NCBI RefSeq assembly: GCF_000328765.2
Contig: NC_019954.2
Span: 252,501 to 316,500, forward strand
DNA: 64,000 nucleotides
Direction of reading: 5' to 3'
DNA from: Tepidanaerobacter acetatoxydans Re1
GTDB lineage: Bacteria > Bacillota > Thermosediminibacteria > Thermosediminibacterales > Tepidanaerobacteraceae
Numbering within the stretch: position 1 is the first letter of the stretch; the number at the start of each line of letters is the position of its first letter. A program made the position numbers and the translations under genes. The notes below the pieces were generated by a model, which made no database searches, was not told where the DNA came from, and saw nothing but the letters and a program-made list of their open reading frames with translations. Positions 1 to 64,000 of this stretch are shown piece by piece.

Positions 1-2384
<2,384 letters not shown>

Positions 2385-2428
2385 AAAACCTCACTGTGTA
2401 ATTTTGAAGGTGCAAAAACGCATAAAAA

Positions 2429-2546
2429 TTCTCGGTGGCCATAGCGGAGGGGAAACACCAGTTTCCATCCCGAACACATAGGTTAAGCCCTCCAGCGCCG
2501 ATGGTACTAGGCAAATGCCTGGGAGAGTAGGTCGCTGCCGAGAATT
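2429..2546 (+). rRNA. 5S ribosomal RNA
   Basis: About 117 nt with the standard 5S layout. The terminal helix pairs ATTCTCGGTGGCC with the 3' GGTCGCTGCCGAGAAT. The internal CGAACACATAGGTTAAGCCC and ATGGTACT segments are typical of 5S loops. It follows the 23S 3' end by about 45 nt, the usual 23S-5S order of an rRNA operon. Ends are set from the terminal helix and may shift by one or two bases. Confidence 0.95.
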
Positions 2547-2579
2547 TATATATATTTTAACATATTTACACCTAACCGT

Positions 2580-2654
2580 TCCTCGATAGCTCAGCGGTAG
2601 AGCATTCGGCTGTTAACCGAAGGGTCGTAGGTTCGAATCCTACTCGAGGAGCCA
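2580..2654 (+). tRNA. tRNA-Asn (anticodon GTT)
   Basis: A full cloverleaf is visible. The acceptor stem pairs TCCTCGA (2580-2586) with TCGAGGA (2644-2650), the discriminator is G and CCA is encoded (2652-2654). The anticodon stem-loop TTCGGCTGTTAACCGAA places GTT in the loop, reading Asn codons. The T arm contains GGTTCGAATCC. It lies about 35 nt past the 5S gene and is probably part of the rRNA transcript. Confidence 0.97.
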
Positions 2655-2897
2655 TATTTATACTCGATATTTTGATAATCAAATAGTTTATGCTTAAAAT
2701 AAATATATTAAAAGAAATATTAAAAAGGTATACATAAAAAAGTATCCCAAGATACAGTGTCAATTTTACCAATGACTCGGATATACTAAGAGAAGAAGAT
2801 GTTATACTTAGAATAGTAGCAGCATATTATCTTTCTTAATATACTTTTTCAGCTCAACTATAGCATAGCTTAAAACCGATTGAAGAAGGTGGTTGCC

Positions 2898-3365
2898 ATG
2901 ACCAATGATAATGACCGTAAACTGGCGGAAAGCCTTGATACACTTTTGCGTTCCATAACTCGCTGGATGAAATATATACATAGACAACAGCTAGTTAAAG
3001 CTGATAACCTAGACATAACTCAGAAGCAATATAGAGTTTTATGTATTTTAGAAAAAAATGGTCCATATAAAATGTCGGATTTAGGTGAAATAGTCCATAC
3101 ATCTTATGGTAGCCTTACTGTAATGATAGACCGATTGGTAGACAAGAATTTGGTTGAGAGGTGTTTCTTACCTGAGGATAGGCGAGTTGTAATGGTTAAA
3201 ATTACCCCGGCCGGAAGTCAGATTTTAAAACAATACAGGGAAGATTTTTTAGATTTAATAGAGAAAAATTTGGAAAGATTAAATAGTGAAGAAAAAAAAC
3301 GCCTGCAAGCGGCTATAGACGATATTAAATCCATAGTTGAAGAAAATTGCAATTTTTTATTATGA
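2898..3365 (+). CDS. MarR family transcriptional regulator
   Basis: A 155-residue winged-helix regulator of the MarR family. The core carries the typical helix-turn-helix (KMSDLGEIVHTSYGSLTVMIDRLVDKNLVER) followed by the wing motif LPEDRRVVMVKITPAG, where the D-x-R-R pattern is the family hallmark. N- and C-terminal helices form the dimer interface. I chose the ATG at 2898 because AAGGTGG lies 6 nt upstream; an in-frame TTG at 2880 has no such site. It is monocistronic, about 120 bp ahead of the Nudix gene, so no target or ligand can be inferred from context. Confidence 0.9.
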   Translation: MTNDNDRKLAESLDTLLRSITRWMKYIHRQQLVKADNLDITQKQYRVLCILEKNGPYKMSDLGEIVHTSYGSLTVMIDRLVDKNLVERCFLPEDRRVVMVKITPAGSQILKQYREDFLDLIEKNLERLNSEEKKRLQAAIDDIKSIVEENCNFLL

Positions 3366-3484
3366 GACAGAAACAAGCAGGATTTTCTATAGGTGATGTC
3401 GAAATTTTATAACAGAAATTTTATAGCAAGCATGTGATGAGAATAAATATAAAAAATACAAAGTGGGTATAAGGAGGCTAATAA

Positions 3485-3943
3485 ATGCTTACAAGAATTT
3501 GCTCTGGTGGTGTAGTTTTTTTTAAAGACAAGGTCCTGATATTAAAAAATGAAAAAGGTGAATGGGTGTTACCAAAAGGAGTTATCAGACCAGGCAGACT
3601 TGCTCAGGAAGTGGCGATAGAGCGAGTAAAGTTGGAGGCAGGCGTAAACGCTCGCATTGTTTCATGTGTAGGAGAGACCTGCTATGAATTTTATTCTGTT
3701 ACAAGACAAAGACCGGTATGCAATCAAATTACATGGTTTTTAATGGAAGCCTTATCTGAGAATTGTAATCCAAATGTAGAACTTAATTTTTCAGATGGAG
3801 GCTTCTATCCAATTGAAGAGGCCCTGGATATGATAACTTATAGCCAGGATAAATCTCTTGTAAGAACATCGTATAAGCGGTACTTGGAGTATTGCAAAGA
3901 AAAAGAGAAAAATGAAGATGAAAAAGACGAAGTGATAGTTTAA
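3485..3943 (+). CDS. Nudix-fold protein with degenerate Nudix box
   Basis: A 152-residue protein with the overall Nudix fold: an ICSGGVVFFKDKVLILKN first strand pair, then EWVLPKG leading into the Nudix box region. The box should read Gx5Ex7REUxEExGU. Here it is GVIRPGRLAQEVAIERVKLEAGV, so the first Glu is Arg, the RE pair is swapped to ER, and one of the two adjacent Glu is Leu. Most metal-binding acidic residues are therefore absent and hydrolase activity is doubtful. The start is supported by AAGGAGG upstream. The C-terminal tail is very charged (KEKEKNEDEKDE). A Rho-independent terminator follows directly. Confidence 0.8.
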   Translation: MLTRICSGGVVFFKDKVLILKNEKGEWVLPKGVIRPGRLAQEVAIERVKLEAGVNARIVSCVGETCYEFYSVTRQRPVCNQITWFLMEALSENCNPNVELNFSDGGFYPIEEALDMITYSQDKSLVRTSYKRYLEYCKEKEKNEDEKDEVIV

Positions 3944-3970
3944 AAAAAGCAGCTTAGCTGCTTTTTTTAA
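3942..3970. terminator. Bidirectional Rho-independent terminator
   Basis: AAAAAAAGCAGC-TTA-GCTGCTTTTTTT forms a short stem with A and T runs on its two sides. It therefore serves the Nudix gene on the plus strand and the small gene converging from the minus strand. Confidence 0.85.
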
Positions 3971-4155
3971 ATTGTATGAATTTTAATTTGCTCTTCTGAA
4001 ATAGCATCCAAGGTCTGAGCTTTAAGAGCTACATCATTACTACATATTATTCCCTTTTCAGTCAAGACCTCAATAAGGCTCACTATAGTTAAAGTATTTC
4101 TATAGTCTATTATTTTCATATCTGAAAGTTCAGCCAAGATATCTATTTCCACCAT
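3967..4155 (-). CDS. Small conserved-looking hypothetical protein (62 aa)
   Basis: A 62-residue acidic protein with no signal peptide or membrane segment, predicted mostly helical. I do not recognise a named family. The start is well supported: AGGAGG lies 7 nt before the ATG at 4155 on the minus strand. The stop falls inside the shared bidirectional terminator. It lies about 80 bp downstream of the AIR-synthase-like gene on the same strand and may be the last gene of that transcription unit. Its function cannot be inferred. Confidence 0.65.
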   Translation of the reverse strand: MVEIDILAELSDMKIIDYRNTLTIVSLIEVLTEKGIICSNDVALKAQTLDAISEEQIKIHTI

Positions 4156-4239
4156 AAGCTTTCCTCCTAGAGAAGGTTATATAAATATTTTAACCATCCC
4201 TAGGAAGTTTTATACAAGCAGTATAAAAAAATAATTAGC

Positions 4240-5247
4240 TCATAATTGATTATGAACTTTTTCGATAGCGTTGTACAATTCATCTCTTTCAAAAGGCACA
4301 ATTGGACATTTTTTGCCTGAGGAAACAATAAATTTTCCCTGTTCTTGAGAAGTAACCTTGCCTATTACAGCGGCATCAATTTTACTTTCATTTAAAGCGG
4401 CAATAACTTCATCGGCAAAAGGCGTGCATATGAACATAGACCCGCTAGAAATAAGGCCTAATGGATTTATACCAAAAGCTTTACAAATATCTTGAGTTTC
4501 AGGCAAAATTGGAAGTAAATCCTGATATATTTCTACGCCTACCCCCGATGCCTCGGCTACTTCATAACATGCCCCCAACAATCCGCCTTCTGTGATATCA
4601 TGCATAGCTGAAACACCAACTTTAGAAGCAATGATACCATCATCAACAACGCTTATTTTTTCTATGAAATTCTTAGCTTTTTCTATGGTTTCCCTTGGAA
4701 GCTTTTTAATGAGAAATTCTTCAAAATCTGAAGCAAGAATAGCAGACCCCTCAAGACCAAGGGTTTTTGTTACTATTATGGCATCACCGGGTTTGGCACC
4801 TGAAGACGTTACAAATTTATCCTTGCCGGTAATACCGATGGCGGTAGTAGAAATAATAGATTTTGATACTGCCGAAGTAATTTCACTGTGTCCGCCAAGA
4901 ATTTCTATGCCAACTTTATTGGCAGCTTCATTTATTTCTTTCATCAATTCTTTCAAAAGCGACTCATTAGAACCTATCGGCAAAAGTAATGTAACAAGAA
5001 TTCCAATAGGTTCTGCACCACAGGCCGCAACATCATTACATGATACGTACACTGCAAGATGACTGCTGTGAATATCTGCACCGGTTATTGGATCGGTGGA
5101 AAGGACAGCTACTGAATCACCAAAATCTATAATACTGCAGTCTTCTCCAAAACCTGAGTGGACCAATACTTCTTTTCTTAGTTTACCTACATAAGGATAA
5201 ACACTTGATTTTAAAAGCTCCGGCGGGACTTTTCCTGCTTTCAACAT
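4240..5247 (-). CDS. AIR synthase-related protein (PurM/ThiL/HypE-like fold)
   Basis: A 335-residue protein with the two-domain PurM-like architecture: an N-terminal AIRS domain (GEDCSIIDFGDSVAVLSTDPITG, then VSCNDVAACGAEPIGILVTLLLP) and a C-terminal AIRS_C domain (KPGDAIIVTKTLGLEGSAILA, then MHDITEGGLLGACYEVAEASGVG). This fold binds ATP and makes phosphorylated or amidated intermediates. It lacks the C-terminal PRIC-type cysteine tail of HypE, so it is not a hydrogenase maturation HypE, and it differs from canonical ThiL in length and ending. It lies 12 bp from the ECF S-component gene and is clearly co-transcribed with it, which suggests a cofactor or vitamin salvage role (inference). Confidence 0.8.
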   Translation of the reverse strand: MLKAGKVPPELLKSSVYPYVGKLRKEVLVHSGFGEDCSIIDFGDSVAVLSTDPITGADIHSSHLAVYVSCNDVAACGAEPIGILVTLLLPIGSNESLLKELMKEINEAANKVGIEILGGHSEITSAVSKSIISTTAIGITGKDKFVTSSGAKPGDAIIVTKTLGLEGSAILASDFEEFLIKKLPRETIEKAKNFIEKISVVDDGIIASKVGVSAMHDITEGGLLGACYEVAEASGVGVEIYQDLLPILPETQDICKAFGINPLGLISSGSMFICTPFADEVIAALNESKIDAAVIGKVTSQEQGKFIVSSGKKCPIVPFERDELYNAIEKVHNQL

Positions 5248-5259
5248 TGACTAATCACC

Positions 5260-5748
5260 TCAGAATTTATCTTCATCATTAAAAGTAATATCCTTAAGCC
5301 TGTTATGCAAAAACAAGGAAATAGCGGCTCCTGCGGATACCTGTACAAAGTCCCCGGCGAGTTCTACCGGCACAGCGGCCATCCCATAGAGAATACCGGC
5401 TGCCAATGCATAACCTGCCATCATTGTCAAACCACCGAGTGCAACAGCAACATATTTATTCCTTTTAGAGAGAGCCCCCACTATATATCCTTCAAGGCCC
5501 TTAATAATAAAAGTAATAGGTGCCCATACAGGATACCCTCCGATGATATCGGAAAGTGCCGACCCTACTCCTCCTATAACAGCGCCCGGGCCCGGACCGT
5601 AAAGCAGTGCGGTTAAATAAATTACAGCTTCACCTAAATTGAAATAAAGATTAAATGTAGGAACTGGGAAACGCAATACTACAGTAGCTATGACTAATAA
5701 TCCGGAAAAAAGGCCCATAAATGCAAGTTTTTTAATTTTATCATCCAT
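5260..5748 (-). CDS. ECF transporter S component (substrate-specific membrane subunit)
   Basis: A 162-residue membrane protein with about five or six hydrophobic helices. The pattern FNLYFNLGEAVIYLTALLYGPGPGAVIGGVGSALSDIIGGYPVWAPITFIIKGLEGYIVG is typical of S components of energy-coupling-factor vitamin transporters. These bind one substrate and share an ATPase/T module encoded elsewhere. The substrate is unknown. The pairing with an AIR-synthase-like ATP enzyme suggests a thiamine- or pyrimidine-type precursor, but that is a guess. GGGGAGGA precedes the ATG, and a good sigma-A promoter lies upstream. Confidence 0.85.
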   Translation of the reverse strand: MDDKIKKLAFMGLFSGLLVIATVVLRFPVPTFNLYFNLGEAVIYLTALLYGPGPGAVIGGVGSALSDIIGGYPVWAPITFIIKGLEGYIVGALSKRNKYVAVALGGLTMMAGYALAAGILYGMAAVPVELAGDFVQVSAGAAISLFLHNRLKDITFNDEDKF

Positions 5749-5794
5749 AAAAACTTATCCTCCCCACGCTGATATCTGCTAAAATTCTAATGGT

Positions 5795-5824
5795 ATTATA
5801 TCAGAAATAAAAAGCCTTTGACAA
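5795..5824 (-). promoter_or_regulatory. Sigma-A promoter of the ECF/AIR-synthase unit
   Basis: On the minus strand TTGTCA (5819-5824) and TATAAT (5795-5800) are separated by 18 nt. They lie about 45 nt upstream of the S-component start. Confidence 0.65.
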
Positions 5825-5974
5825 ATATTTTGATGTCTTGCTGCAACTAAATAGAAACCAACCATCACGTTTAACGAATCACATTACGAATCTAAACCTT
5901 ATAACCTGGATTTACTGCAACCACCGCCTTAAAAATAGCATTAGCTATTGATTTTCTCGGCATTGTCCGATATA

Positions 5975-6208
5975 ATAAAAAGACAACAGAGAAAGCTAGT
6001 AGCTATGATGGGGAAAAGTAAGCTTGGTTCTTTTTTTAGAGAGCCGGCGGATGGTGAAAGCCGGTAAAAGACTTTGCCTAATTCCACCCCGAAGCTGCAT
6101 CTTTAAAAAGATGCCGGGATTTTATATGATTCCGTTAGATGAATTGAGTAATATATAAGGGTGGCAACGCGAGTCCTCTCGCCCCTTTAGGGGTGAGAGG
6201 ACTTTAAT
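5975..6208 (+). promoter_or_regulatory. T-box riboswitch leader of serS
   Basis: A leader of about 230 nt ahead of serS with the T-box hallmark AAGGGTGGCAACGCG (about 6158-6172), the antiterminator sequence that pairs with the uncharged tRNA 3' end. A strong terminator hairpin follows at once: AGTCCTCTCGCCCC-TTTA-GGGGTGAGAGGACTTT. Stem I elements lie in 5975-6110. A TCC at 6083-6085 is a plausible serine specifier, although I could not fold stem I fully. Known mechanism: uncharged tRNA-Ser stabilises the antiterminator and allows serS transcription. Confidence 0.9.
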
Positions 6209-6232
6209 ATTTTCTATTTGGATTAGAAATGA

Positions 6233-7546
<1,314 letters not shown>

Positions 7547-7581
7547 CTCTTATTGCACTCACAGCGTTGGTAAAGAATTTT

Positions 7582-7616
7582 AAGCGGCTCAATTGTAGAA
7601 TTTGAGCCGCTTTTTG
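7582..7616 (+). terminator. Rho-independent terminator of serS
   Basis: AAGCGGCTCAA and TTGAGCCGCTT form an 11-bp stem with an 8-9 nt loop, followed by a T run. Confidence 0.9.
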
Positions 7617-7663
7617 AATATGATAATATAAGTTTTGTCTTTAAATACAAAGGGGTGATTTGC

Positions 7664-7810
7664 ATGGATAAGTCTTTGCAATTTGATAAAGACAGAGAAA
7701 ATTTTTATAAAAACCTCTTTAAGGAAAAGAATATGAATATAAAAAATATAAAAGATGAAGCAGAAATCTATGCGGAATATATAAAAGAATTTACTTGGGT
7801 TAAGACCTGA
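7664..7810 (+). CDS. Small ORF, 48-aa hypothetical protein
   Basis: An ATG with a good ribosome site (AAAGGGGTG, 6-7 nt upstream) opens a 48-codon frame ending TGA at 7810. The product begins MDKSLQFDKDRENFYKNLF and is rich in Lys, Glu, Asn and Tyr, probably helical, with no membrane segment. It sits alone between the serS terminator and the transporter terminator. I recognise no family. The ribosome site and lysine-rich composition argue for a real gene, but the length makes this uncertain. Confidence 0.45.
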   Translation: MDKSLQFDKDRENFYKNLFKEKNMNIKNIKDEAEIYAEYIKEFTWVKT

Positions 7811-7932
7811 TTTTAGTTACAATAAAAAGATAACGGCTGTCCTTTCCTTATAACGGTTAATTCCGGCTGATATTATACAACTTAACTTATTATAGTAATG
7901 ACTGCAAATTTATAGCTTACTTGAGGTGAAAT

Positions 7933-7966
7933 AAAAAAAGCGGGGATGATGAACCCCGCTTTTTAT
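7933..7966 (-). terminator. Rho-independent terminator of the transporter gene
   Basis: AAAAAGCGGGG and CCCCGCTTTTT form a strong stem right at the 3' end of the minus-strand permease gene. The A run upstream becomes the U run of that transcript. Confidence 0.9.
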
Positions 7967-9357
7967 TACATCAAAAACAAAACGGCTACAATTGTGGATA
8001 CTATCAGACCGGTAATAACCGGTATAAGATTCTTTCTTGCTAAATCCATCACAGGTACACCTACAATACCTGCTACAGCTATAAGGGAACTCCATGCTAT
8101 AATAGTTCCGCCGCCAGACCAGATATTGCCCATTTGGCCTATAGCAGCCAGAGCTGCCGCTACCTTGACATTTCCACCGGCCATTGCACCTGCCAAGGTT
8201 CCCGACATGGGCAAACCGGAAAAACCAGAGCCGTCCAAACCACCGATAATGCCTAGAATCAGCATACCAAAGGCGGAAAGAAAGCCTTCAGGAGGAATGG
8301 ACTGAGCAATCATTTGTCCGATATCAAAAAGAAATCCGGGAGCTCCTTCTCCTAAAATACTAGCGACGACTTCAGGATTTCCAAGAAAGAAAAATCCTGC
8401 TATAGGTAAAATTTGACCCATTACTTTAAATGCAAAAACCAATCCATCGGTTAAATAATCAGCTATAACATCAAGACTCTTTACACCTTCTACGAGAATA
8501 GTTGCTATAGTCATAATTAAAACAGCAGTGCCACCGAGAAGTGCTGAAGCGTCACCACCTTTTATATCGAAGCGAAACATGGCATATATGACACCTATTA
8601 ATGCAATAACAGTTAGCCACATCAGAAAGGGAGCATAAGCCTCGCCACGATGCTCCTCGCCTTTCATTTTCATTTCCGGTCTTGCTTCATTTACGGCAGC
8701 TGTTTCTCGTTTGCCTTCCTTTTGGAACAGCGCTATTTCATCTCTCATCATATAATAAGCCATTACAATAGCAACTATACCTGTGACAAGGGAAAGAATA
8801 GCACCATAACCTGTCACAATTGAAACTGGGATACCGGCAGCTTTAGCCGAAAGACCAGGTGCACCCTGAATAACCATATCACCGGAAAGGGCCATACCCT
8901 GTCCTGCTAAAGCCATAGCTACTGCTCCTGCCATGGGTGGTAGACCCACTTCAATAGCAGCTGGTACCAATAAAGCGCCGATTAAGGGCACGGCTGGGGT
9001 TGGCCAGAAAAAGAGAGATATAGCATAGGTTGTAACAACAAGAACAATATAACTTACCGCAGGTGAAACCATCAGCTTTTTCATAGGAGCTACCAGCATT
9101 TCATCAGCTCCGGTTACACTAATGGATTTTAGCATTGCGAACATCAAACCAATAATTAAGAAGATACTTCCTAACTCGACCAGAGCTGCTATTTGAGCAC
9201 TAAAAACCGCTGTAACAGCTCCCGCCAAACTCCCCTTGTAGATAAGTGCAATCAAAAAAGTAGAAACAATACATGGGATGAGAACATTGCGACGAAATAA
9301 CATAGCTGCTACAACAGCAATGGTACCCAAAGCATAAATCCAATGAGCAAGAGTCAC
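7966..9357 (-). CDS. Ion-transporter-superfamily permease (11-12 TM)
   Basis: A 463-residue polytopic membrane protein with about twelve hydrophobic segments and a cytoplasmic hydrophilic loop in the middle (about residues 215-240, DEIALFQKEGKRETAAVNEARPEMKMKGEEHRGE). Two similar halves contain glycine- and proline-rich re-entrant-like stretches (FFWPTPAVPLIGALLVPAAIEVG and GGLDGSGFSGLPMSGTLAGAMAGG), as in the IT superfamily of Na+/H+ antiporters and organic-anion carriers. I cannot assign the substrate. It is monocistronic, converging on the serS region and read from a 660-bp spacer. Confidence 0.7.
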   Translation of the reverse strand: MTLAHWIYALGTIAVVAAMLFRRNVLIPCIVSTFLIALIYKGSLAGAVTAVFSAQIAALVELGSIFLIIGLMFAMLKSISVTGADEMLVAPMKKLMVSPAVSYIVLVVTTYAISLFFWPTPAVPLIGALLVPAAIEVGLPPMAGAVAMALAGQGMALSGDMVIQGAPGLSAKAAGIPVSIVTGYGAILSLVTGIVAIVMAYYMMRDEIALFQKEGKRETAAVNEARPEMKMKGEEHRGEAYAPFLMWLTVIALIGVIYAMFRFDIKGGDASALLGGTAVLIMTIATILVEGVKSLDVIADYLTDGLVFAFKVMGQILPIAGFFFLGNPEVVASILGEGAPGFLFDIGQMIAQSIPPEGFLSAFGMLILGIIGGLDGSGFSGLPMSGTLAGAMAGGNVKVAAALAAIGQMGNIWSGGGTIIAWSSLIAVAGIVGVPVMDLARKNLIPVITGLIVSTIVAVLFLM

Positions 9358-9945
9358 GTTAAATCCTCCAGTTCTTTTAAGAATTTGCGTTACGTGAAAA
9401 AATAATGGAAAAACTACTTACAGCTAAAAAAATTACCACCTCCTCATCAATGATGAGTGACTAGCTATTTCTATACTAATTCGACAGAAAAAATAAAAAT
9501 CCTCCTTATAAAACAGAAGTATTAAAAAAAAGAAAATGTTTTCAATGATAATAATAATCATATCAAAAAATTAATCTTCGCCAATATGCGGTAAAAACCT
9601 TCTGCTAAATATTATGAGCTATATGGCAAAATCTATTCTTTATAATGAGTTATTTTTAAATATTGATACATATAAAAGAGCATTTTTAGGGTGCTGTTAT
9701 GAAAACTGATGATAGATTTGTAATAATAAAAGCCATATACATAAGCATATAAGACGATTTTGTCATAAAATTAATGCATGGCTTTAGAGGTCTTATGCAT
9801 TATATAGAGGCGGCAAAACTAATAACGGTATCAATGGTTTGGCCGATGATTTTCAGCTTAGTAATTCATTGTTTTGTCAAGCAAAACATCCCATCTCTTA
9901 TAGGTAACATTTTACTAGAATAAATATATGTTATATTATCATTAC
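9358..9945. other. Long AT-rich intergenic spacer
   Basis: About 590 bp between divergently transcribed genes. It contains no supported gene, only a 17-codon frame near 9699 without a convincing ribosome site. A partial Fur-like sequence TGATAATAATAATCA lies at 9546-9560, with two mismatches in its right half. Control of the permease gene probably lies near 9360-9500. Confidence 0.5.
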
Positions 9946-10008
9946 TTGACATATGTCCATAATAATGATAATATAAAATCAAAAGTAATGAACATATGTC
10001 TATAAAAT
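9946..10008 (+). promoter_or_regulatory. Promoter with two ACATATGT operator copies ahead of the DUF5320 gene
   Basis: TTGACA lies at 9946-9951 and a TAATAT -10 at 9969-9974 (17-nt spacer). The palindrome GACATATGTC (9948-9957) overlaps the -35. A second copy, ACATATGTCTATAA, lies at about 9992-10005, downstream of the -10. Closely related sequences occur at the DUF134 promoter (12705-12733) and before the second NifX-like gene (about 14142). This suggests a local regulator-binding site (inference). Confidence 0.55.
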
Positions 10009-10026
10009 TTTAAAGGAGGTGAATTT

Positions 10027-10377
10027 ATGCCTAGAGGAGATGGAACTGGTCCTGCCGGATACGGTCCTATGACCGGCCGCAGCAGAGGATTTTGTGCTGG
10101 CTTTTCAGTGCCTGGTTTCCTCAATCCAATTGGAAGAGGATTCGCGGGTAGAGGTAGAGGCTATAGGCATCAGTTTTATGCAACAGGTCTGCCTTTTTGG
10201 GCAAGGGAAGCCAACCCTTTTAAATTTGCTCCGGCTTATAACGCAAAGTATAGTCAAGAAAGCGAAGCCGAGGCTCTTTTACGGGAGGCAAACTTCTTAA
10301 AACAAGAACTTAAAGCCATAGAGGACAGGCTAAATCAATTAAAAGCGACAGAAAAAGAAAATCCCACTGATGATTAG
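10027..10377 (+). CDS. DUF5320 domain-containing protein
   Basis: A 116-residue protein with the glycine- and arginine-rich N-terminus typical of DUF5320: MPRGDGTGPAGYGPMTGRSRGFCAG, then repeated GRGFAGRGRGYRH. It ends in a short coiled coil (EAEALLREANFLKQELKAIEDRLNQLKA). The family is common in anaerobes next to NifX-like and Mrp/MinD-like genes, and its role is not established. AAAGGAGGTG precedes the ATG. The promoter carries two ACATATGT-type sites, so it is probably controlled together with the rest of the cluster. Confidence 0.85.
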   Translation: MPRGDGTGPAGYGPMTGRSRGFCAGFSVPGFLNPIGRGFAGRGRGYRHQFYATGLPFWAREANPFKFAPAYNAKYSQESEAEALLREANFLKQELKAIEDRLNQLKATEKENPTDD

Positions 10378-10550
10378 CAAGATTGAAATCGGACAAATTA
10401 TATTTGTTGGGTGGCCTTATACCACCCAACGATTCTTTTTGCAAGATCTGGTCTAAGCATATTATTTTACTGAAAATGAGCTATTAATTATAATAAAAAG
10501 TAATCAGAAGTATTGAAAAATACTACTTGATTTAAGGAGGAGGAATAACC

Positions 10551-10910
10551 TTGAAAGTAGCTGTAACTTCTGTTGGCAAAGATTTGGATTCTATGATTGA
10601 TGAAAGGTTTGGGCGTTCAAGTTATTTTATTATTGTTGATACTGATTCTGATGAATTTGAGGTATCTGAGAACGAGGGATTAAGCAGTGCTCACGGCACA
10701 GGTGTCCAGGCAGCTCAGTTTATAGTGGAAAAAGGTATTCAAGCCATAATAACCGGAAACATAGGGCCAAATGCTATAAAAGTCCTAAAAGAATCAGGCA
10801 TAGATGTATTTACTGCAAATTCCATGACTGTAAGACAAGCTCTAGCAAATTTTTCAGAAGGTAAACTTGAGAAGATTTCCGGCAGCACTACAGGACAGCA
10901 TAATAAATAG
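10551..10910 (+). CDS. NifX/NifB-type dinitrogenase iron-molybdenum cofactor-like protein
   Basis: A 119-residue single-domain protein of the Nitro_FeMo-Co family (PF02579-like): MKVAVTSVGKDLDSMIDERFGRSSYFIIVDTD followed by GTGVQAAQFIVEKGIQAIITGNIGPNAIKVL. In NifX/NifY/NifB this domain binds FeMo-cofactor precursors. The stand-alone versions in anaerobes are thought to handle Fe-S or other metal clusters. The start is the TTG at 10551, decided by AAGGAGGAGG 7 nt upstream. There is no nitrogenase in the window, so nitrogen fixation should not be inferred. It lies between the DUF5320 and MinD-ferredoxin genes. Confidence 0.88.
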   Translation: MKVAVTSVGKDLDSMIDERFGRSSYFIIVDTDSDEFEVSENEGLSSAHGTGVQAAQFIVEKGIQAIITGNIGPNAIKVLKESGIDVFTANSMTVRQALANFSEGKLEKISGSTTGQHNK

Positions 10911-11021
10911 AACTAAAAAATTTATATATTATCAAAACGGAAAACCCTAAATATTTCGATGACATATAAATAAAAGGAACCGTACTTAATTATTTACTAA
11001 TTATTTAATGGTGGTGAGATT

Positions 11022-11867
11022 ATGATTGTTGCGGTTGCAAGCGGTAAGGGGGGCACCGGAAAAACAACGATAGCAACGAATCTGGCTGCTTCTTTAAAAG
11101 ATACACTATCTGTGCAGCTTTTGGATTGCGATACGGAAGAGCCTAATGTGCATTTGTTCATTGATCATGAGATAAGCCACAGTGAGGATGTTATGCTTGC
11201 CGTTCCTACTATAGACTACGATAAGTGCACTCATTGTGGTATATGTGTTCAAAAATGTGCCTTTAATGCACTGGCAGATATTAAAGTAAAGCTTTTAGTC
11301 TTTGAAGAACTCTGTCACGGCTGTGGCGGCTGCGTGCTGCTTTGTCCTGTCGGAGCTATTGCAGAAACTGACCGAAAAATTGGGAGTGTAAAGAGCGGCC
11401 ATGCCTTCGGCATGAGCTTTATATATGGGATATTGGAAGTTGGAGCGGTTTTAGCTCCACCGGTAATTAAGAAGGTAAAGGCACATATCAAAAACAATAC
11501 TGCCGTTATAATTGATGCACCGCCAGGCACATCCTGTCCTATGATAAATGCAGTATCAGGAGCAGATTATTGTATATTGGTCACAGAACCGACGCCTTTT
11601 GGATTAAGTGACCTTAAACTTGCTCTGAAGGTTGTCCGGGAACTTGAAATCCCATTCGGTGTTATTATAAATCGGGTGGGGATGGAATATCCCGATATGG
11701 AAAACTATTTTTCAAAGGAAGATGTCCCAGTTTTAATGAAGATACCCTTTGACCGGCGATATGCTGCATGCTATGCCGAAGGGAAATTACTTACAGAAGA
11801 ATTTCCTGAGCTCAGAGAAGAATTCAAAAACTTGTGGGATGCCATAGAAAGACAGGTGAAGGCATGA
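11022..11867 (+). CDS. MinD-superfamily P-loop ATPase with two [4Fe-4S] ferredoxin motifs (1)
   Basis: A 281-residue ATPase of the Mrp/MinD/NifH superfamily. A deviant Walker A motif GKGGTGKTT occupies residues 8-16. An inserted ferredoxin domain around residues 65-120 has two full Cx2Cx2Cx3C motifs (CTHCGICVQKC and CHGCGGCVLLC). The Walker B-like region is VIIDAPPGTSCP. Proteins of this type are found as tandem pairs in anaerobes and are presumed to couple ATP hydrolysis to Fe-S or redox cofactor handling. Its stop overlaps the start of the next, paralogous gene (ATGA), so the two are translationally coupled and probably form a heterodimer (inference). Confidence 0.9.
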   Translation: MIVAVASGKGGTGKTTIATNLAASLKDTLSVQLLDCDTEEPNVHLFIDHEISHSEDVMLAVPTIDYDKCTHCGICVQKCAFNALADIKVKLLVFEELCHGCGGCVLLCPVGAIAETDRKIGSVKSGHAFGMSFIYGILEVGAVLAPPVIKKVKAHIKNNTAVIIDAPPGTSCPMINAVSGADYCILVTEPTPFGLSDLKLALKVVRELEIPFGVIINRVGMEYPDMENYFSKEDVPVLMKIPFDRRYAACYAEGKLLTEEFPELREEFKNLWDAIERQVKA

Positions 11868-12727
11868 AGGAATTGGTGATAATCAGCGGAAAAGGCGGAA
11901 CAGGGAAAACCATTGTTACAGCTTCACTGGCAGCTCTTTTAAAAAAATCGGTTTTAACCGATTGCGATGTGGATGCGGCTGATTTATATCTGATTTTAAA
12001 ACCCGAGATAAAGCAAACTTTTGAATTTTGGGTGAGCAAGAAGGCCCGTATTAATCTTACAAAATGTACCAGATGTGGGAAATGTGTAGAGGTTTGCCGT
12101 TTTGATGCTATAACTAATTACAAAGTGAACGAGCATTTTTGTGAAGGCTGCCAAGTGTGCTATAACATTTGTCCTGAAAAGGCCATAGACTTAATTGATA
12201 ACCTTTCAGGCCATTGGTATATTTCAGATACCCGATATGGGCCGATGATTTTTGCAAAACTGGGTATTGCTGAAGAAAACTCAGGGAAGTTGGTGACTGC
12301 TGTCAGAAAAGCTGCTAAAGAAATTGCCGAAAGAAAAGGATATGACCATATAATAACCGATGGGCCTCCAGGAATAGGATGCCCGGTTATCTCGACTTTA
12401 TCAGGAGCTGATACGGCTTTAGTTATAACGGAACCTACAGTTTCGGGCAAACATGATCTTGACAGAGTAATCAGGCTTTCAAAGAATTTCAAGGTAAAAG
12501 TAAAAGTCATTATTAATAAATATGACCTTTCCCTTAGAAAGAGTTTTGAAATCGAAAAATACTGTAATAATATAGGTATTGAAGTTATAGGTAAAATTCC
12601 ATTTGATGAGGACGTAGTAAAATCTATTGCTAAGGAAACTCCATTGGTAGAATTTTCTCGAGGTCCCGCAGCTAAGGCGTTGGCAGATATAGCGAAAAGG
12701 CTTATTGACATATGTTCATTACAGTAG
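11864..12727 (+). CDS. MinD-superfamily P-loop ATPase with two [4Fe-4S] ferredoxin motifs (2)
   Basis: A 287-residue paralogue of the preceding ATPase. Walker A is GKGGTGKT at residues 8-15, and ferredoxin motifs are CTRCGKCVEVC and CEGCQVCYNIC, with IITDGPPGIGCP later. The start is the ATG at 11864, inside an ATGA overlap with the upstream stop; a longer frame from 11834 has no merit. It carries an additional stretch around residues 120-165 (HWYISDTRYGPMIFAKLGIAEENSGKLV) typical of the second member of such pairs. The end of this gene contains the promoter of the DUF134 regulator. Confidence 0.9.
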   Translation: MKELVIISGKGGTGKTIVTASLAALLKKSVLTDCDVDAADLYLILKPEIKQTFEFWVSKKARINLTKCTRCGKCVEVCRFDAITNYKVNEHFCEGCQVCYNICPEKAIDLIDNLSGHWYISDTRYGPMIFAKLGIAEENSGKLVTAVRKAAKEIAERKGYDHIITDGPPGIGCPVISTLSGADTALVITEPTVSGKHDLDRVIRLSKNFKVKVKVIINKYDLSLRKSFEIEKYCNNIGIEVIGKIPFDEDVVKSIAKETPLVEFSRGPAAKALADIAKRLIDICSLQ

Positions 12728-12733
12728 TAAAAT
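12705..12733 (+). promoter_or_regulatory. DUF134 gene promoter with ACATATGT site
   Basis: TTGACA (12705-12710), a 17-nt spacer and TAAAAT (12728-12733). The sequence TTGACATATGTTCATTA at the -35 closely matches TTGACATATGTCCATAA at the DUF5320 promoter, although it lies within the 3' end of the upstream coding region. This looks like an autoregulatory site for the DUF134 protein (inference). Confidence 0.6.
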
Positions 12734-12765
12734 ACCTTTAGAATTAGAGTGAGAGGAGTGTGAGC

Positions 12766-13212
12766 GTGGCAAGACCACCTAAATGGCGTCATGTGGAGTT
12801 TATACCTGATATAACATATTTTAAGCCTGCCGGAGTGCCTTTACGACAGTTGGATGAAGTGGTTTTAACGGTAGAAGAGCTTGAAGCATTAAGGTTAAAA
12901 GACCTAGAGGGCCTTGAACAGGAACCCTGTGCCGAAAGAATGAATATCTCCCGGCCGACTTTTATCCGAATTATAAATTCAGCTCGCACAAAAGTTGCCG
13001 AAGCACTTGTTAAAGGTAAAGCCATTCGAATCGAAGGCGGAACATATCAATTTGTCAGGCCTTTAAAATGCTGGGATTGCGGAAATGAATGGAGTCAACC
13101 ACAGGACGAAACCAGCAAGGAATGCCCTAATTGCCACAGCACTAACTGGGCGCCCAAAAGGATGCAGAGAGGTCGATGCCATGGGCATAACCGGCAAGAT
13201 ATACCGGATTAA
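12766..13212 (+). CDS. DUF134 family DNA-binding protein with C-terminal zinc ribbon
   Basis: A 148-residue protein. Residues 1-95 are the DUF134 helix-turn-helix region ([22 protein letters not shown] at the start, then [49 protein letters not shown]). This is followed by a zinc ribbon with two CxxC pairs (CWDCGNEW and CPNCHS). I chose the GTG at 12766, 7 nt after AGAGGAG and giving the usual family N-terminus, over the GTG at 12760. DUF134 genes commonly travel with NifX-like and Mrp-like genes, and this is the obvious candidate to bind the repeated ACATATGT motif. Confidence 0.85.
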
Positions 13213-13257
13213 AGCAAGAATTTCAAATATTTTTCTCAGAATGAAAGGGTGTATTTG

Positions 13258-14055
13258 GTGAAACAACAGGAAGGCAATGAAAGCAATAAAGAACAAACAA
13301 TCAAAAAAGAGCCTCAAGAAGCATCAGCAGCGGGATTAAACCGCATAAAAAAAGTAATAGCTGTTATGAGCGGAAAAGGTGGCGTAGGCAAATCAACAGT
13401 GACAGGTCTTTTAGCAGTAAGCCTCAAAAAACAGGGTTACAGTGTGGGCATAATGGATGCGGACATAACAGGCCCAAGTATTCCTCGCATGTTCGGTATA
13501 AACAAAAGACCTGAAAATCTGGAATTTGGGCTTATGCCGGCAGAAAGCTCAACAGGTATCCGTATTATGTCTTTAAATCTTCTGCTGGAAAACGAGGATG
13601 ATCCGGTTATTTGGCGAGGACCTTTGATAGGCAACGCCATACAGCAGTTTTGGAATGATGTAGTGTGGGGCGATTTGGACTACCTGTTGGTGGATCTGCC
13701 GCCTGGAACAAGTGATGCGCCTCTAACCGTAATGCAGTCACTGCCCGTGGACGGCCTTATCGTCGTTTCATCACCACAGGAATTAGTGGGCATGGTAGTC
13801 AAGAAAGCTGTTAAAATGGCAAATATGATGGATATTAGAGTAATCGGCCTCATTGAAAACTATAGTTATATGGTTTGTCCCAAGTGTAAAGAAAAAATAG
13901 AGGTATTCGGCAAGAGCCGGGGCGAAGAGGGAGCAAAAGAAGCAAATGTCCCTTATCTAGGTTCACTGCCTATTGACTATAAGTTAGCCAAGTTTTGTGA
14001 TGAAGGTCGAATAGAAGAGTATGAAAGCACAATTTTCACAGACTCCCGTTTTTAG
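13258..14055 (+). CDS. Mrp/NBP35 family Fe-S cluster carrier ATPase
   Basis: About 265 residues with a short hydrophilic N-terminal tail and then the Mrp core: Walker A SGKGGVGKST, LMDADITGPSIPRMFG (switch I region), VIWRGPL and YLLVDLPPGTSDAP (switch II and Walker B). A C-terminal CPKC motif may bridge a [4Fe-4S] cluster at the dimer interface. Mrp/ApbC proteins bind and transfer Fe-S clusters. The GTG at 13258 is preferred over that at 13249 because of its distance from AAAGGGTG. It ends with a poorly conserved tail. Confidence 0.9.
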   Translation: MKQQEGNESNKEQTIKKEPQEASAAGLNRIKKVIAVMSGKGGVGKSTVTGLLAVSLKKQGYSVGIMDADITGPSIPRMFGINKRPENLEFGLMPAESSTGIRIMSLNLLLENEDDPVIWRGPLIGNAIQQFWNDVVWGDLDYLLVDLPPGTSDAPLTVMQSLPVDGLIVVSSPQELVGMVVKKAVKMANMMDIRVIGLIENYSYMVCPKCKEKIEVFGKSRGEEGAKEANVPYLGSLPIDYKLAKFCDEGRIEEYESTIFTDSRF

Positions 14056-14227
14056 TGGCGGTTCCAAATTATTCACGTTGCACGTAAATATTCATTCCGA
14101 GAGTCATAAGAGGGTAAATCCGATGTCATTCTTCAGTGCTTATCATATGTATATAAGAGATGCTAAGGGAAAAGAAGAATGATAAAGTAGATTGCCAAAA
14201 TATAGAAAGAGGAGGAATTGATTACTT

Positions 14228-14569
14228 ATGAAAATAGCCATACCTACGGATAAAGGTCAAGTTTCCGCCCATTTCGGGCATTGTGAAGAATTTACCATAT
14301 ATGATGTAAATGAAAGCGAAAAAAGGGTAAACTCAAAAGAGTGTATTACTAACCCGGGCCATCAACCCGGATTTTTACCGAGATTTTTAGCAAAACAAGG
14401 TATTAACTGTATAATTGCCGGAGGCATGGGATTAAAAGCCAAGCAGCTCTTTGACCAAAATAACATACAAACCATAACCGGTGCTGCAGGTATAGTTGAT
14501 GAAGTAATACAGGATTATCTAGAAGGAAACCTTATCAGCAACGAAAGCTATTGTGACCACCATGAATAA
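14228..14569 (+). CDS. NifX/NifB-type cofactor-binding-like protein (second copy)
   Basis: A 113-residue single-domain protein of the same PF02579-like family as the gene at 10551, but clearly divergent: MKIAIPTDKGQVSAHFGHCEEFTIYDVNESE, then NPGHQPGFLPRFLAKQGINCIIAGGMGLKAKQLFDQ. It contains several His and Cys residues (HFGHCEE, and YCDHHE at the end) that could bind metal. AAAGAGGAGG lies about 10 nt before the ATG. An ATCATATGTATATAA sequence lies about 80 bp upstream and resembles the cluster operator. It closes the cofactor cluster. Confidence 0.88.
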   Translation: MKIAIPTDKGQVSAHFGHCEEFTIYDVNESEKRVNSKECITNPGHQPGFLPRFLAKQGINCIIAGGMGLKAKQLFDQNNIQTITGAAGIVDEVIQDYLEGNLISNESYCDHHE

Positions 14570-14593
14570 TTAGGGACGGTTCCAAATTATTCA

Positions 14594-14623
14594 TTGACAG
14601 CTGTTCCTGGAAAGTGTTAGAAT
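14594..14623 (+). promoter_or_regulatory. Promoter of the TM1266/ECF unit
   Basis: TTGACA (14594-14599) and TAGAAT (14618-14623) with an 18-nt spacer. Transcription would begin near 14630, giving a 180-nt leader before the first start codon. Confidence 0.6.
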
Positions 14624-14629
14624 AAAATT

Positions 14630-14790
14630 AACATCTGATGTTTCGGCGGCTTCCGATACAGAAGATGAAAAAGTCCATAACTTCCTGATTGCAAGGAATG
14701 TCTGAGCAAAAAGGTGAAGGACCGAGTAAAAGCATGTTTATATACTAAATGCAAAAATACCTTCGACTTTTTGTCGAGGGTTTTATTTTT
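14630..14790 (+). promoter_or_regulatory. Structured leader RNA with terminator, candidate riboswitch or attenuator
   Basis: The leader between the promoter and the TM1266-type gene contains a hairpin at 14639-14660 (TGT and TCGG arms pairing with CCGA and ACA). A longer-range GTCC/GGAC pairing with an inner TTCC/GGAA hairpin follows. Last comes a Rho-independent terminator (CCTTCGAC-TTTTT-GTCGAGGG and a T run, 14760-14790) that ends before the ribosome site. A terminator inside a leader implies conditional readthrough. I do not recognise a known riboswitch class. Confidence 0.5.
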
Positions 14791-14809
14791 ATAAAGGTGG
14801 AGGTAAGTT

Positions 14810-15058
14810 ATGGACAAAAGAATTGGTGTTGTAGGTATTGTTGTTGAGGATTTAGAAAGTGCTAATGCAGTCAACTCCATACTGCATGAGTATGCGCAAA
14901 TTATTGTAGGTAGAATGGGGATTCCTTATAGGGAAAAAGGTGTTTCAGTGATATCACTTATTGTGGATGGCACTTCAGATGAAATTAGTGCCATGACAGG
15001 AAAACTTGGTAAAATCAAGGCTGTTTCTGTAAAGTCCGCAATGACTAAAAAGGCCTGA
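14810..15058 (+). CDS. TM1266-type iron-only hydrogenase system regulator
   Basis: An 82-residue ACT-like protein that fits the short TM1266 family: MDKRIGVVGIVVEDLESANAVNSILHEYAQIIVGRMGIPYREKGVSVISLIVDGTSDEISAMTGKLGKIKAVSVKS. Family members accompany [FeFe]-hydrogenase genes and are annotated as putative regulators; the biochemical role is not settled. Here no hydrogenase gene is adjacent. The gene follows a structured leader with a terminator and lies 56 bp before a membrane-protein gene. AAGGTGGAGG precedes the ATG. Confidence 0.85.
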   Translation: MDKRIGVVGIVVEDLESANAVNSILHEYAQIIVGRMGIPYREKGVSVISLIVDGTSDEISAMTGKLGKIKAVSVKSAMTKKA

Positions 15059-15114
15059 CATTTAACCGAAAATTGCCTTCTATAGTGAAATCAAAATTTA
15101 AATAAGGGGGTTTT

Positions 15115-15642
15115 GTGTATATGGATAAAGATGCTCTTAAACCTTTTAGTATTAGATGGCTTACTAGAACTGCCATACTTTTGGCTATAACACTGGCTTT
15201 TCAAATGCTGGGTTTTCCTCAGATGGTAACCGGTCCTGCCGTAAATGCCATGCTGCTTATTTCCGGAACATATGTGGGTATAATTGGAGCGGTAATCATC
15301 GGCATGCTAACACCGCTTATTGCCTTTGTCAGAGGCATTTTAGCACCGCCGCTGGCACCTATGATTCCGTTTATTATGCTGGGGAATGCTGTATTAGTGA
15401 TTGTATATGTGGCAGCTCGCTCTAAATTAGGTAAGGGCTATGCGGGTACTGCTATCGGTCTTATTATAGGTGCAATAGTTAAGTTTTTAGTGCTCTCATC
15501 CGCAGTTAGATTTATTGTAAGTGTACCACCTCCCGTAGCAAAGGCTATGCAGATACCCCAGCTGTATACTGCATTACTAGGCGGTGTGGTTGCATTTATA
15601 GTAGAAAAAATTTTAGATGCAGCTATTAAGCAAAACAGCTGA
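15115..15642 (+). CDS. ECF transporter S-component-like membrane protein
   Basis: A 175-residue polytopic protein with about five or six helices, glycine-rich (QMVTGPAVNAMLLISGTYVGIIGAVIIGMLTPLIAFVRGILAPPLAPMIPFIMLGNAVLVIVYVAA). The size and pattern match ECF S components or related small vitamin/ion uptake proteins. The substrate is unknown. The start is the GTG at 15115 or the ATG at 15121; AAGGGGG sits 4 or 10 nt ahead, so the choice is open. It is probably co-transcribed with the TM1266-type regulator. A weak hairpin with a T run (about 15675-15706) follows. Confidence 0.65.
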   Translation: MYMDKDALKPFSIRWLTRTAILLAITLAFQMLGFPQMVTGPAVNAMLLISGTYVGIIGAVIIGMLTPLIAFVRGILAPPLAPMIPFIMLGNAVLVIVYVAARSKLGKGYAGTAIGLIIGAIVKFLVLSSAVRFIVSVPPPVAKAMQIPQLYTALLGGVVAFIVEKILDAAIKQNS

Positions 15643-15902
15643 TAGATAAATAAAATACAAAGATAAATTAGATTAAGGAAGGACGATAAGTTCCTCCTTT
15701 TTTTATGTGGCTAGGTTCGCTGTTGATTACAATATAGGCTATAATAGAATAGGCTCTTATAGTAAATAACTGCTGGCTTAGTACGACGTCCGGGCATCTG
15801 CCCGTAACCATCTTAATAGGTAATTTAAAACTTGTTACCGGCTTTTATATAATTTGCTTGGATATAGCGGACCGCTTGGCAGTTGAAAAGAGGGGATGTA
15901 TT

Positions 15903-16431
15903 ATGGGAAAAATAAGAACTCCGGAGCCAGTAACACCGGTAGCCAGTGTCTTTACATCAGATAAGGAACTATTTGAACCGGTAAAAGAGGCTTTGACCAA
16001 GCAACTTGGACCCGTGTATTTATGCTAGTGCAGTGCTGCCGTTTAATCATACAGACTATTATACTGATGAAATGGGAGATGGGCTGAAGCGCCAGATTTT
16101 TGCTTTTGCCAAGTTGATTGACCCAGGTGAGCTTTCCGATCTTAAGCAGTGGTCGAATTTGCTTGAACAAGACTGGTCAATAGATGGCAAACGCCGAGTA
16201 AACATTGATATAGGTTATATTAGCCTAGCAAAGCTAGTATTAGCCAGCACTAAAGATCACAGCCACCGCTTATACTTGGGCGGGGGAATCTATGGAGAGG
16301 TTACACTGCGTTTTGTAGATGGCAATTTTAAACCATGGCAATGGACTTACCCGGATTATGCTAGCATAGAGTACCGCAGAATCTTCGAGGATATTCGCAA
16401 GCTCCACAGCAAGAAGCTTCGCATTTGTTAA
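15903..16431 (+). pseudogene. DUF4416 family protein, interrupted by one frameshift
   Basis: Two overlapping frames together give one DUF4416 protein of about 175 residues. The first frame begins MGKIRTPEPVTPVASVFTSDKELFEPVKEAL at 15903 and stops at 16028. The second frame runs from about 16006 with AVLPFNHTDYYTDEMGDGLKRQIFAF to 16431. The break fits one extra T in the run of three at about 16018-16020. The rest of the protein looks intact and conserved in style, so this is either a recent frameshift or a sequencing error. The family has no established function. Confidence 0.75.
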
Positions 16432-16479
16432 TAATAGTTATACGAATTCTTTTCAACTTCTAAAAACAAGGTGGCCGAT

Positions 16480-17715
16480 ATGAATTATAAGTTATTACTT
16501 ATCATAATAGTATTGTCAATAGTAGTAGTATATGGCTGCGAAAGCTATAATAACCAAGCAGTAAAAGACCAAGATCACATCATTGACCAAGATGCTGATA
16601 TTGTTGATCCGTTAAAAGAACAGATTGCACAGATGACAATAGATGAGAAAGTGGGCCAGATGGTCATGGTAGGTCTTGAAGGATATGAAAAAGACCAATA
16701 TTCTCAGGAAATGATAGAGAAATACAAAGTTGGAGGATTCATATTTTTTGAACGAAATATAAGGGATGCCTATCAGACATTGACTCTTATAAACTCATTA
16801 AAGGAAGCAAATAAAGAAAATGCAATTCCACTTTTCATTGCCGTTGATGAGGAAGGCGGAAGGGTCACCCGGATGCCGGAGGAATTTATAAAACTGCCTG
16901 CAAGCAGACTTATTGGCAGAATAAACAATGAGGAGCTTTGCTTTAAAATCGGAAACGTCATAGGTGAAGAACTAAAATCGCTGGGCTTTAATATGAATTT
17001 TGCACCGGTTTTAGATATAGACAGCAATCCGGCAAATCCTGTCATAGGCGATAGGTCTTTTAGCTCTAATGAGCAAACAGTCAGTAAACTAGGTACTGCC
17101 ACTATGAAGGGAATCCAAACCAATGTAATCTCAGCAGTCAAACACTTTCCCGGCCATGGAGATACATCGACAGATTCTCATATAGGACTGCCTGTTGTAA
17201 ATTGTGATTTAGAAAGGCTTAAAAGTTTTGAACTTGTGCCTTTTGCCAGTGCCGTAGAAAACGGTGCGGATATGGTGATGGTGGCGCACATATTACTACC
17301 TGAGATTGATGAAGAAAACCCCGCTACGCTTTCAAAAAGTATAATAACCGATATTTTAAGATCCGAAATGAAATTTGACAAAGTTGTAATTACTGATGAT
17401 ATGACGATGGGGGCAATAACGGAAAATTTCGATATAGGTGATGCAGCAGTGAAATCAATAATGGCAGGAGCGGATATTATCCTTGTGTGTCATGATCATG
17501 AAAAGCAGGTAAAAGTCTTGGAGGCATTAAAACAGGCGGCGGTAGACGGGATTATTACCGAAGATGAGCTTGATATGCATATATACAGGATATTAAAGTT
17601 AAAACAAAAATACAATTTAAACGATGAGAAGATAGAGTCAGTGGATGTAGAAAAGATAAATGAAAAAATCAGAGATATTTTAGGAAAGGACTTTTGTGCC
17701 CTTAAGTTTCTTTAA
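16480..17715 (+). CDS. nagZ: Glycoside hydrolase family 3 beta-N-acetylhexosaminidase, lipoprotein
   Basis: A 411-residue exported enzyme. The N-terminal MNYKLLLIIIVLSIVVVYGC is a lipoprotein signal with Cys20 as the lipidation site, so it is anchored outside the membrane. The GH3 catalytic domain follows: GGFIFFERNI, FIAVDEEGGRVTRM, FAPVLDI, the conserved KHFPGHGDTSTDSHIGLP loop with the general acid/base His-Asp, and VVITDDMTMGAI with the nucleophile Asp. It releases GlcNAc from muropeptides during wall recycling. I chose the ATG at 16480 because AAGGTGG (16468-16474) lies 5 nt upstream. It converges on the Feo locus. Confidence 0.88.
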   Translation: MNYKLLLIIIVLSIVVVYGCESYNNQAVKDQDHIIDQDADIVDPLKEQIAQMTIDEKVGQMVMVGLEGYEKDQYSQEMIEKYKVGGFIFFERNIRDAYQTLTLINSLKEANKENAIPLFIAVDEEGGRVTRMPEEFIKLPASRLIGRINNEELCFKIGNVIGEELKSLGFNMNFAPVLDIDSNPANPVIGDRSFSSNEQTVSKLGTATMKGIQTNVISAVKHFPGHGDTSTDSHIGLPVVNCDLERLKSFELVPFASAVENGADMVMVAHILLPEIDEENPATLSKSIITDILRSEMKFDKVVITDDMTMGAITENFDIGDAAVKSIMAGADIILVCHDHEKQVKVLEALKQAAVDGIITEDELDMHIYRILKLKQKYNLNDEKIESVDVEKINEKIRDILGKDFCALKFL

Positions 17716-17815
17716 GAATGTAATGAAAATGAACAATGCTTATGTATTTGAAGGGCAGATAGTAATAGATAATGAAGAGGTTATGCAATAACACCAATGC
17801 GTAAAGCCTCAGATA

Positions 17816-17878
17816 AAATTAAAGCCATGCATTGATACAGTAACGAAACTGTCTTATATGTATGGCTTTAATTTATAT
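17816..17878. terminator. Hairpin between convergent nagZ and feoC
   Basis: Long inverted repeat: AAATTAAAGCCAT on the left pairs with ATGGCTTTAATTT on the right, with AT runs on both sides. It is placed to end both converging transcripts. Confidence 0.7.
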
Positions 17879-17914
17879 AAATAAAGTTAAGCAACAACTT
17901 ATTATTACAGAGTT

Positions 17915-18178
17915 TCAAAGATTTAAAGCTCGACTTCCTTTTGCAGTAATAGTTAATGTCTTTATCGGGGTAGCACCGTTTGCTACCGGGCAGCCTGCAC
18001 ATTGTCTGCACTTACCATTACAAGCTGTATTCAATACTTCTTCTTTAATATAACCCATTACCTTAAGTTGCTCTATTATATGAGAGGCCATACTCCTATC
18101 TATTTTAAGCTCGTTTGCAAGCTGCGAAAGAGAATAAAGCTGCATTTTACTGATTTGCTTTAAGGCTTCTAGCAGCAT
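17915..18178 (-). CDS. feoC: FeoC-like transcriptional regulator
   Basis: About 87 residues: a winged helix (LYSLSQLANELKIDRSMASHIIEQLKVMGYIKEE) followed by a cysteine cluster CNGKCRQCAGCP, which in FeoC proteins can bind an Fe-S cluster. It is the last gene of the feo locus, about 70 bp behind feoB on the minus strand. I prefer the ATG at 18178, about 5 nt after GGGTGG, over the GTG at 18187. The cysteines suggest it senses iron or oxygen and modulates FeoB (known for the family, inferred here). Confidence 0.75.
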   Translation of the reverse strand: MLLEALKQISKMQLYSLSQLANELKIDRSMASHIIEQLKVMGYIKEEVLNTACNGKCRQCAGCPVANGATPIKTLTITAKGSRALNL

Positions 18179-18248
18179 TTTCACCACCCAATTCTTTACT
18201 ATTTCAGTTGATTTTGACTGACCGTCATATCAAATTCATATTCTAGTT

Positions 18249-20263
18249 TTAGCTAAATCCCAAAAGTATGCCGATTTGAAACACTAGAACTGCTCCAAGC
18301 CAGCCTACTAAAAATGTATAAACTACCGTAAACAATGTCCACTTCCACGAATTTGTTTCTCTTCTTACGGTACCTATAACAGCTGCACAGGGTGTATAAA
18401 GCAATGTCATAATCATAAAGGAAAAAGCACTTAAGGGAGTAAAGGCCCGCTGAATGGATGCTACCAGCTCGGCGCCTTCTTCTACGCCTGCATATACCAT
18501 ACCGAGTGTTGCGACCACCGCTTCTTTTGCAACAATTCCTGCAAAAAGCCCCACAGACGCCTGCCATGTGCCAAATCCTGCCGGCTTGAAAATGGGAGAT
18601 ATAAAGGAACCGATTCTACCTAAAATGCTAGCCTGACTGTAAGGCTCTACACCATAAGGCAATATAGATAATACCCAAAGCATCGTAACTACGGCAAATA
18701 TAACTGTCCCAGCACGCTTTAAAAATCCTCCGACTTTATCCCACATGTGTATCAACACACCTTTTACCGTAGGCATACGATACGGCGGAAGCTCCATAAT
18801 AAAATATGAAGTCTCACCTTTAAACAGCGTTTTACTGAAAAGTTTTCCCATCAATATAGCGACGATAAATCCTGTAGCATAAAGGATAAATAATACTGTA
18901 CCTCCATGATTGGGGAAAAATGCTGCAATAAACACCAAATATATAGGCAACCTAGCACCGCAGGATATAAAGGGATTAATAAGTATTGCTATCATCCTAT
19001 CTTTTCTACTGTCAAGAGTTCTTGTAGACATAATTCCCGGAACATTACAACCTACACCAATCAGCATTGATATAAAGGTTTTACCATGAAGCCTAATGCC
19101 CTCATTATCCTGTCCATTACGTAAGCGGCTCTTGCCATGTAACCGCTGTCCTCAAGTATTCCAAGAAAAATGTATAGCACCATAATTAGAGGAACAAATT
19201 CCAGAACCGCACCAATTCCACCAAAGATACCATCAGCTACAAAAGATACCAACATATCTGGAGCATTGATGCCTTCAAGCCATGCCGCTGTATTTTCGCC
19301 CAAGGTTTCCAATAAAAATGCTACACTACCGCCTAAGACATCTCCGCCAATGATGAAAGTCAGCTGATAAATGCTAAATATTATCAAAGCAAATATAGGC
19401 AGTCCAAACCATTTATGTGTTAATACCTTATCTATTTTGTCGGATGTTGTCTTGATTTGCTGTTTTGGCTTTATTATGCTGCCGCTAACAACATCTTTAA
19501 TAAATTCATACCTCTTGTCAACAATTGCCATTTCAGGCTCGACCCCTAAAGACTTTGTTAAATCATTTATATAAGCGGCAGCCTTATCTGAAATATGCGG
19601 TGCTTGTTTACTTACATAGTCCAGTATATATTCATCATTTTCAAGAAGCTTTAATGCCACCCAGTCAGCAGGGTAATCATTGATACCTGCACTTTGTTTT
19701 ATTATTTGTGCTAAAGATGCAACCGCTTCATCAATCTTGCGGCCGTACGTAATTTTTACGGGCTCTGCCGCATTTTTCTTTACAGCTTCCGATATTTTTA
19801 ACTTCAAATCATCAATACCTTTTTGTCGTGATGCAATCATAGGGACAATAGGTACACCTAACTGTCTTTGAAGGGAATCTACATCAATCTTAATTTCCCT
19901 TTCTTGGGCCTCATCCATCATGTTAAGAGCCATTACGACATTAGCACCCATCTCCAAAAGCTGAACAGTAAGATATAGGTTTCTTTCGATATTTGTTGCA
20001 TCAACTACACTTACAACCAAATCCGGCTTATCTTTTAATATAAAATCCCTAGCCACTATCTCATCTTCCGAATAAGCTCCTAAGCTATATGTGCCGGGCA
20101 AGTCTACAATATTATATTGATTGCCGCCAAATCGCAACATTCCCTCTTTCTTTTCTACAGTAACCCCGGGCCAATTTCCAACATGCTGATTGGCTCCGGT
20201 GAGAGCATTAAAGATGGTGGTCTTGCCGCAATTGGGATTGCCAGCCAATGCTACAGTAAACAT
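18249..20263 (-). pseudogene. feoB: Ferrous iron transporter FeoB, split by one frameshift
   Basis: Two frames make a single FeoB of about 670 residues. The N-terminal frame (20263-19061) has the GTPase: G1 GNPNCGKTT, DLPGTYSLG, NMMDEA, the linker and the first membrane helices, ending in [18 protein letters not shown]. The C-terminal frame (19067-18249) resumes with [25 protein letters not shown] and the remaining helices. The expected join is [27 protein letters not shown], which needs one more base near 19088-19093. Either the pump is broken or the base call is wrong. The protein imports Fe2+ across the membrane when intact. Confidence 0.9.
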
Positions 20264-20281
20264 ATAAATCCCTCCTAATAA

Positions 20282-20298
20282 TTGAGAATGATTCTCAA
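20282..20298 (-). promoter_or_regulatory. Fur-type iron box between feoA2 and feoB
   Basis: TTGAGAATGATTCTCAA is a perfect palindrome of the 7-1-7 Fur type (TGAnAATnATTnTCA). It lies 19 bp upstream of the feoB start, so feoB probably has its own iron-repressed promoter. Confidence 0.75.
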
Positions 20299-20330
20299 CG
20301 AATTTTAAAAAAATAAAAACTAAAGCTTAA

Positions 20331-20561
20331 TCAATTATCAATTGTATCTAATAATATCTTAAAGGCCATACCTCTACCAACTGCGATTCTGCTGCCATTT
20401 AAACCGACCACTACAGGTCCGGCATCATTTTTGACAACTTCGATCTCCTGCCCCTTATTTAATCCCATTTCAAAAAGACGCTTAGAAACTTCTCGGCCGC
20501 CACAGATATCATAAATCCTACCACGGGTTCCTTCAGAAAAAAACACCAAAGGCTGAGCCAT
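20331..20561 (-). CDS. feoA: FeoA family protein (second copy)
   Basis: A 76-residue SH3-like FeoA protein: MAQPLVFFSEGTRGRIYDICGGREVSKRLFEMGLNKGQEIEVVKNDAGPVVVGLNGSRIAVGRGMAFKILL. I set the start at the ATG at 20561, preceded by AAAGGAGGTCG. The frame extends upstream to 20606, but that would overlap the previous gene. FeoA assists FeoB-mediated Fe2+ uptake. It directly follows another FeoA gene and precedes feoB. Confidence 0.88.
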   Translation of the reverse strand: MAQPLVFFSEGTRGRIYDICGGREVSKRLFEMGLNKGQEIEVVKNDAGPVVVGLNGSRIAVGRGMAFKILLDTIDN

Positions 20562-20565
20562 AAAA

Positions 20566-20799
20566 TTACTCGACCTCCTTTTCCACCAAAATGCTTTGTG
20601 CTTCATTCTTTCTAAGTGTAAGTTTATACCCCCTTACCAAAATTTCAATAGGGTCCCCCAGAGGCGCCTTGCCTTCTACCGATATTTCCAAACCGGGAAC
20701 TATCCCCATATCCATCAACCTTCTCTTGATACTTCCGTCTGAAATACCTTTAACCTTTACTGTTTGACCTATAGGAATATTGTCTAGACTTGTAGTCAT
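20566..20799 (-). CDS. feoA: FeoA family protein (first copy)
   Basis: A 77-residue FeoA domain protein (TTSLDNIPIGQTVKVKGISDGSIKRRLMDMGIVPGLEISVEGKAPLGDPIEILVRGYKLTLRKNEAQSILV) with the RRLMDMGIVPG motif. It heads the feo operon. AGGGGG lies upstream of the ATG, and a Fur-type sequence lies 42 bp further up. Tandem feoA genes of unequal sequence before feoB are common in Firmicutes. Confidence 0.9.
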   Translation of the reverse strand: MTTSLDNIPIGQTVKVKGISDGSIKRRLMDMGIVPGLEISVEGKAPLGDPIEILVRGYKLTLRKNEAQSILVEKEVE

Positions 20800-20840
20800 T
20801 AGGATACCCCCTTGAGTATTATTACTTAATTAAAAGATAA

Positions 20841-20855
20841 CGAAAATCATTTTCA
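20841..20855 (-). promoter_or_regulatory. Fur-type iron box upstream of feoA
   Basis: CGAAAATCATTTTCA (minus strand TGAAAATGATTTTCG) fits the 7-1-7 TGAnAATnATTnTCA pattern with one end mismatch. It lies about 42 bp before the first feoA and is the likely iron-responsive operator of the operon. Confidence 0.65.
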
Positions 20856-21039
20856 AGTACAGAATATCACCCAACACAAAAAATGTCAATAAGCTGGATG
20901 ATAGGAAATTTACCTAAAGATAATGAAGAATTAACCGCTATTTCTTTAACTTTTACCTTAAAAGTGATTCTTTCTTACAAAAATATGCTTCTGAATATAA
21001 ATAGTTTTACTGTAAATATATTTTGGGAAACAATTAACA

Positions 21040-21072
21040 AAAAAGCTTTCGGCTATCCCGAAAGCTTTTGGT
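21040..21072 (-). terminator. Terminator downstream of tRNA-Thr
   Basis: On the minus strand AAAAGCTTTCGG-GATAG-CCGAAAGCTTTT followed by T residues, immediately 3' of the tRNA gene. Confidence 0.85.
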
Positions 21073-21078
21073 TTCACA

Positions 21079-21153
21079 TGGAGCTGATGGCCGGATTTGA
21101 ACCGGCGACCTGCGCATTACGAGTGCGCTGCTCTACCACTGAGCCACATCAGC
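21079..21153 (-). tRNA. tRNA-Thr (anticodon CGT)
   Basis: On the minus strand the acceptor stem pairs GCTGATG with CATCAGC, the discriminator is T and CCA is encoded. The D arm is GGCTCAGTGGTAGAGC. The anticodon loop CTCGTAA gives CGT, reading ACG. The T arm GCCGGTTCAAATCCGGC is complete. It stands alone with its own terminator. Confidence 0.96.
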
Positions 21154-21303
21154 CTGCTTTTCTATTTTACAATGTTTAATCCTGTAAGTCAACAACTTGC
21201 AAAAACAAGTGCCCTTGACCAACTGAAGGCAAAGTCAAGGGCGTATGGCTGTCATCATTTGGCAATTATCTTGAAGGCCGAAAATAAAGCAAATCCGAAT
21301 TTG

Positions 21304-23856
21304 TTAAATAAACAATGTTATACCTGCATTTTCGTTTCTTGATATATATGTGGCCACACCGCCGAGCTTGACGCCGTCAATGAGCTCTTCTTGTTTTATG
21401 CCCATAAGGTCCATGCTCATTGTGCATGCGACAAATTTTACGCCTAAATCCATCGCGGATTTTATCATTGTGTTGATATCATCGACATTTTTGCTTTTCA
21501 TGATATTTTTAATCATAATAGGTCCCATACCCAGCATATTCATGTTTGAAAGCGGCATCTTTTCTGCACCACGAGGCATCATGAAACCGAACATTTTTTC
21601 AATGAAGTTCTTTTTAACCTTAACAGGCTTATCTTTTCTCAGTGCATTAAGGCCCCAAAATGTAGAAAATACTGTTACATTCTTACCCTGCATTGCCGCC
21701 CCTTGAGCAATAATCATAGCAGCAAGAGCCTTATCAAGGTTACCGCTGAATAGTACAATTGTTGCATTTTCCTGGGTGCTTGTCGGGGCTGATAAAGGGC
21801 AGCGGTTGTCTTTATTGCCCTTTTGTATCTGAGCAATATATTTACCATTATCGTGAGTCAGTGAAATAAGTTTATGTCCGTTTGTACTGCACCAGTTTTC
21901 AATATCTGCCGCAAAACCGTAATCGGTAGCAATAACCTTGATTTGCTCACCATCTTGGGCCGCTTTTATGGCGTTATATACGGCAAGAAGCGGGCCGGGG
22001 CATTGCAGTCCCGTAGCATCGATTTCCTTTACAATTTGTGGTGATTTCGATATATCAGTCAAGATACTATCTGGTCGTTTTTCCTCAAAAGATTTATACG
22101 GTCCGATATTCCCGGCATTTTTTATGACATATTTTGCCCCCTTATAGGTTAAGTAACCGCCGGAAAGATTATACACATTTTTAAATCCGTTGGCTTTTAA
22201 TATCCTAATTGCAATATATGCCCTCAAGCCTACCTGGCAGTTAACGTAAATCGGGATATCTTTGGATATCGTAATTTCATCAATCCTGTTTCTCAGCTCA
22301 TCAAGTTCAATATTTACAGCGCCTTCTATATGTCCTGCATCAAATTCAAGGGGCGTCCTTACGTCTAGAAGATAGCCGCCATTTTTTACGATATCATCAA
22401 TTTCATTCCAGTGAACCACATCATACACGCCATCTGCTACATTACAGGCAATATAGCCTAAAATATTTACAGGGTCTTTGGCCGATGAATAAGGAGGGGC
22501 ATAACAAAGTTCAAGGCCTGCTAAATCGCGGATTGTGCCGCCGAGTTTTATGGTGGTAGCAATTACATCTATTCGCTTTTCAGTGCCTTCTCTGCCAACA
22601 GCCTGTGCTCCATATATTTTGCCGCTATCTGGGTCAAATAAAAGTTTCATGGCGATTAGAGATGAGCCAGGGTAATAAGTAGCATGGTTTGCAGGGTGGG
22701 CATGTACAGCTTTGTATTTTAATCCTTTGGCTTTTAACTGGCGCTCATTATTTCCAGTTGAAGCTACTGTCAGGTTAAATACTTTAAGGACTGAACTTGC
22801 CAGTGCACCGGGATAAGCTGCATCCAGACCGTTTATATGGTCTGCGGCAAGGCGTCCCTGACGATTGGCAGGGCCTGCCAGAGGTACTGCTGTTTCATTT
22901 CCAGTAACGTAGTCTGTTATTTGAGCCACATCGCCTATAGCGTATATATCTTCGATGACTTGACCGGTTTGAGCATCTATGGTTTGAAGCTGTTTTGTAG
23001 TTAATATATGTCCTTTCTTTCCCAAAGCAAGGCCGCAGGACTTGGCCAGAGGGTTTTCAGGAACAGTTCCCCTTGAAGCAAAATCCATAGGAGCATATTC
23101 CAAGCAGGGAAGCTCCGGAACAACACCTATTGACAATATAATCATGTCTGTATCAATTTCCTTGCTACTTTCAAGAATAATTTTTTTTCCTTTATCCCTA
23201 AAACCGGCCACACCATCTTCCAAAATCAGGTCAACACCATTTGCATTAAGCTCTCGATGGACAAGCTGTGCCATTTCAAAATCTAGGGGCGCCAAAACCT
23301 GGTTGAGTTTTTCAACTAAAGTAACCTTTATGCCTTGTTCTGTCAGATTTTCAGCCATTTCAATACCGATAAAACCACCGCCGATAACTACTGCACGATC
23401 TGGCTTGTTTTCCTCTATAAATTTTTTAATATCATCTGCATCGGGGATGTTTCTAAGTACAAACAAATTCGCAGCATCATCTATGCCGTCAATGTTGGGC
23501 CTCAGCGGCTTTGCACCAGGAGATAAAATTAATATGTCGTAGCTTTCCATATAGGTTTCTCCGGTTTTCACATTTCGCACTTTCACAGTTTTATTTTCCC
23601 TGTCAATACTAATGACTTCACTAAAATTGCGTATATCAAGATTGAAGCGTTTGGACATTCCTTCTATTGTCTGCACTAAAAGTTTATTCCTATCCGAAAT
23701 AACGCCGCCAATATAGTAGGGAAGCCCGCAGTTAGCAAAGGAGATATATTCACCACGCTCGAAAATTATTATTTTATCTTCTTCGCTTAACCTCCTAAGT
23801 CTTGCAGCAGCAGTAGCACCGCCAGCAACGCCGCCTACTATCAATATTTTTCTCAA
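21304..23856 (-). CDS. CoA-disulfide reductase-like FAD oxidoreductase fused to rhodanese, TusA and DsrE-like domains
   Basis: An 850-residue four-part protein. Residues 1-450 form an FAD/NAD(P) disulfide reductase of the CoA-disulfide or persulfide reductase type (GGVAGGATAAARLRR at 8-22, active Cys43 in SFANCGLPYY, second dinucleotide site VVIGGGFIGIEMAENL). Residues about 460-560 are a rhodanese domain with a catalytic Cys in VNCQVGLRAY. About 605-680 is a TusA domain (IDATGLQCPGPLLAVYNAI). About 690-850 is a DsrE/F-like domain with Cys in VACTMSMDLMG. Known relatives reduce persulfides or CoA disulfides. The chain of sulfur-carrying cysteines suggests sulfane-sulfur relay (inference). It starts at the TTG at 23856, 8 nt after AAGGGAGG. 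The ArsR gene lies 19 bp upstream. Confidence 0.88.
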   Translation of the reverse strand: MRKILIVGGVAGGATAAARLRRLSEEDKIIIFERGEYISFANCGLPYYIGGVISDRNKLLVQTIEGMSKRFNLDIRNFSEVISIDRENKTVKVRNVKTGETYMESYDILILSPGAKPLRPNIDGIDDAANLFVLRNIPDADDIKKFIEENKPDRAVVIGGGFIGIEMAENLTEQGIKVTLVEKLNQVLAPLDFEMAQLVHRELNANGVDLILEDGVAGFRDKGKKIILESSKEIDTDMIILSIGVVPELPCLEYAPMDFASRGTVPENPLAKSCGLALGKKGHILTTKQLQTIDAQTGQVIEDIYAIGDVAQITDYVTGNETAVPLAGPANRQGRLAADHINGLDAAYPGALASSVLKVFNLTVASTGNNERQLKAKGLKYKAVHAHPANHATYYPGSSLIAMKLLFDPDSGKIYGAQAVGREGTEKRIDVIATTIKLGGTIRDLAGLELCYAPPYSSAKDPVNILGYIACNVADGVYDVVHWNEIDDIVKNGGYLLDVRTPLEFDAGHIEGAVNIELDELRNRIDEITISKDIPIYVNCQVGLRAYIAIRILKANGFKNVYNLSGGYLTYKGAKYVIKNAGNIGPYKSFEEKRPDSILTDISKSPQIVKEIDATGLQCPGPLLAVYNAIKAAQDGEQIKVIATDYGFAADIENWCSTNGHKLISLTHDNGKYIAQIQKGNKDNRCPLSAPTSTQENATIVLFSGNLDKALAAMIIAQGAAMQGKNVTVFSTFWGLNALRKDKPVKVKKNFIEKMFGFMMPRGAEKMPLSNMNMLGMGPIMIKNIMKSKNVDDINTMIKSAMDLGVKFVACTMSMDLMGIKQEELIDGVKLGGVATYISRNENAGITLFI

Positions 23857-23875
23857 AGCAATTACCTCCCTTAAA

Positions 23876-24169
23876 TTATTTTAAAACACAGTTATCGAAG
23901 ATAGATACAATTAGTTTCTTAATATCATCATTGGCTATTTTGTAATAAACTTCATTGCCGGATCGTTCTTTTTTTACAATTCCGGCAGATTTAAGCTTTG
24001 AAAGATGCTGAGAAATGCCGGATTGGGACACATCTAGGCACTTTTCCATATATGAAACATTACAGCTGCCTTTTTCTATCAATCCATGGACAATACAAAG
24101 TCTTACAGGATGCGACAGCGCCTTTAAAACCTCTGCAATTTTTGCAAATCTATCCATATCAATATCCAT
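23876..24169 (-). CDS. ArsR/SmtB family regulator, likely controlling the sulfur oxidoreductase
   Basis: A 97-residue winged-helix repressor (VLKALSHPVRLCIVHGLIEKGSCNVSYMEKCLDVSQSGISQHLSKLKSAGIVKKERSGNEVYYKI). It has four cysteines: in RLC, GSC, EKC and the final NCVLK. It lacks the classic ELCVCDL metal motif of ArsR, so a thiol or persulfide-sensing mode is plausible given its partner gene (inference). It is the first gene of a two-gene minus-strand operon, and GAGGGAG precedes the ATG. The promoter contains an 8-bp inverted repeat suited to autoregulation. Confidence 0.82.
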   Translation of the reverse strand: MDIDMDRFAKIAEVLKALSHPVRLCIVHGLIEKGSCNVSYMEKCLDVSQSGISQHLSKLKSAGIVKKERSGNEVYYKIANDDIKKLIVSIFDNCVLK

Positions 24170-24190
24170 TTGTGCACTCCCTCACAAATT

Positions 24191-24230
24191 AGTATATTTA
24201 TATATTATAATATTCTAATATACTTGTCAA
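24191..24230 (-). promoter_or_regulatory. Promoter and inverted-repeat operator of the arsR-type operon
   Basis: On the minus strand TTGACA (24225-24230) is followed by TAATAT at a 17-nt spacing. The arms AGTATATT (24191-24198) and AATATACT (24217-24224) form a perfect inverted repeat over the core promoter. Confidence 0.6.
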
Positions 24231-24355
24231 TCTAATCATTAAAATAACCGGAAAAAATAATTCTATCATAATCCGTTTTATAGGTCAACTATTGTGATAT
24301 TATAGTAATATAGGAATTTTGCGTTATTTAGTACAGGGGTTAGGGGGGGCAAGGC

Positions 24356-25339
24356 GTGGCAAGGCGTTCAAATCAAAAATTAAAGATACTTTACCTTTTG
24401 AAGATACTATGGGAAAACACTGATGAGGAAAATGCCATGACGCTAAAAGATATTATAGCTGAGCTAGATAGATATGGTATTCCTTCCGAAAGAAAGTCCA
24501 TTTACGATGACATTGACACATTACGTTTTTTTGGTGTTGATGTAGTTTCCAGAAGGGCTAGGACCACAGAATATTTTATAGCAAGTAGAATTTTCGAATT
24601 GCCTGAATTAAAGCTACTTGTAGATGCTGTCCAATGTTCAAAATTTATTACTTATAAAAAAAGCGAAGAACTTATAAAGAAGATTTCAAGCTTTACAAGC
24701 AGACACAGGGCAAAACTGCTTCAACGTCAAGTGTATGTAGCAGATAGAGTAAAAACAGTAAACGAAAACATCTACTACAATGTGGATAGGATTTATCTGG
24801 CAATTGCTCAGGACAAGCAAATTTCATTTCGGTATTTTGAGTACACCATAGATAAAGAAAAGAAATTCCGCAAGAATGGCAAAAAATATATAACCAGCCC
24901 TTATGCTCTGTCATGGGACAATGAAAACTACTATCTAATAACCTTCTCTGAAAAGTACCAGGACTTTACACATTACCGAGTTGATAAAATGAGCGATATC
25001 GAAATTATCGAACAGCCCAGAATAGTCCTGCCGAATAATGAGAAATTTAATATAGCTGAGTACTCAAAGAAAGTTTTTTATATGTTTGGCGGGGAGGAGA
25101 AAACTGTAGAAATGCAGTTTGACAACTCTTTAGTCAATGTAGTAATTGACCGTTTCGGCCAGAATGTATATTTGGGAAAAGCCGACGAAAGCAGCTTTAT
25201 AATGAGGGCTGAAGTAATAGTTAGTCCTACCTTTTTCTCATGGGTTTTCCAGTTCTGTGATAAAGTAAAAATAATAAATCCTAAAGAAGTGGCTCAGAAG
25301 TATAAAGAATATTTAAATGAAACATTAAGTCGATATTAA
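24356..25339 (+). CDS. WYL domain-containing transcriptional regulator (YafY/PafC type)
   Basis: A 327-residue regulator. An N-terminal winged helix (residues about 8-75: LKILYLLKILWENTDEENAMTLKDIIAELDRYGIPSERKSIYDDIDTLRFFGVDVV) precedes a WYL domain at about 145-235 (ISFRYFEYTIDKEKK, then YALSWDNENYYLITFSEKYQDFTHYRVDKMSDIEI) and a C-terminal extension domain. WYL domains bind nucleic acid or nucleotide-like ligands. GGGGGGG lies 6 nt before the GTG start. It is monocistronic, and its target is unknown. Confidence 0.88.
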   Translation: MARRSNQKLKILYLLKILWENTDEENAMTLKDIIAELDRYGIPSERKSIYDDIDTLRFFGVDVVSRRARTTEYFIASRIFELPELKLLVDAVQCSKFITYKKSEELIKKISSFTSRHRAKLLQRQVYVADRVKTVNENIYYNVDRIYLAIAQDKQISFRYFEYTIDKEKKFRKNGKKYITSPYALSWDNENYYLITFSEKYQDFTHYRVDKMSDIEIIEQPRIVLPNNEKFNIAEYSKKVFYMFGGEEKTVEMQFDNSLVNVVIDRFGQNVYLGKADESSFIMRAEVIVSPTFFSWVFQFCDKVKIINPKEVAQKYKEYLNETLSRY

Positions 25340-25686
25340 TCAAAATACAATACTTTTAAAATGGGATATCTTATATTTTAATTGAAAATAATACAAATTT
25401 AGAAATTAGCAGAAAAGAAGGAGATTACTATAAGAGTATAGAATATTATGTATAGTAAAATATATTTGGAAATATGCATAATCAGAACTAACAGCAATGA
25501 GAATAGAGGGCTAATATAAACCAATATACCAGAATCAATTTTATATCAAAAAAAAGGGGGGATTAGCTTTACATGGTTCATATTTACTAACTTTGAAAGG
25601 AGGTCGAAAATTCAAGTCATCAAAAAAAGACCCTGCTGCATGTGATATTTATTAAATATCGTTTATCGTTGAAAGGGGAGTTTAGT
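25340..25686 (+). other. AT-rich leader region of the SLH protein gene
   Basis: About 350 bp without a supported gene. It contains three Shine-Dalgarno-like runs (near 25554, 25597 and 25673). The first two are followed only by very short frames, for example ATGGTTCATATTTACTAA. A long untranslated leader is usual for S-layer genes. Confidence 0.4.
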
Positions 25687-28035
25687 TTGGCGAGTAAAAG
25701 AATAAGATACTGGGTAAGTTTAATTCTCGTTTTTACATTCGTAATAGGGCTTATCTTTCCGGCAGTGGCAACAAGTGCCAAGGCTGCTGCTGGATTAACT
25801 GACATCAGTGATCATTGGGCTAAAGATAAAATAACCCAATGGGTTCAAAAAGGTCTTGTAAGCGGATACACTGACGGGACCTTTAAACCGGATAAGAGCA
25901 TAACCAGGGCAGAATTTATGACATTGGTGAATAAAGTCCTTGGCTTTAGCGAAAAAGCCACTATAGGATTTTCTGATGTTACATCTACAGATTGGTTCTA
26001 TGAAGAAATAGCCAAAGCGGTGAAGGCAGGATATATATCCGGCTACCAAGACGGTACCGTAAAGCCAAACAGGGAAATAAGCCGTCAAGAAGCAGCGGTA
26101 GCCCTCTGCAAGGCCTTGAATCTAGAAATCCAAGGCGATGCTACTGAATTTACCGATAAAGATGCCATCCCTAACTGGAGCAGGCCGTATATCGCTGCAT
26201 TAGCAGCTAAAGGCTACATGGGAGGATACCCCGACGGCAGCTTTAAGGCAGAAAGACACATCACCAGGGCCGAAACCGTTACAATACTGGATAAAGTATT
26301 AGCAACACTTCAGATATCCTACGATGTGTCAGGTGCTTATGGGCCTGAAGAAGGTATCGAAACTATATCTCAAGACGTTGCCGTTAATGTCCCAGGGGTA
26401 ACCTTGAGAAATATGATTATAGAAGGCAACTTGTATTTAAATGAAGGTATCGGTGAAGGAGATGCTACCTTAGACAATGTCACAGTTAAGGGGATAACCA
26501 CAGTCCGCGGGGGCGGAAAAGACAGCATCCATCTTGTAAACTTTACAGGTGAGGAAATAATAGTAATTAAAGTTGGCGGGAAGGTCAGAATAGTTGCTTC
26601 GGGCAATACAAAAGTCGGTGAACTGAAACTGGAATCCGGCGCTCATATCGAAGGTAATGGGATTGTATCTGTAACCGTACTCAAATCCGGAGAAGATATT
26701 ATCCTAGATGGGGCCTTCGAAAATGTTATCGTAGAAGCCAAAGCAAAGATAGAAGTCTTGAAAGGTACAACCATCAACAATCTGAAAGCAAATAGTAAAT
26801 CAGATATAAATCTTGCCGATGGAGCAACCGTAAAAGACCTAACCTTGGAGGCAGCTGCTACTATCACCGGAAAAGGCACTATAGAAAAGGCCAAAATCAA
26901 TGCAGATGGTGCAAAACTGGAAACTGAGCCGAAGAAGGTGGAACTTGCTAAAGGCGTTACCACCGAGATTGCCGGCAAAGAAGTCAAAGAAGACAAGACC
27001 TCGTCTAAAAGCGGCGGAGGTGGCGGAAGCGGAGGCGGCAGCGATAAACCGGAAATAATAAAAGTGCAATCAGTTTCTTTAGACAAGTCATCAGTGACTC
27101 TTGCGGTTTATGAGTCAGTCTACCAAAAGACAACTATTACTGCTACTATACATCCTAATAATGCCACTAACAAAAAAGTGACTTGGAAATCCAGTAATAA
27201 TGGTGTTGCCACTGTTGCAGGCAATGGCCTAAATGCTACAGTTAACGCTGTGAGCGAAGGCCGGGCAACTATTACGGTTACTACTGATGATGGAGGTAAG
27301 ACCGCTGAGTGTGAAGTGACAGTGGTTGCTGGTGAAGTGCCAGTGGAGTACACCTTGACCGTAGAAGCCAATCCGGTAGCAGGTGGAGAAGTAACTGGAG
27401 CAGGCGACTATGAAGAAGGTGCAGAAGTACCAGTGACAGCAACAGCGAACGCAGGTTATGAGTTTGTAAACTGGACAGTAGAAGGTGTAGAAGTTAGCAC
27501 AGACGCGACATTTGATTACACCATGCCAGCTGCAAACACAACCTTGGTAGCGAACTTTGAAGAAGAAACAGTGGAGTACACCTTGACCGTAGAAGCCAAT
27601 CCGGTAGCAGGTGGAGAAGTAACTGGAGCAGGCGACTATGAAGAAGGTGCAGAAGTACCAGTGACAGCAACAGCGAACGCAGGTTATGAGTTTGTAAACT
27701 GGACAGTAGAAGGTGTAGAAGTTAGCACAGACGCGACATTTGATTACACCATGCCAGCCGCAAACACAACCTTGGTAGCGAACTTTGAAGAAGAAACAGT
27801 GGAGTACACCTTGACCGTAGAAGCCAATCCGGTAGCAGGTGGAGAAGTAACTGGAGCAGGCGACTATGAAGAAGGTGCAGAAGTACCAGTGACAGCAACA
27901 GCGAACGCAGGTTATGAGTTTGTAAACTGGACAGTAGAAGGTGTAGAAGTTAGCACAGACGCGACATTTGATTACACCATGCCAGCCGCAAACACAACCT
28001 TGGTAGCGAACTTTGAAGAAGAAACAGTGGAGTAA
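25687..28035 (+). CDS. S-layer homology protein with Ig-like domain and three near-identical repeats
   Basis: About 782 residues, exported. The signal peptide runs from the TTG start (MASKRIRYWVSLILVFTFVIGLIFPAVATSAKA). Three SLH domains lie at about 35-205 (each with GYTDGTFKPDKSITRAEF-like motifs), which anchor to wall polysaccharide. A beta-helix-like region at about 210-445 (VTVKGITTVRGG, GKGTIEKAKIN) is followed by a Gly/Ser linker (SGGGGGSGGGS) and a BIG_2 Ig-like domain. The C-terminus is three 76-residue repeats (TLTVEANPVAGGEVTGAGDY...). The start is the TTG at 25687, after AAAGGGGAG. It ends three codons into a fourth repeat at an IS fragment. Confidence 0.9.
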   Translation: MASKRIRYWVSLILVFTFVIGLIFPAVATSAKAAAGLTDISDHWAKDKITQWVQKGLVSGYTDGTFKPDKSITRAEFMTLVNKVLGFSEKATIGFSDVTSTDWFYEEIAKAVKAGYISGYQDGTVKPNREISRQEAAVALCKALNLEIQGDATEFTDKDAIPNWSRPYIAALAAKGYMGGYPDGSFKAERHITRAETVTILDKVLATLQISYDVSGAYGPEEGIETISQDVAVNVPGVTLRNMIIEGNLYLNEGIGEGDATLDNVTVKGITTVRGGGKDSIHLVNFTGEEIIVIKVGGKVRIVASGNTKVGELKLESGAHIEGNGIVSVTVLKSGEDIILDGAFENVIVEAKAKIEVLKGTTINNLKANSKSDINLADGATVKDLTLEAAATITGKGTIEKAKINADGAKLETEPKKVELAKGVTTEIAGKEVKEDKTSSKSGGGGGSGGGSDKPEIIKVQSVSLDKSSVTLAVYESVYQKTTITATIHPNNATNKKVTWKSSNNGVATVAGNGLNATVNAVSEGRATITVTTDDGGKTAECEVTVVAGEVPVEYTLTVEANPVAGGEVTGAGDYEEGAEVPVTATANAGYEFVNWTVEGVEVSTDATFDYTMPAANTTLVANFEEETVEYTLTVEANPVAGGEVTGAGDYEEGAEVPVTATANAGYEFVNWTVEGVEVSTDATFDYTMPAANTTLVANFEEETVEYTLTVEANPVAGGEVTGAGDYEEGAEVPVTATANAGYEFVNWTVEGVEVSTDATFDYTMPAANTTLVANFEEETVE
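27343..28026 (+). repeat. Three tandem 228-bp coding repeats
   Basis: Units start at 27343, 27571 and 27799, each 228 bp (76 codons). The copies are almost identical; the only difference I see is GCT versus GCC in the CCAGCTGCAAACACA stretch of the first copy. Such identity implies very recent duplication or gene conversion. The sequence after the third unit begins a fourth (GTGGAGTA) and then diverges. Confidence 0.95.
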
Positions 28036-28055
28036 ACACAGAATTAAACACAGGG

Positions 28056-28327
28056 GGACGGTTCGAGACCACTGAAAAACTAGCCTTTTTTATCCCGGTT
28101 TCATCAAAAAATATCAAAAACCAAAATTTGCTTTGGAAAATATGGGTTTTTTTAAAAAACAAAATAAAAAAGAGGATACTATTGCTGCTATCCTCTTTAT
28201 ATTTACCGCTATTGCGGCTAGTTTCGATTGTATAGACACGCTTAACAGACCGTATCCCCTTGCTCGATACAGCCCGTGAAATCGTTTAAGTTCGGCATTT
28301 TTGCCTTCAATAGAAGCCCTCTTTTTG
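28056..28327 (-). mobile_element. IS1182-like element, 272-bp right-end fragment
   Basis: This is the reverse complement of about 33000-33264, with near-perfect identity. It includes the terminal repeat (GAGACCACTGAAAAA, flanked by GGACGGTTC), the 3' untranslated part and the last codons of the transposase. Homology stops abruptly at about 28327 after CCCTCTTTTTG. It abuts the 3' end of the SLH gene. Confidence 0.85.
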
Positions 28328-28577
28328 GAGGTAACACAGGGGGACGGTTCTGTTGTGTTGTACTGTTGTGTTGTAAGTCGACCTTCTAAGCCGTTGCAGT
28401 AAAGAACCTAACACGCCCCGTGGGAAAGCAAGCAATTAAGCGCTCTCTCACGGGGCGTTTTTTATGCGAAGGTGTAATCAAGGCTGCAAATAAAGTAATT
28501 ACATTACAGGTAGGAAATAAGGTTTTATTAATATATATGTTAATATGATAAAATGAAAAGAAAAAGCAGGTGCTGAT
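28328..28577. other. Intergenic scrap with GGACGGTTC motif and a strong hairpin
   Basis: It holds a GGGGACGGTTCTGTTGTGTTG motif at about 28340. A strong hairpin with T run lies at 28414-28464 (CGCCCCGTG pairing with CACGGGGCG), which looks like a Rho-independent terminator with no gene left in front of it. Nothing else is recognisable. Confidence 0.5.
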
Positions 28578-28793
28578 ATGGAGATTGAAGATAGAGTGCA
28601 AACACAGCCTATGGAATTTTATAATATGTCGGATTTTTTGCAGGGACAATCTTCGAAGTTAATCACTAGATTGTCAGAAGATGAAAAGATTGCTTTTGTA
28701 TTAAAAAACGGGAAGCCTGTTGCTATATTGATGTCCAACGATCGATATGAAAGGCTCTTGAAGGCGGGAATTAGAAGGTTTGCAAAATTATAG
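28578..28793 (+). CDS. Phd/YefM-like antitoxin, orphan
   Basis: A 71-residue protein whose centre (MSDFLQGQSSKLITRLSEDEKIAFVLKNGKPVAILMSNDRYERLLKAG) has the pattern of prevent-host-death type antitoxins: an N-terminal dimer and DNA-binding fold with xxNGKPVAVLxSxxxY. AGGTG lies ahead of the ATG. No toxin gene follows, because a decayed insertion sequence begins two bases after the stop codon. The C-terminal toxin-wrapping helix is therefore probably shortened and the toxin lost (inference). Confidence 0.65.
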   Translation: MEIEDRVQTQPMEFYNMSDFLQGQSSKLITRLSEDEKIAFVLKNGKPVAILMSNDRYERLLKAGIRRFAKL

Positions 28794-28794
28794 G

Positions 28795-30195
28795 GGTAGC
28801 GTCAAGCGTCAAACAAATAATGAAAAAATGATAATTCAAGCTCATGAAGCAAAAAACATAACTTGAACCCTGAAAACCAAACAGACAAATAAAAAATGTG
28901 CTGGAATGAGATCAAATAGCAAATGTTTCCTTCCTAAGCACATAAAAGTACCAAAAAAGGCATAACAGAAGAAGCCAACAGAAGCCATATTCAACTATAC
29001 AAACCGATAACCCATTACTTATGCCGACCTTTGCAGATTCTCCAAATGACCATAAGAAAGCCTAAGCAACCTTAACCATTTGGACGGCATATAGTTAAAC
29101 CAATAACCTGCTTAACATCAAAATAAATACCATGCTGCGCAAAAAAGTGCTGAGCTAAAACATAAATAGGATTACCATCAAAAACAAGAGTCAGGTCCTC
29201 AGGTAGTTTCTTGAACTTAGACAAAGTAGAATAAATAGCCTTAATGGCTGCAACACCATCCCTATTTAAAAAATGGGATAGGAAGTAATAATTTTCTTGA
29301 CAGCATCCATCATAAAAAACACATAGTGCTTTTTACCTAAAATCTTAATATAAGTTTTATCACCACAAACCGCTACAGAACTAGAAAGCTCATAAGGATA
29401 ATCATCAACAAAAGGCTTAATCGCCCTAGCGGCAGAAACAGCATAATTAGAAGCAGTCTGGTGAGAAACTTTATATTATGTATATCCTAAAGGATAGAAG
29501 CCGTCTAACAGGTACTAAGGCCATAATTAATATGATAAGTAAGAACAAAGCCCAGCACATACCCCGCATTTCTAATACGAGAAAGATCAACAGCAAAAGG
29601 AATACAAGTGTCCGCCTTAAGAGACTCCAATTTAATATCAAATACCCTATAGTAATAATGCAGCTTGTATTTATAAGGATTCTTATCAAAATCGGTCTTC
29701 TCATCCTTTGATATAGAAGTTAGATTACGGACATAAAAAGGGCAGCACCTATTAACACATGTATAAACAAAGAACTGCTTACGATCACGCTTTTTGCAAA
29801 GAGCTTTACTACAATGCGGGCATTTAAGCGTAAGCTTTTCCAAATAAGCCTTATCAGGATAGAAAGTAGATTTACACACCTTACAGCTAAGCTGCCCCCT
29901 ACCGCCGGCGTTATCATAGATATACTCATAGGGAGCGTTACAAATAGGGCATATGATATAAGGTGTTGGAAGATACTTACTCCTTCTATCTATTAACAGA
30001 CTTTAAGGCTTACCACGTTCGATACTTACCTAATAACTGTCTATAATCAAGATACTTTCTTTTTTCAATAATGGGCATAGCATTGGCACTTAAAGCAAAA
30101 AAATTAGTAGACAGGATTAAGGGAAGGTAAAGGCTTAAATACTCGCGAAAGCGAGTTGATAAAGTTTTTAGGTCATTAGCACTTTTGACACCACC
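28795..30195 (-). mobile_element. Decayed DDE insertion sequence with imperfect terminal inverted repeats
   Basis: The ends GGTAGCGTCAAG (28795-28806) and, on the minus strand, GGTGGTGTCAAA (about 30184-30195) are imperfect inverted repeats that bracket about 1.4 kb of minus-strand transposase remains. Stops and frameshifts interrupt every frame, so the element cannot move by itself. It lies between an orphan antitoxin and the higBA module. Confidence 0.6.
28900..30180 (-). pseudogene. DDE transposase pseudogene with zinc ribbon
   Basis: Several minus-strand fragments belong to one transposase. At 29505-29879 there is a zinc-ribbon segment (CPHCSKALCKKRDRKQFFVYTCVNRCCPFY). Further on, in broken frames, come SSVAVCGDKTYIKILGKKHYVFFMMDAVKKIITSYP and LTLVFDGNPIYVLAQHFFAQHGIYF, which carry the spaced Asp residues of a DDE domain. 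The style resembles IS6-like or zinc-ribbon DDE transposases, but the exact family is uncertain. Frames are broken at least three times. The boundaries are approximate. Confidence 0.65.
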
Positions 30196-30277
30196 TCATG
30201 AATTTTGAATGGGTAAGCGATAAGTCGGTCTATGATGAACGGGGGCTGTTGATTTTATAATTTATTTTGAAATTCCC

Positions 30278-30333
30278 TTGAAAAAAAATCGCAACTAGGC
30301 TACAATATAATTAACCAATCGGTTAAGTTAACC
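30278..30333 (+). promoter_or_regulatory. higBA promoter and operator
   Basis: TTGAAA (30278-30283) and TACAAT (30301-30306) are spaced by 17 nt. Just downstream are three half-sites TTAACC (30311-30316), GGTTAA (30321-30326) and TTAACC (30328-30333). The first two form an inverted repeat with a 4-nt spacer, well placed for autorepression by the antitoxin. Confidence 0.65.
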
Positions 30334-30362
30334 AAAAGATTAAGATAGGTGGGATGTGAGGT

Positions 30363-30710
30363 GTGAAATTAGAATATGAAAACCCATCAGTGGAAAAACA
30401 CTTCAACGATTTTAATTTAATGAATAGGAAAATAGGGAAAGATTTAACTAGGACTACTAAAAAGCGACACGATCAATTAAAGGCGGCAGTTAATTTTAGC
30501 ATTTATCTTAGCACAGGTCTTGGGAAACCCCACCCACTATATGGTAATTTAAAAGGGTGTTATTGGATTAGTATTACCGGTAATGTTAGACTTGTTGTCG
30601 AACCAGATGCGGAAAATTTAGACCCCGCTTCTTTAAAAAAATGCGATTCAGTAATCATAAAGGGGGTGATGGATTATCATGGCCAAAAACATGAGTGGCT
30701 TATCCCGTGA
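30363..30710 (+). CDS. higB: HigB-like toxin (RelE/ParE superfamily)
   Basis: A 115-residue basic protein with the RelE/HigB fold pattern: MKLEYENPSVEKHFNDFNLMNRKIGKDLTRTTKKRHDQLKAA, then LGKPHPLYGNLKGCYWISITGNVRLVVEPDAEN and VIIKGVMDYHGQKHEWL. HigB toxins are ribosome-dependent mRNA interferases. The gene starts at the GTG at 30363 and overlaps the following antitoxin gene by 32 bp, with the toxin first, the hallmark order of higBA modules. The promoter carries a TTAACC-type operator. Confidence 0.8.
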   Translation: MKLEYENPSVEKHFNDFNLMNRKIGKDLTRTTKKRHDQLKAAVNFSIYLSTGLGKPHPLYGNLKGCYWISITGNVRLVVEPDAENLDPASLKKCDSVIIKGVMDYHGQKHEWLIP

Positions 30711-31770
30711 ATTTATTATTCATCCCGGCGAGACTTTAAAAGAAATTCTTGAGGATCGGGGGATGAGTCAGAAAGAATTGGCTTTAAGAACTGGCGTAAC
30801 AGAATCACATGTTAGTAGTGTGGTTAATTGCCAAAAAGACATCTCGGTTAGTTATGCCAAAAAACTGGAATATGCCTTAGATATTGATGCTAGTTTTTGG
30901 ATTAATTTACAGGGCAACTATGATAAAGAGTTGGCTGATTTTGAGGATGTTAATAAGATTTCAGATGAGGAGTTTCGGATTCTTAAGCACTTAAATGGTA
31001 TTATAAAACACCTTAAACAAATAGGGCTATTGGAACAAAAATTACAGGGGCCGATGCTTGTCATTCAGCTGAGGAAGTTCTTAAATGTCAGTAGCTTGAT
31101 ACGGATACCGGAGCTTTCACAAGCTGGGGCTTACCGTCTGGCAACGGAAACCAAGGTGGATCCGTATGTTTTGTTTACATGGCTTAGAATGTGTGACTTG
31201 ATAACAGATAATCAGCAAATTGAGCAGAAGTTGGATGTTAGCAAACTAAAAGAGAAAATTCCTCCAATAAAAGAGTTAATGTTTGAAGATGTGGTTAAGA
31301 TTCAACCCCGGCTAAAATCCTATTTGGCTGAATGCGGAATCAGGTTTTCCATTGTCAAGCATTTTCGAGGTGCTCCCGTGCAAGGTGTGATTAAAAAGAA
31401 CAGTGATGGCACCTTAAGTCTGCTCATGACTACAAGACGTAAGTTTGCTGATATTTTCTGGTTCACGTTTTTTCACGAAATCGGGCATATCATTCACGGG
31501 GATATCGAAGATAAATTGATTGACTATGAATTTATAAAAAATGAGGCAGAGGATAGGGCTAATAAATTTGCCGAGAACATTTTGATTGAAGCGGAAGGAT
31601 ATAGTGCTTTTATAGAAAAAGGAGATTTTTCGCTGCCTTCTATTAAAAGGTTTTCAGTTGAACAGAATATCCCAACCTATGTTTTAATCGGTAGGTTACA
31701 AAAAGATGGGCACGTTAGGTACTATCAATACCGGGGGGAAAAGGTAAAATATGTAATGGAGGAAGGTTAA
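30679..31770 (+). CDS. higA: HigA-type antitoxin fused to ImmA/IrrE metallopeptidase domain
   Basis: A 363-residue fusion. Residues 1-100 are the HigA XRE helix-turn-helix (IIHPGETLKEILEDRGMSQKELALRTGVTESHVSSVVNCQKDISVSYAKKLEYAL). A helical linker follows to about residue 210. The C-terminal half is a COG2856 ImmA/IrrE peptidase with the zinc motif HEIGH at about 266-270 in TFFHEIGHIIHGD and a downstream EDRANKFAENILI helix supplying the third ligand. In phage and ICE repressor systems this peptidase cuts the repressor under stress. Here it may cleave its own antitoxin or a partner (inference). It overlaps higB by 32 bp. Confidence 0.85.
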   Translation: MAKNMSGLSREFIIHPGETLKEILEDRGMSQKELALRTGVTESHVSSVVNCQKDISVSYAKKLEYALDIDASFWINLQGNYDKELADFEDVNKISDEEFRILKHLNGIIKHLKQIGLLEQKLQGPMLVIQLRKFLNVSSLIRIPELSQAGAYRLATETKVDPYVLFTWLRMCDLITDNQQIEQKLDVSKLKEKIPPIKELMFEDVVKIQPRLKSYLAECGIRFSIVKHFRGAPVQGVIKKNSDGTLSLLMTTRRKFADIFWFTFFHEIGHIIHGDIEDKLIDYEFIKNEAEDRANKFAENILIEAEGYSAFIEKGDFSLPSIKRFSVEQNIPTYVLIGRLQKDGHVRYYQYRGEKVKYVMEEG

Positions 31771-31801
31771 ACAACTTTGACAGAATTAGGGGGAGGGAAA
31801 G

Positions 31802-32054
31802 GTGACAAAAGAACAAGGATTAATGCAATATCTTCACGAAAAAGTGTTTGACCCAATTTTTGAATTCGCCAAATGTACCTTTTGAAATAAGAAGTGGTGT
31901 AAACCTTACAATAGCAAGAATGAATAGCTTAGGCACTGAAAAAATGGTTCAATATTTTTGGTCTGCACTTGCCACGGAAAATGCAATTAAATTTTCTATG
32001 CCCCTCGCAAAAATACGAATTTGTAACACAGTAACAGTAACACAGGGGAAAGTA
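31802..32054 (+). pseudogene. Small hypothetical gene downstream of higA, frameshifted and cut by an IS
   Basis: From the GTG at 31802 (GGGAGGGAAAG upstream) a frame reads MTKEQGLMQYLHEKVFDPI, then shifts at a five-T run near 31857-31861 into LNSPNVPFEIRSGVNLTIARMNSLGTEKMVQYFWSALATENAIKFSM. Without one T it would be a single protein of at least 75 residues. Its 3' end is replaced by AACACAGGGG-type sequence and the IS left end at 32063. I recognise no function. It may have been the third gene of the toxin-antitoxin operon. Confidence 0.5.
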
Positions 32055-32062
32055 ACACAAGG

Positions 32063-33264
32063 GGACGGTTCGAGACCACTGAAAAAGTCCCCATAAAAAA
32101 AAATCGAATTCTAAAACTAAACACAAAAAAATGATTAAAAGCCTTGGAATATCTAGCCTTAAGGTACAAAAACCCCTGAACGGTTAATGAAACATTTAGG
32201 AAAAAAGATCATTAAAACATATACAGAAGAAACAGGAAAAACCTTAGAAGATATGCCTGAAGCACCGGCCTACAAAGAAATTGAAGATCATAAAGAGGCT
32301 AAGGCAGAAATGAAAGAATACTTATAGAAACTGTAATAGATAAAGTAAGCGAAAACATATCCGCAAACAAGCAAAAGACCAAGGAAGCCATAAACAAAGC
32401 TAAGGAAATATTAGACGATCCTAAGTTTATCAATCAAAAAGGCGTGCGTTCACTAATAGACGAAGATGCAAGAGTCGGCTATAAAACCGAATTTGCCATG
32501 ACAACAGATGAACGCATCATCACTTGCGTAAGAACAGCAAACGGAGCATATACCGATGGAAACCACACAAAAGAAATGCTTGAACAAACAAAAAAAGCCG
32601 GCATAAGAATTGATGAAGTTTATGCAGATAAAGCGTATTTTAGAAAACCCATATTAGATGATATAAAAGAAATAAATGCAAAAGCCTATATACCTGTAAG
32701 CGAATCAGTCTATAGAATCGATGAAAGTGAATTTACATATAACAAAGACTGTGACCAGTGGCAGTGCAGCCAGGGCAACATAACAGAAAAAAAGAGGCAT
32801 TTTAAATCTAAGAAAGATAAAAAAGAAACCTACAACAAATACTACTTTGAAATAAATCAGTGCAAGGCATGCCCCATACACGATAAATGCTGCAAAAAAA
32901 GCTCGCGTAAAATTCTTAATGTAGGTTTAAACACACCAGAGTTTTATGAAATATCGCAGTACCAAAAAACCCAGGAGTTTAAGGAAAAATACAAAAAGAG
33001 GGCTTCTATTGAAGGCAAAAATGCCGAACTTAAACGATTTCACGGACTGTATCGAGCAAGGGGATACGGTCTGTTAAGCGTGTCTATACAATCGAAACTA
33101 GCCGCAATAGCGGTAAATATAAAGAGGATAGCAGCAATAGTATCCTCTTTTTTATTTTGTTTTTTAAAAAAACCCATATTTTCCAAAGCAAGTTTTGGTT
33201 TTTGATATTTTTTGATGAAACCAGGATAAAAAAGGCTAGTTTTTCAGTGGTCTCGGAACCGTCC
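32063..33264 (+). mobile_element. Internally deleted IS1182-like element, copy A
   Basis: About 1.2 kb bounded by inverted terminal repeats. Left GAGACCACTGAAAAA follows GGACGGTTC (32063-32071). Right TTTTTCAGTGGTCTC is followed by GGAACCGTCC (33255-33264). It contains the C-terminal two-thirds of an IS1182-type transposase and lacks the N-terminal part, so it is shorter than the usual 1.6-1.9 kb. The flanking motifs are inverted copies of each other, suggesting insertion into a palindrome. Confidence 0.75.
32187..33205 (+). pseudogene. IS1182 family transposase, truncated and frameshifted (copy A)
   Basis: The open frame from 32444 to 33205 encodes 253 residues of the catalytic C-terminus: VGYKTEFAMTTDERIITCVRTANGAYTDGN, then EVYADKAYFRKPI, a cysteine cluster CKACPIHDKCCKK, and the last conserved Glu in RASIEGKNAELKRFHGLYRARGYG. 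Upstream, 32187-32330 encodes MKHLGKKIIKTYTEETGKTLEDMPEAPAYKE in a different frame. A one-base deletion near 32322 puts a TAG in the way. The identical break is present in copy B. Confidence 0.8.
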
Positions 33265-33289
33265 AAATTTATTCATTTATTTTTTGGCA

Positions 33290-33331
33290 AATAAAGAGCC
33301 TGGAGAAATTCTAAATTTATCATCCCAGGCT
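33290..33331 (-). terminator. Terminator of the PTS/aldolase operon
   Basis: AGCCTGG and CCAGGCT form a 7-bp stem. On the minus strand it is followed by CTTTATTTG, just after the aldolase gene. Confidence 0.6.
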
Positions 33332-33366
33332 AATAGCAATTTTACTTTATTTGTCTATTGATATTG

Positions 33367-34200
33367 TTAAATGGCTTTCCCCGCACTCCCTAAAACTTTC
33401 ATAAAATGCATCGCTGTTTCTATATAGCCTTTGGATAATACCGGAAACAGATTATATATTCTGTTGCCTTCCATTCCATCTGATATCAATGCATTATATG
33501 CACTTCGATATAAATCATTTACTATATTGACTTTGCAGATACCCTTTCTACACGTTTTAGCAAGATTTTCGTCTCCGGTGCCTGAGCCTCCATGAAGCAC
33601 TAAAGGAACTGTGACTTTCTGTGCTATTTTTTCCAATAAATCAAAGCGCAATTTAGGTTTACCTTTATATACACCATGAGATGTTCCTATAGCAACTGCT
33701 AAACAGTCCACATCGGTTTCCTCAACAAATTTTAATGCCTCATCAGGTACAGTAAGAGCACATTCACTGTCTTGTGCATCACTACCCTCCATGCCAACAT
33801 GCCCTAATTCACTCTCAACCTCTACATTTGCAGCATGAGCAATTCTGACAAGTTCTTTAACCTGAGCAACATTTTCTTTATAAGGAATCTGTGAACGGTC
33901 TACCATGATGCAATTAAAGCCAGCTCTGATACCTTTGATAGCAGATTCAAAACTCGTAGTATGATCATAAACCAATGCTACCGGAATTTGGGCTCTAATG
34001 GCAAAGTCATTAATCATCTTCCCAAAATAACACAAATCTTTGTTGCCGTTTTCCATGCAAAGGAGAATTACAGGGGACTTCATCCGTTCGGCAGCTTCTA
34101 TGGCGGCTCGGCTCGTCAATTCATCAACTGCAGCTAAGGCTGGTACTGCATAACCTTCTTTTTTGGCATACTTTAACATTTCTGTTATTCTTACTAACAT
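33367..34200 (-). CDS. Class II fructose/tagatose-bisphosphate aldolase family protein
   Basis: A 277-residue TIM-barrel aldolase of the GatY/KbaY/Fba class. Visible elements are FAIRAQIPVALVYDHTTSFESAIKGIRAGFNCIMVD (Asp-His of the active site), VEVESELGHVGMEGSD, CLAVAIGTSHGVYKGKPKLRFDLL and VPLVLHGGSGTGDENLAKTCRKGICKVNIVND, giving the conserved zinc histidines and phosphate loop. The usual LDHG is VYDHTT here. It is the last gene of the PTS operon, 11 bp behind the dehydrogenase, and probably splits the sugar bisphosphate into DHAP and an aldehyde. Confidence 0.85.
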   Translation of the reverse strand: MLVRITEMLKYAKKEGYAVPALAAVDELTSRAAIEAAERMKSPVILLCMENGNKDLCYFGKMINDFAIRAQIPVALVYDHTTSFESAIKGIRAGFNCIMVDRSQIPYKENVAQVKELVRIAHAANVEVESELGHVGMEGSDAQDSECALTVPDEALKFVEETDVDCLAVAIGTSHGVYKGKPKLRFDLLEKIAQKVTVPLVLHGGSGTGDENLAKTCRKGICKVNIVNDLYRSAYNALISDGMEGNRIYNLFPVLSKGYIETAMHFMKVLGSAGKAI

Positions 34201-34211
34201 TTTTATCCCCC

Positions 34212-35261
34212 TTAATCAAATTTGACAATAATACGGAACGTATCAGGCTTAATAGCTTCTTCAAATGCTTTGCCAGCCTCTGTATAATCAAATACTCCTG
34301 ATATGAGCTTTTCCGGATTGATAAGATTTTTTGTCAATAAATTAACAGAAGCATCAAAAGAACGCACACTGGGACTTACAGCTCCTGTGATAACTGTTTC
34401 CGAATAGTGAAGCCAATTTGGACTTATATTGATAGGTTTATCCGGATGTTGGGAGCTAAACATAATACACCGCCCCATACTTCCTGTTAATTGCACTGCC
34501 TGCTCAGCCACTGCTGAAATCGGTGTTGTATTAAACACAACTTCAGCCCCTCTTCCATCAGTCAGATTTCTTACCGCTCGTATCGGGTCTGTATGCATAG
34601 GGTCTATTGTAATATCGCAGCCTAATTCGTGTGCTAATTTTCTGCGCTCTTGGACGGGTTCCAGCATTATGACACGAGTACCCCGCAGCTTTGCACAAAG
34701 CAAATGCAGCATACCCATGATACCGCCACCGATGATGACCACATCATCACCTAATCCCGGATTTCCCTTTTCAAAGCTGTTTACCACGCAAGCCACAGGC
34801 TCAGCTAATGTGGCTTTCTCTAATGAAATGTCATCAGGCAATACCCATATTTGCGAGGTATCTACAACAACATACTCGCTTAAACCTCCAATGCCCGATA
34901 TCCCCTGTTCATTCACTAAAAGTGTATTTGTTTCAACACAGAGATTTTCTTTGCCATGGCGGCAATAATAGCATGACCCGCATTTATATAAGATTCTTAC
35001 AGCAACCTTTGAACCAATCTTGTATTTTTGGGTATCAACATCCCTGCCGATTTGTACGATTTTACCTGCGATTTCATGTCCCCCTATAAATGGCAACGGC
35101 ATTTTTGAAATACCTAAGTATACTCTTTGCTCATGCGTGCATAAAGCACAAGCCTTGATTTTGATGAGAACCTGATTTGATTTAGGCATTGGCTTAGTTA
35201 GATTGATAAGCTCAACTTTTTTCTTTTCAACAATCGCAACTGCTTTCATTTTTTCACTCAT
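34212..35261 (-). CDS. Zinc-dependent alcohol/polyol dehydrogenase (MDR family)
   Basis: A 349-residue medium-chain dehydrogenase. Catalytic zinc ligands are visible at Cys41 and His62-Glu63 (CALCTHEQ and IGGHEIAGKI). The structural zinc lobe is Cx2Cx2Cx7C (CGSCYYCRHGKENLC). The Rossmann motif is VVIIGGGIMGMLHLL. It resembles sorbitol, galactitol-phosphate or sorbose-phosphate dehydrogenases and would oxidise or reduce the phosphorylated polyol delivered by the adjacent PTS. AAAGGA precedes the ATG. Confidence 0.85.
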   Translation of the reverse strand: MSEKMKAVAIVEKKKVELINLTKPMPKSNQVLIKIKACALCTHEQRVYLGISKMPLPFIGGHEIAGKIVQIGRDVDTQKYKIGSKVAVRILYKCGSCYYCRHGKENLCVETNTLLVNEQGISGIGGLSEYVVVDTSQIWVLPDDISLEKATLAEPVACVVNSFEKGNPGLGDDVVIIGGGIMGMLHLLCAKLRGTRVIMLEPVQERRKLAHELGCDITIDPMHTDPIRAVRNLTDGRGAEVVFNTTPISAVAEQAVQLTGSMGRCIMFSSQHPDKPINISPNWLHYSETVITGAVSPSVRSFDASVNLLTKNLINPEKLISGVFDYTEAGKAFEEAIKPDTFRIIVKFD

Positions 35262-35331
35262 TTTTATGTCCTTTCAAGTAAATTATATTCTATATGTGGT
35301 GCTGAGTTTTCAGCACCACATTTGTCAAATG

Positions 35332-36159
35332 TTACAAAATACCTGTCAACCCGCCAATAACACCTACTGCTGCAATAATAAGAATAACTTTCACTGAGGA
35401 AACTCCTTTTTTTAGCAAAAAGTAGCATGACATCGTTAATGCCAGTGGCAGCATGCCAGGCATTATTTGGTCAAACAGTGAGGTTTGTAAATCAAAAATC
35501 TGGCCTTCAGCCTGCTCAAACCGAATAGCGGTACTTACCGAAACGTAATTTGCCACAAGTCCGCCAATGACTGCATTGCCAAGAATTCCAGCCCCAGTAA
35601 TAACTTTATTGATGACTCCGCTTTCCATCAAATCTAATATAGTTTCACTGCCTTTGTAGTATCCAAGATTCAGCAACCAATATCCAACACCATAATACAA
35701 TGCAAAGAAAATGCCTGAGTAAAAAATAGGTGCAATAACGTTACCTTCTATGGCAAGGCCTGTAAAGAAAACTAACAGCAGTGGTATAACAACACCCTGC
35801 CACAGTGGGTCTCCGACACCGGCTAATGGCCCCATCAATCCGGTTTTAATGGCAGTAAATGCTTCATCATCCAATTCTGCACCCTTCTTCTTTTGCTCTT
35901 CCATGGCTGCCGTAAGGCCTATAACTGCCGAACCTAAGGCATTTTCCGTATTAAAGAATTGTGTATGACGCCGCATTGCATTTTTTCTTTCTTCAGGGTC
36001 ATTATCGTAAAGCCGCTTTATGATCGGTGACATTGAATGTAGGAAACCAATGCCCTGCATGCGCTCATAATTGTAGCACGATTGGAAATAGTACATCCAA
36101 TTAAGCCACGCTGTTCTTAAGTCCTTCTTTTTTAACAAATATTGTTCTTCATTATCCAT
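35332..36159 (-). CDS. PTS mannose/fructose/sorbose family transporter subunit IID
   Basis: A 275-residue membrane subunit of the mannose-family PTS. It has the typical long N-terminal cytosolic part (NWMYYFQSCYNYERMQGIGFLHSMSPIIKRLY), the conserved FNTENALGSAVIGLTAAMEEQ and GLMGPLAGVGDPLWQGVVIPLLL, then hydrophobic helices at the C-terminus. I chose the ATG at 36159, after AGGAGGTG, rather than the GTG at 36171, which overlaps the ribosome site. It overlaps the IIC gene slightly. Confidence 0.92.
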   Translation of the reverse strand: MDNEEQYLLKKKDLRTAWLNWMYYFQSCYNYERMQGIGFLHSMSPIIKRLYDNDPEERKNAMRRHTQFFNTENALGSAVIGLTAAMEEQKKKGAELDDEAFTAIKTGLMGPLAGVGDPLWQGVVIPLLLVFFTGLAIEGNVIAPIFYSGIFFALYYGVGYWLLNLGYYKGSETILDLMESGVINKVITGAGILGNAVIGGLVANYVSVSTAIRFEQAEGQIFDLQTSLFDQIMPGMLPLALTMSCYFLLKKGVSSVKVILIIAAVGVIGGLTGIL

Positions 36160-36913
36160 TATTGGTAGCACCTCCTTTTTCTTTAAGTTGCATATAAATA
36201 ATAGTTACACAAAGAGAGATTAGGCATAACGGTAATATAGCAACTTTAAAGTAGGCAGCCAATAGAAATCCCAGGAAAAAGAAAACTTTTGCTTCACCTT
36301 TGAAAATAGTCAGCAAGATCATTCCAATTCCGACTGCCGGCAACATACCGCCAATAATGCTCAGAATTCTGAGGGTTTCTCCGCCTAAAGCATTAATTGC
36401 ATCCTGTATATATGTACCGCCAAAATAAACCGCTAAAAAGCACGGTATAAAGGTCATGACAAATAGCAGTGCTTGGGGTAGCAAGACGTTCACTATCCAG
36501 ACCTTTTCCGGTTTACCTTCGTCCGCATATTTTTCGGCCAAAGGAACAAATGCGGTGTTGATTGTCATACGGCCAACCCAAACAATAGAGCCAAGCAATC
36601 CTAAAGGTACTGCAATTGCTACAGCTGTATTTACATCCATACCCCCTGTAATGGCCAGAGCCGTACCCAATATACCTGCAAGTGACATATCACTTGGCAT
36701 TGAACCGCCTGCACTGATAAATCCAATATACATGAGGTTAATAGTTGCACCGATTATCGTACCTTTTACAGGGTCACCTAAAATCAGTCCAACAACAAAT
36801 CCGTTAACTAAAGGGCGATATAGTATTGCATAGTTTCCCATACCTCCAAAAGGCCATGGGCTATTTGCTAAGTAATAGACAAGTGCTACTAAAAAAGACT
36901 GAAGAACACTCAT
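36152..36913 (-). CDS. PTS mannose/fructose/sorbose family transporter subunit IIC
   Basis: A 253-residue polytopic subunit. It begins SVLQSFLVALVYYLANSPWPFGGMGNYAILYRPLVNGFVVGLILGDPVKGTIIGATINLMYIGFISAGGSMPSDMSLAGILGTALAI, the characteristic IIC-Man N-terminus, and continues through further hydrophobic helices to a short polar tail. It forms the sugar channel with IID. It sits between IIB and IID in the standard order. Confidence 0.93.
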   Translation of the reverse strand: MSVLQSFLVALVYYLANSPWPFGGMGNYAILYRPLVNGFVVGLILGDPVKGTIIGATINLMYIGFISAGGSMPSDMSLAGILGTALAITGGMDVNTAVAIAVPLGLLGSIVWVGRMTINTAFVPLAEKYADEGKPEKVWIVNVLLPQALLFVMTFIPCFLAVYFGGTYIQDAINALGGETLRILSIIGGMLPAVGIGMILLTIFKGEAKVFFFLGFLLAAYFKVAILPLCLISLCVTIIYMQLKEKGGATNNG

Positions 36914-36925
36914 GATTGCCCTCCC

Positions 36926-37402
36926 CTATATTATTTTTTTTACATCAACCGCTTTCTCACTAGGAACCATCTGGTAATACATCGGTACGCCTTTTTCAAG
37001 TATACGCCTTATGCATTCCACCTCCTCTGAACTGGCGGATACGTTTTTATTAAACCTACTCCTCCCTTTCTTTGCACCCATTCCGCCAAGAATAACTTTG
37101 TTCAATACAACTCCGCCGTCGATTAACGCTTCTATGACTTCAGGAACTTTTGCAAGAATAATGATATTTTCTCCGGCATCTGGATCTTGTTTTAAGAACT
37201 GCACGGCATCTTCAGTGGTAAATATATTAACGGAAATTCCCGATGGTGCAGCGGCTTTAAGCAATCTTTTCATAAATACATCTTTTGTGAGTGTGTCATC
37301 AACAATAATAATTCGATTTGCATTTGTCTGCTTTACCCAAGAAGTTACTACTTGCCCATGAATAAGACGATCATCTATTCTGACTAAAACAATATTTCTC
37401 AC
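36926..37402 (-). CDS. PTS mannose/fructose/sorbose family subunit IIB
   Basis: A 158-residue cytosolic subunit. The phosphorylated residue is His15 in VRIDDRLIHGQVVTSWVKQ, the family signature. It passes phosphate from IIA to the incoming sugar. The GTG start overlaps the TAG stop of the IIA gene by one base, indicating translational coupling. Confidence 0.93.
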   Translation of the reverse strand: MRNIVLVRIDDRLIHGQVVTSWVKQTNANRIIIVDDTLTKDVFMKRLLKAAAPSGISVNIFTTEDAVQFLKQDPDAGENIIILAKVPEVIEALIDGGVVLNKVILGGMGAKKGRSRFNKNVSASSEEVECIRRILEKGVPMYYQMVPSEKAVDVKKII

Positions 37403-37806
37403 TAATTCATCTCCTCTAAAAATTTATTTACATCAATTATCGTTTCTTTTCCCTTATCTAAAATCATTTTACATAACTCATCCACACCGACAGATTCTCG
37501 GGATGTCAATATTTCCAATAATAATGGCAAATTTACACCTGTAATGTGGCGAAACGAATAATACTGCATCAATGAATATGTAATGTTAAACGGGCTTCCA
37601 GAAAACATATCCGTTAGAACCAGAAGCTCACCGTTTCTCTGTGCCTTTTCGATAGCCTCTGTTAGTTGTTCCCGCAGCTCATCTACATCGTCACCTAAAT
37701 GTAAGCCAAATGTATGAACATGGTCCTGCTCCCCTACAATCATTTGAGCACTTTCTAACATAGACTTGGCATAATCTCCATGAGAAACCATTATAATTTC
37801 TACCAT
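37402..37806 (-). CDS. PTS mannose/fructose/sorbose family subunit IIA
   Basis: A 134-residue cytosolic subunit with the phosphorylated His9 in VEIIMVSHGDYAKSMLESAQMI, then VLTDMFSGSPFNI, which is typical of IIA-Man. I favour the ATG at 37806 over the TTG at 37809. GGGGGG lies just upstream. It is the first structural gene after the SorC regulator, 26 bp behind it, and receives phosphate from HPr. Confidence 0.93.
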   Translation of the reverse strand: MVEIIMVSHGDYAKSMLESAQMIVGEQDHVHTFGLHLGDDVDELREQLTEAIEKAQRNGELLVLTDMFSGSPFNITYSLMQYYSFRHITGVNLPLLLEILTSRESVGVDELCKMILDKGKETIIDVNKFLEEMN

Positions 37807-37832
37807 CAAATCACATCCCCCCTATATAAATT

Positions 37833-38789
37833 CTATAACCGTTTCAAAATCAGATTTGCTGTTATGCTGTCAGTTACAAGTATGTTATAAAAGCCGTTCC
37901 GGGCTGCTGTAATAATTCCGTCCACCTTAGCGGGCCCTCCTGCCAAACATATTACTTTTTTAATATCTCTGAGTTTGTGAATTGGAAAAGAGAATTGTTC
38001 ATAATGTGATTTAAAATCAATTACTGAGCCATCTGGGTAAAAGAACTGACATAATATATCTCCAATTGTATTGCTATTAGCCATCATTTCCTTATATTCA
38101 CTAGACACCTCACTTATAAGGAATTTACCAACATTTGGAGGAACTCCTAACCCTATAATGGCAGCATCAAGTTTATTCCAATATTGTTGAAGTTGAGCAT
38201 AGCGTTCTTTTTCAATCTGAGGTAATTCACTATCGTTTTCTCTGACTGCGGGAATATTGGTATAGAAACTATCTGCATCAAATTTTTCTGCAAAGCGATC
38301 TAAGATTGCATTGATCTGAAGATATGGATTGTCTACACCTGAGAGGCCTATCAAGGGAATGAATGTTACATTTTTACAGCTGTCACAATAGGCAAGCTGT
38401 AGTGAAGTCTGATACATTGTAAAGCCCCATCCTATTCCCACTTTGCTGCAATCTTTAATCATGTCAGGAAGATTTCTGGCAGCAATGGTAGCTATACTTA
38501 TAGAAAGCTTTTTACTATCTTGGCTGATTGCTGCCGGTATTGGAGCCATGATCACCTTATTTAACCCAAGCTCTTTCTGTAGCGTCTTTCCAATTTTCGA
38601 AACCTGTAATTCATCAGGTGGAACGACTTTTATTTGAACTATTCCAAATTCACGAGCTTTATCGAGTAATCTTGAAATATGAGGGCGCGATACATGTTCT
38701 ATCTGTGCTATTTCACTTTGTGATAGATTATCCTTGTAATAGTATTTAGCAACACGATAAAGCATTGTATAATCTGTCTTGTCCAGCAT
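37833..38789 (-). CDS. SorC family sugar-responsive transcriptional regulator
   Basis: A 318-residue SorC/DeoR-type regulator. An N-terminal helix-turn-helix at about 12-55 (RVAKYYYKDNLSQSEIAQIEHVSRPHISRLLDKAREFGIVQIKV) precedes a C-terminal sugar-phosphate-binding domain with VGIGWGFTMYQ, AAIIGLGVPPNVGKF and ICLAGGPAKVDGIITAARNGFYNILVTDSITANLIL. It heads the PTS operon and probably responds to the phosphorylated substrate. AAGGAG precedes the ATG. Confidence 0.9.
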   Translation of the reverse strand: MLDKTDYTMLYRVAKYYYKDNLSQSEIAQIEHVSRPHISRLLDKAREFGIVQIKVVPPDELQVSKIGKTLQKELGLNKVIMAPIPAAISQDSKKLSISIATIAARNLPDMIKDCSKVGIGWGFTMYQTSLQLAYCDSCKNVTFIPLIGLSGVDNPYLQINAILDRFAEKFDADSFYTNIPAVRENDSELPQIEKERYAQLQQYWNKLDAAIIGLGVPPNVGKFLISEVSSEYKEMMANSNTIGDILCQFFYPDGSVIDFKSHYEQFSFPIHKLRDIKKVICLAGGPAKVDGIITAARNGFYNILVTDSITANLILKRL

Positions 38790-38848
38790 ATTACCGCAAC
38801 TCCTTTTAGCTTATGTACATATGTGCTTAACATTTGTTCTCTATATAA

Positions 38849-38877
38849 ATAGTACATCATCGTTAATATCAAGTCAA
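38849..38877 (-). promoter_or_regulatory. Promoter of the sorC-PTS operon
   Basis: On the minus strand TTGACT (38872-38877) and TACTAT (38849-38854) are 17 nt apart. Between the promoter and the gene lie AACAAATGTT and GCACATATGTAC, two palindrome-like sequences that may be SorC operators. Confidence 0.65.
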
Positions 38878-38963
38878 CCATTTTAGAATAAGATGTACAA
38901 AAGTTCTTAATGTTTTAAAAGTCCTTACATTGAGATTTCAGGCTTGAACATTTCGCTGAAAAT

Positions 38964-38998
38964 AAAAAAACCTGTCCTTGCATAAAGGACCGGTTTTC
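38964..38998. terminator. Strong bidirectional terminator-like hairpin
   Basis: AAAACC-T-GTCCTT, loop GCAT, AAGGAC-C-GGTTTT, with A and T runs on either side. No intact gene ends here, so it probably belongs to a lost gene or blocks readthrough from the mobile-element side. Confidence 0.65.
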
Positions 38999-38999
38999 T

Positions 39000-39165
39000 G
39001 CTTTATTCTGGCTCTGCTGTAGCAAGCACAAGTCTTATCTGCTAAATATCACTCATTTAAACCTTAGGTTGCCCATCGGCTCCAAGACTAGGTAATGGCG
39101 GATGGTTAGTCCTCACCATGCAGGATTCGCACCTGCTATATGCTGTGTGCCTCGTGATGCACGGA
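39000..39165 (-). other. Possible 5' fragment of a group II intron
   Basis: On the minus strand, directly after GGGACGGTTCC, the sequence starts GTGCATCACGAGGC. It continues with AGCAGGTGCGAATCCTGC and, further on, GGGCAACCTAAGG. These patterns remind me of domain I of bacterial group II introns, which begin GUGYG-like. No reverse-transcriptase frame follows, so it would be a truncated remnant. This is a resemblance, not proof. Confidence 0.25.
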
Positions 39166-39207
39166 ACCGTCCCCGTTTATTCCGCTTACTTCTTTTTCAC
39201 TGTTGCC

Positions 39208-40048
39208 GAACCGTCCGAAACCACTGAAAAAAGTCCCCATAAAAAAAAATCGAATTCTAAAACTAAACACAAAAAAAATGATTAAAAGCCTTGGAATATC
39301 TAGCCTTAAGGTACAAAAACCCCTGAACGGTTAATGAAACATTTAGGAAAAAAGATCATTAAAACATATACAGAGGAAACAGGAAAAACCTTAGAAGATA
39401 TGCCTGAAGCACCGGCCTACAAGGAAATTGAAGATCATAAAGAGGCTAAGGCAGAAATGAAAGAATACTTATAGAAACTGTAATAGATAAAGTAAGCGAA
39501 AACATATCCGCAAACAAGCAAAAGACCAAGGAAGCCATAAACAAAGCTAAGGAAATATTAGACGATCCTAAGTTTATCAATCAAAAAGGCGTGCGTTCAC
39601 TAATAGACGAAGATGCAAGAGTCGGCTATAAAACCGAATTTGCCATGACAACAGATGAACGCATCATCACTTGCGTAAGAACAGCAAACGGAGCATATAC
39701 CGATGGAAACCACACAAAAGAAATGCTTGAACAAACAAAAAAAGCCGGCATAAGAATTGATGAAGTTTATGCAGATAAAGCGTATTTTATAAAACCCATA
39801 TTAGATGATATAAAAGAAATAAATGCAAAAGCCTATATACCTGTAAGCGAATCAGTCTATAGAATCGATGAAAGTGAATTTACATATAACAAAGACTGTG
39901 ACCAGTGGCAGTGCAGCCAGGGCAACATAACAGAAAAAAAGAGGCATTTTAAATCTAAGAAAGATAAAAAAGAAACCTACAACAAATACTACTTTGAAAT
40001 AAATCAGTGTAAGGCATGCCCCATACACGATAAATGCTGCAAAAAAAG
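39208..40048 (+). mobile_element. IS1182-like element, copy B, 3'-truncated
   Basis: From the left terminal repeat (GAACCGTCC then GAAACCACTGAAAA) to about 40048 this copy is nearly identical to 32070-32909 of copy A. Differences are a few substitutions and homopolymer lengths. It ends abruptly inside the transposase where copy A continues with CTCGCG. The right third and right terminal repeat are missing. Confidence 0.8.
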
Positions 40049-40064
40049 TGGTGAGTTTATTTAA
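39334..40064 (+). pseudogene. IS1182 family transposase, truncated and frameshifted (copy B)
   Basis: This has the same two-frame structure as copy A, with the same deletion and TAG near 39470. The readable frame 39591-40064 gives 157 residues, identical to copy A except R to I in DKAYFIKPI, and ends in a foreign GEFI tail. It lacks the final conserved Glu region and cannot be active. Confidence 0.85.
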
Positions 40065-40073
40065 AAAAAATAG

Positions 40074-40102
40074 TTGTATAATGTATGATATACTGATATA
40101 AT
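40074..40102 (+). promoter_or_regulatory. Promoter of the DEAD-box helicase gene
   Basis: TTGTAT (40074-40079), a 17-nt spacer and a perfect TATAAT (40097-40102). It starts only about 25 bp after the IS truncation point. Confidence 0.65.
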
Positions 40103-40172
40103 GCAAATACTGACTGTGTGCAGGATATTTTTTCATGCAGAATCAGTATAGAAAAATTGAGAGGAAATGTTA

Positions 40173-41762
40173 ATGTCACAAATGAAATTTGAAGAACTAA
40201 ATTTATCCAAGGAACTGCTCAGAGCCATAAATGATATGGGTTTTGAGGAAGCCACACCAATTCAGTCCCAAGCAATTCCCTATATTTACGAAGGAAGAGA
40301 TGTCATAGGCCAAGCTCAGACCGGCACAGGTAAAACTGCAGCTTTCGGGTTGCCGATATTGGATATGATAGACACTGATGACAAAAATCAGCAGGCGATT
40401 ATCCTTTGTCCAACCAGGGAACTGGCCATTCAGGTGGCCGAAGAGCTAAAAGCCCTTTCTAAATATAAAGAAGGAATGAAGATTTTGCCTGTTTATGGTG
40501 GTCAGCCAATAGAAAGGCAAATCCACGCTTTAAAAAGGGGTGTTCAGATTATCATAGGAACCCCCGGCAGAGTTATGGACCATATGAGAAGGCATACGCT
40601 GAAACTGCAAAATACAAAGATAGTAGTTTTGGATGAAGCGGATGAAATGCTGGACATGGGTTTTAGGGAAGATATTGAAAAAATTCTGGAAGATACCCCA
40701 AAGGCAAGACAAACTTTAATGTTTTCCGCAACTATACCTAAACCTATTTTAGAACTTGCCGAAAGATACCTGAATAATCCCCAACTTATAAAAGTAGTGC
40801 ATAAAGAGCTTACGGTTCCCAGCGTTGAACAGTACTACTTTGAGGTTAAGGAAAGAGATAAGGTTGAAGCCTTATCACGCCTAATTGACTTTTATAATCC
40901 GAATTTAGCTCTAGTGTTTTGCAACACCAAGAAACGTGTTGATGAGCTGATGGAGCAGCTGCAGGCCAGAGGATATTCTGCTGACGGATTACACGGCGAC
41001 ATGTCACAGTCTCAACGGGACAGGGTTATGACCAAATTCAAAAATGGTACAATCGATATCCTGGTAGCTACAGATGTTGCAGCCAGAGGGCTGGATGTAG
41101 ATGATGTAGATGTTGTAGTTAACTTTGATGTGCCGCAAAACGATGAATACTATGTGCATAGAATAGGCCGGACAGGCCGAGCAGGAAGGTCCGGGAAAGC
41201 TTTTACCTTTGTAATAGGAAGAGATATTTACAAATTAAAGGATATACAAAGATATGCCAATACCAAGATACTTCGCCGAGAGATACCGTCGCTTCTTGAT
41301 GTAGAAGAAACTCGAATAAATCTGCTTCTTGAGAAAGTAAAGCAGGTAGTGGACGATGGAGGCCTTGGCAAGTATAATCAATGGATTGAAAGGCTTATGG
41401 AGGAGGAATATACATCCTTGGATCTCGCTGCTGCCTTGCTAAAAATAGTACTTGGCAAGGACGGTGAACAAGAACAGCCTGAGAGCTCAGAATTGGATAT
41501 AGAAAGCACCGGAGGAGATTCGGGGATGGCTAGACTCTTTATAAATATCGGTAGAAATCAAAAGATAAGAGCAAAGGATATAGTGGGGGCCATTGCCGGA
41601 GAAACCGGTATGCCGGGAAAACTCATAGGCAGTATTGATATCTATGATAAATTTACCTTTGTTGAGGTACCTGCAGAATATGCAGTAGATGTCCTCAATA
41701 CTATGAAGAATAATCAAATTAAGGGTAAAAAAATAAATATAGAACCAGCTAATAAGAAATAA
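40173..41762 (+). CDS. DEAD-box ATP-dependent RNA helicase with DbpA-type RNA-binding domain
   Basis: A 529-residue helicase of the CshA/DeaD class. It has the Q motif (FEEATPIQSQAIPYI), Walker A AQTGTGKTAA, PTRELA, DEAD in VVLDEADEMLDMGF, SAT, then HGDMSQSQRDRVM, VATDVAARGLDV and HRIGRTGRAGR. Residues about 450-525 form a C-terminal RNA-binding domain like that of DbpA (MARLFINIGRNQKIRAKDIVGAIAGETG). It remodels structured RNA in ribosome assembly or decay. I chose the ATG at 40173, 7 nt after GAGAGGA, over the ATG at 40167. Confidence 0.95.
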   Translation: MSQMKFEELNLSKELLRAINDMGFEEATPIQSQAIPYIYEGRDVIGQAQTGTGKTAAFGLPILDMIDTDDKNQQAIILCPTRELAIQVAEELKALSKYKEGMKILPVYGGQPIERQIHALKRGVQIIIGTPGRVMDHMRRHTLKLQNTKIVVLDEADEMLDMGFREDIEKILEDTPKARQTLMFSATIPKPILELAERYLNNPQLIKVVHKELTVPSVEQYYFEVKERDKVEALSRLIDFYNPNLALVFCNTKKRVDELMEQLQARGYSADGLHGDMSQSQRDRVMTKFKNGTIDILVATDVAARGLDVDDVDVVVNFDVPQNDEYYVHRIGRTGRAGRSGKAFTFVIGRDIYKLKDIQRYANTKILRREIPSLLDVEETRINLLLEKVKQVVDDGGLGKYNQWIERLMEEEYTSLDLAAALLKIVLGKDGEQEQPESSELDIESTGGDSGMARLFINIGRNQKIRAKDIVGAIAGETGMPGKLIGSIDIYDKFTFVEVPAEYAVDVLNTMKNNQIKGKKINIEPANKK

Positions 41763-41767
41763 GTGAT

Positions 41768-41796
41768 TTCAAAAAAAGGATTTCCCTTTTTTGAAC
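41768..41796 (+). terminator. Terminator of the helicase gene
   Basis: AAAAAAGG and CCTTTTTT form a short hairpin directly after the stop codon. A second hairpin (CACCAA...TTGGTG followed by TTTTTT) lies at about 41862-41888. Confidence 0.7.
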
Positions 41797-42400
41797 TACT
41801 TTTTATCAAGTAAGCAGTGGAAGCAATAACCGAAATTTTTTAGAGGTTTCCAAAGCACCAATCGAAATAGAGGTTGGTGTTTTTTGCTGTTATCTAAACA
41901 CATAAACTTACAAATTGATTCTAATGCATGAAGTTAATTTCGACCTAGAAATGTCAATGCAGTGCTCTTGACTATAATAAGGTATGCTATGTACTGATTA
42001 TGAATTAAGGGAAAAGGAATTTTTTGCACTAAAATTATTTGATTTTAATGTAAAAAACCAGTTTTCTCCAATGATGGTCAACGTATAGCGTTTTTATTAA
42101 ATCTAAAACAATATATTGATATTTCTGGGCTAAAATTAACTTTCTACGGTAGAATCTAAATTTAGAAATTCTAAAAAGAAAAAGTTAGCTTTACAATTCA
42201 GTATAGTATATAATAAATTAGTACTACAATTTTACATATCATAAATATCCACCATATGCGATGCGTTTTAACACTGGCACAAGTAAATATAAAGGAACCG
42301 TTGATATAAACTAAAAAGAAAGATAGCATAACAAGCATTATATTAATAGGATAATGCTGTCTGAGAGCAAGTGTTTAATAAAAAGTCAAAGGAAAGCAGG
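41797..42400. other. AT-rich intergenic region without recognisable genes
   Basis: About 600 bp. Apart from the second hairpin at 41862-41888 I see no frame with a ribosome site, no RNA gene and no repeat. It may hold the promoter of the rhomboid gene. Confidence 0.5.
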
Positions 42401-42408
42401 CTGATGAT

Positions 42409-43071
42409 ATGATTCCGCTAAGAGATACTGCGGCTAGCCGAAGAATACCCATAGCAACTTTATCTATAATTATTGTAAACATCATAATATTCTTTAATCA
42501 GATAACATTGCCGAGTGAACAAGCATTAAACATGATTCTTGCATATTCTTTTATACCGTCAAGATTACTTGAAGGCCTGAGCGATCCAAAAAGTTATATT
42601 CCATTGTTTACAAGCATGTTTTTGCACGGGAATTTTTCACACCTTGTCAGTAATATGTGGTCATTGTGGCTGTTTGGCGATAATGTTGAAGACAGGATGG
42701 GGCCGATTAGATTCTCTATTTTTTATATTTTAACAGGTCTTATAGCCGGCTTTGCCCATTTTATTTTTAATCCGTTTTTAAATGTACCGACAGTAGGTGC
42801 ATCTGGGGCTATCGCAGGCGTTATGGGAGCTTATTTTCTAATGTTTCCGCATTCCAGAATCATAACATTGATTCCGTTTTTCCCGTTTATAATACGTGTG
42901 CACGCTCAGATTTTTTTGTTTATATGGTTCCTGACTCAGCTTAACTCAGGCATTATGTCAGGAATTTATGGCAGGACAATAGGCGGTGTGGCCTGGTGGG
43001 CTCATATCTTTGGATTTATTGCAGGGGCCGTCCTATATAAAAAATTTGTATATAATAAAAAATATAGATAA
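42409..43071 (+). CDS. Rhomboid family intramembrane serine protease
   Basis: A 220-residue six-helix membrane protease. It shows TSMFLHGNFSHLVSNMWSLWLFGDNVEDRMG (conserved His and Asn for the oxyanion hole), the catalytic serine in GASGAIAGVMGAYF at about residue 130, and the catalytic histidine in WWAHIFGFIAGAVL. It cleaves transmembrane proteins within the bilayer; substrates are unknown. It lies 80 bp before the rubrerythrin-like gene. Confidence 0.93.
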   Translation: MIPLRDTAASRRIPIATLSIIIVNIIIFFNQITLPSEQALNMILAYSFIPSRLLEGLSDPKSYIPLFTSMFLHGNFSHLVSNMWSLWLFGDNVEDRMGPIRFSIFYILTGLIAGFAHFIFNPFLNVPTVGASGAIAGVMGAYFLMFPHSRIITLIPFFPFIIRVHAQIFLFIWFLTQLNSGIMSGIYGRTIGGVAWWAHIFGFIAGAVLYKKFVYNKKYR

Positions 43072-43150
43072 AAAATAGAGGAAATAGGCGAAGAGTGTAG
43101 AATATCAATAAATATAATGATAACTATTAATAAATAAGGAGATGAATATT

Positions 43151-43660
43151 GTGGAAGATTTCTTAAAAACTGCTTTGAAGTTTGAAGAAAACGGCTATCA
43201 ATTTTATACAAAAATCTCCGAAGAAATAAATCAGCCTCTTGCCAAAAGACTTTTTGAGTCATTGGCGATACAAGAAAAAGATCATGCTGAAAGAATTAAA
43301 GAAATATACAAGAATATGCAAGAGGGCAGCAATGTAGAGCCGACTGCCAGACAAAAATATTCGCTGGAACCTGAAGTTAAAAAGATATTCTATGAACTAG
43401 ATAAAGAGAAAAAGAATATTCCGCTGGATAATATTGAAGGGTACAAGCTGGCTATGGAAATGGAGAAAAAAGGATATAATATGTATAAAGAATTTACAGA
43501 AAAATCCAAAGATAAGCGTGAAAAAGAGTTTTTTCATCTACTTATGGAAGAAGAAAAAGAGCATTTAACTTCTTTGGACAATGTTTATCGTTTTCTCACA
43601 GGAACTGAAGATTGGTATGCTGAAGAAGAGAGTAAGGTCTGGAATTGGATGAATACTTAA
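43151..43660 (+). CDS. Rubrerythrin-like ferritin-family diiron protein
   Basis: A 169-residue four-helix bundle with repeated carboxylate/His motifs: EENGYQFY, AIQEKDHAERI, then MEKKGYNMYKEF and MEEEKEHLTSL, matching the ExxH pairs of a diiron site. It has no rubredoxin domain. Such proteins reduce peroxide or sense oxygen in anaerobes. I prefer the GTG at 43151, with AAGGAG 9 nt ahead, over the ATG at 43142 that abuts the ribosome site. A strong terminator follows. Confidence 0.8.
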   Translation: MEDFLKTALKFEENGYQFYTKISEEINQPLAKRLFESLAIQEKDHAERIKEIYKNMQEGSNVEPTARQKYSLEPEVKKIFYELDKEKKNIPLDNIEGYKLAMEMEKKGYNMYKEFTEKSKDKREKEFFHLLMEEEKEHLTSLDNVYRFLTGTEDWYAEEESKVWNWMNT

Positions 43661-43699
43661 AATGAGCGGTAGTGAACAACTACTAAGCTATTCTAACGT

Positions 43700-43727
43700 A
43701 AAAAAGAGGGCAGCGCCCTCTTTTTTA
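43700..43727. terminator. Bidirectional terminator
   Basis: AAAAAAGAGGGC-A/G-GCCCTCTTTTTT hairpin between convergent genes. Confidence 0.9.
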
Positions 43728-43837
43728 AATTTCGGCTTTAAGCTTTATACTTTTAACCTATATACCGGATAGCCTTTCCAAAGTCCTGATCTTTTTTAAG
43801 CGCATAGCAAAATAAATCTAATTAGTTTTTGATTCAG

Positions 43838-44878
43838 TTACCAGCAGCAATCATCAATATAAAGGTTCATGGGATATGCCAGATATTTGGCGGGAGGCAT
43901 TTTTTCCGTAGTGTAAAAGCCTGGAGGAGCCATAATGAGCTGCGGAATTCGGTTGACAATGGTGGCACATGTCAGCTCAACTGTAGCAGGCTGCTCTATT
44001 TTGAGTGTAGTATTTGGTTCACCATAGATTGTCCAAAGATTAGTGTCAACCTCGCCTTCTGGATACACCTTACCAATGCATTGGGTCTCAAGGATGGGTC
44101 CTTGATTAGTGACTGTGGTAACTACTGCAGACATTCCTAAAGCATAGCCGGCTTTTATAGTCTTTCCCAAAGTTTCAGAATAGATGTCCTTATCGTGGAA
44201 TAAGGGTACTAACTTTTGCTCCATGGATTTTATACTCCAGCCCAGCTGTGAACAAAGCCACTGATTGGCGTTCCACATGTAAGATGGCAGGGAGTCATTT
44301 TTTGCAATTTTTTCTTCAAATTCTTCCGGGCTAAGTCCGGCACCATGTACTTCGGCTAATGCAATGCCATATTCTTCAACATTGTAGCTGGAGGAACCTT
44401 CAATCTTTGTTATATTATGAGTAGCTCCGGCAAGGGTTGTTATAAGATTTCCCCAAAATACATCCTGGTAGCCGGAACCGGTGAGAGTGCAGTTGTTATC
44501 CTTGGCAAGTCTGTCTAATTTGTTGATGAGGGCGGGAGAAGTGTTCCAGGGATAAAAAGCTTCTTCACAAGTGCTGATAGCGTTGACACCATAGCGAGCT
44601 GCCAATTCGAAGGGTTCGTATACTTCCGAAACAAGACTTCTGGTTGCAATTATGCATACATGGGCATCACATTCGGCAAAGACCTTTTCAGCATCGGAGC
44701 GAACCGGCACGTTAAGTTTGCAGCCGAGCCCCGCCACCTCTCCTACATCTTTACCTACTATGGCAGGATTCATATCAATTGCTCCTACGATTTCCGCCCC
44801 TTTTTCATAGAGGTAGCGCAAGAAGACCTTACCCATTTTACCACAGCCATATTGAATTACCCTTACTTTTTCCATCAT
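43838..44878 (-). CDS. 2,4-diaminopentanoate dehydrogenase-like (DapB-fold) oxidoreductase
   Basis: A 346-residue NAD(P)-dependent enzyme with a Rossmann start (VRVIQYGCGKMGKVFLRYLYEKGAEIVGAIDMNPAIVGKDVGEVAG) and a long catalytic domain. It resembles Ord, the 2,4-diaminopentanoate dehydrogenase of ornithine fermentation, and related dihydrodipicolinate-reductase-like proteins. None of the other ornithine-degradation genes (oraS, oraE, ortA, ortB) are nearby, so the substrate is open. AAAGGGGA lies 8 nt before the ATG. It is monocistronic. Confidence 0.75.
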   Translation of the reverse strand: MMEKVRVIQYGCGKMGKVFLRYLYEKGAEIVGAIDMNPAIVGKDVGEVAGLGCKLNVPVRSDAEKVFAECDAHVCIIATRSLVSEVYEPFELAARYGVNAISTCEEAFYPWNTSPALINKLDRLAKDNNCTLTGSGYQDVFWGNLITTLAGATHNITKIEGSSSYNVEEYGIALAEVHGAGLSPEEFEEKIAKNDSLPSYMWNANQWLCSQLGWSIKSMEQKLVPLFHDKDIYSETLGKTIKAGYALGMSAVVTTVTNQGPILETQCIGKVYPEGEVDTNLWTIYGEPNTTLKIEQPATVELTCATIVNRIPQLIMAPPGFYTTEKMPPAKYLAYPMNLYIDDCCW

Positions 44879-45014
44879 TTGAACATTCCCCTTTCATAAT
44901 ATCGTGTTTATTTTAATTATAAACCTTATACTAAGTATAGAGTCAAGGGGTTCAATCAAATTTCGTGAGGATTTTCAACTTTTTAATAAATAGGATAAAA
45001 TACAGAGGTAAAGT

Positions 45015-45854
45015 TTAGCGAAATTCTATAGGAATCTGCAATCTTATAAACATATTTCTCTCGTTTTGCTTGAAAATGGGCAGTTCAGCCACTACTTCAC
45101 ATATATAATCGCCAACTATTCTGTAGTTATTTTGTTTGATATGTTCAAGAAGTATACCCGCATATTTCTTTTCCTTGTAAAAACTAAAACTGTCAAAATA
45201 AATACATGCGAAGGTTCCTGCGGGAATTACCTCTACGCCATTACTGGCTTCAAAATCGTCATCGATAAACAGCAAAATCTCATTTGATGCAAGTTTTCCT
45301 TCTTCTAAGACGTCTTTACGGATTATAGAACCTACATTGCAAAAATATATCATAGGCAAATCATGTAGCAGTATATGGCTCTTGAGCTCTCTTAGCATGT
45401 ATTCATAAGCATCCAGTTCATGTTCGTAAATATTTATGCTGCAGCTATAACAGTAAATTTTTCGTTGAGGCAGTTGTTCTATGGATACCACACCTTCTCT
45501 AGGAGAGGCAGCGTAGCGACTGTAGTTTTCGATGGAACGCACGATTGCCTTCTGCTTTTGCTTTAATTTTTTAATGTTTTCGTCTATTAAAATTTTTTGA
45601 CGCTTCAACACTTCATGTATCACATCAACATCTTGGCGGTCAAGATGTTCTTTTATTTGCTTTAAGCTCATTCCAAGCTCTTTCATATATGAAATCATAT
45701 CAAGTCTTGCGCACTGTTTTATATTATAGTATCTGTACCCGGTTTGTTTATCCACGTAATCAGGCTTTAAAAGGCCCATCTTGTCATATAAACGCAGGGC
45801 TTGCTCAGAAATATTATTCAGTTTTGCCATTTTGCCTATTGTCAGCATATCCAT
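45015..45854 (-). CDS. MerR family regulator with GyrI-like effector domain
   Basis: A 279-residue BmrR-like regulator. The MerR helix-turn-helix lies at about 3-70 (MLTIGKMAKLNNISEQALRLYDKMGLLKPDYVDKQTGYRYYNIKQCARLDMISYMKELGMSLKQI). A coiled-coil linker (KILIDENIKKLKQKQKAIVRSIENY) and a C-terminal GyrI-like drug-binding domain follow. Such proteins activate efflux pumps upon binding lipophilic cations. GGGGG precedes the ATG. No pump is directly adjacent. Confidence 0.88.
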   Translation of the reverse strand: MDMLTIGKMAKLNNISEQALRLYDKMGLLKPDYVDKQTGYRYYNIKQCARLDMISYMKELGMSLKQIKEHLDRQDVDVIHEVLKRQKILIDENIKKLKQKQKAIVRSIENYSRYAASPREGVVSIEQLPQRKIYCYSCSINIYEHELDAYEYMLRELKSHILLHDLPMIYFCNVGSIIRKDVLEEGKLASNEILLFIDDDFEASNGVEVIPAGTFACIYFDSFSFYKEKKYAGILLEHIKQNNYRIVGDYICEVVAELPIFKQNERNMFIRLQIPIEFR

Positions 45855-46231
45855 TTTGCTACCCCCTTTTATAGATTATTATATAATAAAAACTTTTCTG
45901 TAGAAAGTATTCTCAAAAACGACGTTTTAAGTTAGATGTTGAGCTGAATGGGAAAGTGCCGCATTTTCGCTTAAGTAATTTTCGGTATCAAGATAGATAA
46001 TTAATGTTTTTTGCTCTATAGTAAACTCTCTTTGTTGTTAAGGACTATTTAATATGATATTATCTTTTTGGTATATAATTTTGATTCTAAGTAAAAAGCC
46101 GGTTTTGACCTGGCAGTATCTGCATGCTATTATTATTTGTAATAATGAGCGAATGTAGATAAAGAAGGTTTCTGCATTAGAATCAATTTTTATTTTGGTT
46201 TATATAAACTTTTACAGGAAAGCTTTAAAAA
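45855..46231. other. Divergent intergenic region
   Basis: About 375 bp between the MerR gene and the DedA-PAP2 gene. It is AT-rich. I see no gene or clear operator, only poorly defined promoter-like runs. Confidence 0.4.
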
Positions 46232-47530
46232 GTGGTGACAGATATGGAAGGTATTCTATATTTTATTGAAGGTACAAAGGACTTTTTTATTCAAAACGGT
46301 GCATGGGGACTTTTTATTTTAGCTTTTGCAGAAGCATCTTTTTTCCCTATACCACCTGATGTAGTGCTGCTGCCATTAGCTCTTTTTTCGCCGGGCAGAG
46401 CTTTATATTATGCACTTATAACTTCTGCGGCGTCTACCCTCGGCGGAATTTTTGGATATCTTCTTGGGAAAAAGGCAGGAAGGCCTATTCTGTCTCGGTT
46501 TGTCAAGGAAAAAAATTTAAAAAAGATTGAAGCCATGTTTTCTCGCTATGGCGGCTGGGCTGTGGCAGTGGCGGGGTTTACTCCCATCCCTTATAAAGTA
46601 TTTACCATTGCTTCCGGTGTATTTCATATGAATTTTGCCACATTCTTTATCGCAACAATTCTTAGCAGAAGTGCCAGGTTCTTTCTAGAAGGAATAGTAG
46701 TCTTGAGTATGGGTGAAGATGCCATGATCTACGTAAACAGGCTTTTAGGTCCGGGTTCCTTTGCGCTGCTGGCTGCTGCTGCCTTTATATACTTTCTAAT
46801 GAAAAAAAGCGGTATTAAAATCAACTTTAAATTGGAAGAAGAAACCGTATCGTATTTAATAAAACAAAAACTAAAAGATTTTTTAGCTCATTATGGTGAA
46901 TTCGGAATATATTTGGCGGCAGGTTTTAGCACTGCAGCTATCTTCGGCATATTATTCTTTAAATTGGCAACTGAGGTTTTTGAAAAAGAGATGGAATGGT
47001 TTGATAAAGGTATAATGCACTTTATAAGTAGAATAAATTCAGGCTTATTAGCAAATATTGCATATATCCTTGATAAGATGCAGCAGCCTGTAATTTTTAT
47101 GATTGCGATAATTTTATGCTTGATTTATATTAAGACTCTTTACAAAAAAAATATTTACCCTGCTATGACTTTGGTTACATTTTTGGGCAGCTTTCTTCTG
47201 CAATACGGCTTCAAATCATTTTACAAAAGGCCGAGGATACTGGCAGAAGTAAATGCAAAGGATTTCTTTTCTTATAGCTTCCCCAGCGGCTTTATCGTGC
47301 TATTTACCGCACTGCTTGGGTATATAACGTTTTTACTTTTAAGAAAGAAAGACAGGGCTAAAAGAATTATCATTATAAGTATTTGGATTTGCCTTATGTC
47401 TATAGTAAGCATTAGCAGGATTTACGCCGGTATAAGCTATCCAAGCGACGTGTTGGCGGGATTTTTGCTGGGCGGACTGTGGCTTGCCGTATGTATCGTA
47501 GCTACCAAAGCTCTGGAATATTACGAGTAA
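46232..47530 (+). CDS. DedA-PAP2 fusion membrane protein, PAP2 histidines missing
   Basis: A 432-residue fusion. Residues 1-200 are a DedA/SNARE-associated domain (FAEASFFPIPPDVVLLPLALFSPG, GGIFGYLLGKKAGRPILSRF, GFTPIPYKVFTIASGVFHMNF), a family linked to lipid flipping. Residues about 220-430 are PAP2-like with SFYKRPR, SFPSGF and SRIYAGISYPSDVLAG. The canonical motifs are KxxxxxxRP, PSGH and SRx5Hx3D. Here both histidines are replaced (PSGF, and Ser for the second His). Phosphatase activity is therefore unlikely. The start is the GTG at 46232 or the ATG at 46244. Confidence 0.85.
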   Translation: MVTDMEGILYFIEGTKDFFIQNGAWGLFILAFAEASFFPIPPDVVLLPLALFSPGRALYYALITSAASTLGGIFGYLLGKKAGRPILSRFVKEKNLKKIEAMFSRYGGWAVAVAGFTPIPYKVFTIASGVFHMNFATFFIATILSRSARFFLEGIVVLSMGEDAMIYVNRLLGPGSFALLAAAAFIYFLMKKSGIKINFKLEEETVSYLIKQKLKDFLAHYGEFGIYLAAGFSTAAIFGILFFKLATEVFEKEMEWFDKGIMHFISRINSGLLANIAYILDKMQQPVIFMIAIILCLIYIKTLYKKNIYPAMTLVTFLGSFLLQYGFKSFYKRPRILAEVNAKDFFSYSFPSGFIVLFTALLGYITFLLLRKKDRAKRIIIISIWICLMSIVSISRIYAGISYPSDVLAGFLLGGLWLAVCIVATKALEYYE

Positions 47531-47644
47531 AGGTATTAGCCTTAGCCGTAGGCTTAAGACCTCAGGCGTATTTTTGCTTGTCATAATATTAATCAATAGT
47601 TACAATCAATATGTTTTTTAACGGAACTTAAACCGATTTCCATG

Positions 47645-47700
47645 TTGACAAAGATGTAGTATGAAGATAAAATAAGGTGAATATATACCGTATATATTCA
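47645..47700 (+). promoter_or_regulatory. tetR promoter and palindromic operator
   Basis: TTGACA (47645-47650), a 17-nt spacer and TAAAAT (47668-47673). Just downstream is a perfect palindrome: arms TGAATATATA (47678-47687) and TATATATTCA (47691-47700) around CCG. It is placed to let the regulator repress its own gene. Confidence 0.7.
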
Positions 47701-47726
47701 TAAGTTCATAATATAGGGGTGAAGTA

Positions 47727-48335
47727 ATGGCGAGGGGGTTTACCGACAGGGAGAAGGAGATTATTAGAAGTGAGCTAATCAATGCCGGGCGAGAGCTTTT
47801 TGGTACATATGGGCTTAAAAAGACGAGTATAGAAGACCTGACGAAAGCAGTGGGTATTGCTCAAGGTTCATTTTATACCTTTTTTGATTCTAAAGAGGAT
47901 CTCTACTTAGAAGTTATGGATAGCGAAGGAGAGGCTATTAAAGAGAAGTTTTTAAAGCAGGAGAAGAGTTTTGGGCGTTTGACCAGGAAGAATTTTAAAG
48001 CCTTTTTTAAAAAAGTTTTAAATGTCGTAAATACGAATCCAATAATTAAGCAAATGTTTTTGGAGGAGGAAGTGGATCTTTTAGTAAGAAAAATTCCTCC
48101 GGAAAAAATGAAAGAATATAACAAACGGTTTGTGCGTGACTTTTTGCCGCTGATTGAAAAATGGCAGCGGGAGGGAGCCATTATTGACAACTACAGGCCT
48201 GAAGTGATTGTAGCAGTATTGCAATCTATGTATTATCCTATACTACATAAAAAGGATTTTGATGATGGTATTTTTGAAGAAATGATAGAGTTTTTAGTGG
48301 ATATTGTTGCAAAAGGACTTGTTGTTGAAGCATGA
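47727..48335 (+). CDS. TetR family transcriptional regulator
   Basis: A 202-residue regulator. The N-terminal helix-turn-helix is at about 12-58 (IIRSELINAGRELFGTYGLKKTSIEDLTKAVGIAQGSFYTFFDSKEDLYLEVM). The rest is an all-helical ligand domain. It directly precedes the RND efflux genes and surely regulates them. A second palindrome, TACTGACCGGTCGGTA, lies between it and the adaptor gene. Confidence 0.92.
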   Translation: MARGFTDREKEIIRSELINAGRELFGTYGLKKTSIEDLTKAVGIAQGSFYTFFDSKEDLYLEVMDSEGEAIKEKFLKQEKSFGRLTRKNFKAFFKKVLNVVNTNPIIKQMFLEEEVDLLVRKIPPEKMKEYNKRFVRDFLPLIEKWQREGAIIDNYRPEVIVAVLQSMYYPILHKKDFDDGIFEEMIEFLVDIVAKGLVVEA

Positions 48336-48388
48336 ATTCAAAAACGTCCGGGGCATAGATTTATGTATTGAAACTATGCCTTCAATAA

Positions 48389-48404
48389 TACTGACCGGTC
48401 GGTA
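48389..48404 (+). promoter_or_regulatory. TetR-type palindrome ahead of the efflux operon
   Basis: TACTGACCGGTCGGTA, a 16-bp palindrome with one mismatch, lies about 28 bp before the adaptor start. GACCGGTC cores are common TetR-family operators. Confidence 0.55.
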
Positions 48405-48431
48405 CAAATTAGCAGAAAAAAGGAGTGTATC

Positions 48432-49694
48432 ATGAAGATGAAAAATAATGGATTACCATATGTAATAATTTTTGCTTTAATATTTTGTCTAATACTTTCC
48501 GGTTGTGGTTCAAAAACTGCTACAACTGAGGTAGAACAAGAAAAGGTCGTGCCGGTAAAAGTGGCACTTTCAGAGATGGAAGACTTACCGGAATATCAAT
48601 CTTTTCCAGGGGAAATAACTGCTGTTGATGAAGTTAGCCTTTCACCTAAAATGGGTGGTAAGGTGGAGCAGATTCTTGTAAAAGAGGGTGAAACGGTAAA
48701 AGCCGGACAGGTCATAATAAGGCTTGAACAAAAAGATGTGGTATCACAGGTAAACCAAGCCCAAGCAGCTTATGAGGCTGCAATGGCACAACTTAGCAGC
48801 TTGGAAAATGGCCAGCTGCCCCAGCAGATTGCCCAATTGGAATCGGCAGTAAATCAAGCCGAAGCAAATTTTAATAATGCTAAGGAAAACTATGAGCGGA
48901 TGAAAGCGCTTTTTGAGCAAGAAGCCATTACAAAACAACAGTTTGAAGGTGCCGAGCTTCAATATAGTATAGCGAAGGAGCAGTATGAATCGGCAAAAAC
49001 ACAGCTTGACTTGACTAAAGAAAAAACCGCTCCGGAAAGTTTGTCTATGGCACAAGCCCAAGTGAAGCAGGCAGAAGCTGCGCTTACTGCGGCAAAGACG
49101 GCTTTAGACAACTGCCTTATTACATCGCCCATTGACGGTGTGGTGGGAGCTATCAGTGCTACTGTAGGTCAGCTGGTAAGTGCCGGCTATCCTGTGGCAA
49201 CTGTTGGGAACTTGAATAGTGTTGAGATACAAATTAATGTTACCGAAGACCGTGTAAGTGGTTTGAAAGTTGGGCAGGAAGCGGAAGTTACGGTAGATGC
49301 GGCAGGTGATTCCGTTTTAAAGGGAGAAGTTATCAGCGTAAGTCCTTTTAAGGATTCAAGGACACAGGTATATCCGGTAAAAGTATTGGTACAAAATGAA
49401 AAAAATCTTTTAAAATCCGGGATGTTTGCAAGAGTTAAGCTGATGGTAGCATTACATTCTAATGTTGTGACAGTGCCGGAAGATGCTGTGGTATCATATG
49501 ACGGAACTTCGGTAGTATATACTGTGGAAGATGGTAAAGCCAAAGCTAATGAAATTGAAATCGGGCCGGCATCTATGGGAAAGGTAGTTGTGACAAAAGG
49601 ATTGGCATCCGGCAAAGAAATAATAGTGGAAGGCCAAGAATTTGTAACTGATGGTATTAAAGTTAAGGTAGAGGGCCGGGGTGATACAAAATGA
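48432..49694 (+). CDS. RND efflux periplasmic adaptor (HlyD/MFP type), lipoprotein
   Basis: A 420-residue adaptor. The lipoprotein signal ends FCLILSGCGSK. It has a barrel-sandwich lipoyl half (LSPKMGGKVEQILVKEGETVKAGQVIIRLEQ), a long coiled-coil hairpin (residues about 100-215, VNQAQAAYEAAMAQLSSLEN onward), the second lipoyl half (ALDNCLITSPIDGVVGAISATVGQLVSAG) and beta-barrel and membrane-proximal domains. It links the inner-membrane pump to an outer component. Its stop overlaps the RND start (ATGA). Confidence 0.93.
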   Translation: MKMKNNGLPYVIIFALIFCLILSGCGSKTATTEVEQEKVVPVKVALSEMEDLPEYQSFPGEITAVDEVSLSPKMGGKVEQILVKEGETVKAGQVIIRLEQKDVVSQVNQAQAAYEAAMAQLSSLENGQLPQQIAQLESAVNQAEANFNNAKENYERMKALFEQEAITKQQFEGAELQYSIAKEQYESAKTQLDLTKEKTAPESLSMAQAQVKQAEAALTAAKTALDNCLITSPIDGVVGAISATVGQLVSAGYPVATVGNLNSVEIQINVTEDRVSGLKVGQEAEVTVDAAGDSVLKGEVISVSPFKDSRTQVYPVKVLVQNEKNLLKSGMFARVKLMVALHSNVVTVPEDAVVSYDGTSVVYTVEDGKAKANEIEIGPASMGKVVVTKGLASGKEIIVEGQEFVTDGIKVKVEGRGDTK

Positions 49695-52600
49695 ACCTAG
49701 CCAAATTTTCCATAAAAAGACCTATAACCATGCTGATGATTATAGCAATTGTTTTGGTTTTAGGTATTATATCCTTTTCAAGGCTTGGGATAGATTTGCT
49801 CCCAGACTTTTCATTACCTGTGGGCGTGGTTATAACTCAGTACAGCGGTGCATCTTCTCAAGAAGTTGAAAGCATGATAACAAAGCCAGTTGAACAGACA
49901 CTTGCTACCTTGAGTAATGTTAAAAATATTATTTCGCGCAGCAGTGAAGGCAGCTCGATGGTTATGGTGGAATTTAACTGGGGAACCAATATGGATGTAG
50001 CTGCTCAAGATATGCGTGAAAAGGTTGATTTAATAAAAGGCTTTTTGCCGTCAGGATCTCAAGCTCCCATGGTTGTTAAATTTGATCCGACAATGATGCC
50101 GATGATGCAAATTGCTCTTTATGGCGGCGATAATATTGTCCAGTTAAAAAATATAGCAGAAGATACTATCTCAGACAGGCTTCTACGCATTGAAGGGGTG
50201 GCTTCTGTTGACATATTAGGGGGTCTTGAAAGACAAATAACCATAGAAGTTGACCCTGACCGATTAGCATCATACGGTTTGAGCATGAGTCAGATAGCAA
50301 GCAAGCTGCAGGCAGAGAATATTAATCTTCCCGGCGGCAATGTAAATCAAGGGAAAAAGAGATATACCCTAAGGACCGAAGCCGAGTTTAAAGATGTGGA
50401 GGAAATTGAAAATTTACCTATTCCACTGCCGCAAGGCGGCAGTGTTTTACTAAAGAATATTGCTAAAGTGGAAGATACTCATAAAGATATATCAACAATA
50501 ACCCGCTATAACGATAAACCCTGTATATCCTTGAGCGTGCAAAAACAAAGTGGTTATAATACCGTTCAAGTAGCTAAAAAGGTAAAGGCCGAAATGACAA
50601 AACTTCAGTCGGAGATTCCTGTAGATATAGGATATGATGCGATTCTTGATCAATCGGATTATATAGAAATGTCTATTGATAATGTGAAAAGCAATGCGGT
50701 AATGGGAGGTATTATTGCGGTAATTGTAATATACCTGTTCCTTCAACATTTGCGCAGTACGCTGATTATCGGCATTTCTATACCTGTGTCAATCATAGCA
50801 ACATTTATATTGATTTATTTTAATAATTTTACCTTGAACATGCTGAGCCTTGGAGGATTGGCATTAGGTGTCGGTATGCTGGTGGACAATTCCATCGTGG
50901 TTTTAGATAATATTTTTTCACACCGTCAAGCAGGGGAGGAACCGGTTGCTGCAGCTATATCCGGAACAAATGAGGTAGCACTTGCGATAACCGCATCTAC
51001 TCTTACAACTGTAGCAGTATTCTTACCAATTGTATTTGTTCAAGGGATAACAGCTCAACTGTTTAACGAATTGGCACTTACAGTTACTTTTTCCCTTCTG
51101 TCTTCGCTCTTGGTAGCCTTGACTGTGGTTCCTCTTTTATCGTCTAAATTAATGGTTCAAATAACGGATAGCGGGTTATCGAAAGAAGAAGGAAGCGGAA
51201 AGAAAAAAACATTTTTAGCTTCACTCCTTAACAGCTTTAAAACCTTTTATGAAAAAACAGAAGTAAAATATTCCGGTTTTCTTAAATGGGCATTGTGTCA
51301 CAGAAAAATTATCGTTGTTTCATCAGTAGCATTGTTTATAATAAGCATTGCTTTGGTTCCCCTGGTAGGGATGGAGTTTTTTCCGCGTTCTGACGCAGGT
51401 TCTATAAGCATTTCAATTAAGTTGCCTTACGGTACTAACTTAGAACAAACTGACAAATTTGTTACTCAGGTAATAGAAAAACTCGAGCAAATTCCAGAAA
51501 TAGATGGGATACTTGAAACTACCGGATCAACTACGGCGATGTCTATTGGAGGTGCTTTTTCCGAAAGCAGTGAGGCCGGCATTTCAATTAAACTTGTTCC
51601 ACTGTCGGAGCGCAGTCGCACTTCAGAGGAAATAGCGGAAAATATAAGAAATCTGACAGCAGATATGGCCGGTGCCGAAATTAACGTGCAAGCACTAAGC
51701 GGTATGGGCTTTTCAGCGGGAAATTTATTAACTCCCATTTCAATAAAGGTAAAGGGTGATGATTTAGAGCAGCTAACTGAAGTCTCGAAGAAAGTTACAG
51801 AAATTGTTAAGGCAGTCCCCGGTACCAGAGAAGTCGAAAGCAGTTTAGAAGATGGTAAACCTGAACTTGTCATTAAAATTGATCGAGATAAGGCTACTAT
51901 GTACGGCTTGTCAAGTGCACAAGTAGCACAGATAGTAAATTCCACCATATCGGGCAGTACCGCCACAAAATACAAGATTGGCGGTGATGAAATAGATGTG
52001 GTGATAAAAGCCGATGAAGGATTGATTGATGACATATATAAGGTAAAGAATCTTCTTATTCCTAATACTTCAGGAGCTTTTATAACATTGGGGGATGTAG
52101 CGGAAGTAAGTAAAGGTATAGGTCCCGTAACCATAGCCCGTGAAAATCAAACGCGCGAGGTAACGATAACCGGTGATGTTTTAGGTAGAGATACAGGCAC
52201 GGTAAACCGCGAGATACAGCAGAAGTTAAATGAACTTCAGTTACCGGAAGGTTATAGCACAGAAATGGGCGGTGAACAGCAACAAATGGCAGAGTCCTTT
52301 AGTGATTTAGCATTGGTTTTCTTGCTTGCTGTTGTATTAGTATATATGGTTATGGCTTCTCAGTTTGAGTCTCTAAAACAGCCGTTTATTATAATGTTTA
52401 CCGTACCGCTGGCTATTATCGGTGTTGTCTTTGCCTTATTATTAACGAGGCGCACCATAAATATGACATCACTTATGGGAGTAATCATTCTGGCAGGCAT
52501 AGTGGTCAACAATGCAATAGTCTTGATAGACTTTATAAACCAGCTTAGAGAAAGAGGAATTCCAAGAAATGAAGCTATAATTAAGGCAGGACCGTCAAGA

Positions 52601-52846
52601 CTCAGGCCGATACTCATGACCACATTGACTACTATTCTCGGCTTGGTTCCGCTTGCATTGGGCTTAGGTGAAGGAGCAGAACTTGCAGCTCCCATGGCCA
52701 CGAGCATAATCGGTGGATTGACTGTTTCTACCATCCTAACTTTGGTAGTTATACCTGTAGTTTATACGATTTTTGAAGATTGGGGAGATATCGTAGCACG
52801 GTATAGAAAGAATTGGAGAAATAAAAGAAAATCAGCTGAGGCTTAA
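49691..52846 (+). CDS. RND superfamily efflux transporter (AcrB/HAE type)
   Basis: A 1051-residue pump, full length for the HAE family. Visible motifs are FSIKRPITMLMIIAIVLVLGIISFSRLGIDLLPDFSLPVGVVITQYSGASSQEVE at the N-terminus, GGLALGVGMLVDNSIVVLDNI with the proton-relay Asp residues in TM4, the two large extracytoplasmic loops, VMASQFESLKQPF and GVIILAGIVVNNAIVLIDFINQLRERG in the second half. It is driven by proton motive force and exports lipophilic drugs or lipids. It is translationally coupled to the adaptor. Confidence 0.96.
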   Translation: MNLAKFSIKRPITMLMIIAIVLVLGIISFSRLGIDLLPDFSLPVGVVITQYSGASSQEVESMITKPVEQTLATLSNVKNIISRSSEGSSMVMVEFNWGTNMDVAAQDMREKVDLIKGFLPSGSQAPMVVKFDPTMMPMMQIALYGGDNIVQLKNIAEDTISDRLLRIEGVASVDILGGLERQITIEVDPDRLASYGLSMSQIASKLQAENINLPGGNVNQGKKRYTLRTEAEFKDVEEIENLPIPLPQGGSVLLKNIAKVEDTHKDISTITRYNDKPCISLSVQKQSGYNTVQVAKKVKAEMTKLQSEIPVDIGYDAILDQSDYIEMSIDNVKSNAVMGGIIAVIVIYLFLQHLRSTLIIGISIPVSIIATFILIYFNNFTLNMLSLGGLALGVGMLVDNSIVVLDNIFSHRQAGEEPVAAAISGTNEVALAITASTLTTVAVFLPIVFVQGITAQLFNELALTVTFSLLSSLLVALTVVPLLSSKLMVQITDSGLSKEEGSGKKKTFLASLLNSFKTFYEKTEVKYSGFLKWALCHRKIIVVSSVALFIISIALVPLVGMEFFPRSDAGSISISIKLPYGTNLEQTDKFVTQVIEKLEQIPEIDGILETTGSTTAMSIGGAFSESSEAGISIKLVPLSERSRTSEEIAENIRNLTADMAGAEINVQALSGMGFSAGNLLTPISIKVKGDDLEQLTEVSKKVTEIVKAVPGTREVESSLEDGKPELVIKIDRDKATMYGLSSAQVAQIVNSTISGSTATKYKIGGDEIDVVIKADEGLIDDIYKVKNLLIPNTSGAFITLGDVAEVSKGIGPVTIARENQTREVTITGDVLGRDTGTVNREIQQKLNELQLPEGYSTEMGGEQQQMAESFSDLALVFLLAVVLVYMVMASQFESLKQPFIIMFTVPLAIIGVVFALLLTRRTINMTSLMGVIILAGIVVNNAIVLIDFINQLRERGIPRNEAIIKAGPSRLRPILMTTLTTILGLVPLALGLGEGAELAAPMATSIIGGLTVSTILTLVVIPVVYTIFEDWGDIVARYRKNWRNKRKSAEA

Positions 52847-52853
52847 GTAAGAC

Positions 52854-52890
52854 AATTCGGGGTAAACTTTTAAGATGTTGACCCCGAATT
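52854..52890 (+). repeat. Perfect 10-bp hairpin between RND pump and TolC-like gene
   Basis: AATTCGGGGT and ACCCCGAATT pair perfectly around a 17-nt loop directly after the pump stop codon. No T run follows, so it is more likely an RNA-stabilising or partial-attenuation hairpin than a full terminator. Confidence 0.6.
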
Positions 52891-53040
52891 ATAATTCAAT
52901 ATTTATGGATTTTTGCGACAAAGCCCAGCTACATATAATTATGTCTTGTAAATTAGTAAGAAGCATCGCTGCGAATAAATGGCGCAGGTTCGAATCTTTA
53001 CTGATGCGTATAAATTCGAGAATCAAAAGGAGGATTTGTA

Positions 53041-54249
53041 ATGCCAAAAGTTTGGTTGAACAAGAGTGTAACTTTGCTGCTCATATTAATATTAATAACC
53101 GCAAGCTTTGCTTTTGCACAAGAAAACAATGAAAGCGAAGATGAGATTTTAAAATTATCGCTGGAAGACGCTGTAAAAATCGCCGAAGAAAACAACCAAC
53201 AGGTAAAACTGTCAAAATTGGGCTTGGAAAAGGCTGAATTGGCAAGGAAGGAGTATAGATATCAGGATAAAAAAGTAAGAGATGCTGTTGATTTGTGGGA
53301 AGGAATGCCTGCAGAAGAAAAATCTAAGTTAAATGAAATGTTGCGTATAGAAATGGAAAGCCTTTCAGGTTTTGAAACTAGTAGTACTATGGATATTTTG
53401 GGAAAACAGGCTGAATTTGCGGTTAATATGGCGAAGCTCGGAATAGATGTCACTATCAAAGGTATTAACTTTGGCATAGAAGCCGCCTACTACGGAGTTC
53501 TTTTAGCTGAAGAAAATACTTCCATAGCCAAAGCGGCGGTAAGTAGATATCAGGACATGCTAGGAATTGCCGAGGCAAAATTTAAAGCAGGCACAATAAC
53601 AAAAAATGAAGTTTTAGATGCTCAGGTGCAGCTATCCAAGGCTGAGGCAGATTTATTAAAAGCTGAGTCTGAAGAGGAAAAAGCTTATGTGAATCTAAAA
53701 AAACTTATAGGATTGCCTTTAGACCGTGCCATTGAGCTTACAGATTCTTTTAAAGACAAGCCAGATGATTTTGATAAAACTTTAGATGAACTGCTTGAAG
53801 CAGCTGAAAAAAATCGAATTGACATTATGAGCGCTGAAGGTGCTTTTGAGATAGCCAAACTTGATTTTGAACTTAGCAGCAAAGCTTATCCGTCAAATAC
53901 TTTCATTTATAAAGAAAAAGAATATGCTATGGAGGAAGCCAGGCTTCAGCTGCAAGACACAAAAAGCGCTGTTGAGGCCCAAGTCAGGGGGATATGGCTT
54001 GACTTTGAGGATGCGAAGACAAATATTCCGGTTATGGATAAGGCATTAGAGATGGCTGAGGAAAGCCTGCGGCTTGCAAAACTCAGCTATGAAGCAGGGC
54101 TTGTCCGAAGTGTGGATGTAGCTGCGGCCGAAGAAGGCTTAAAGCAGGTCCAATTACAGAGATTAAGTGCCATATATAACTATAACCTTGCACGACTAAA
54201 ACTGGAAAATGCTATATATTTTAGTGTTTCTGGTGATTTAACTTCCTAG
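53041..54249 (+). CDS. TolC-like outer efflux family protein
   Basis: A 402-residue exported protein: signal peptide (WLNKSVTLLLILILITASFAFA) and a highly helical body with two TolC-type repeats (LSLEDAVKIAEENNQQVKLSKLGLEKAELARKEYRYQ and AEAKFKAGTITKNEVLDAQVQLSKAEADLLKAESEEEKAYVNLKKLIGLPLDRAIEL, later AKLSYEAGLVRSVDVAAAEEGLKQVQLQRLSAIYNYNLARLKLENAI). The parts that form beta-barrel strands in TolC look very short or absent. In a probable monoderm it may form a helical tunnel in the wall. AAAGGAGG precedes the ATG. Confidence 0.85.
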   Translation: MPKVWLNKSVTLLLILILITASFAFAQENNESEDEILKLSLEDAVKIAEENNQQVKLSKLGLEKAELARKEYRYQDKKVRDAVDLWEGMPAEEKSKLNEMLRIEMESLSGFETSSTMDILGKQAEFAVNMAKLGIDVTIKGINFGIEAAYYGVLLAEENTSIAKAAVSRYQDMLGIAEAKFKAGTITKNEVLDAQVQLSKAEADLLKAESEEEKAYVNLKKLIGLPLDRAIELTDSFKDKPDDFDKTLDELLEAAEKNRIDIMSAEGAFEIAKLDFELSSKAYPSNTFIYKEKEYAMEEARLQLQDTKSAVEAQVRGIWLDFEDAKTNIPVMDKALEMAEESLRLAKLSYEAGLVRSVDVAAAEEGLKQVQLQRLSAIYNYNLARLKLENAIYFSVSGDLTS

Positions 54250-54295
54250 TTTTGAGGGAGCCGAGATATAAAGCTACTGTTGACAAAGCTATTTA

Positions 54296-54342
54296 AAAAA
54301 CTTGTTTTGGTTAGCAAACTTGCTAGCTAAAACAAGTTTTTC
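54296..54342 (+). terminator. Terminator of the RND efflux operon
   Basis: AAACTTGTTTTGGTTAGC pairs with GCTAGCTAAAACAAGTTT (one bulged base), followed by a T run. Confidence 0.9.
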
Positions 54343-54489
54343 TATTGCAATTAATTATGTCATTAATATTACAAAACGGTTACAATATCACAATACCCTC
54401 ATAATTCTCCTCATCTTTTCGATATTATGTGTTAGATAAGACAAAATCATAATTTAGAATTATGATTATATTGGAGGAGGAGAGTATTG

Positions 54490-56574
54490 ATGAAAACATA
54501 TTCAAAAATTGCAGCACTGCTTTTGGCTGCAATAATGCTTGTGACTTTTGCAGTGCCTGCAGCTAATGCAAAGTCAATGAATATTCCGCGGGGGCAGTTG
54601 AAAAAGATAACAAGATTTAAAGATGTGGATGATACACTGGAGTGGGCAAACTTAGCCATAGACAGGATGTATGCAAGGGGTGTTATCAAAGGGTATCCGG
54701 GTGATGCGTTTAAACCAAAGAGCAACGTTACTCATCTTGAAGCCATCATTATGTCGCTTAGGGTTATGGGCTGGGAGGAAGAAGCAAAGAATACGAAAAT
54801 AAATGATGACATTAAAAAAATCAAGCTTCCGTGGGACGATGCTTATTATTATGTGGCTTTGGCCGTAAAAAAGGGTCTAATTAAGCCTGAAGAGCTTAAG
54901 AACTTTAATCCTAATGCTCCCGCAAAGCGGTATGAAATTGCACGATACATAGTAAGAGCATTAGATTTAGAGGATGAAGCAAAAGAGCATATGGGAGAAA
55001 AGCTTTCATTTAAAGATGCAGCAGCAATTCCAAAAGATGTCACAGGATATGTATATGTAATGCTTGACTTAGAGCTGATGAAGGGTGATGACAACAATAA
55101 ATTCAAGCCAAATGAACCTATTACCAGGGCAGAGATGGCAGTAATGCTCAATAGGCTTGACGGTTCTCTTGAATCGGAAGATAAGAGCGAGCTAGTAGGA
55201 ACCATAAAGAAAATAGACATTGATAACCTTACCATAACCCTGCAAAATTCTTTTGGTACGAAGACATATAATCTGTTAAAGAATACACCGGTGTACGTAG
55301 ACGGTAAATATAAAAGTCTAAAAGATTTGAAAGTCGAAGATAAGGTTGAACTGGTGCTTGATGCTGATAAATACGCAGTATTTATTCAAGTTATAGAAAA
55401 GGCAGAGAGTGTAACTACAACGACCGAAGGCCTGATTGTTGATGTAGATGCCTCGAAAAAATCAGTAACTTTGTTTACTTATGGAAAATACAAAGAGGGT
55501 TTTGTAGGGACATTGAAGTTAAGCAGTATTGAAGGTAAACATTATGAACTGGAGACCAAGCGAGACCGTTATGTACTCGTGGGCGATATTGATGAACTTG
55601 AAGATTATGTAGATGAAAAGATTGTTGTATTCGGGGAAATTAGTGATGATGAATCTATTTACATGAGAGGTTTGCTTATCGATGTTGAGGATGTCTATCC
55701 CTTAAAGTCTAAATATATTACAACATTTTACATCGATGGCAACACTAATATTACAATTGATGGTGAAAAAGCAGGATTTTTTAACTTAACAGAAGGAGAT
55801 TATGCCGAAGTAAAAGCAGAAGATAAAATGGCTTTAGAGATCAAAGCAAAGACTCCTGTAGAACCTAAAAAAATTGTAGTTTCTGCCGATGGTTTGGTTG
55901 TAGAAGTAAGCAAAAAAAGCATTTCTTTGGTAACGTATATACAAGATTTAGATGAAGGCTTTATCGGAATACTCAGAGAAAATGATGTAGAAGGTACTCA
56001 CTATGAATTAGAAACTAATCAAGGAACATTTGTGTTAAAAGGTAATGTAAAGGGATTGAAAGACTATATAGGAGAAAAAATAGTAGTTAAGGGAGAACTT
56101 ACAGATGAAATCTCTATTTTTATGAGGGGTTATATTATTGATGTGGAAGAATTTTATCTGCTGCGAAACCGGGATTTTGTGGTTTTTGATGTAGATGACA
56201 GTACAAAAATCACTATTGACGGGGACAAAGCGAAACTTTCTGAAATAGAAATAGGCGACTATGCCGAAATTTATGCTGATGCAGATAATATTGCCGCCGA
56301 AATTAAAGCTTATAGCCGTACAAATAGAATAAAAGAATGGGAAAAAGAAATAAAAAATACAAGGGATGGTAAACTCACAGGTAAAGTAGTTTCTAAAGAA
56401 GTGGGTTCAAAATGTCAGCTGGTCATACAAAATGATGATGGGAAATTTACTCTGGTCATTGATAAAGATGTGAAACTTAAAGGCTTAAAGAGTTTAAGCC
56501 GTATCAAGAAGGGCATGCAGTTGGAACTGTCAATAAAGGACGGAAAGATTATTGAGATTGCAGCTGTGGATTAG
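54490..56574 (+). CDS. S-layer homology protein with duplicated C-terminal module
   Basis: A 694-residue exported protein. The signal peptide is MKTYSKIAALLLAAIMLVTFAVPAANA. Three SLH domains lie at about 35-230 (TRFKDVDDTLEWANLAIDRMYARGVIKGYPGDAFKPKSNVTHLEAI; LPWDDAYYYVALAVKKGLIKPEEL; YVYVMLDLELMKGDDNNKFKPNEPITRAEMAVML). After a beta-rich spacer come two similar modules of about 145 residues, each with GLxVxVxxxxKSxxLxTY, HYELET, DxxxExxxIxMRGxxIDVEdxYxL and a KITIDGDKA-like end. The ATG at 54490 follows GGAGGAGG. It may anchor or line the wall next to the efflux system. Confidence 0.88.
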   Translation: MKTYSKIAALLLAAIMLVTFAVPAANAKSMNIPRGQLKKITRFKDVDDTLEWANLAIDRMYARGVIKGYPGDAFKPKSNVTHLEAIIMSLRVMGWEEEAKNTKINDDIKKIKLPWDDAYYYVALAVKKGLIKPEELKNFNPNAPAKRYEIARYIVRALDLEDEAKEHMGEKLSFKDAAAIPKDVTGYVYVMLDLELMKGDDNNKFKPNEPITRAEMAVMLNRLDGSLESEDKSELVGTIKKIDIDNLTITLQNSFGTKTYNLLKNTPVYVDGKYKSLKDLKVEDKVELVLDADKYAVFIQVIEKAESVTTTTEGLIVDVDASKKSVTLFTYGKYKEGFVGTLKLSSIEGKHYELETKRDRYVLVGDIDELEDYVDEKIVVFGEISDDESIYMRGLLIDVEDVYPLKSKYITTFYIDGNTNITIDGEKAGFFNLTEGDYAEVKAEDKMALEIKAKTPVEPKKIVVSADGLVVEVSKKSISLVTYIQDLDEGFIGILRENDVEGTHYELETNQGTFVLKGNVKGLKDYIGEKIVVKGELTDEISIFMRGYIIDVEEFYLLRNRDFVVFDVDDSTKITIDGDKAKLSEIEIGDYAEIYADADNIAAEIKAYSRTNRIKEWEKEIKNTRDGKLTGKVVSKEVGSKCQLVIQNDDGKFTLVIDKDVKLKGLKSLSRIKKGMQLELSIKDGKIIEIAAVD

Positions 56575-56587
56575 ATTGCTTAGTGAT

Positions 56588-56617
56588 AAAAGAGCGGAAC
56601 ATTTCCGCTCTTTTTTA
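56588..56617 (+). terminator. Terminator of the second SLH gene
   Basis: AAAAGAGCGGAA-CAT-TTCCGCTCTTTTTT. Confidence 0.92.
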
Positions 56618-56718
56618 TGTAATGTGCTCCGGCGTAGGCTGCAACTAACCGGTGAAATAATCAACTACCTCCTGCCTAATTGAAAAATTTTGGGGAAATG
56701 AAAAAAAAGCGATTATTA

Positions 56719-56769
56719 TTGACAAAAATGTTTTAAAATTCTATAGTAATAAATAAGTTGTATATACAA
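56719..56769 (+). promoter_or_regulatory. DUF1638 gene promoter with TTGTATATACAA operator
   Basis: TTGACA (56719-56724), a 17-nt spacer and TATAGT (56742-56747), then the perfect palindrome TTGTATATACAA (56758-56769) close to the transcription start. The GT-N-AC core is typical of GntR-family operators. The same half-sites occur at the methyltransferase operon promoter. Confidence 0.7.
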
Positions 56770-56798
56770 TATATTATGAAATTGACGGAGGTGGGATT

Positions 56799-57491
56799 GT
56801 GGATGATGCTGTTATAATTGCATGCGAAACCATACGGTATGAGTTAAATGCTGCTATAAAAGAAACAGGGGAAAATATAGAAGTCATTTGGATAGACTCA
56901 CGATATCATAATGACCCGGATGGCCTTAGAGAAAAACTTCAGCAGGAAATAGATTCAATAAAAGATAAAAAAACTATATTACTGGGTTTTGGATGCTGCG
57001 GGAATGCACTTGTAGGAATAAAAGCTACTACTGCTGATTTGATTATTCCCAAAACCGATGATTGCATTTCGATGATGTTGAGTAAGGAAGGGGAAAAGTT
57101 TGAGCGCATAAAAAAGACTTATTTTTTAACCAAGGGCTGGATAGAGTCTCCTAAAAGCTTGGTGGTTGAGTATAACAGGGCATTAGAAAAGTATGGTGAA
57201 AAGAAAGCTCAACGAATCTTTGATGTAATGCTTAAGAACTATGAATATTTAATGTTAATTGATACGGGATGCTATGAAATAGACCAGTGCATAGACCAAA
57301 CAATAGAAATAGCAGATTTTACACATTTAGAGCTTATAATTAATAAAGGTGATATCTGGTTCCTAAAGAAACTTCTAACAGGTCCGCATGACGACGATTT
57401 TTGTTTAATACCGAAAGGAGAAAAAGTGAAAATAGGCCATTTTGGATATATAGGGATTGATGCATCAAGTAAAATACGGAATATCATTTAA
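56799..57491 (+). CDS. DUF1638 family protein
   Basis: A 230-residue soluble protein of the DUF1638 family: IIACETIRYELNAAI, VIWIDSRYHNDPDGLREKLQQEID, LLGFGCCGNALVGIKATTADLIIPKTDDCISMMLS, KGWIESPKSLVVEYNRALEKYGEKKAQRIFDVMLKNYEYLMLIDTGCYE. Conserved cysteines in GFGCCGN, DDCIS and DTGCY could bind a metal. Members usually accompany corrinoid methyltransferase genes in methanogens and acetogens, and their function is unknown. The start is the GTG at 56799 after GGAGGTG. It shares an operator with the adjacent methyltransferase operon. Confidence 0.82.
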   Translation: MDDAVIIACETIRYELNAAIKETGENIEVIWIDSRYHNDPDGLREKLQQEIDSIKDKKTILLGFGCCGNALVGIKATTADLIIPKTDDCISMMLSKEGEKFERIKKTYFLTKGWIESPKSLVVEYNRALEKYGEKKAQRIFDVMLKNYEYLMLIDTGCYEIDQCIDQTIEIADFTHLELIINKGDIWFLKKLLTGPHDDDFCLIPKGEKVKIGHFGYIGIDASSKIRNII

Positions 57492-57517
57492 ACGTGATTG
57501 CAATCACGTTTTTTTAT
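57490..57517 (+). terminator. Terminator of the DUF1638 gene
   Basis: AAACGTGATT-GC-AATCACGTTTTTTT hairpin directly behind the stop codon. Confidence 0.9.
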
Positions 57518-57590
57518 TTCAAACCGGTAAATATTTTGAGCAGTTGCCAAATCAACAACAATTAGAAATAAATTAATGTTCAAAAAAATA

Positions 57591-57642
57591 TTGACAATAC
57601 ATAGCAACTTGTATATACTGATAGTATAAATATGTATATACA
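57591..57642 (+). promoter_or_regulatory. Methyltransferase operon promoter and operator
   Basis: TTGACA (57591-57596), a 17-nt spacer and TATACT (57614-57619). The arms TGTATATAC (57610-57618) and GTATATACA (57634-57642) form a perfect inverted repeat over and after the -10. They are the two halves of the TTGTATATACAA palindrome found at the DUF1638 promoter. Confidence 0.7.
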
Positions 57643-58125
57643 ATTATTTCGTTACTATCGTTACGTCAAGTCGTATTTATATCATAAACTTTTCAGTGTT
57701 GCCGCTTAAAATACATTCAATTTATTATATCTTCCTTGAACAACAGCTCAAAATCATATCGAATTTCAGGTTATCTCCCACAAAAATAACATAAATTTTA
57801 GCGCTATTCATGCTTGATAAAAATTTCAACTTTATGTGTAAATTAATTCGATTAAAAATTCATGCGCAATACGAATGCCAAGCGATTCAACTAAGAAAAA
57901 AGCTTCGCATTGCTGTTGTTTTATATTAACTATACCTACTATTACAATATTGACAATTGGTAGACTTGACACGCACTAGCATAAAAGCATTTAACGAAGC
58001 TAGTTCGGGAGAAATATAAGGGAAATAGACAAGGGGGGACGAGCGGATGAGGAAGTAAAACAGTTTTAAGAAACTGATAGTGTGGTGGAGGTGATGAGGG
58101 AAAAGTTATTAGGAATTATTAGATT
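57643..58125 (+). other. Long untranslated leader of the methyltransferase operon
   Basis: About 480 bp from the likely start of transcription to the first gene, without a convincing reading frame. A second TTGACA-containing segment lies near 57951-57974. Two Shine-Dalgarno-like runs (near 58034 and 58086) are followed only by very short frames. A long leader could carry an RNA control element, but I cannot identify one. Confidence 0.45.
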
Positions 58126-58141
58126 GGAGGGTTGATGTAAA

Positions 58142-59371
58142 ATGACTACAACGAGTGCACAGGAGTTTGCAAAAGAGCGTCTTGCACGTGTAGAGGCGGC
58201 AATTAACCTCAAAGAGCCGGACAGGGTTCCGTTTTCAGGTCTTGGTGGGGACATAATACCGGTTTATGCTGGTATTACACATCATGAATTTTGTTATGAT
58301 TATGAAAAAACACGCAGAGCGTTAGCAAAATTCAATAAAGATTTTCCGTGTGATTGGACTTTCGCTGCCGGATTTACAGGTGTCGGAGTTCCTCCTCTTA
58401 CTTATGCTTTTGCTGAATATCCGGATTTGAGTACAGTTTTCGGAATGTTCGGTACTATCCATGATATATTGAACGATAAATGTACACGATACCCGGGCAG
58501 AGAATTAGAAGAAAACTGCTCGCCTCAATTTGTCGGCGGCACTTTTATGGAACCCGATGAATATGACGAATTGATTAAGGATGCCGTTGGATTCATCGCA
58601 GAAACCGTACTCCCAAGGATATGCCGAAACTTGGAAACTCCGATAAAAGCAATGGCAACTTGGGTGAGAATGGGAATGGAAGCCGAAAAAATGGCGGCTT
58701 TTATGCAGGGCGTAAATGAAGACATGATTAAATTAGGTATTCCTCCCATACCTACTACTTTAGGAATGGCGCCGCTGGATCTAATAGGAGATGGCTTAAG
58801 AGATGTGACCAACGTAGTACTTGATATTCACAGATGTCCGGAAAAGGTAAAAAAGGCCTGCGAGGCTTTGATTGAACCAATATTAAAAGTCGGTTTAGCC
58901 CTTAAACCTTTTGGGGTAAAAATCGCCTTCATACCACTTCATCTTAATGAGTATCTTTCACCTAAATTATATAATGAATTTTACTGGCCGTATCTTAAAG
59001 AGGTAATTAACGGATTTGCAAAAGAAGGTATAAAATCAATGGTATTTTTTGAAGGCAGACATGATGCTCATTTAGAAACCATACTAGAACTTCCTGCAGG
59101 TTGGGGTATAGCATACTTTGAAAAGACGGATGTGCGAAAAGCAAAGAAGGTTTTGCAAGGTCATACCTGTGTTATGGGAGGAGTCCCGATAAGTCTGATA
59201 ATAAGCGGAACACCAGAAAAGATTGATGCTTATGTGAAAAATTTGTTAGAAGAGGTAAAGCCGGGTGGAGGTTATATTTTAACTACAAGTGTAGGTACAG
59301 CTCCACGCGAGACACCGATAGAAAATATGCATGCGCTAATTAATGCAGTCGAAAAATATGGCAAATACTAA
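58142..59371 (+). CDS. URO-D family corrinoid methyltransferase (1), probable O-demethylase MT I type
   Basis: A 409-residue protein of the uroporphyrinogen-decarboxylase-like (COG0407) methyltransferase family. N-terminal KERLARVEAAINLKEPDRVP and the C-terminal GTPEKIDAYVKNLLEEVKPGGGYILTTSVGTAPRETPIENMHALI are family landmarks. The HxC...C zinc site of MtaA/MtbA is not there: the HxCG position reads FFEG and the final Cys is Ser383. Instead E304, H307, H310, E312, E327 and H341 cluster in the same region. E312-X14-E327 matches part of the E-X14-E-X20-H motif I recall for O-demethylase methyltransferase I. It would move a methyl group from a substrate to the corrinoid protein. GGAGGG precedes the ATG. 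Confidence 0.82.
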   Translation: MTTTSAQEFAKERLARVEAAINLKEPDRVPFSGLGGDIIPVYAGITHHEFCYDYEKTRRALAKFNKDFPCDWTFAAGFTGVGVPPLTYAFAEYPDLSTVFGMFGTIHDILNDKCTRYPGRELEENCSPQFVGGTFMEPDEYDELIKDAVGFIAETVLPRICRNLETPIKAMATWVRMGMEAEKMAAFMQGVNEDMIKLGIPPIPTTLGMAPLDLIGDGLRDVTNVVLDIHRCPEKVKKACEALIEPILKVGLALKPFGVKIAFIPLHLNEYLSPKLYNEFYWPYLKEVINGFAKEGIKSMVFFEGRHDAHLETILELPAGWGIAYFEKTDVRKAKKVLQGHTCVMGGVPISLIISGTPEKIDAYVKNLLEEVKPGGGYILTTSVGTAPRETPIENMHALINAVEKYGKY

Positions 59372-59530
59372 GAATTTTTGCAAATAACTTAATAAATATT
59401 TTAAAATTAAATAATTTTTACATATGATTTCTTGCGTTGAACTTTTTAATGAAAATGGCCAAGAACCAACCGGATAGAATTAATGAGGATTCTGTTTAAA
59501 AAGCATTACTTATGTGAAAGGAAGAGAGTA

Positions 59531-60685
59531 ATGAGTAAAAAAAAGGTGACATTTGCCATAATGTCAGTGTTTTTTATTGCTATGGGTGTAGGCACGATTA
59601 CTCCGGCAATACAAAATATAGCAGAAGCTTTTCCGCATATTAATTTTAGCACTATTTTACTTGTATCTACATTGCCATCTTTGTTTATTATTCCATCTAC
59701 AGCTCTGGCTGGGGTAGTGGCCGGTAATCAAGTAAGGTACAGAACACTTTTGATAGTCGGTATACTGCTTTTTACGGTAGCGGGGGCTGCACCTGCTTTC
59801 ATGAATGATTTTGCAACGATACTAATAGCGAGAGCTTTTTTTGGAATTGGTCTTGGCGTAATCATGCCCCTTGGCAATGCTATGATTCTAAATCTCTTTG
59901 ATGGCCAGGAGAGGGCAAATATGCTGGGATTGTCGGGACTTGTTATGAATCTCGGGGGCATAGTACTGCAGTTACTGGGCGGGATTCTATGTTCTATTAA
60001 ATGGAATTATGCTTTTTTAGCTCATCTTTTAGGAGTAATCTCACTTGTAATGGTTATTTTCATGCTTCCGGAACCGGAAAAACAAAAAGAGGAAGATAAA
60101 GGGAAAATAAGTATACCCTTTTCGGTTTATTTAGCATCTATCTTGTTTGGAATTGCTATGATGCTTAACTATCCGTTGCTTGTAAATATGTCTACAATAA
60201 TAATTACAGATAATTTAGGGGATGCGGCTTCTGCCGGGATTGTCCTATCGATGTTTACCGTGGGAGGAATGCTAGCTGGTGCTATATTCGGAAAACTATA
60301 TCAAAAAGCTACCCGCTTTACCATTCCCATAGGGCTTGCAATTATGGCAATAGGTGCCGGCTTTGTATATTACGCAAATAATCTTATGTTGTTAACTTTT
60401 GGCATGACCCTTGTGGGAATAGGGTTTGGTATTGTAATGCCTGCTGTAATGATGATTATCGGTATGATAGTTTCTCCTGCGTCATTTGCCGCTGCTTCAG
60501 GAATCTTAATGGCGTTTATGAATTTGGGCGGTTTTGTATCCACATACTATATTGCATTTCTTTCAAATATAAACAGTGCGATACGTTTTCCTATCTTTGT
60601 AGCTATGGTTGCCTATGGAATTAGTGCCGTAGTCTATGCGCTTACGCAACTTAAGACTCCACCTTCAATTACTCAAAAAGTATAA
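59531..60685 (+). CDS. MFS transporter
   Basis: A 384-residue 12-helix major facilitator. The N-terminal half shows MSVFFIAMGVGTITPAIQNIAEAFPH, GVVAGNQVRYRTLLIVGILLF, GIGLGVIMPLGNAMILNLFDGQERANMLGLSGLVMNLGG. A polar central loop (EPEKQKEEDKGK) is followed by the second half. I chose the ATG at 59531, after GAAAGGAAGAGAG, over the upstream in-frame ATG at 59483. It sits inside the methyltransferase operon and may take up the methylated substrate or export the demethylated product (inference). Confidence 0.88.
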   Translation: MSKKKVTFAIMSVFFIAMGVGTITPAIQNIAEAFPHINFSTILLVSTLPSLFIIPSTALAGVVAGNQVRYRTLLIVGILLFTVAGAAPAFMNDFATILIARAFFGIGLGVIMPLGNAMILNLFDGQERANMLGLSGLVMNLGGIVLQLLGGILCSIKWNYAFLAHLLGVISLVMVIFMLPEPEKQKEEDKGKISIPFSVYLASILFGIAMMLNYPLLVNMSTIIITDNLGDAASAGIVLSMFTVGGMLAGAIFGKLYQKATRFTIPIGLAIMAIGAGFVYYANNLMLLTFGMTLVGIGFGIVMPAVMMIIGMIVSPASFAAASGILMAFMNLGGFVSTYYIAFLSNINSAIRFPIFVAMVAYGISAVVYALTQLKTPPSITQKV

Positions 60686-60807
60686 ATTTAGCAATTCTAA
60701 ACTGCGCTATTACAGTCTAAATTACTTTTTCAGGAAGGAGGCGAGGCTTTAGGTTTAAAAAACTTTTTAGCACTAAAAACCAATAATTTACAAAAGGAGG
60801 AAGATTG

Positions 60808-61440
60808 ATGCTTGAAGAACTTTTCGACAAAATAGTAGACATGGACGAAGAAGGATCGATAAAACTTGCTAAAGAGTATTTGGACAGTGGCGGAGATGCT
60901 CAAAAACTGCTTGAAGTATGTAGAGATGCAATGGCTGTCATAGGAGATAAATTCGAAAAAGGTGAGTATTTTCTTTCCGAGCTGATTCTCGGGGGAGAGA
61001 TATTTGGAAACATTATGGAATTTACAGTACCCTTAATTAAAGAAGGAGATGCCCAAAAGCTTGGGAAAATGGTACTTGGAACTGTAAAAGGGGATATACA
61101 CAACATAGGCAAAGATATCTTTAAAGCATTTGTAGAAGCGGCAGGATTCGAAGTAGTCGATATAGGTGTTGACGTACCTGAAGAGAATTTTGTAGAAGCA
61201 GTAAAAGAACATAAGCCGGATATAGTTGGCATGTCTTGCTTAATAACAGCAGGCATAAGCTCGATGAAAAATACCGTAGAAGCATTAAAAGAAGCCGGAC
61301 TAAGAGATGGCATAAAGATAATAATAGGTGGAGGCCGAGTAGACGAAGAAGTAAAACAGTTCTCAGGCGCAGATGCCTGGGCAGATGATGCGGCAAAGGG
61401 AGTAAGGCTTTGTAGGGAACTATTAGGAGTAGAGGGGTGA
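60808..61440 (+). CDS. Corrinoid protein (B12-binding methyl carrier)
   Basis: A 210-residue MtaC/MtbC-type protein. Residues 1-85 form the helical cap (LFDKIVDMDEEGSIKLAKEYLDSGGDAQKLLEVCRDAMAVIGDKFEKGEYFLSELILGGEIF). The Rossmann-like B12 domain follows with the base-off/His-on motif D96-x-H98-x2-G101 (GDIHNIGKDIF) and VVDIGVDVPEENFVEAVKEHKPDIVGMSCLITAGI, IIIGGGRV. It carries the methyl group on cobalt between methyltransferases. It begins at the ATG at 60808 after AGGAGG, and its stop lies just inside the next gene's ribosome site region. Confidence 0.95.
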   Translation: MLEELFDKIVDMDEEGSIKLAKEYLDSGGDAQKLLEVCRDAMAVIGDKFEKGEYFLSELILGGEIFGNIMEFTVPLIKEGDAQKLGKMVLGTVKGDIHNIGKDIFKAFVEAAGFEVVDIGVDVPEENFVEAVKEHKPDIVGMSCLITAGISSMKNTVEALKEAGLRDGIKIIIGGGRVDEEVKQFSGADAWADDAAKGVRLCRELLGVEG

Positions 61441-61445
61441 TGGAA

Positions 61446-62669
61446 ATGACTACAAAGAGTGCACAGGAACTTGCTAAGGAGCGCCTTGACCGTATGGCGG
61501 CAGCTCTTAACCTGGAAGAACCTGATAAAGTTCCATTAAGGGGGTTTGGCGGAGATATAATTCCTGCATATGCCGGTATAACTCAAAAAGAATTTTGTTA
61601 TGATTATGAAAAATCCCTAAAAGCAATTGAAAAATTCTTAAAAGATTTTCCTTTTGATTCACCGGGCGGTTCGATTCCTGGGCTAGACGGCCGTGCATTC
61701 AGTATAGCTTTTGCAGAGTTTGATGATATTGCTCCGAATACTACATTTATTACCGGACCGATGCATGACGCATTAGGCGATAAATACTACAGGTTTCCCG
61801 GCAGAGAAATTGATGAGGATGCCACACCTCAGTTTCTTGGCGGAACATTTATGGAACCGGACGAATATGACAAACTAATTGAAAATCCTGTAAAGTTTAT
61901 TGCGGAAACTATACTTCCAAGAGTATGCCGTAATTTAGAAACCCCGCGACAGGCCATGGCAACCTGGGTAAGATTAGGTATGGAGTTCGACAGGTTTTCC
62001 GCTGCAGGCCGGCAACTAGGTGCAATTTCTGCTCAGTTAGGATATCCGCGTTTTCCTATGGGAGGAGCATATGCACCGTTAGATATTATAGGTGATTTTT
62101 TAAGAGGTATTAGTAATGTGGTTTTAGATATCCGAAGATATCCCGATAAGGTTAAAAAAGCTGCCGAAGCACTTGTCGACCCTATAGTAAATTATGGGTT
62201 ATCTTACAAAAAAATGGGTTTTGATTTAGTAATGATTCCTTTACACTTGAATGAATACTTATCGCCTAAGCTTTATAAGGAATTTTACTGGCCGACTCTA
62301 AAAGAAGTCATTCTTAGGCTTGGTAAGGAAGGTATTAGGTCTTGGGTGTTTTTTGAAGGCCATCATGAGCAACACTTAGAAACTATACTGGAATTGCCCA
62401 AAGGTTGGGGAGCAGCGTATTTTGAAAAGACTGATGTCGTGAAGGCAAAAGAAGTATTGCAAGGGCATACATGTGTAGTAGGTGGCATACCTATAAGTTT
62501 GATAGTGACAGGTACACCGGCTAAAATCGATGAATATATCAAAAGTTTATTGGAACAGGTAAAACCCGGTGGAGGTTTTATGCTTTCAACAAGCATAGGA
62601 AGTGCACCGGCGGATACACCACTTGAAAATATAACTGCTCTAATTGAAGCTGTGGAAAAATACGGTTGA
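61446..62669 (+). CDS. URO-D family corrinoid methyltransferase (2)
   Basis: A 407-residue paralogue of the methyltransferase at 58142, sharing long identical stretches (GGTFMEPDEYD, PLHLNEYLSPKLY, FYWP, LQGHTCV). It diverges most at about 70-100 and 180-210, the likely substrate pocket. It also lacks the MtaA-type HxC zinc site and keeps E304, H307, H310, E312, E327 and H341 at the same positions. I chose the ATG at 61446, 8 nt after AGAGGGG and matching the paralogue's N-terminus. It follows the corrinoid gene by only five bases. One paralogue may act on a different substrate, or they may form a heteromer (inference). Confidence 0.82.
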   Translation: MTTKSAQELAKERLDRMAAALNLEEPDKVPLRGFGGDIIPAYAGITQKEFCYDYEKSLKAIEKFLKDFPFDSPGGSIPGLDGRAFSIAFAEFDDIAPNTTFITGPMHDALGDKYYRFPGREIDEDATPQFLGGTFMEPDEYDKLIENPVKFIAETILPRVCRNLETPRQAMATWVRLGMEFDRFSAAGRQLGAISAQLGYPRFPMGGAYAPLDIIGDFLRGISNVVLDIRRYPDKVKKAAEALVDPIVNYGLSYKKMGFDLVMIPLHLNEYLSPKLYKEFYWPTLKEVILRLGKEGIRSWVFFEGHHEQHLETILELPKGWGAAYFEKTDVVKAKEVLQGHTCVVGGIPISLIVTGTPAKIDEYIKSLLEQVKPGGGFMLSTSIGSAPADTPLENITALIEAVEKYG

Positions 62670-62778
62670 TGGGTTAAAAATAATTAGAAAAATTCAAGAG
62701 ATAAAGGGGGTTAATTACCCCCTCCTACTCTATTGGTGACAACGGTACAAAAATGCACAAGAAGGGAAGGATTATGCC

Positions 62779-64000
62779 ATGAAAAAACCATTAAGCGATA
62801 CTATAAAAAAATTTTACGGTATCGGTGATTTTGGTTTTAGCCTTATGACACAGGTTGAGCTTTATTTCTTTATGTTTTTTTTAACAAACGTAGCAAAGCT
62901 TTCACTGCCCCTTGTTGCACTTATTGGTTCTATAACAAGTATTGTGGATGCTGTTTTATCCCCTTTCTACGGTGCTATAATTAGCGGCACTAAGCCGCTA
63001 AAATGGGGAAGAAATCGTTCTTGGATGTTAATAATGCCGCCAATTGTAATAATACTTTATATGTTTCAATTTACTAAAATTGGTCCGGATCCGATTGCGG
63101 CATTTATTATTTGTGCCGGATTTATTCTAAGCCATATTGCCTGGAATATTCCATGGGTTGCGAATGTAGCTTTAATACCGCTGCTGGCCACAAATCCGGA
63201 TGAGGCTGCTTTACTGGCATCACGGCGCGCTACTTATACCGCCTTAGCCGGTATAGTCTTTTCTTATATGGGATCCCCTCTTGCAGAATATTTAGGGCAA
63301 GTTACAAATAATGAAGTACTTGGATACACTTTACTAGCAGGATTGACGGCTTTAATAATGACGATTTGTTATTGGATTGTATTTAGAATAACCGAAGGAT
63401 ATGAGCAAACGGGTGCAGAAGTAACCCAAAACGCTTCGACAGCTCAAAAAGTTTCGCTGTCTGTAATGTGGAAGAGCCTCGTCCAAAATCCCCCTCTCAT
63501 TGTTTTATTGATATCAGATTTCTTCAGATATATGGTAAACTTTGTAATGACAGCAGCAGCAGCTTATTATTTTACCTATGTTGCCCAGGATATGGCATTG
63601 CTGCCCATCTATCTGCTGGTAGGAAGTATAGCCCAGATGGTAGGTTCACATATAGCCGCATCAGTTGCAAAAAAGTTGTCAACAAGAAATGCATCTATTT
63701 ACGGTCTCTTTGGTTTGGCCGCATCATTGATATTATGTAAATTTGTAGCTATGAATCTGACAATGTTTTTTGTGGTTGTGGTGATAGCCAGAGTGTTTTT
63801 GGGAATACTGACATCTGTTATGGTGGGCCTATACTCAGATGTTTCAATTTATGCACAATGGAAAACAGGTGAAGATGCATCGCCGTTTGTTATGGGTTTA
63901 ATGACCGTTTCACTGAAACTAGCTGTAATATCAAGAGGAACAGTAATCCCGTTTGTACTTGCTGCAGTGGGTTTTACCCCTGAAGCCGATCCGATGACTG
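62779..64000 (+). CDS. GPH family (MelB-like) sugar/glycoside:cation symporter, runs off the window
   Basis: At least 407 residues, open to the window edge. It shows the MelB/GPH pattern: KFYGIGDFGFSLMTQVELYFFMFFLTNVAKLSLPLVALIGSITSIVDAVLSPFYGAIIS, then KWGRNRSWMLIMPP (the conserved motif with K-x-G-R-x-R-x-W), further helices and ITEGYEQ before the second half. Family members take up glycosides and other organic solutes with H+ or Na+. AGAAGGGAAGG lies 8 nt before the ATG. It probably belongs to the methyltransferase operon and may import a methoxylated compound (inference). Confidence 0.82.
   Translation, partial: MKKPLSDTIKKFYGIGDFGFSLMTQVELYFFMFFLTNVAKLSLPLVALIGSITSIVDAVLSPFYGAIISGTKPLKWGRNRSWMLIMPPIVIILYMFQFTKIGPDPIAAFIICAGFILSHIAWNIPWVANVALIPLLATNPDEAALLASRRATYTALAGIVFSYMGSPLAEYLGQVTNNEVLGYTLLAGLTALIMTICYWIVFRITEGYEQTGAEVTQNASTAQKVSLSVMWKSLVQNPPLIVLLISDFFRYMVNFVMTAAAAYYFTYVAQDMALLPIYLLVGSIAQMVGSHIAASVAKKLSTRNASIYGLFGLAASLILCKFVAMNLTMFFVVVVIARVFLGILTSVMVGLYSDVSIYAQWKTGEDASPFVMGLMTVSLKLAVISRGTVIPFVLAAVGFTPEADPMT

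Follow-up and report, generated by a model that had tools for sequence, protein, structure and literature searches.

A conserved leader RNA upstream of TM1266-family and H-cluster assembly genes in Bacillota

What does a structured 180-nt leader between a promoter and a TM1266-family gene do, and to which RNA class does it belong? We addressed this in Tepidanaerobacter acetatoxydans Re1, whose genome is a single contig of 2.76 Mb, using a stretch of 64,000 nucleotides (the window). TM1266 proteins have so far been annotated only as putative regulators without a known target, and we found no dedicated regulatory input to H-cluster assembly in Bacillota described in the literature searched. The earlier note, made from the letters of the window alone, had described a promoter, at least two hairpins and a Rho-independent terminator placed ahead of the ribosome site, followed by genes for a hydrogenase-linked regulator and a membrane uptake protein. 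It had read this arrangement as a riboswitch or attenuator of no recognisable class. Our analysis bore out each of these elements. It also supported the proposed architecture through covarying homologous leaders and their terminators, and both a protein regulator and a riboswitch are compatible with it.

Layout of the leader and its surroundings

The features of the leader are collected in Table 1. The promoter matches the consensus at 11 of 12 positions and scored highest among the 12 promoter-like sites of the region, where such sites were not enriched overall (9.5 expected). The leader transcript is expected to start near 14630, and homologues at the family level have a comparable TTGACA/TATAAT-like spacing ahead of hairpin A. 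For the whole leader (14630-14809), the calculated folding energy was -48.9 kcal/mol (z -3.5), with none of 200 shuffles reaching so low a value, and the sub-span 14630-14790 reached a z of -4.1 against shuffles. Core hairpin B, 31 nt long, follows the scheme C-CUGA-[3 bp]-RAGG-loop-CUGA-[3 bp]-RAGG. The CUGA/RAGG internal loop is present in two facing copies across a 3-bp helix in the core, and a third copy is found in hairpin A.

Table 1 Features of the leader and of the genes behind it, in window coordinates.
Feature	Position	Strand	Description	Basis
Sigma-70-type promoter	14594..14623	+	-35 TTGACA 14594-14599; -10 TAGAAT 14618-14623; spacer 18 nt; extended TG	
Hairpin A	14632..14667	+	CAUCU-GA-UGU...ACA-GA-AGAUG; one CUGA/RA internal-loop module	Folding; covarying pairs in family alignment A1
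Outer helix P0	14673..14722	+	GUCC 14673-14676 pairs with GGAC 14719-14722; encloses the core; observed in the Tepidanaerobacter family	Folding; alignment A1
Core hairpin B	14684..14714	+	CCU-GAU-UGC-AA-GGA-AUG-UCU-GA-GCA-AAA-AGG; conserved unit	Alignments A1, A2, A4; covariation
Antiterminator, 5' half	14709..14720	+	AAAAGGUGAAGG; overlaps both the core and P0 on their 3' sides	
Antiterminator, 3' half	14760..14772	+	CCUUCGACUUUUU; also part of the terminator (5' arm and loop)	
Intrinsic terminator	14759..14790	+	Stem 14759-14781 (9 pairs), then UUUAUUUUU; U-rich tail 14782-14790	
Ribosome binding site	14794..14804	+	AAGGUGGAGGU; upstream of ATG 14810	Read from sequence
TM1266-family gene	14810..15058	+	82 aa, pI 9.0; iron-only hydrogenase system putative regulator; candidate trans-acting factor	PF21699, TIGR03959
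ECF transporter substrate-specific (S) component gene	15115..15642	+	175 aa; next gene, same strand	PF12822

The product of the first downstream gene is a clear member of the TM1266 family (PF21699, E 2.4e-35; TIGR03959, 123 bits vs a cut-off of 60.8), which has a solved relative, 2nzc. The ECF gene is probably co-transcribed with it. Its protein scored 29.6 bits with PF12822, slightly below the cut-off of 30.7, and is 98% identical to its counterpart in Tepidanaerobacter sp. EBM-38. A comparison of this protein with PDB sequences gave no match, and NCBIfam names no substrate for it.

Covariance searches with the 4227 models of Rfam 15 returned no family at or above its gathering threshold for the window leader or its homologues, only noise; hairpin A, like the core, was without a family match, and neither the T-box (RF00230) at the leader nor the THF-II model was matched. 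The RUF2, PyrR and ohsC matches at the leader were at chance level (E 2.4-3.3), the PyrR binding site (RF00515) reaching 18.3 bits with E 3, where its gathering score is 54. The families of a 2017 paper on 224 motifs are reportedly included in Rfam. In the literature open to searching, which excluded supplementary tables and subscription papers, no study was found that links a riboswitch or similar element to hydG, hydE, hydEFG, TM1266 or the H-cluster, and a buried record is possible. The main texts of three papers on the discovery of GC-IGR candidates (PMC8632094, PMC11109978, PMC6429828) yielded no motif linked to hydE, hydG or hydrogenase. The candidates of these papers and the THF-II/folE motif (PMC6800512) share with the new RNA a compact conserved hairpin in the 5' leader of cofactor genes and an expression platform of the transcriptional or the translational type. 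By these comparisons the leader is placed in a previously uncatalogued RNA class.

We also recorded several elements near the leader and elsewhere in the window. The short repeat GGTTCCAAATTATTCA occurs twice in the window, at ~14060-14075 and ~14580-14595. The second copy ends at the start of the -35 box, which suggests that a repeat element abuts the promoter. The region directly upstream (10027-14569) encodes P-loop ATPases (11022-12727 and 13249-14055), a DUF134 protein (12760-13212) and NifX/dinitrogenase-cofactor-like proteins (10551 and 14228). Two of the encoded proteins (13249 and 14228) correspond to distinct parts of the MrpORP iron-sulfur carrier model. A T-box leader (RF00230, 105.6 bits) is located at 5996-6189.

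Conservation and genomic distribution of the core

A DNA search within the family identified homologous leaders in 9 of 13 genomes. Some were located ahead of a TM1266 gene and an ECF gene, as in the window, and others ahead of hydE, which encodes a radical SAM maturase of the H-cluster; their alignment (A1) gave a consensus with compensatory changes. A covariance model, R1, found divergent copies ahead of hydE-hydF (L102), TM1266-hydG (L108) and hydE-hydG-TM1266 (L110, L170). In a neighbouring family, a compact version such as CCUGACGCAAGGGUAGUCCUGAGCGAAGGGGG (L084 and L090) coincided with the ribosome site of ECF S-component genes, which are homologues of the ECF gene in the window. The first phylum-level matches of R1 (L109, L111, L112) fitted the core poorly and were rejected as noise. 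With a core-only model, R3, the window core scored 39.8 bits (E 3.1e-6) and was the sole clear copy in its own genome; weak matches there (L106, L107, L273) were not credible copies.

We then searched 398 genomes of this phylum by HMM, located TM1266 genes in 213 of them and retrieved the surroundings of many of these genes. A pattern specifying helices P1 and P3 and the conserved loop bases, with the middle helix P2 left free, was searched in 135 distinct TM1266 upstream regions. It was found in 50 of them, vs 0.35 in shuffles and 1 on the antisense strand. This count is a lower bound; leaders outside the strict pattern often resemble variants of the same layout. P2, which was not used for detection, was complementary in 40 of the 50 leaders, vs a mean of 7.8 when partners were swapped between loci (maximum 16 in 500). 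An alignment of 43 sequences (A4) had 25, 25, 16 and 21 double changes at four pairs, those of P2 and the last one of P3, and its covariation score was 0.600, vs 0.186 for shuffled alignments and at most 0.177 for slid structures. The A4 sequences were selected partly for pairing, so the P2 test on the 50 leaders is the cleaner one. The consensus of the core is C-CUGA-N-[P2]-RA-GG-N...N-CUGA-[P2']-A-RR-GGG, and a strict version of hairpin A was present in 10 of 47 TM1266-gene leaders, vs 0.2 in shuffles.

The comparison of leaders of TM1266-type genes therefore revealed strong covariation, and conservation together with covariation in homologous upstream regions places the feature well beyond chance. 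A conserved, structured 5'-leader element with covariation is also what a riboswitch would need, and this was fulfilled. One rival reading would be an ordinary promoter-proximal terminator with incidental hairpins and no conserved switch, as intrinsic terminators are common between operons. Conservation over dozens of families, the covariation and a specific regulon refute it at the level of conservation, and we give it next to no credence. Whatever its sensor, we are close to certain that the leader is a genuine cis-regulatory RNA, conserved and belonging to H-cluster genes.

Variants of the core were also observed. The leader in L070 (1441-1566, minus strand) carries a repeat-like hairpin insert of 30-40 nt (ACACAGGGGGTCAGTCCCTCTGTG) in the terminal loop of the core, with all helices intact. 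As the insert spares every stem, it is a natural sign that the core needs its helices and can do without its loop. Five leaders (L156, L209, L215, L219, L228) contain tandem cores, two per leader and 44-50 nt apart. Six TM1266 leaders (L171, L172, L176, L177, L189, L208) have a divergent motif (e.g. CUGAUUAGGCAAGGAUUCGUUCCGAACUGCAAGG) that the core model barely scored, and these may constitute a subtype. A molybdenum/tungsten cofactor riboswitch (RF01055) was found in L178 at 1033-1153, ~2.5 kb upstream of a TM1266 leader with the new RNA.

To obtain a census, we ran R3 over the 398 genomes and classified all 98 sites with E<=0.0075, the point where labelling stopped; R3 E-values are rough. 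TM1266 labels came mostly from HMM coordinates and most others were confirmed by BLAST, with HMM confirmation for HydG (674 bits), HydE (371 bits), HydF and the transporter. Of the 98 sites, 53 directly preceded TM1266, and 26 were located before hydG, 6 of these between TM1266 and hydG. Four sites preceded hydE and two hydF, six an ECF S-component gene and one an ABC transporter with an SsuA-family binding protein. Of the remainder, two were at contig ends and four, in G252, G408, G261:C180 and G044, were counted as false matches inside unrelated coding genes. R3 was trained mainly on TM1266 leaders, and the share of TM1266 sites may be inflated. A few genomes beyond Bacillota, including Calditrichaeota and KSB1 bins, gave no match and are too few to conclude from.

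As judged from these matches, the RNA is placed almost only before genes for [FeFe]-hydrogenase H-cluster assembly across Bacillota. The sites before genes other than TM1266 indicate that the association is with the pathway. The RNA is thus widespread, and its specificity is for the system that assembles the H-cluster (TM1266, hydE, hydF, hydG), which goes beyond what the earlier note had claimed. The ABC transporters and ECF S-components suggest an uptake step in H-cluster biosynthesis, and the RNA points to these unassigned transporters as part of the pathway. The RNA is a well-defined cis element whose regulon (TM1266, hydE, hydF, hydG and transporters) is clear; it makes what cells sense when making the hydrogenase cofactor directly testable, and it would offer a handle for engineering hydrogen production. 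SsuABC/NMT1-type ABC transporters were located directly behind the RNA in L275 (634-3185) and behind a TM1266 gene with the RNA in L312 (1037-3502, minus strand).

Predicted expression platform

A terminator-like hairpin was found between the core and the start codon in all 50 core-bearing leaders, vs 30% of dinucleotide shuffles. In the window, the two antiterminator halves can form 12 bp (-11.1 kcal/mol), and the terminated and antiterminated folds were calculated at -44.7 and -32.8 kcal/mol. Given this large difference in favour of termination, reaching the on state must depend on kinetics or on a factor. Part of the antiterminator was present in the minimum-energy fold of a transcript ending at 14770. 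Across families, antiterminator complementarity was modestly better than in swapped controls (-15.8 vs -13.4 kcal/mol), and 26% of leaders beat 90% of their swaps, where 10% would be expected. Individual cases were striking (L125, L211, L165, L191).

The leader is most likely a transcription attenuator, predicted to decide whether transcription continues. As long as the core stays folded together with P0 and hairpin A, its 3' strand would be unavailable, the terminator would form and the TM1266-ECF operon would be off. When the core opens, the 3' strand would pair with the 5' arm of the terminator and RNA polymerase would read through. In some relatives, the 3' strand of the core is the ribosome site itself (ECF genes, and hydG in L280 and L297), and in these a translational version of the putative switch is likely, with control acting on translation. 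The core of the L280 and L297 hydG leaders lies close to a TATAAT-like sequence, and ~40 nt may suffice as a switch there. An expression platform acting through a terminator or the ribosome site, the second thing that a riboswitch would need, was fulfilled at the level of sequence only. A PyrR-like mechanism would need a terminator after the conserved hairpin, and this was likewise present. It would also need an antiterminator in competition with both that hairpin and the terminator; here the 12-bp pairing of the window stands beside the merely modest excess over swapped controls across families.

Candidate sensors of the leader

In PyrR attenuation, binding sites are located before the regulator gene, inside the operon and before transporter and pathway-enzyme genes. 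The new RNA is similar to the PyrR attenuators of pyr operons (RF00515) in its inferred anti-antiterminator hairpin with a terminator and a predicted competing antiterminator. A further likeness is where the sites lie, ahead of the gene for the regulator (TM1266 in this case), again within the operon, and ahead of transporter and pathway genes; the regulator is also likely to be small in both. It differs from PyrR attenuators in sequence, structure, protein family and pathway. HutP, TRAP and LicT/SacY-RAT are further systems in which a small protein acts on a leader element and controls a terminator; their RNA elements are not known to resemble the new core.

The core could be held by TM1266, probably together with a small effector; this is an inference and a choice among open options. 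In such a PyrR-like scheme, a small regulator would govern, along with its own gene, those of a transporter and of the pathway via repeated anti-antiterminator hairpins. We favour TM1266 on the basis of the strict co-occurrence of the RNA with TM1266, the repeated pseudo-symmetric CUGA/RAGG modules, the tandem cores (L156, L209, L215), the second sites between TM1266 and hydG, and the basic pI. We assign a probability of roughly 0.5 to the whole chain, in which the leader is an attenuator of H-cluster assembly genes held by TM1266 as an RNA-binding factor; there are no binding data, and the direction of control is inferred. TM1266 proteins would then be a new family of RNA-binding attenuation regulators that read repeated CUGA/RAGG hairpins across Bacillota and control how the cofactor of [FeFe]-hydrogenase is built and how something needed for it is taken up. 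As binding is inferred, we consider the odds of this generalisation to be about even.

The co-occurrence requires some care. TM1266 was present in all 72 genomes with a confident non-coding RNA match. Among genomes with a strong HydG, the RNA was found in 71 of 183 with TM1266 vs 0 of 29 without it (Fisher 3e-6, uncorrected for relatedness). An R3 scan of 20 hydG regions from 19 HydG-positive genomes without TM1266 gave nothing at E<=1, and a scan of 84 TM1266 regions gave 59 matches. TM1266 is found in 86% of strong-HydG genomes anyway. The association is also partly built in, because over half of the RNA sites directly precede TM1266 and loss of the gene takes the leader with it. Only the ~39 sites before other genes are informative for the link.

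A metabolite or ion riboswitch remains a serious contender, which we hold to be possible and place behind the TM1266-dependent scheme. The core itself would bind a small molecule connected with the assembly of the H-cluster or with its precursors. Binding would stabilise the core and the terminator or hide the ribosome site, and either this ligand or a precursor would be what the transporters take up; ligand binding is likewise inferred. Highly conserved internal-loop bases flanking short covarying helices fit this possibility, as do the presence of both transcriptional and translational platforms, a regulon of pathway enzymes, ECF S-components and an SsuA/NMT1-type ABC transporter, and tandem cores like those of tandem riboswitches. 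However, strict co-occurrence with TM1266 would be unexpected for a self-sensing RNA, the few conserved bases and the two-fold arrangement of modules fit a protein oligomer, and there is no obvious single ligand.

TM1266 proteins are small and basic, with a median pI of 8.4. The fold of 2nzc, which we take to be ACT-like and related to the NikR effector domain, would allow an effector. We know of no RNA-binding activity for TM1266, and the titles and abstracts of the literature naming it contained nothing about its function. This absence leaves room for another RNA-binding protein, or a trans-acting RNA, that uses the leader while TM1266 is merely a regulated passenger, and many attenuators are generally known to use dedicated proteins. 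However, the RNA co-occurs with TM1266, and no other gene was noticed to accompany the RNA across families, in the absence of a systematic search. We regard such a factor as improbable and retain TM1266 as the favoured one.

Several genomes with the RNA before other genes (e.g. G001, G002, G008 and the f2 genomes) encode TM1266 elsewhere, with no visible leader and behind what resembles a divIVA-type gene. In nine loci from several families (L150, L158, L160, L130, L132, L144, L203, L220, L238), inspection by eye placed a TM1266-family gene without a visible leader just behind apparent divIVA-type or S4-domain (ylmH-like) genes.
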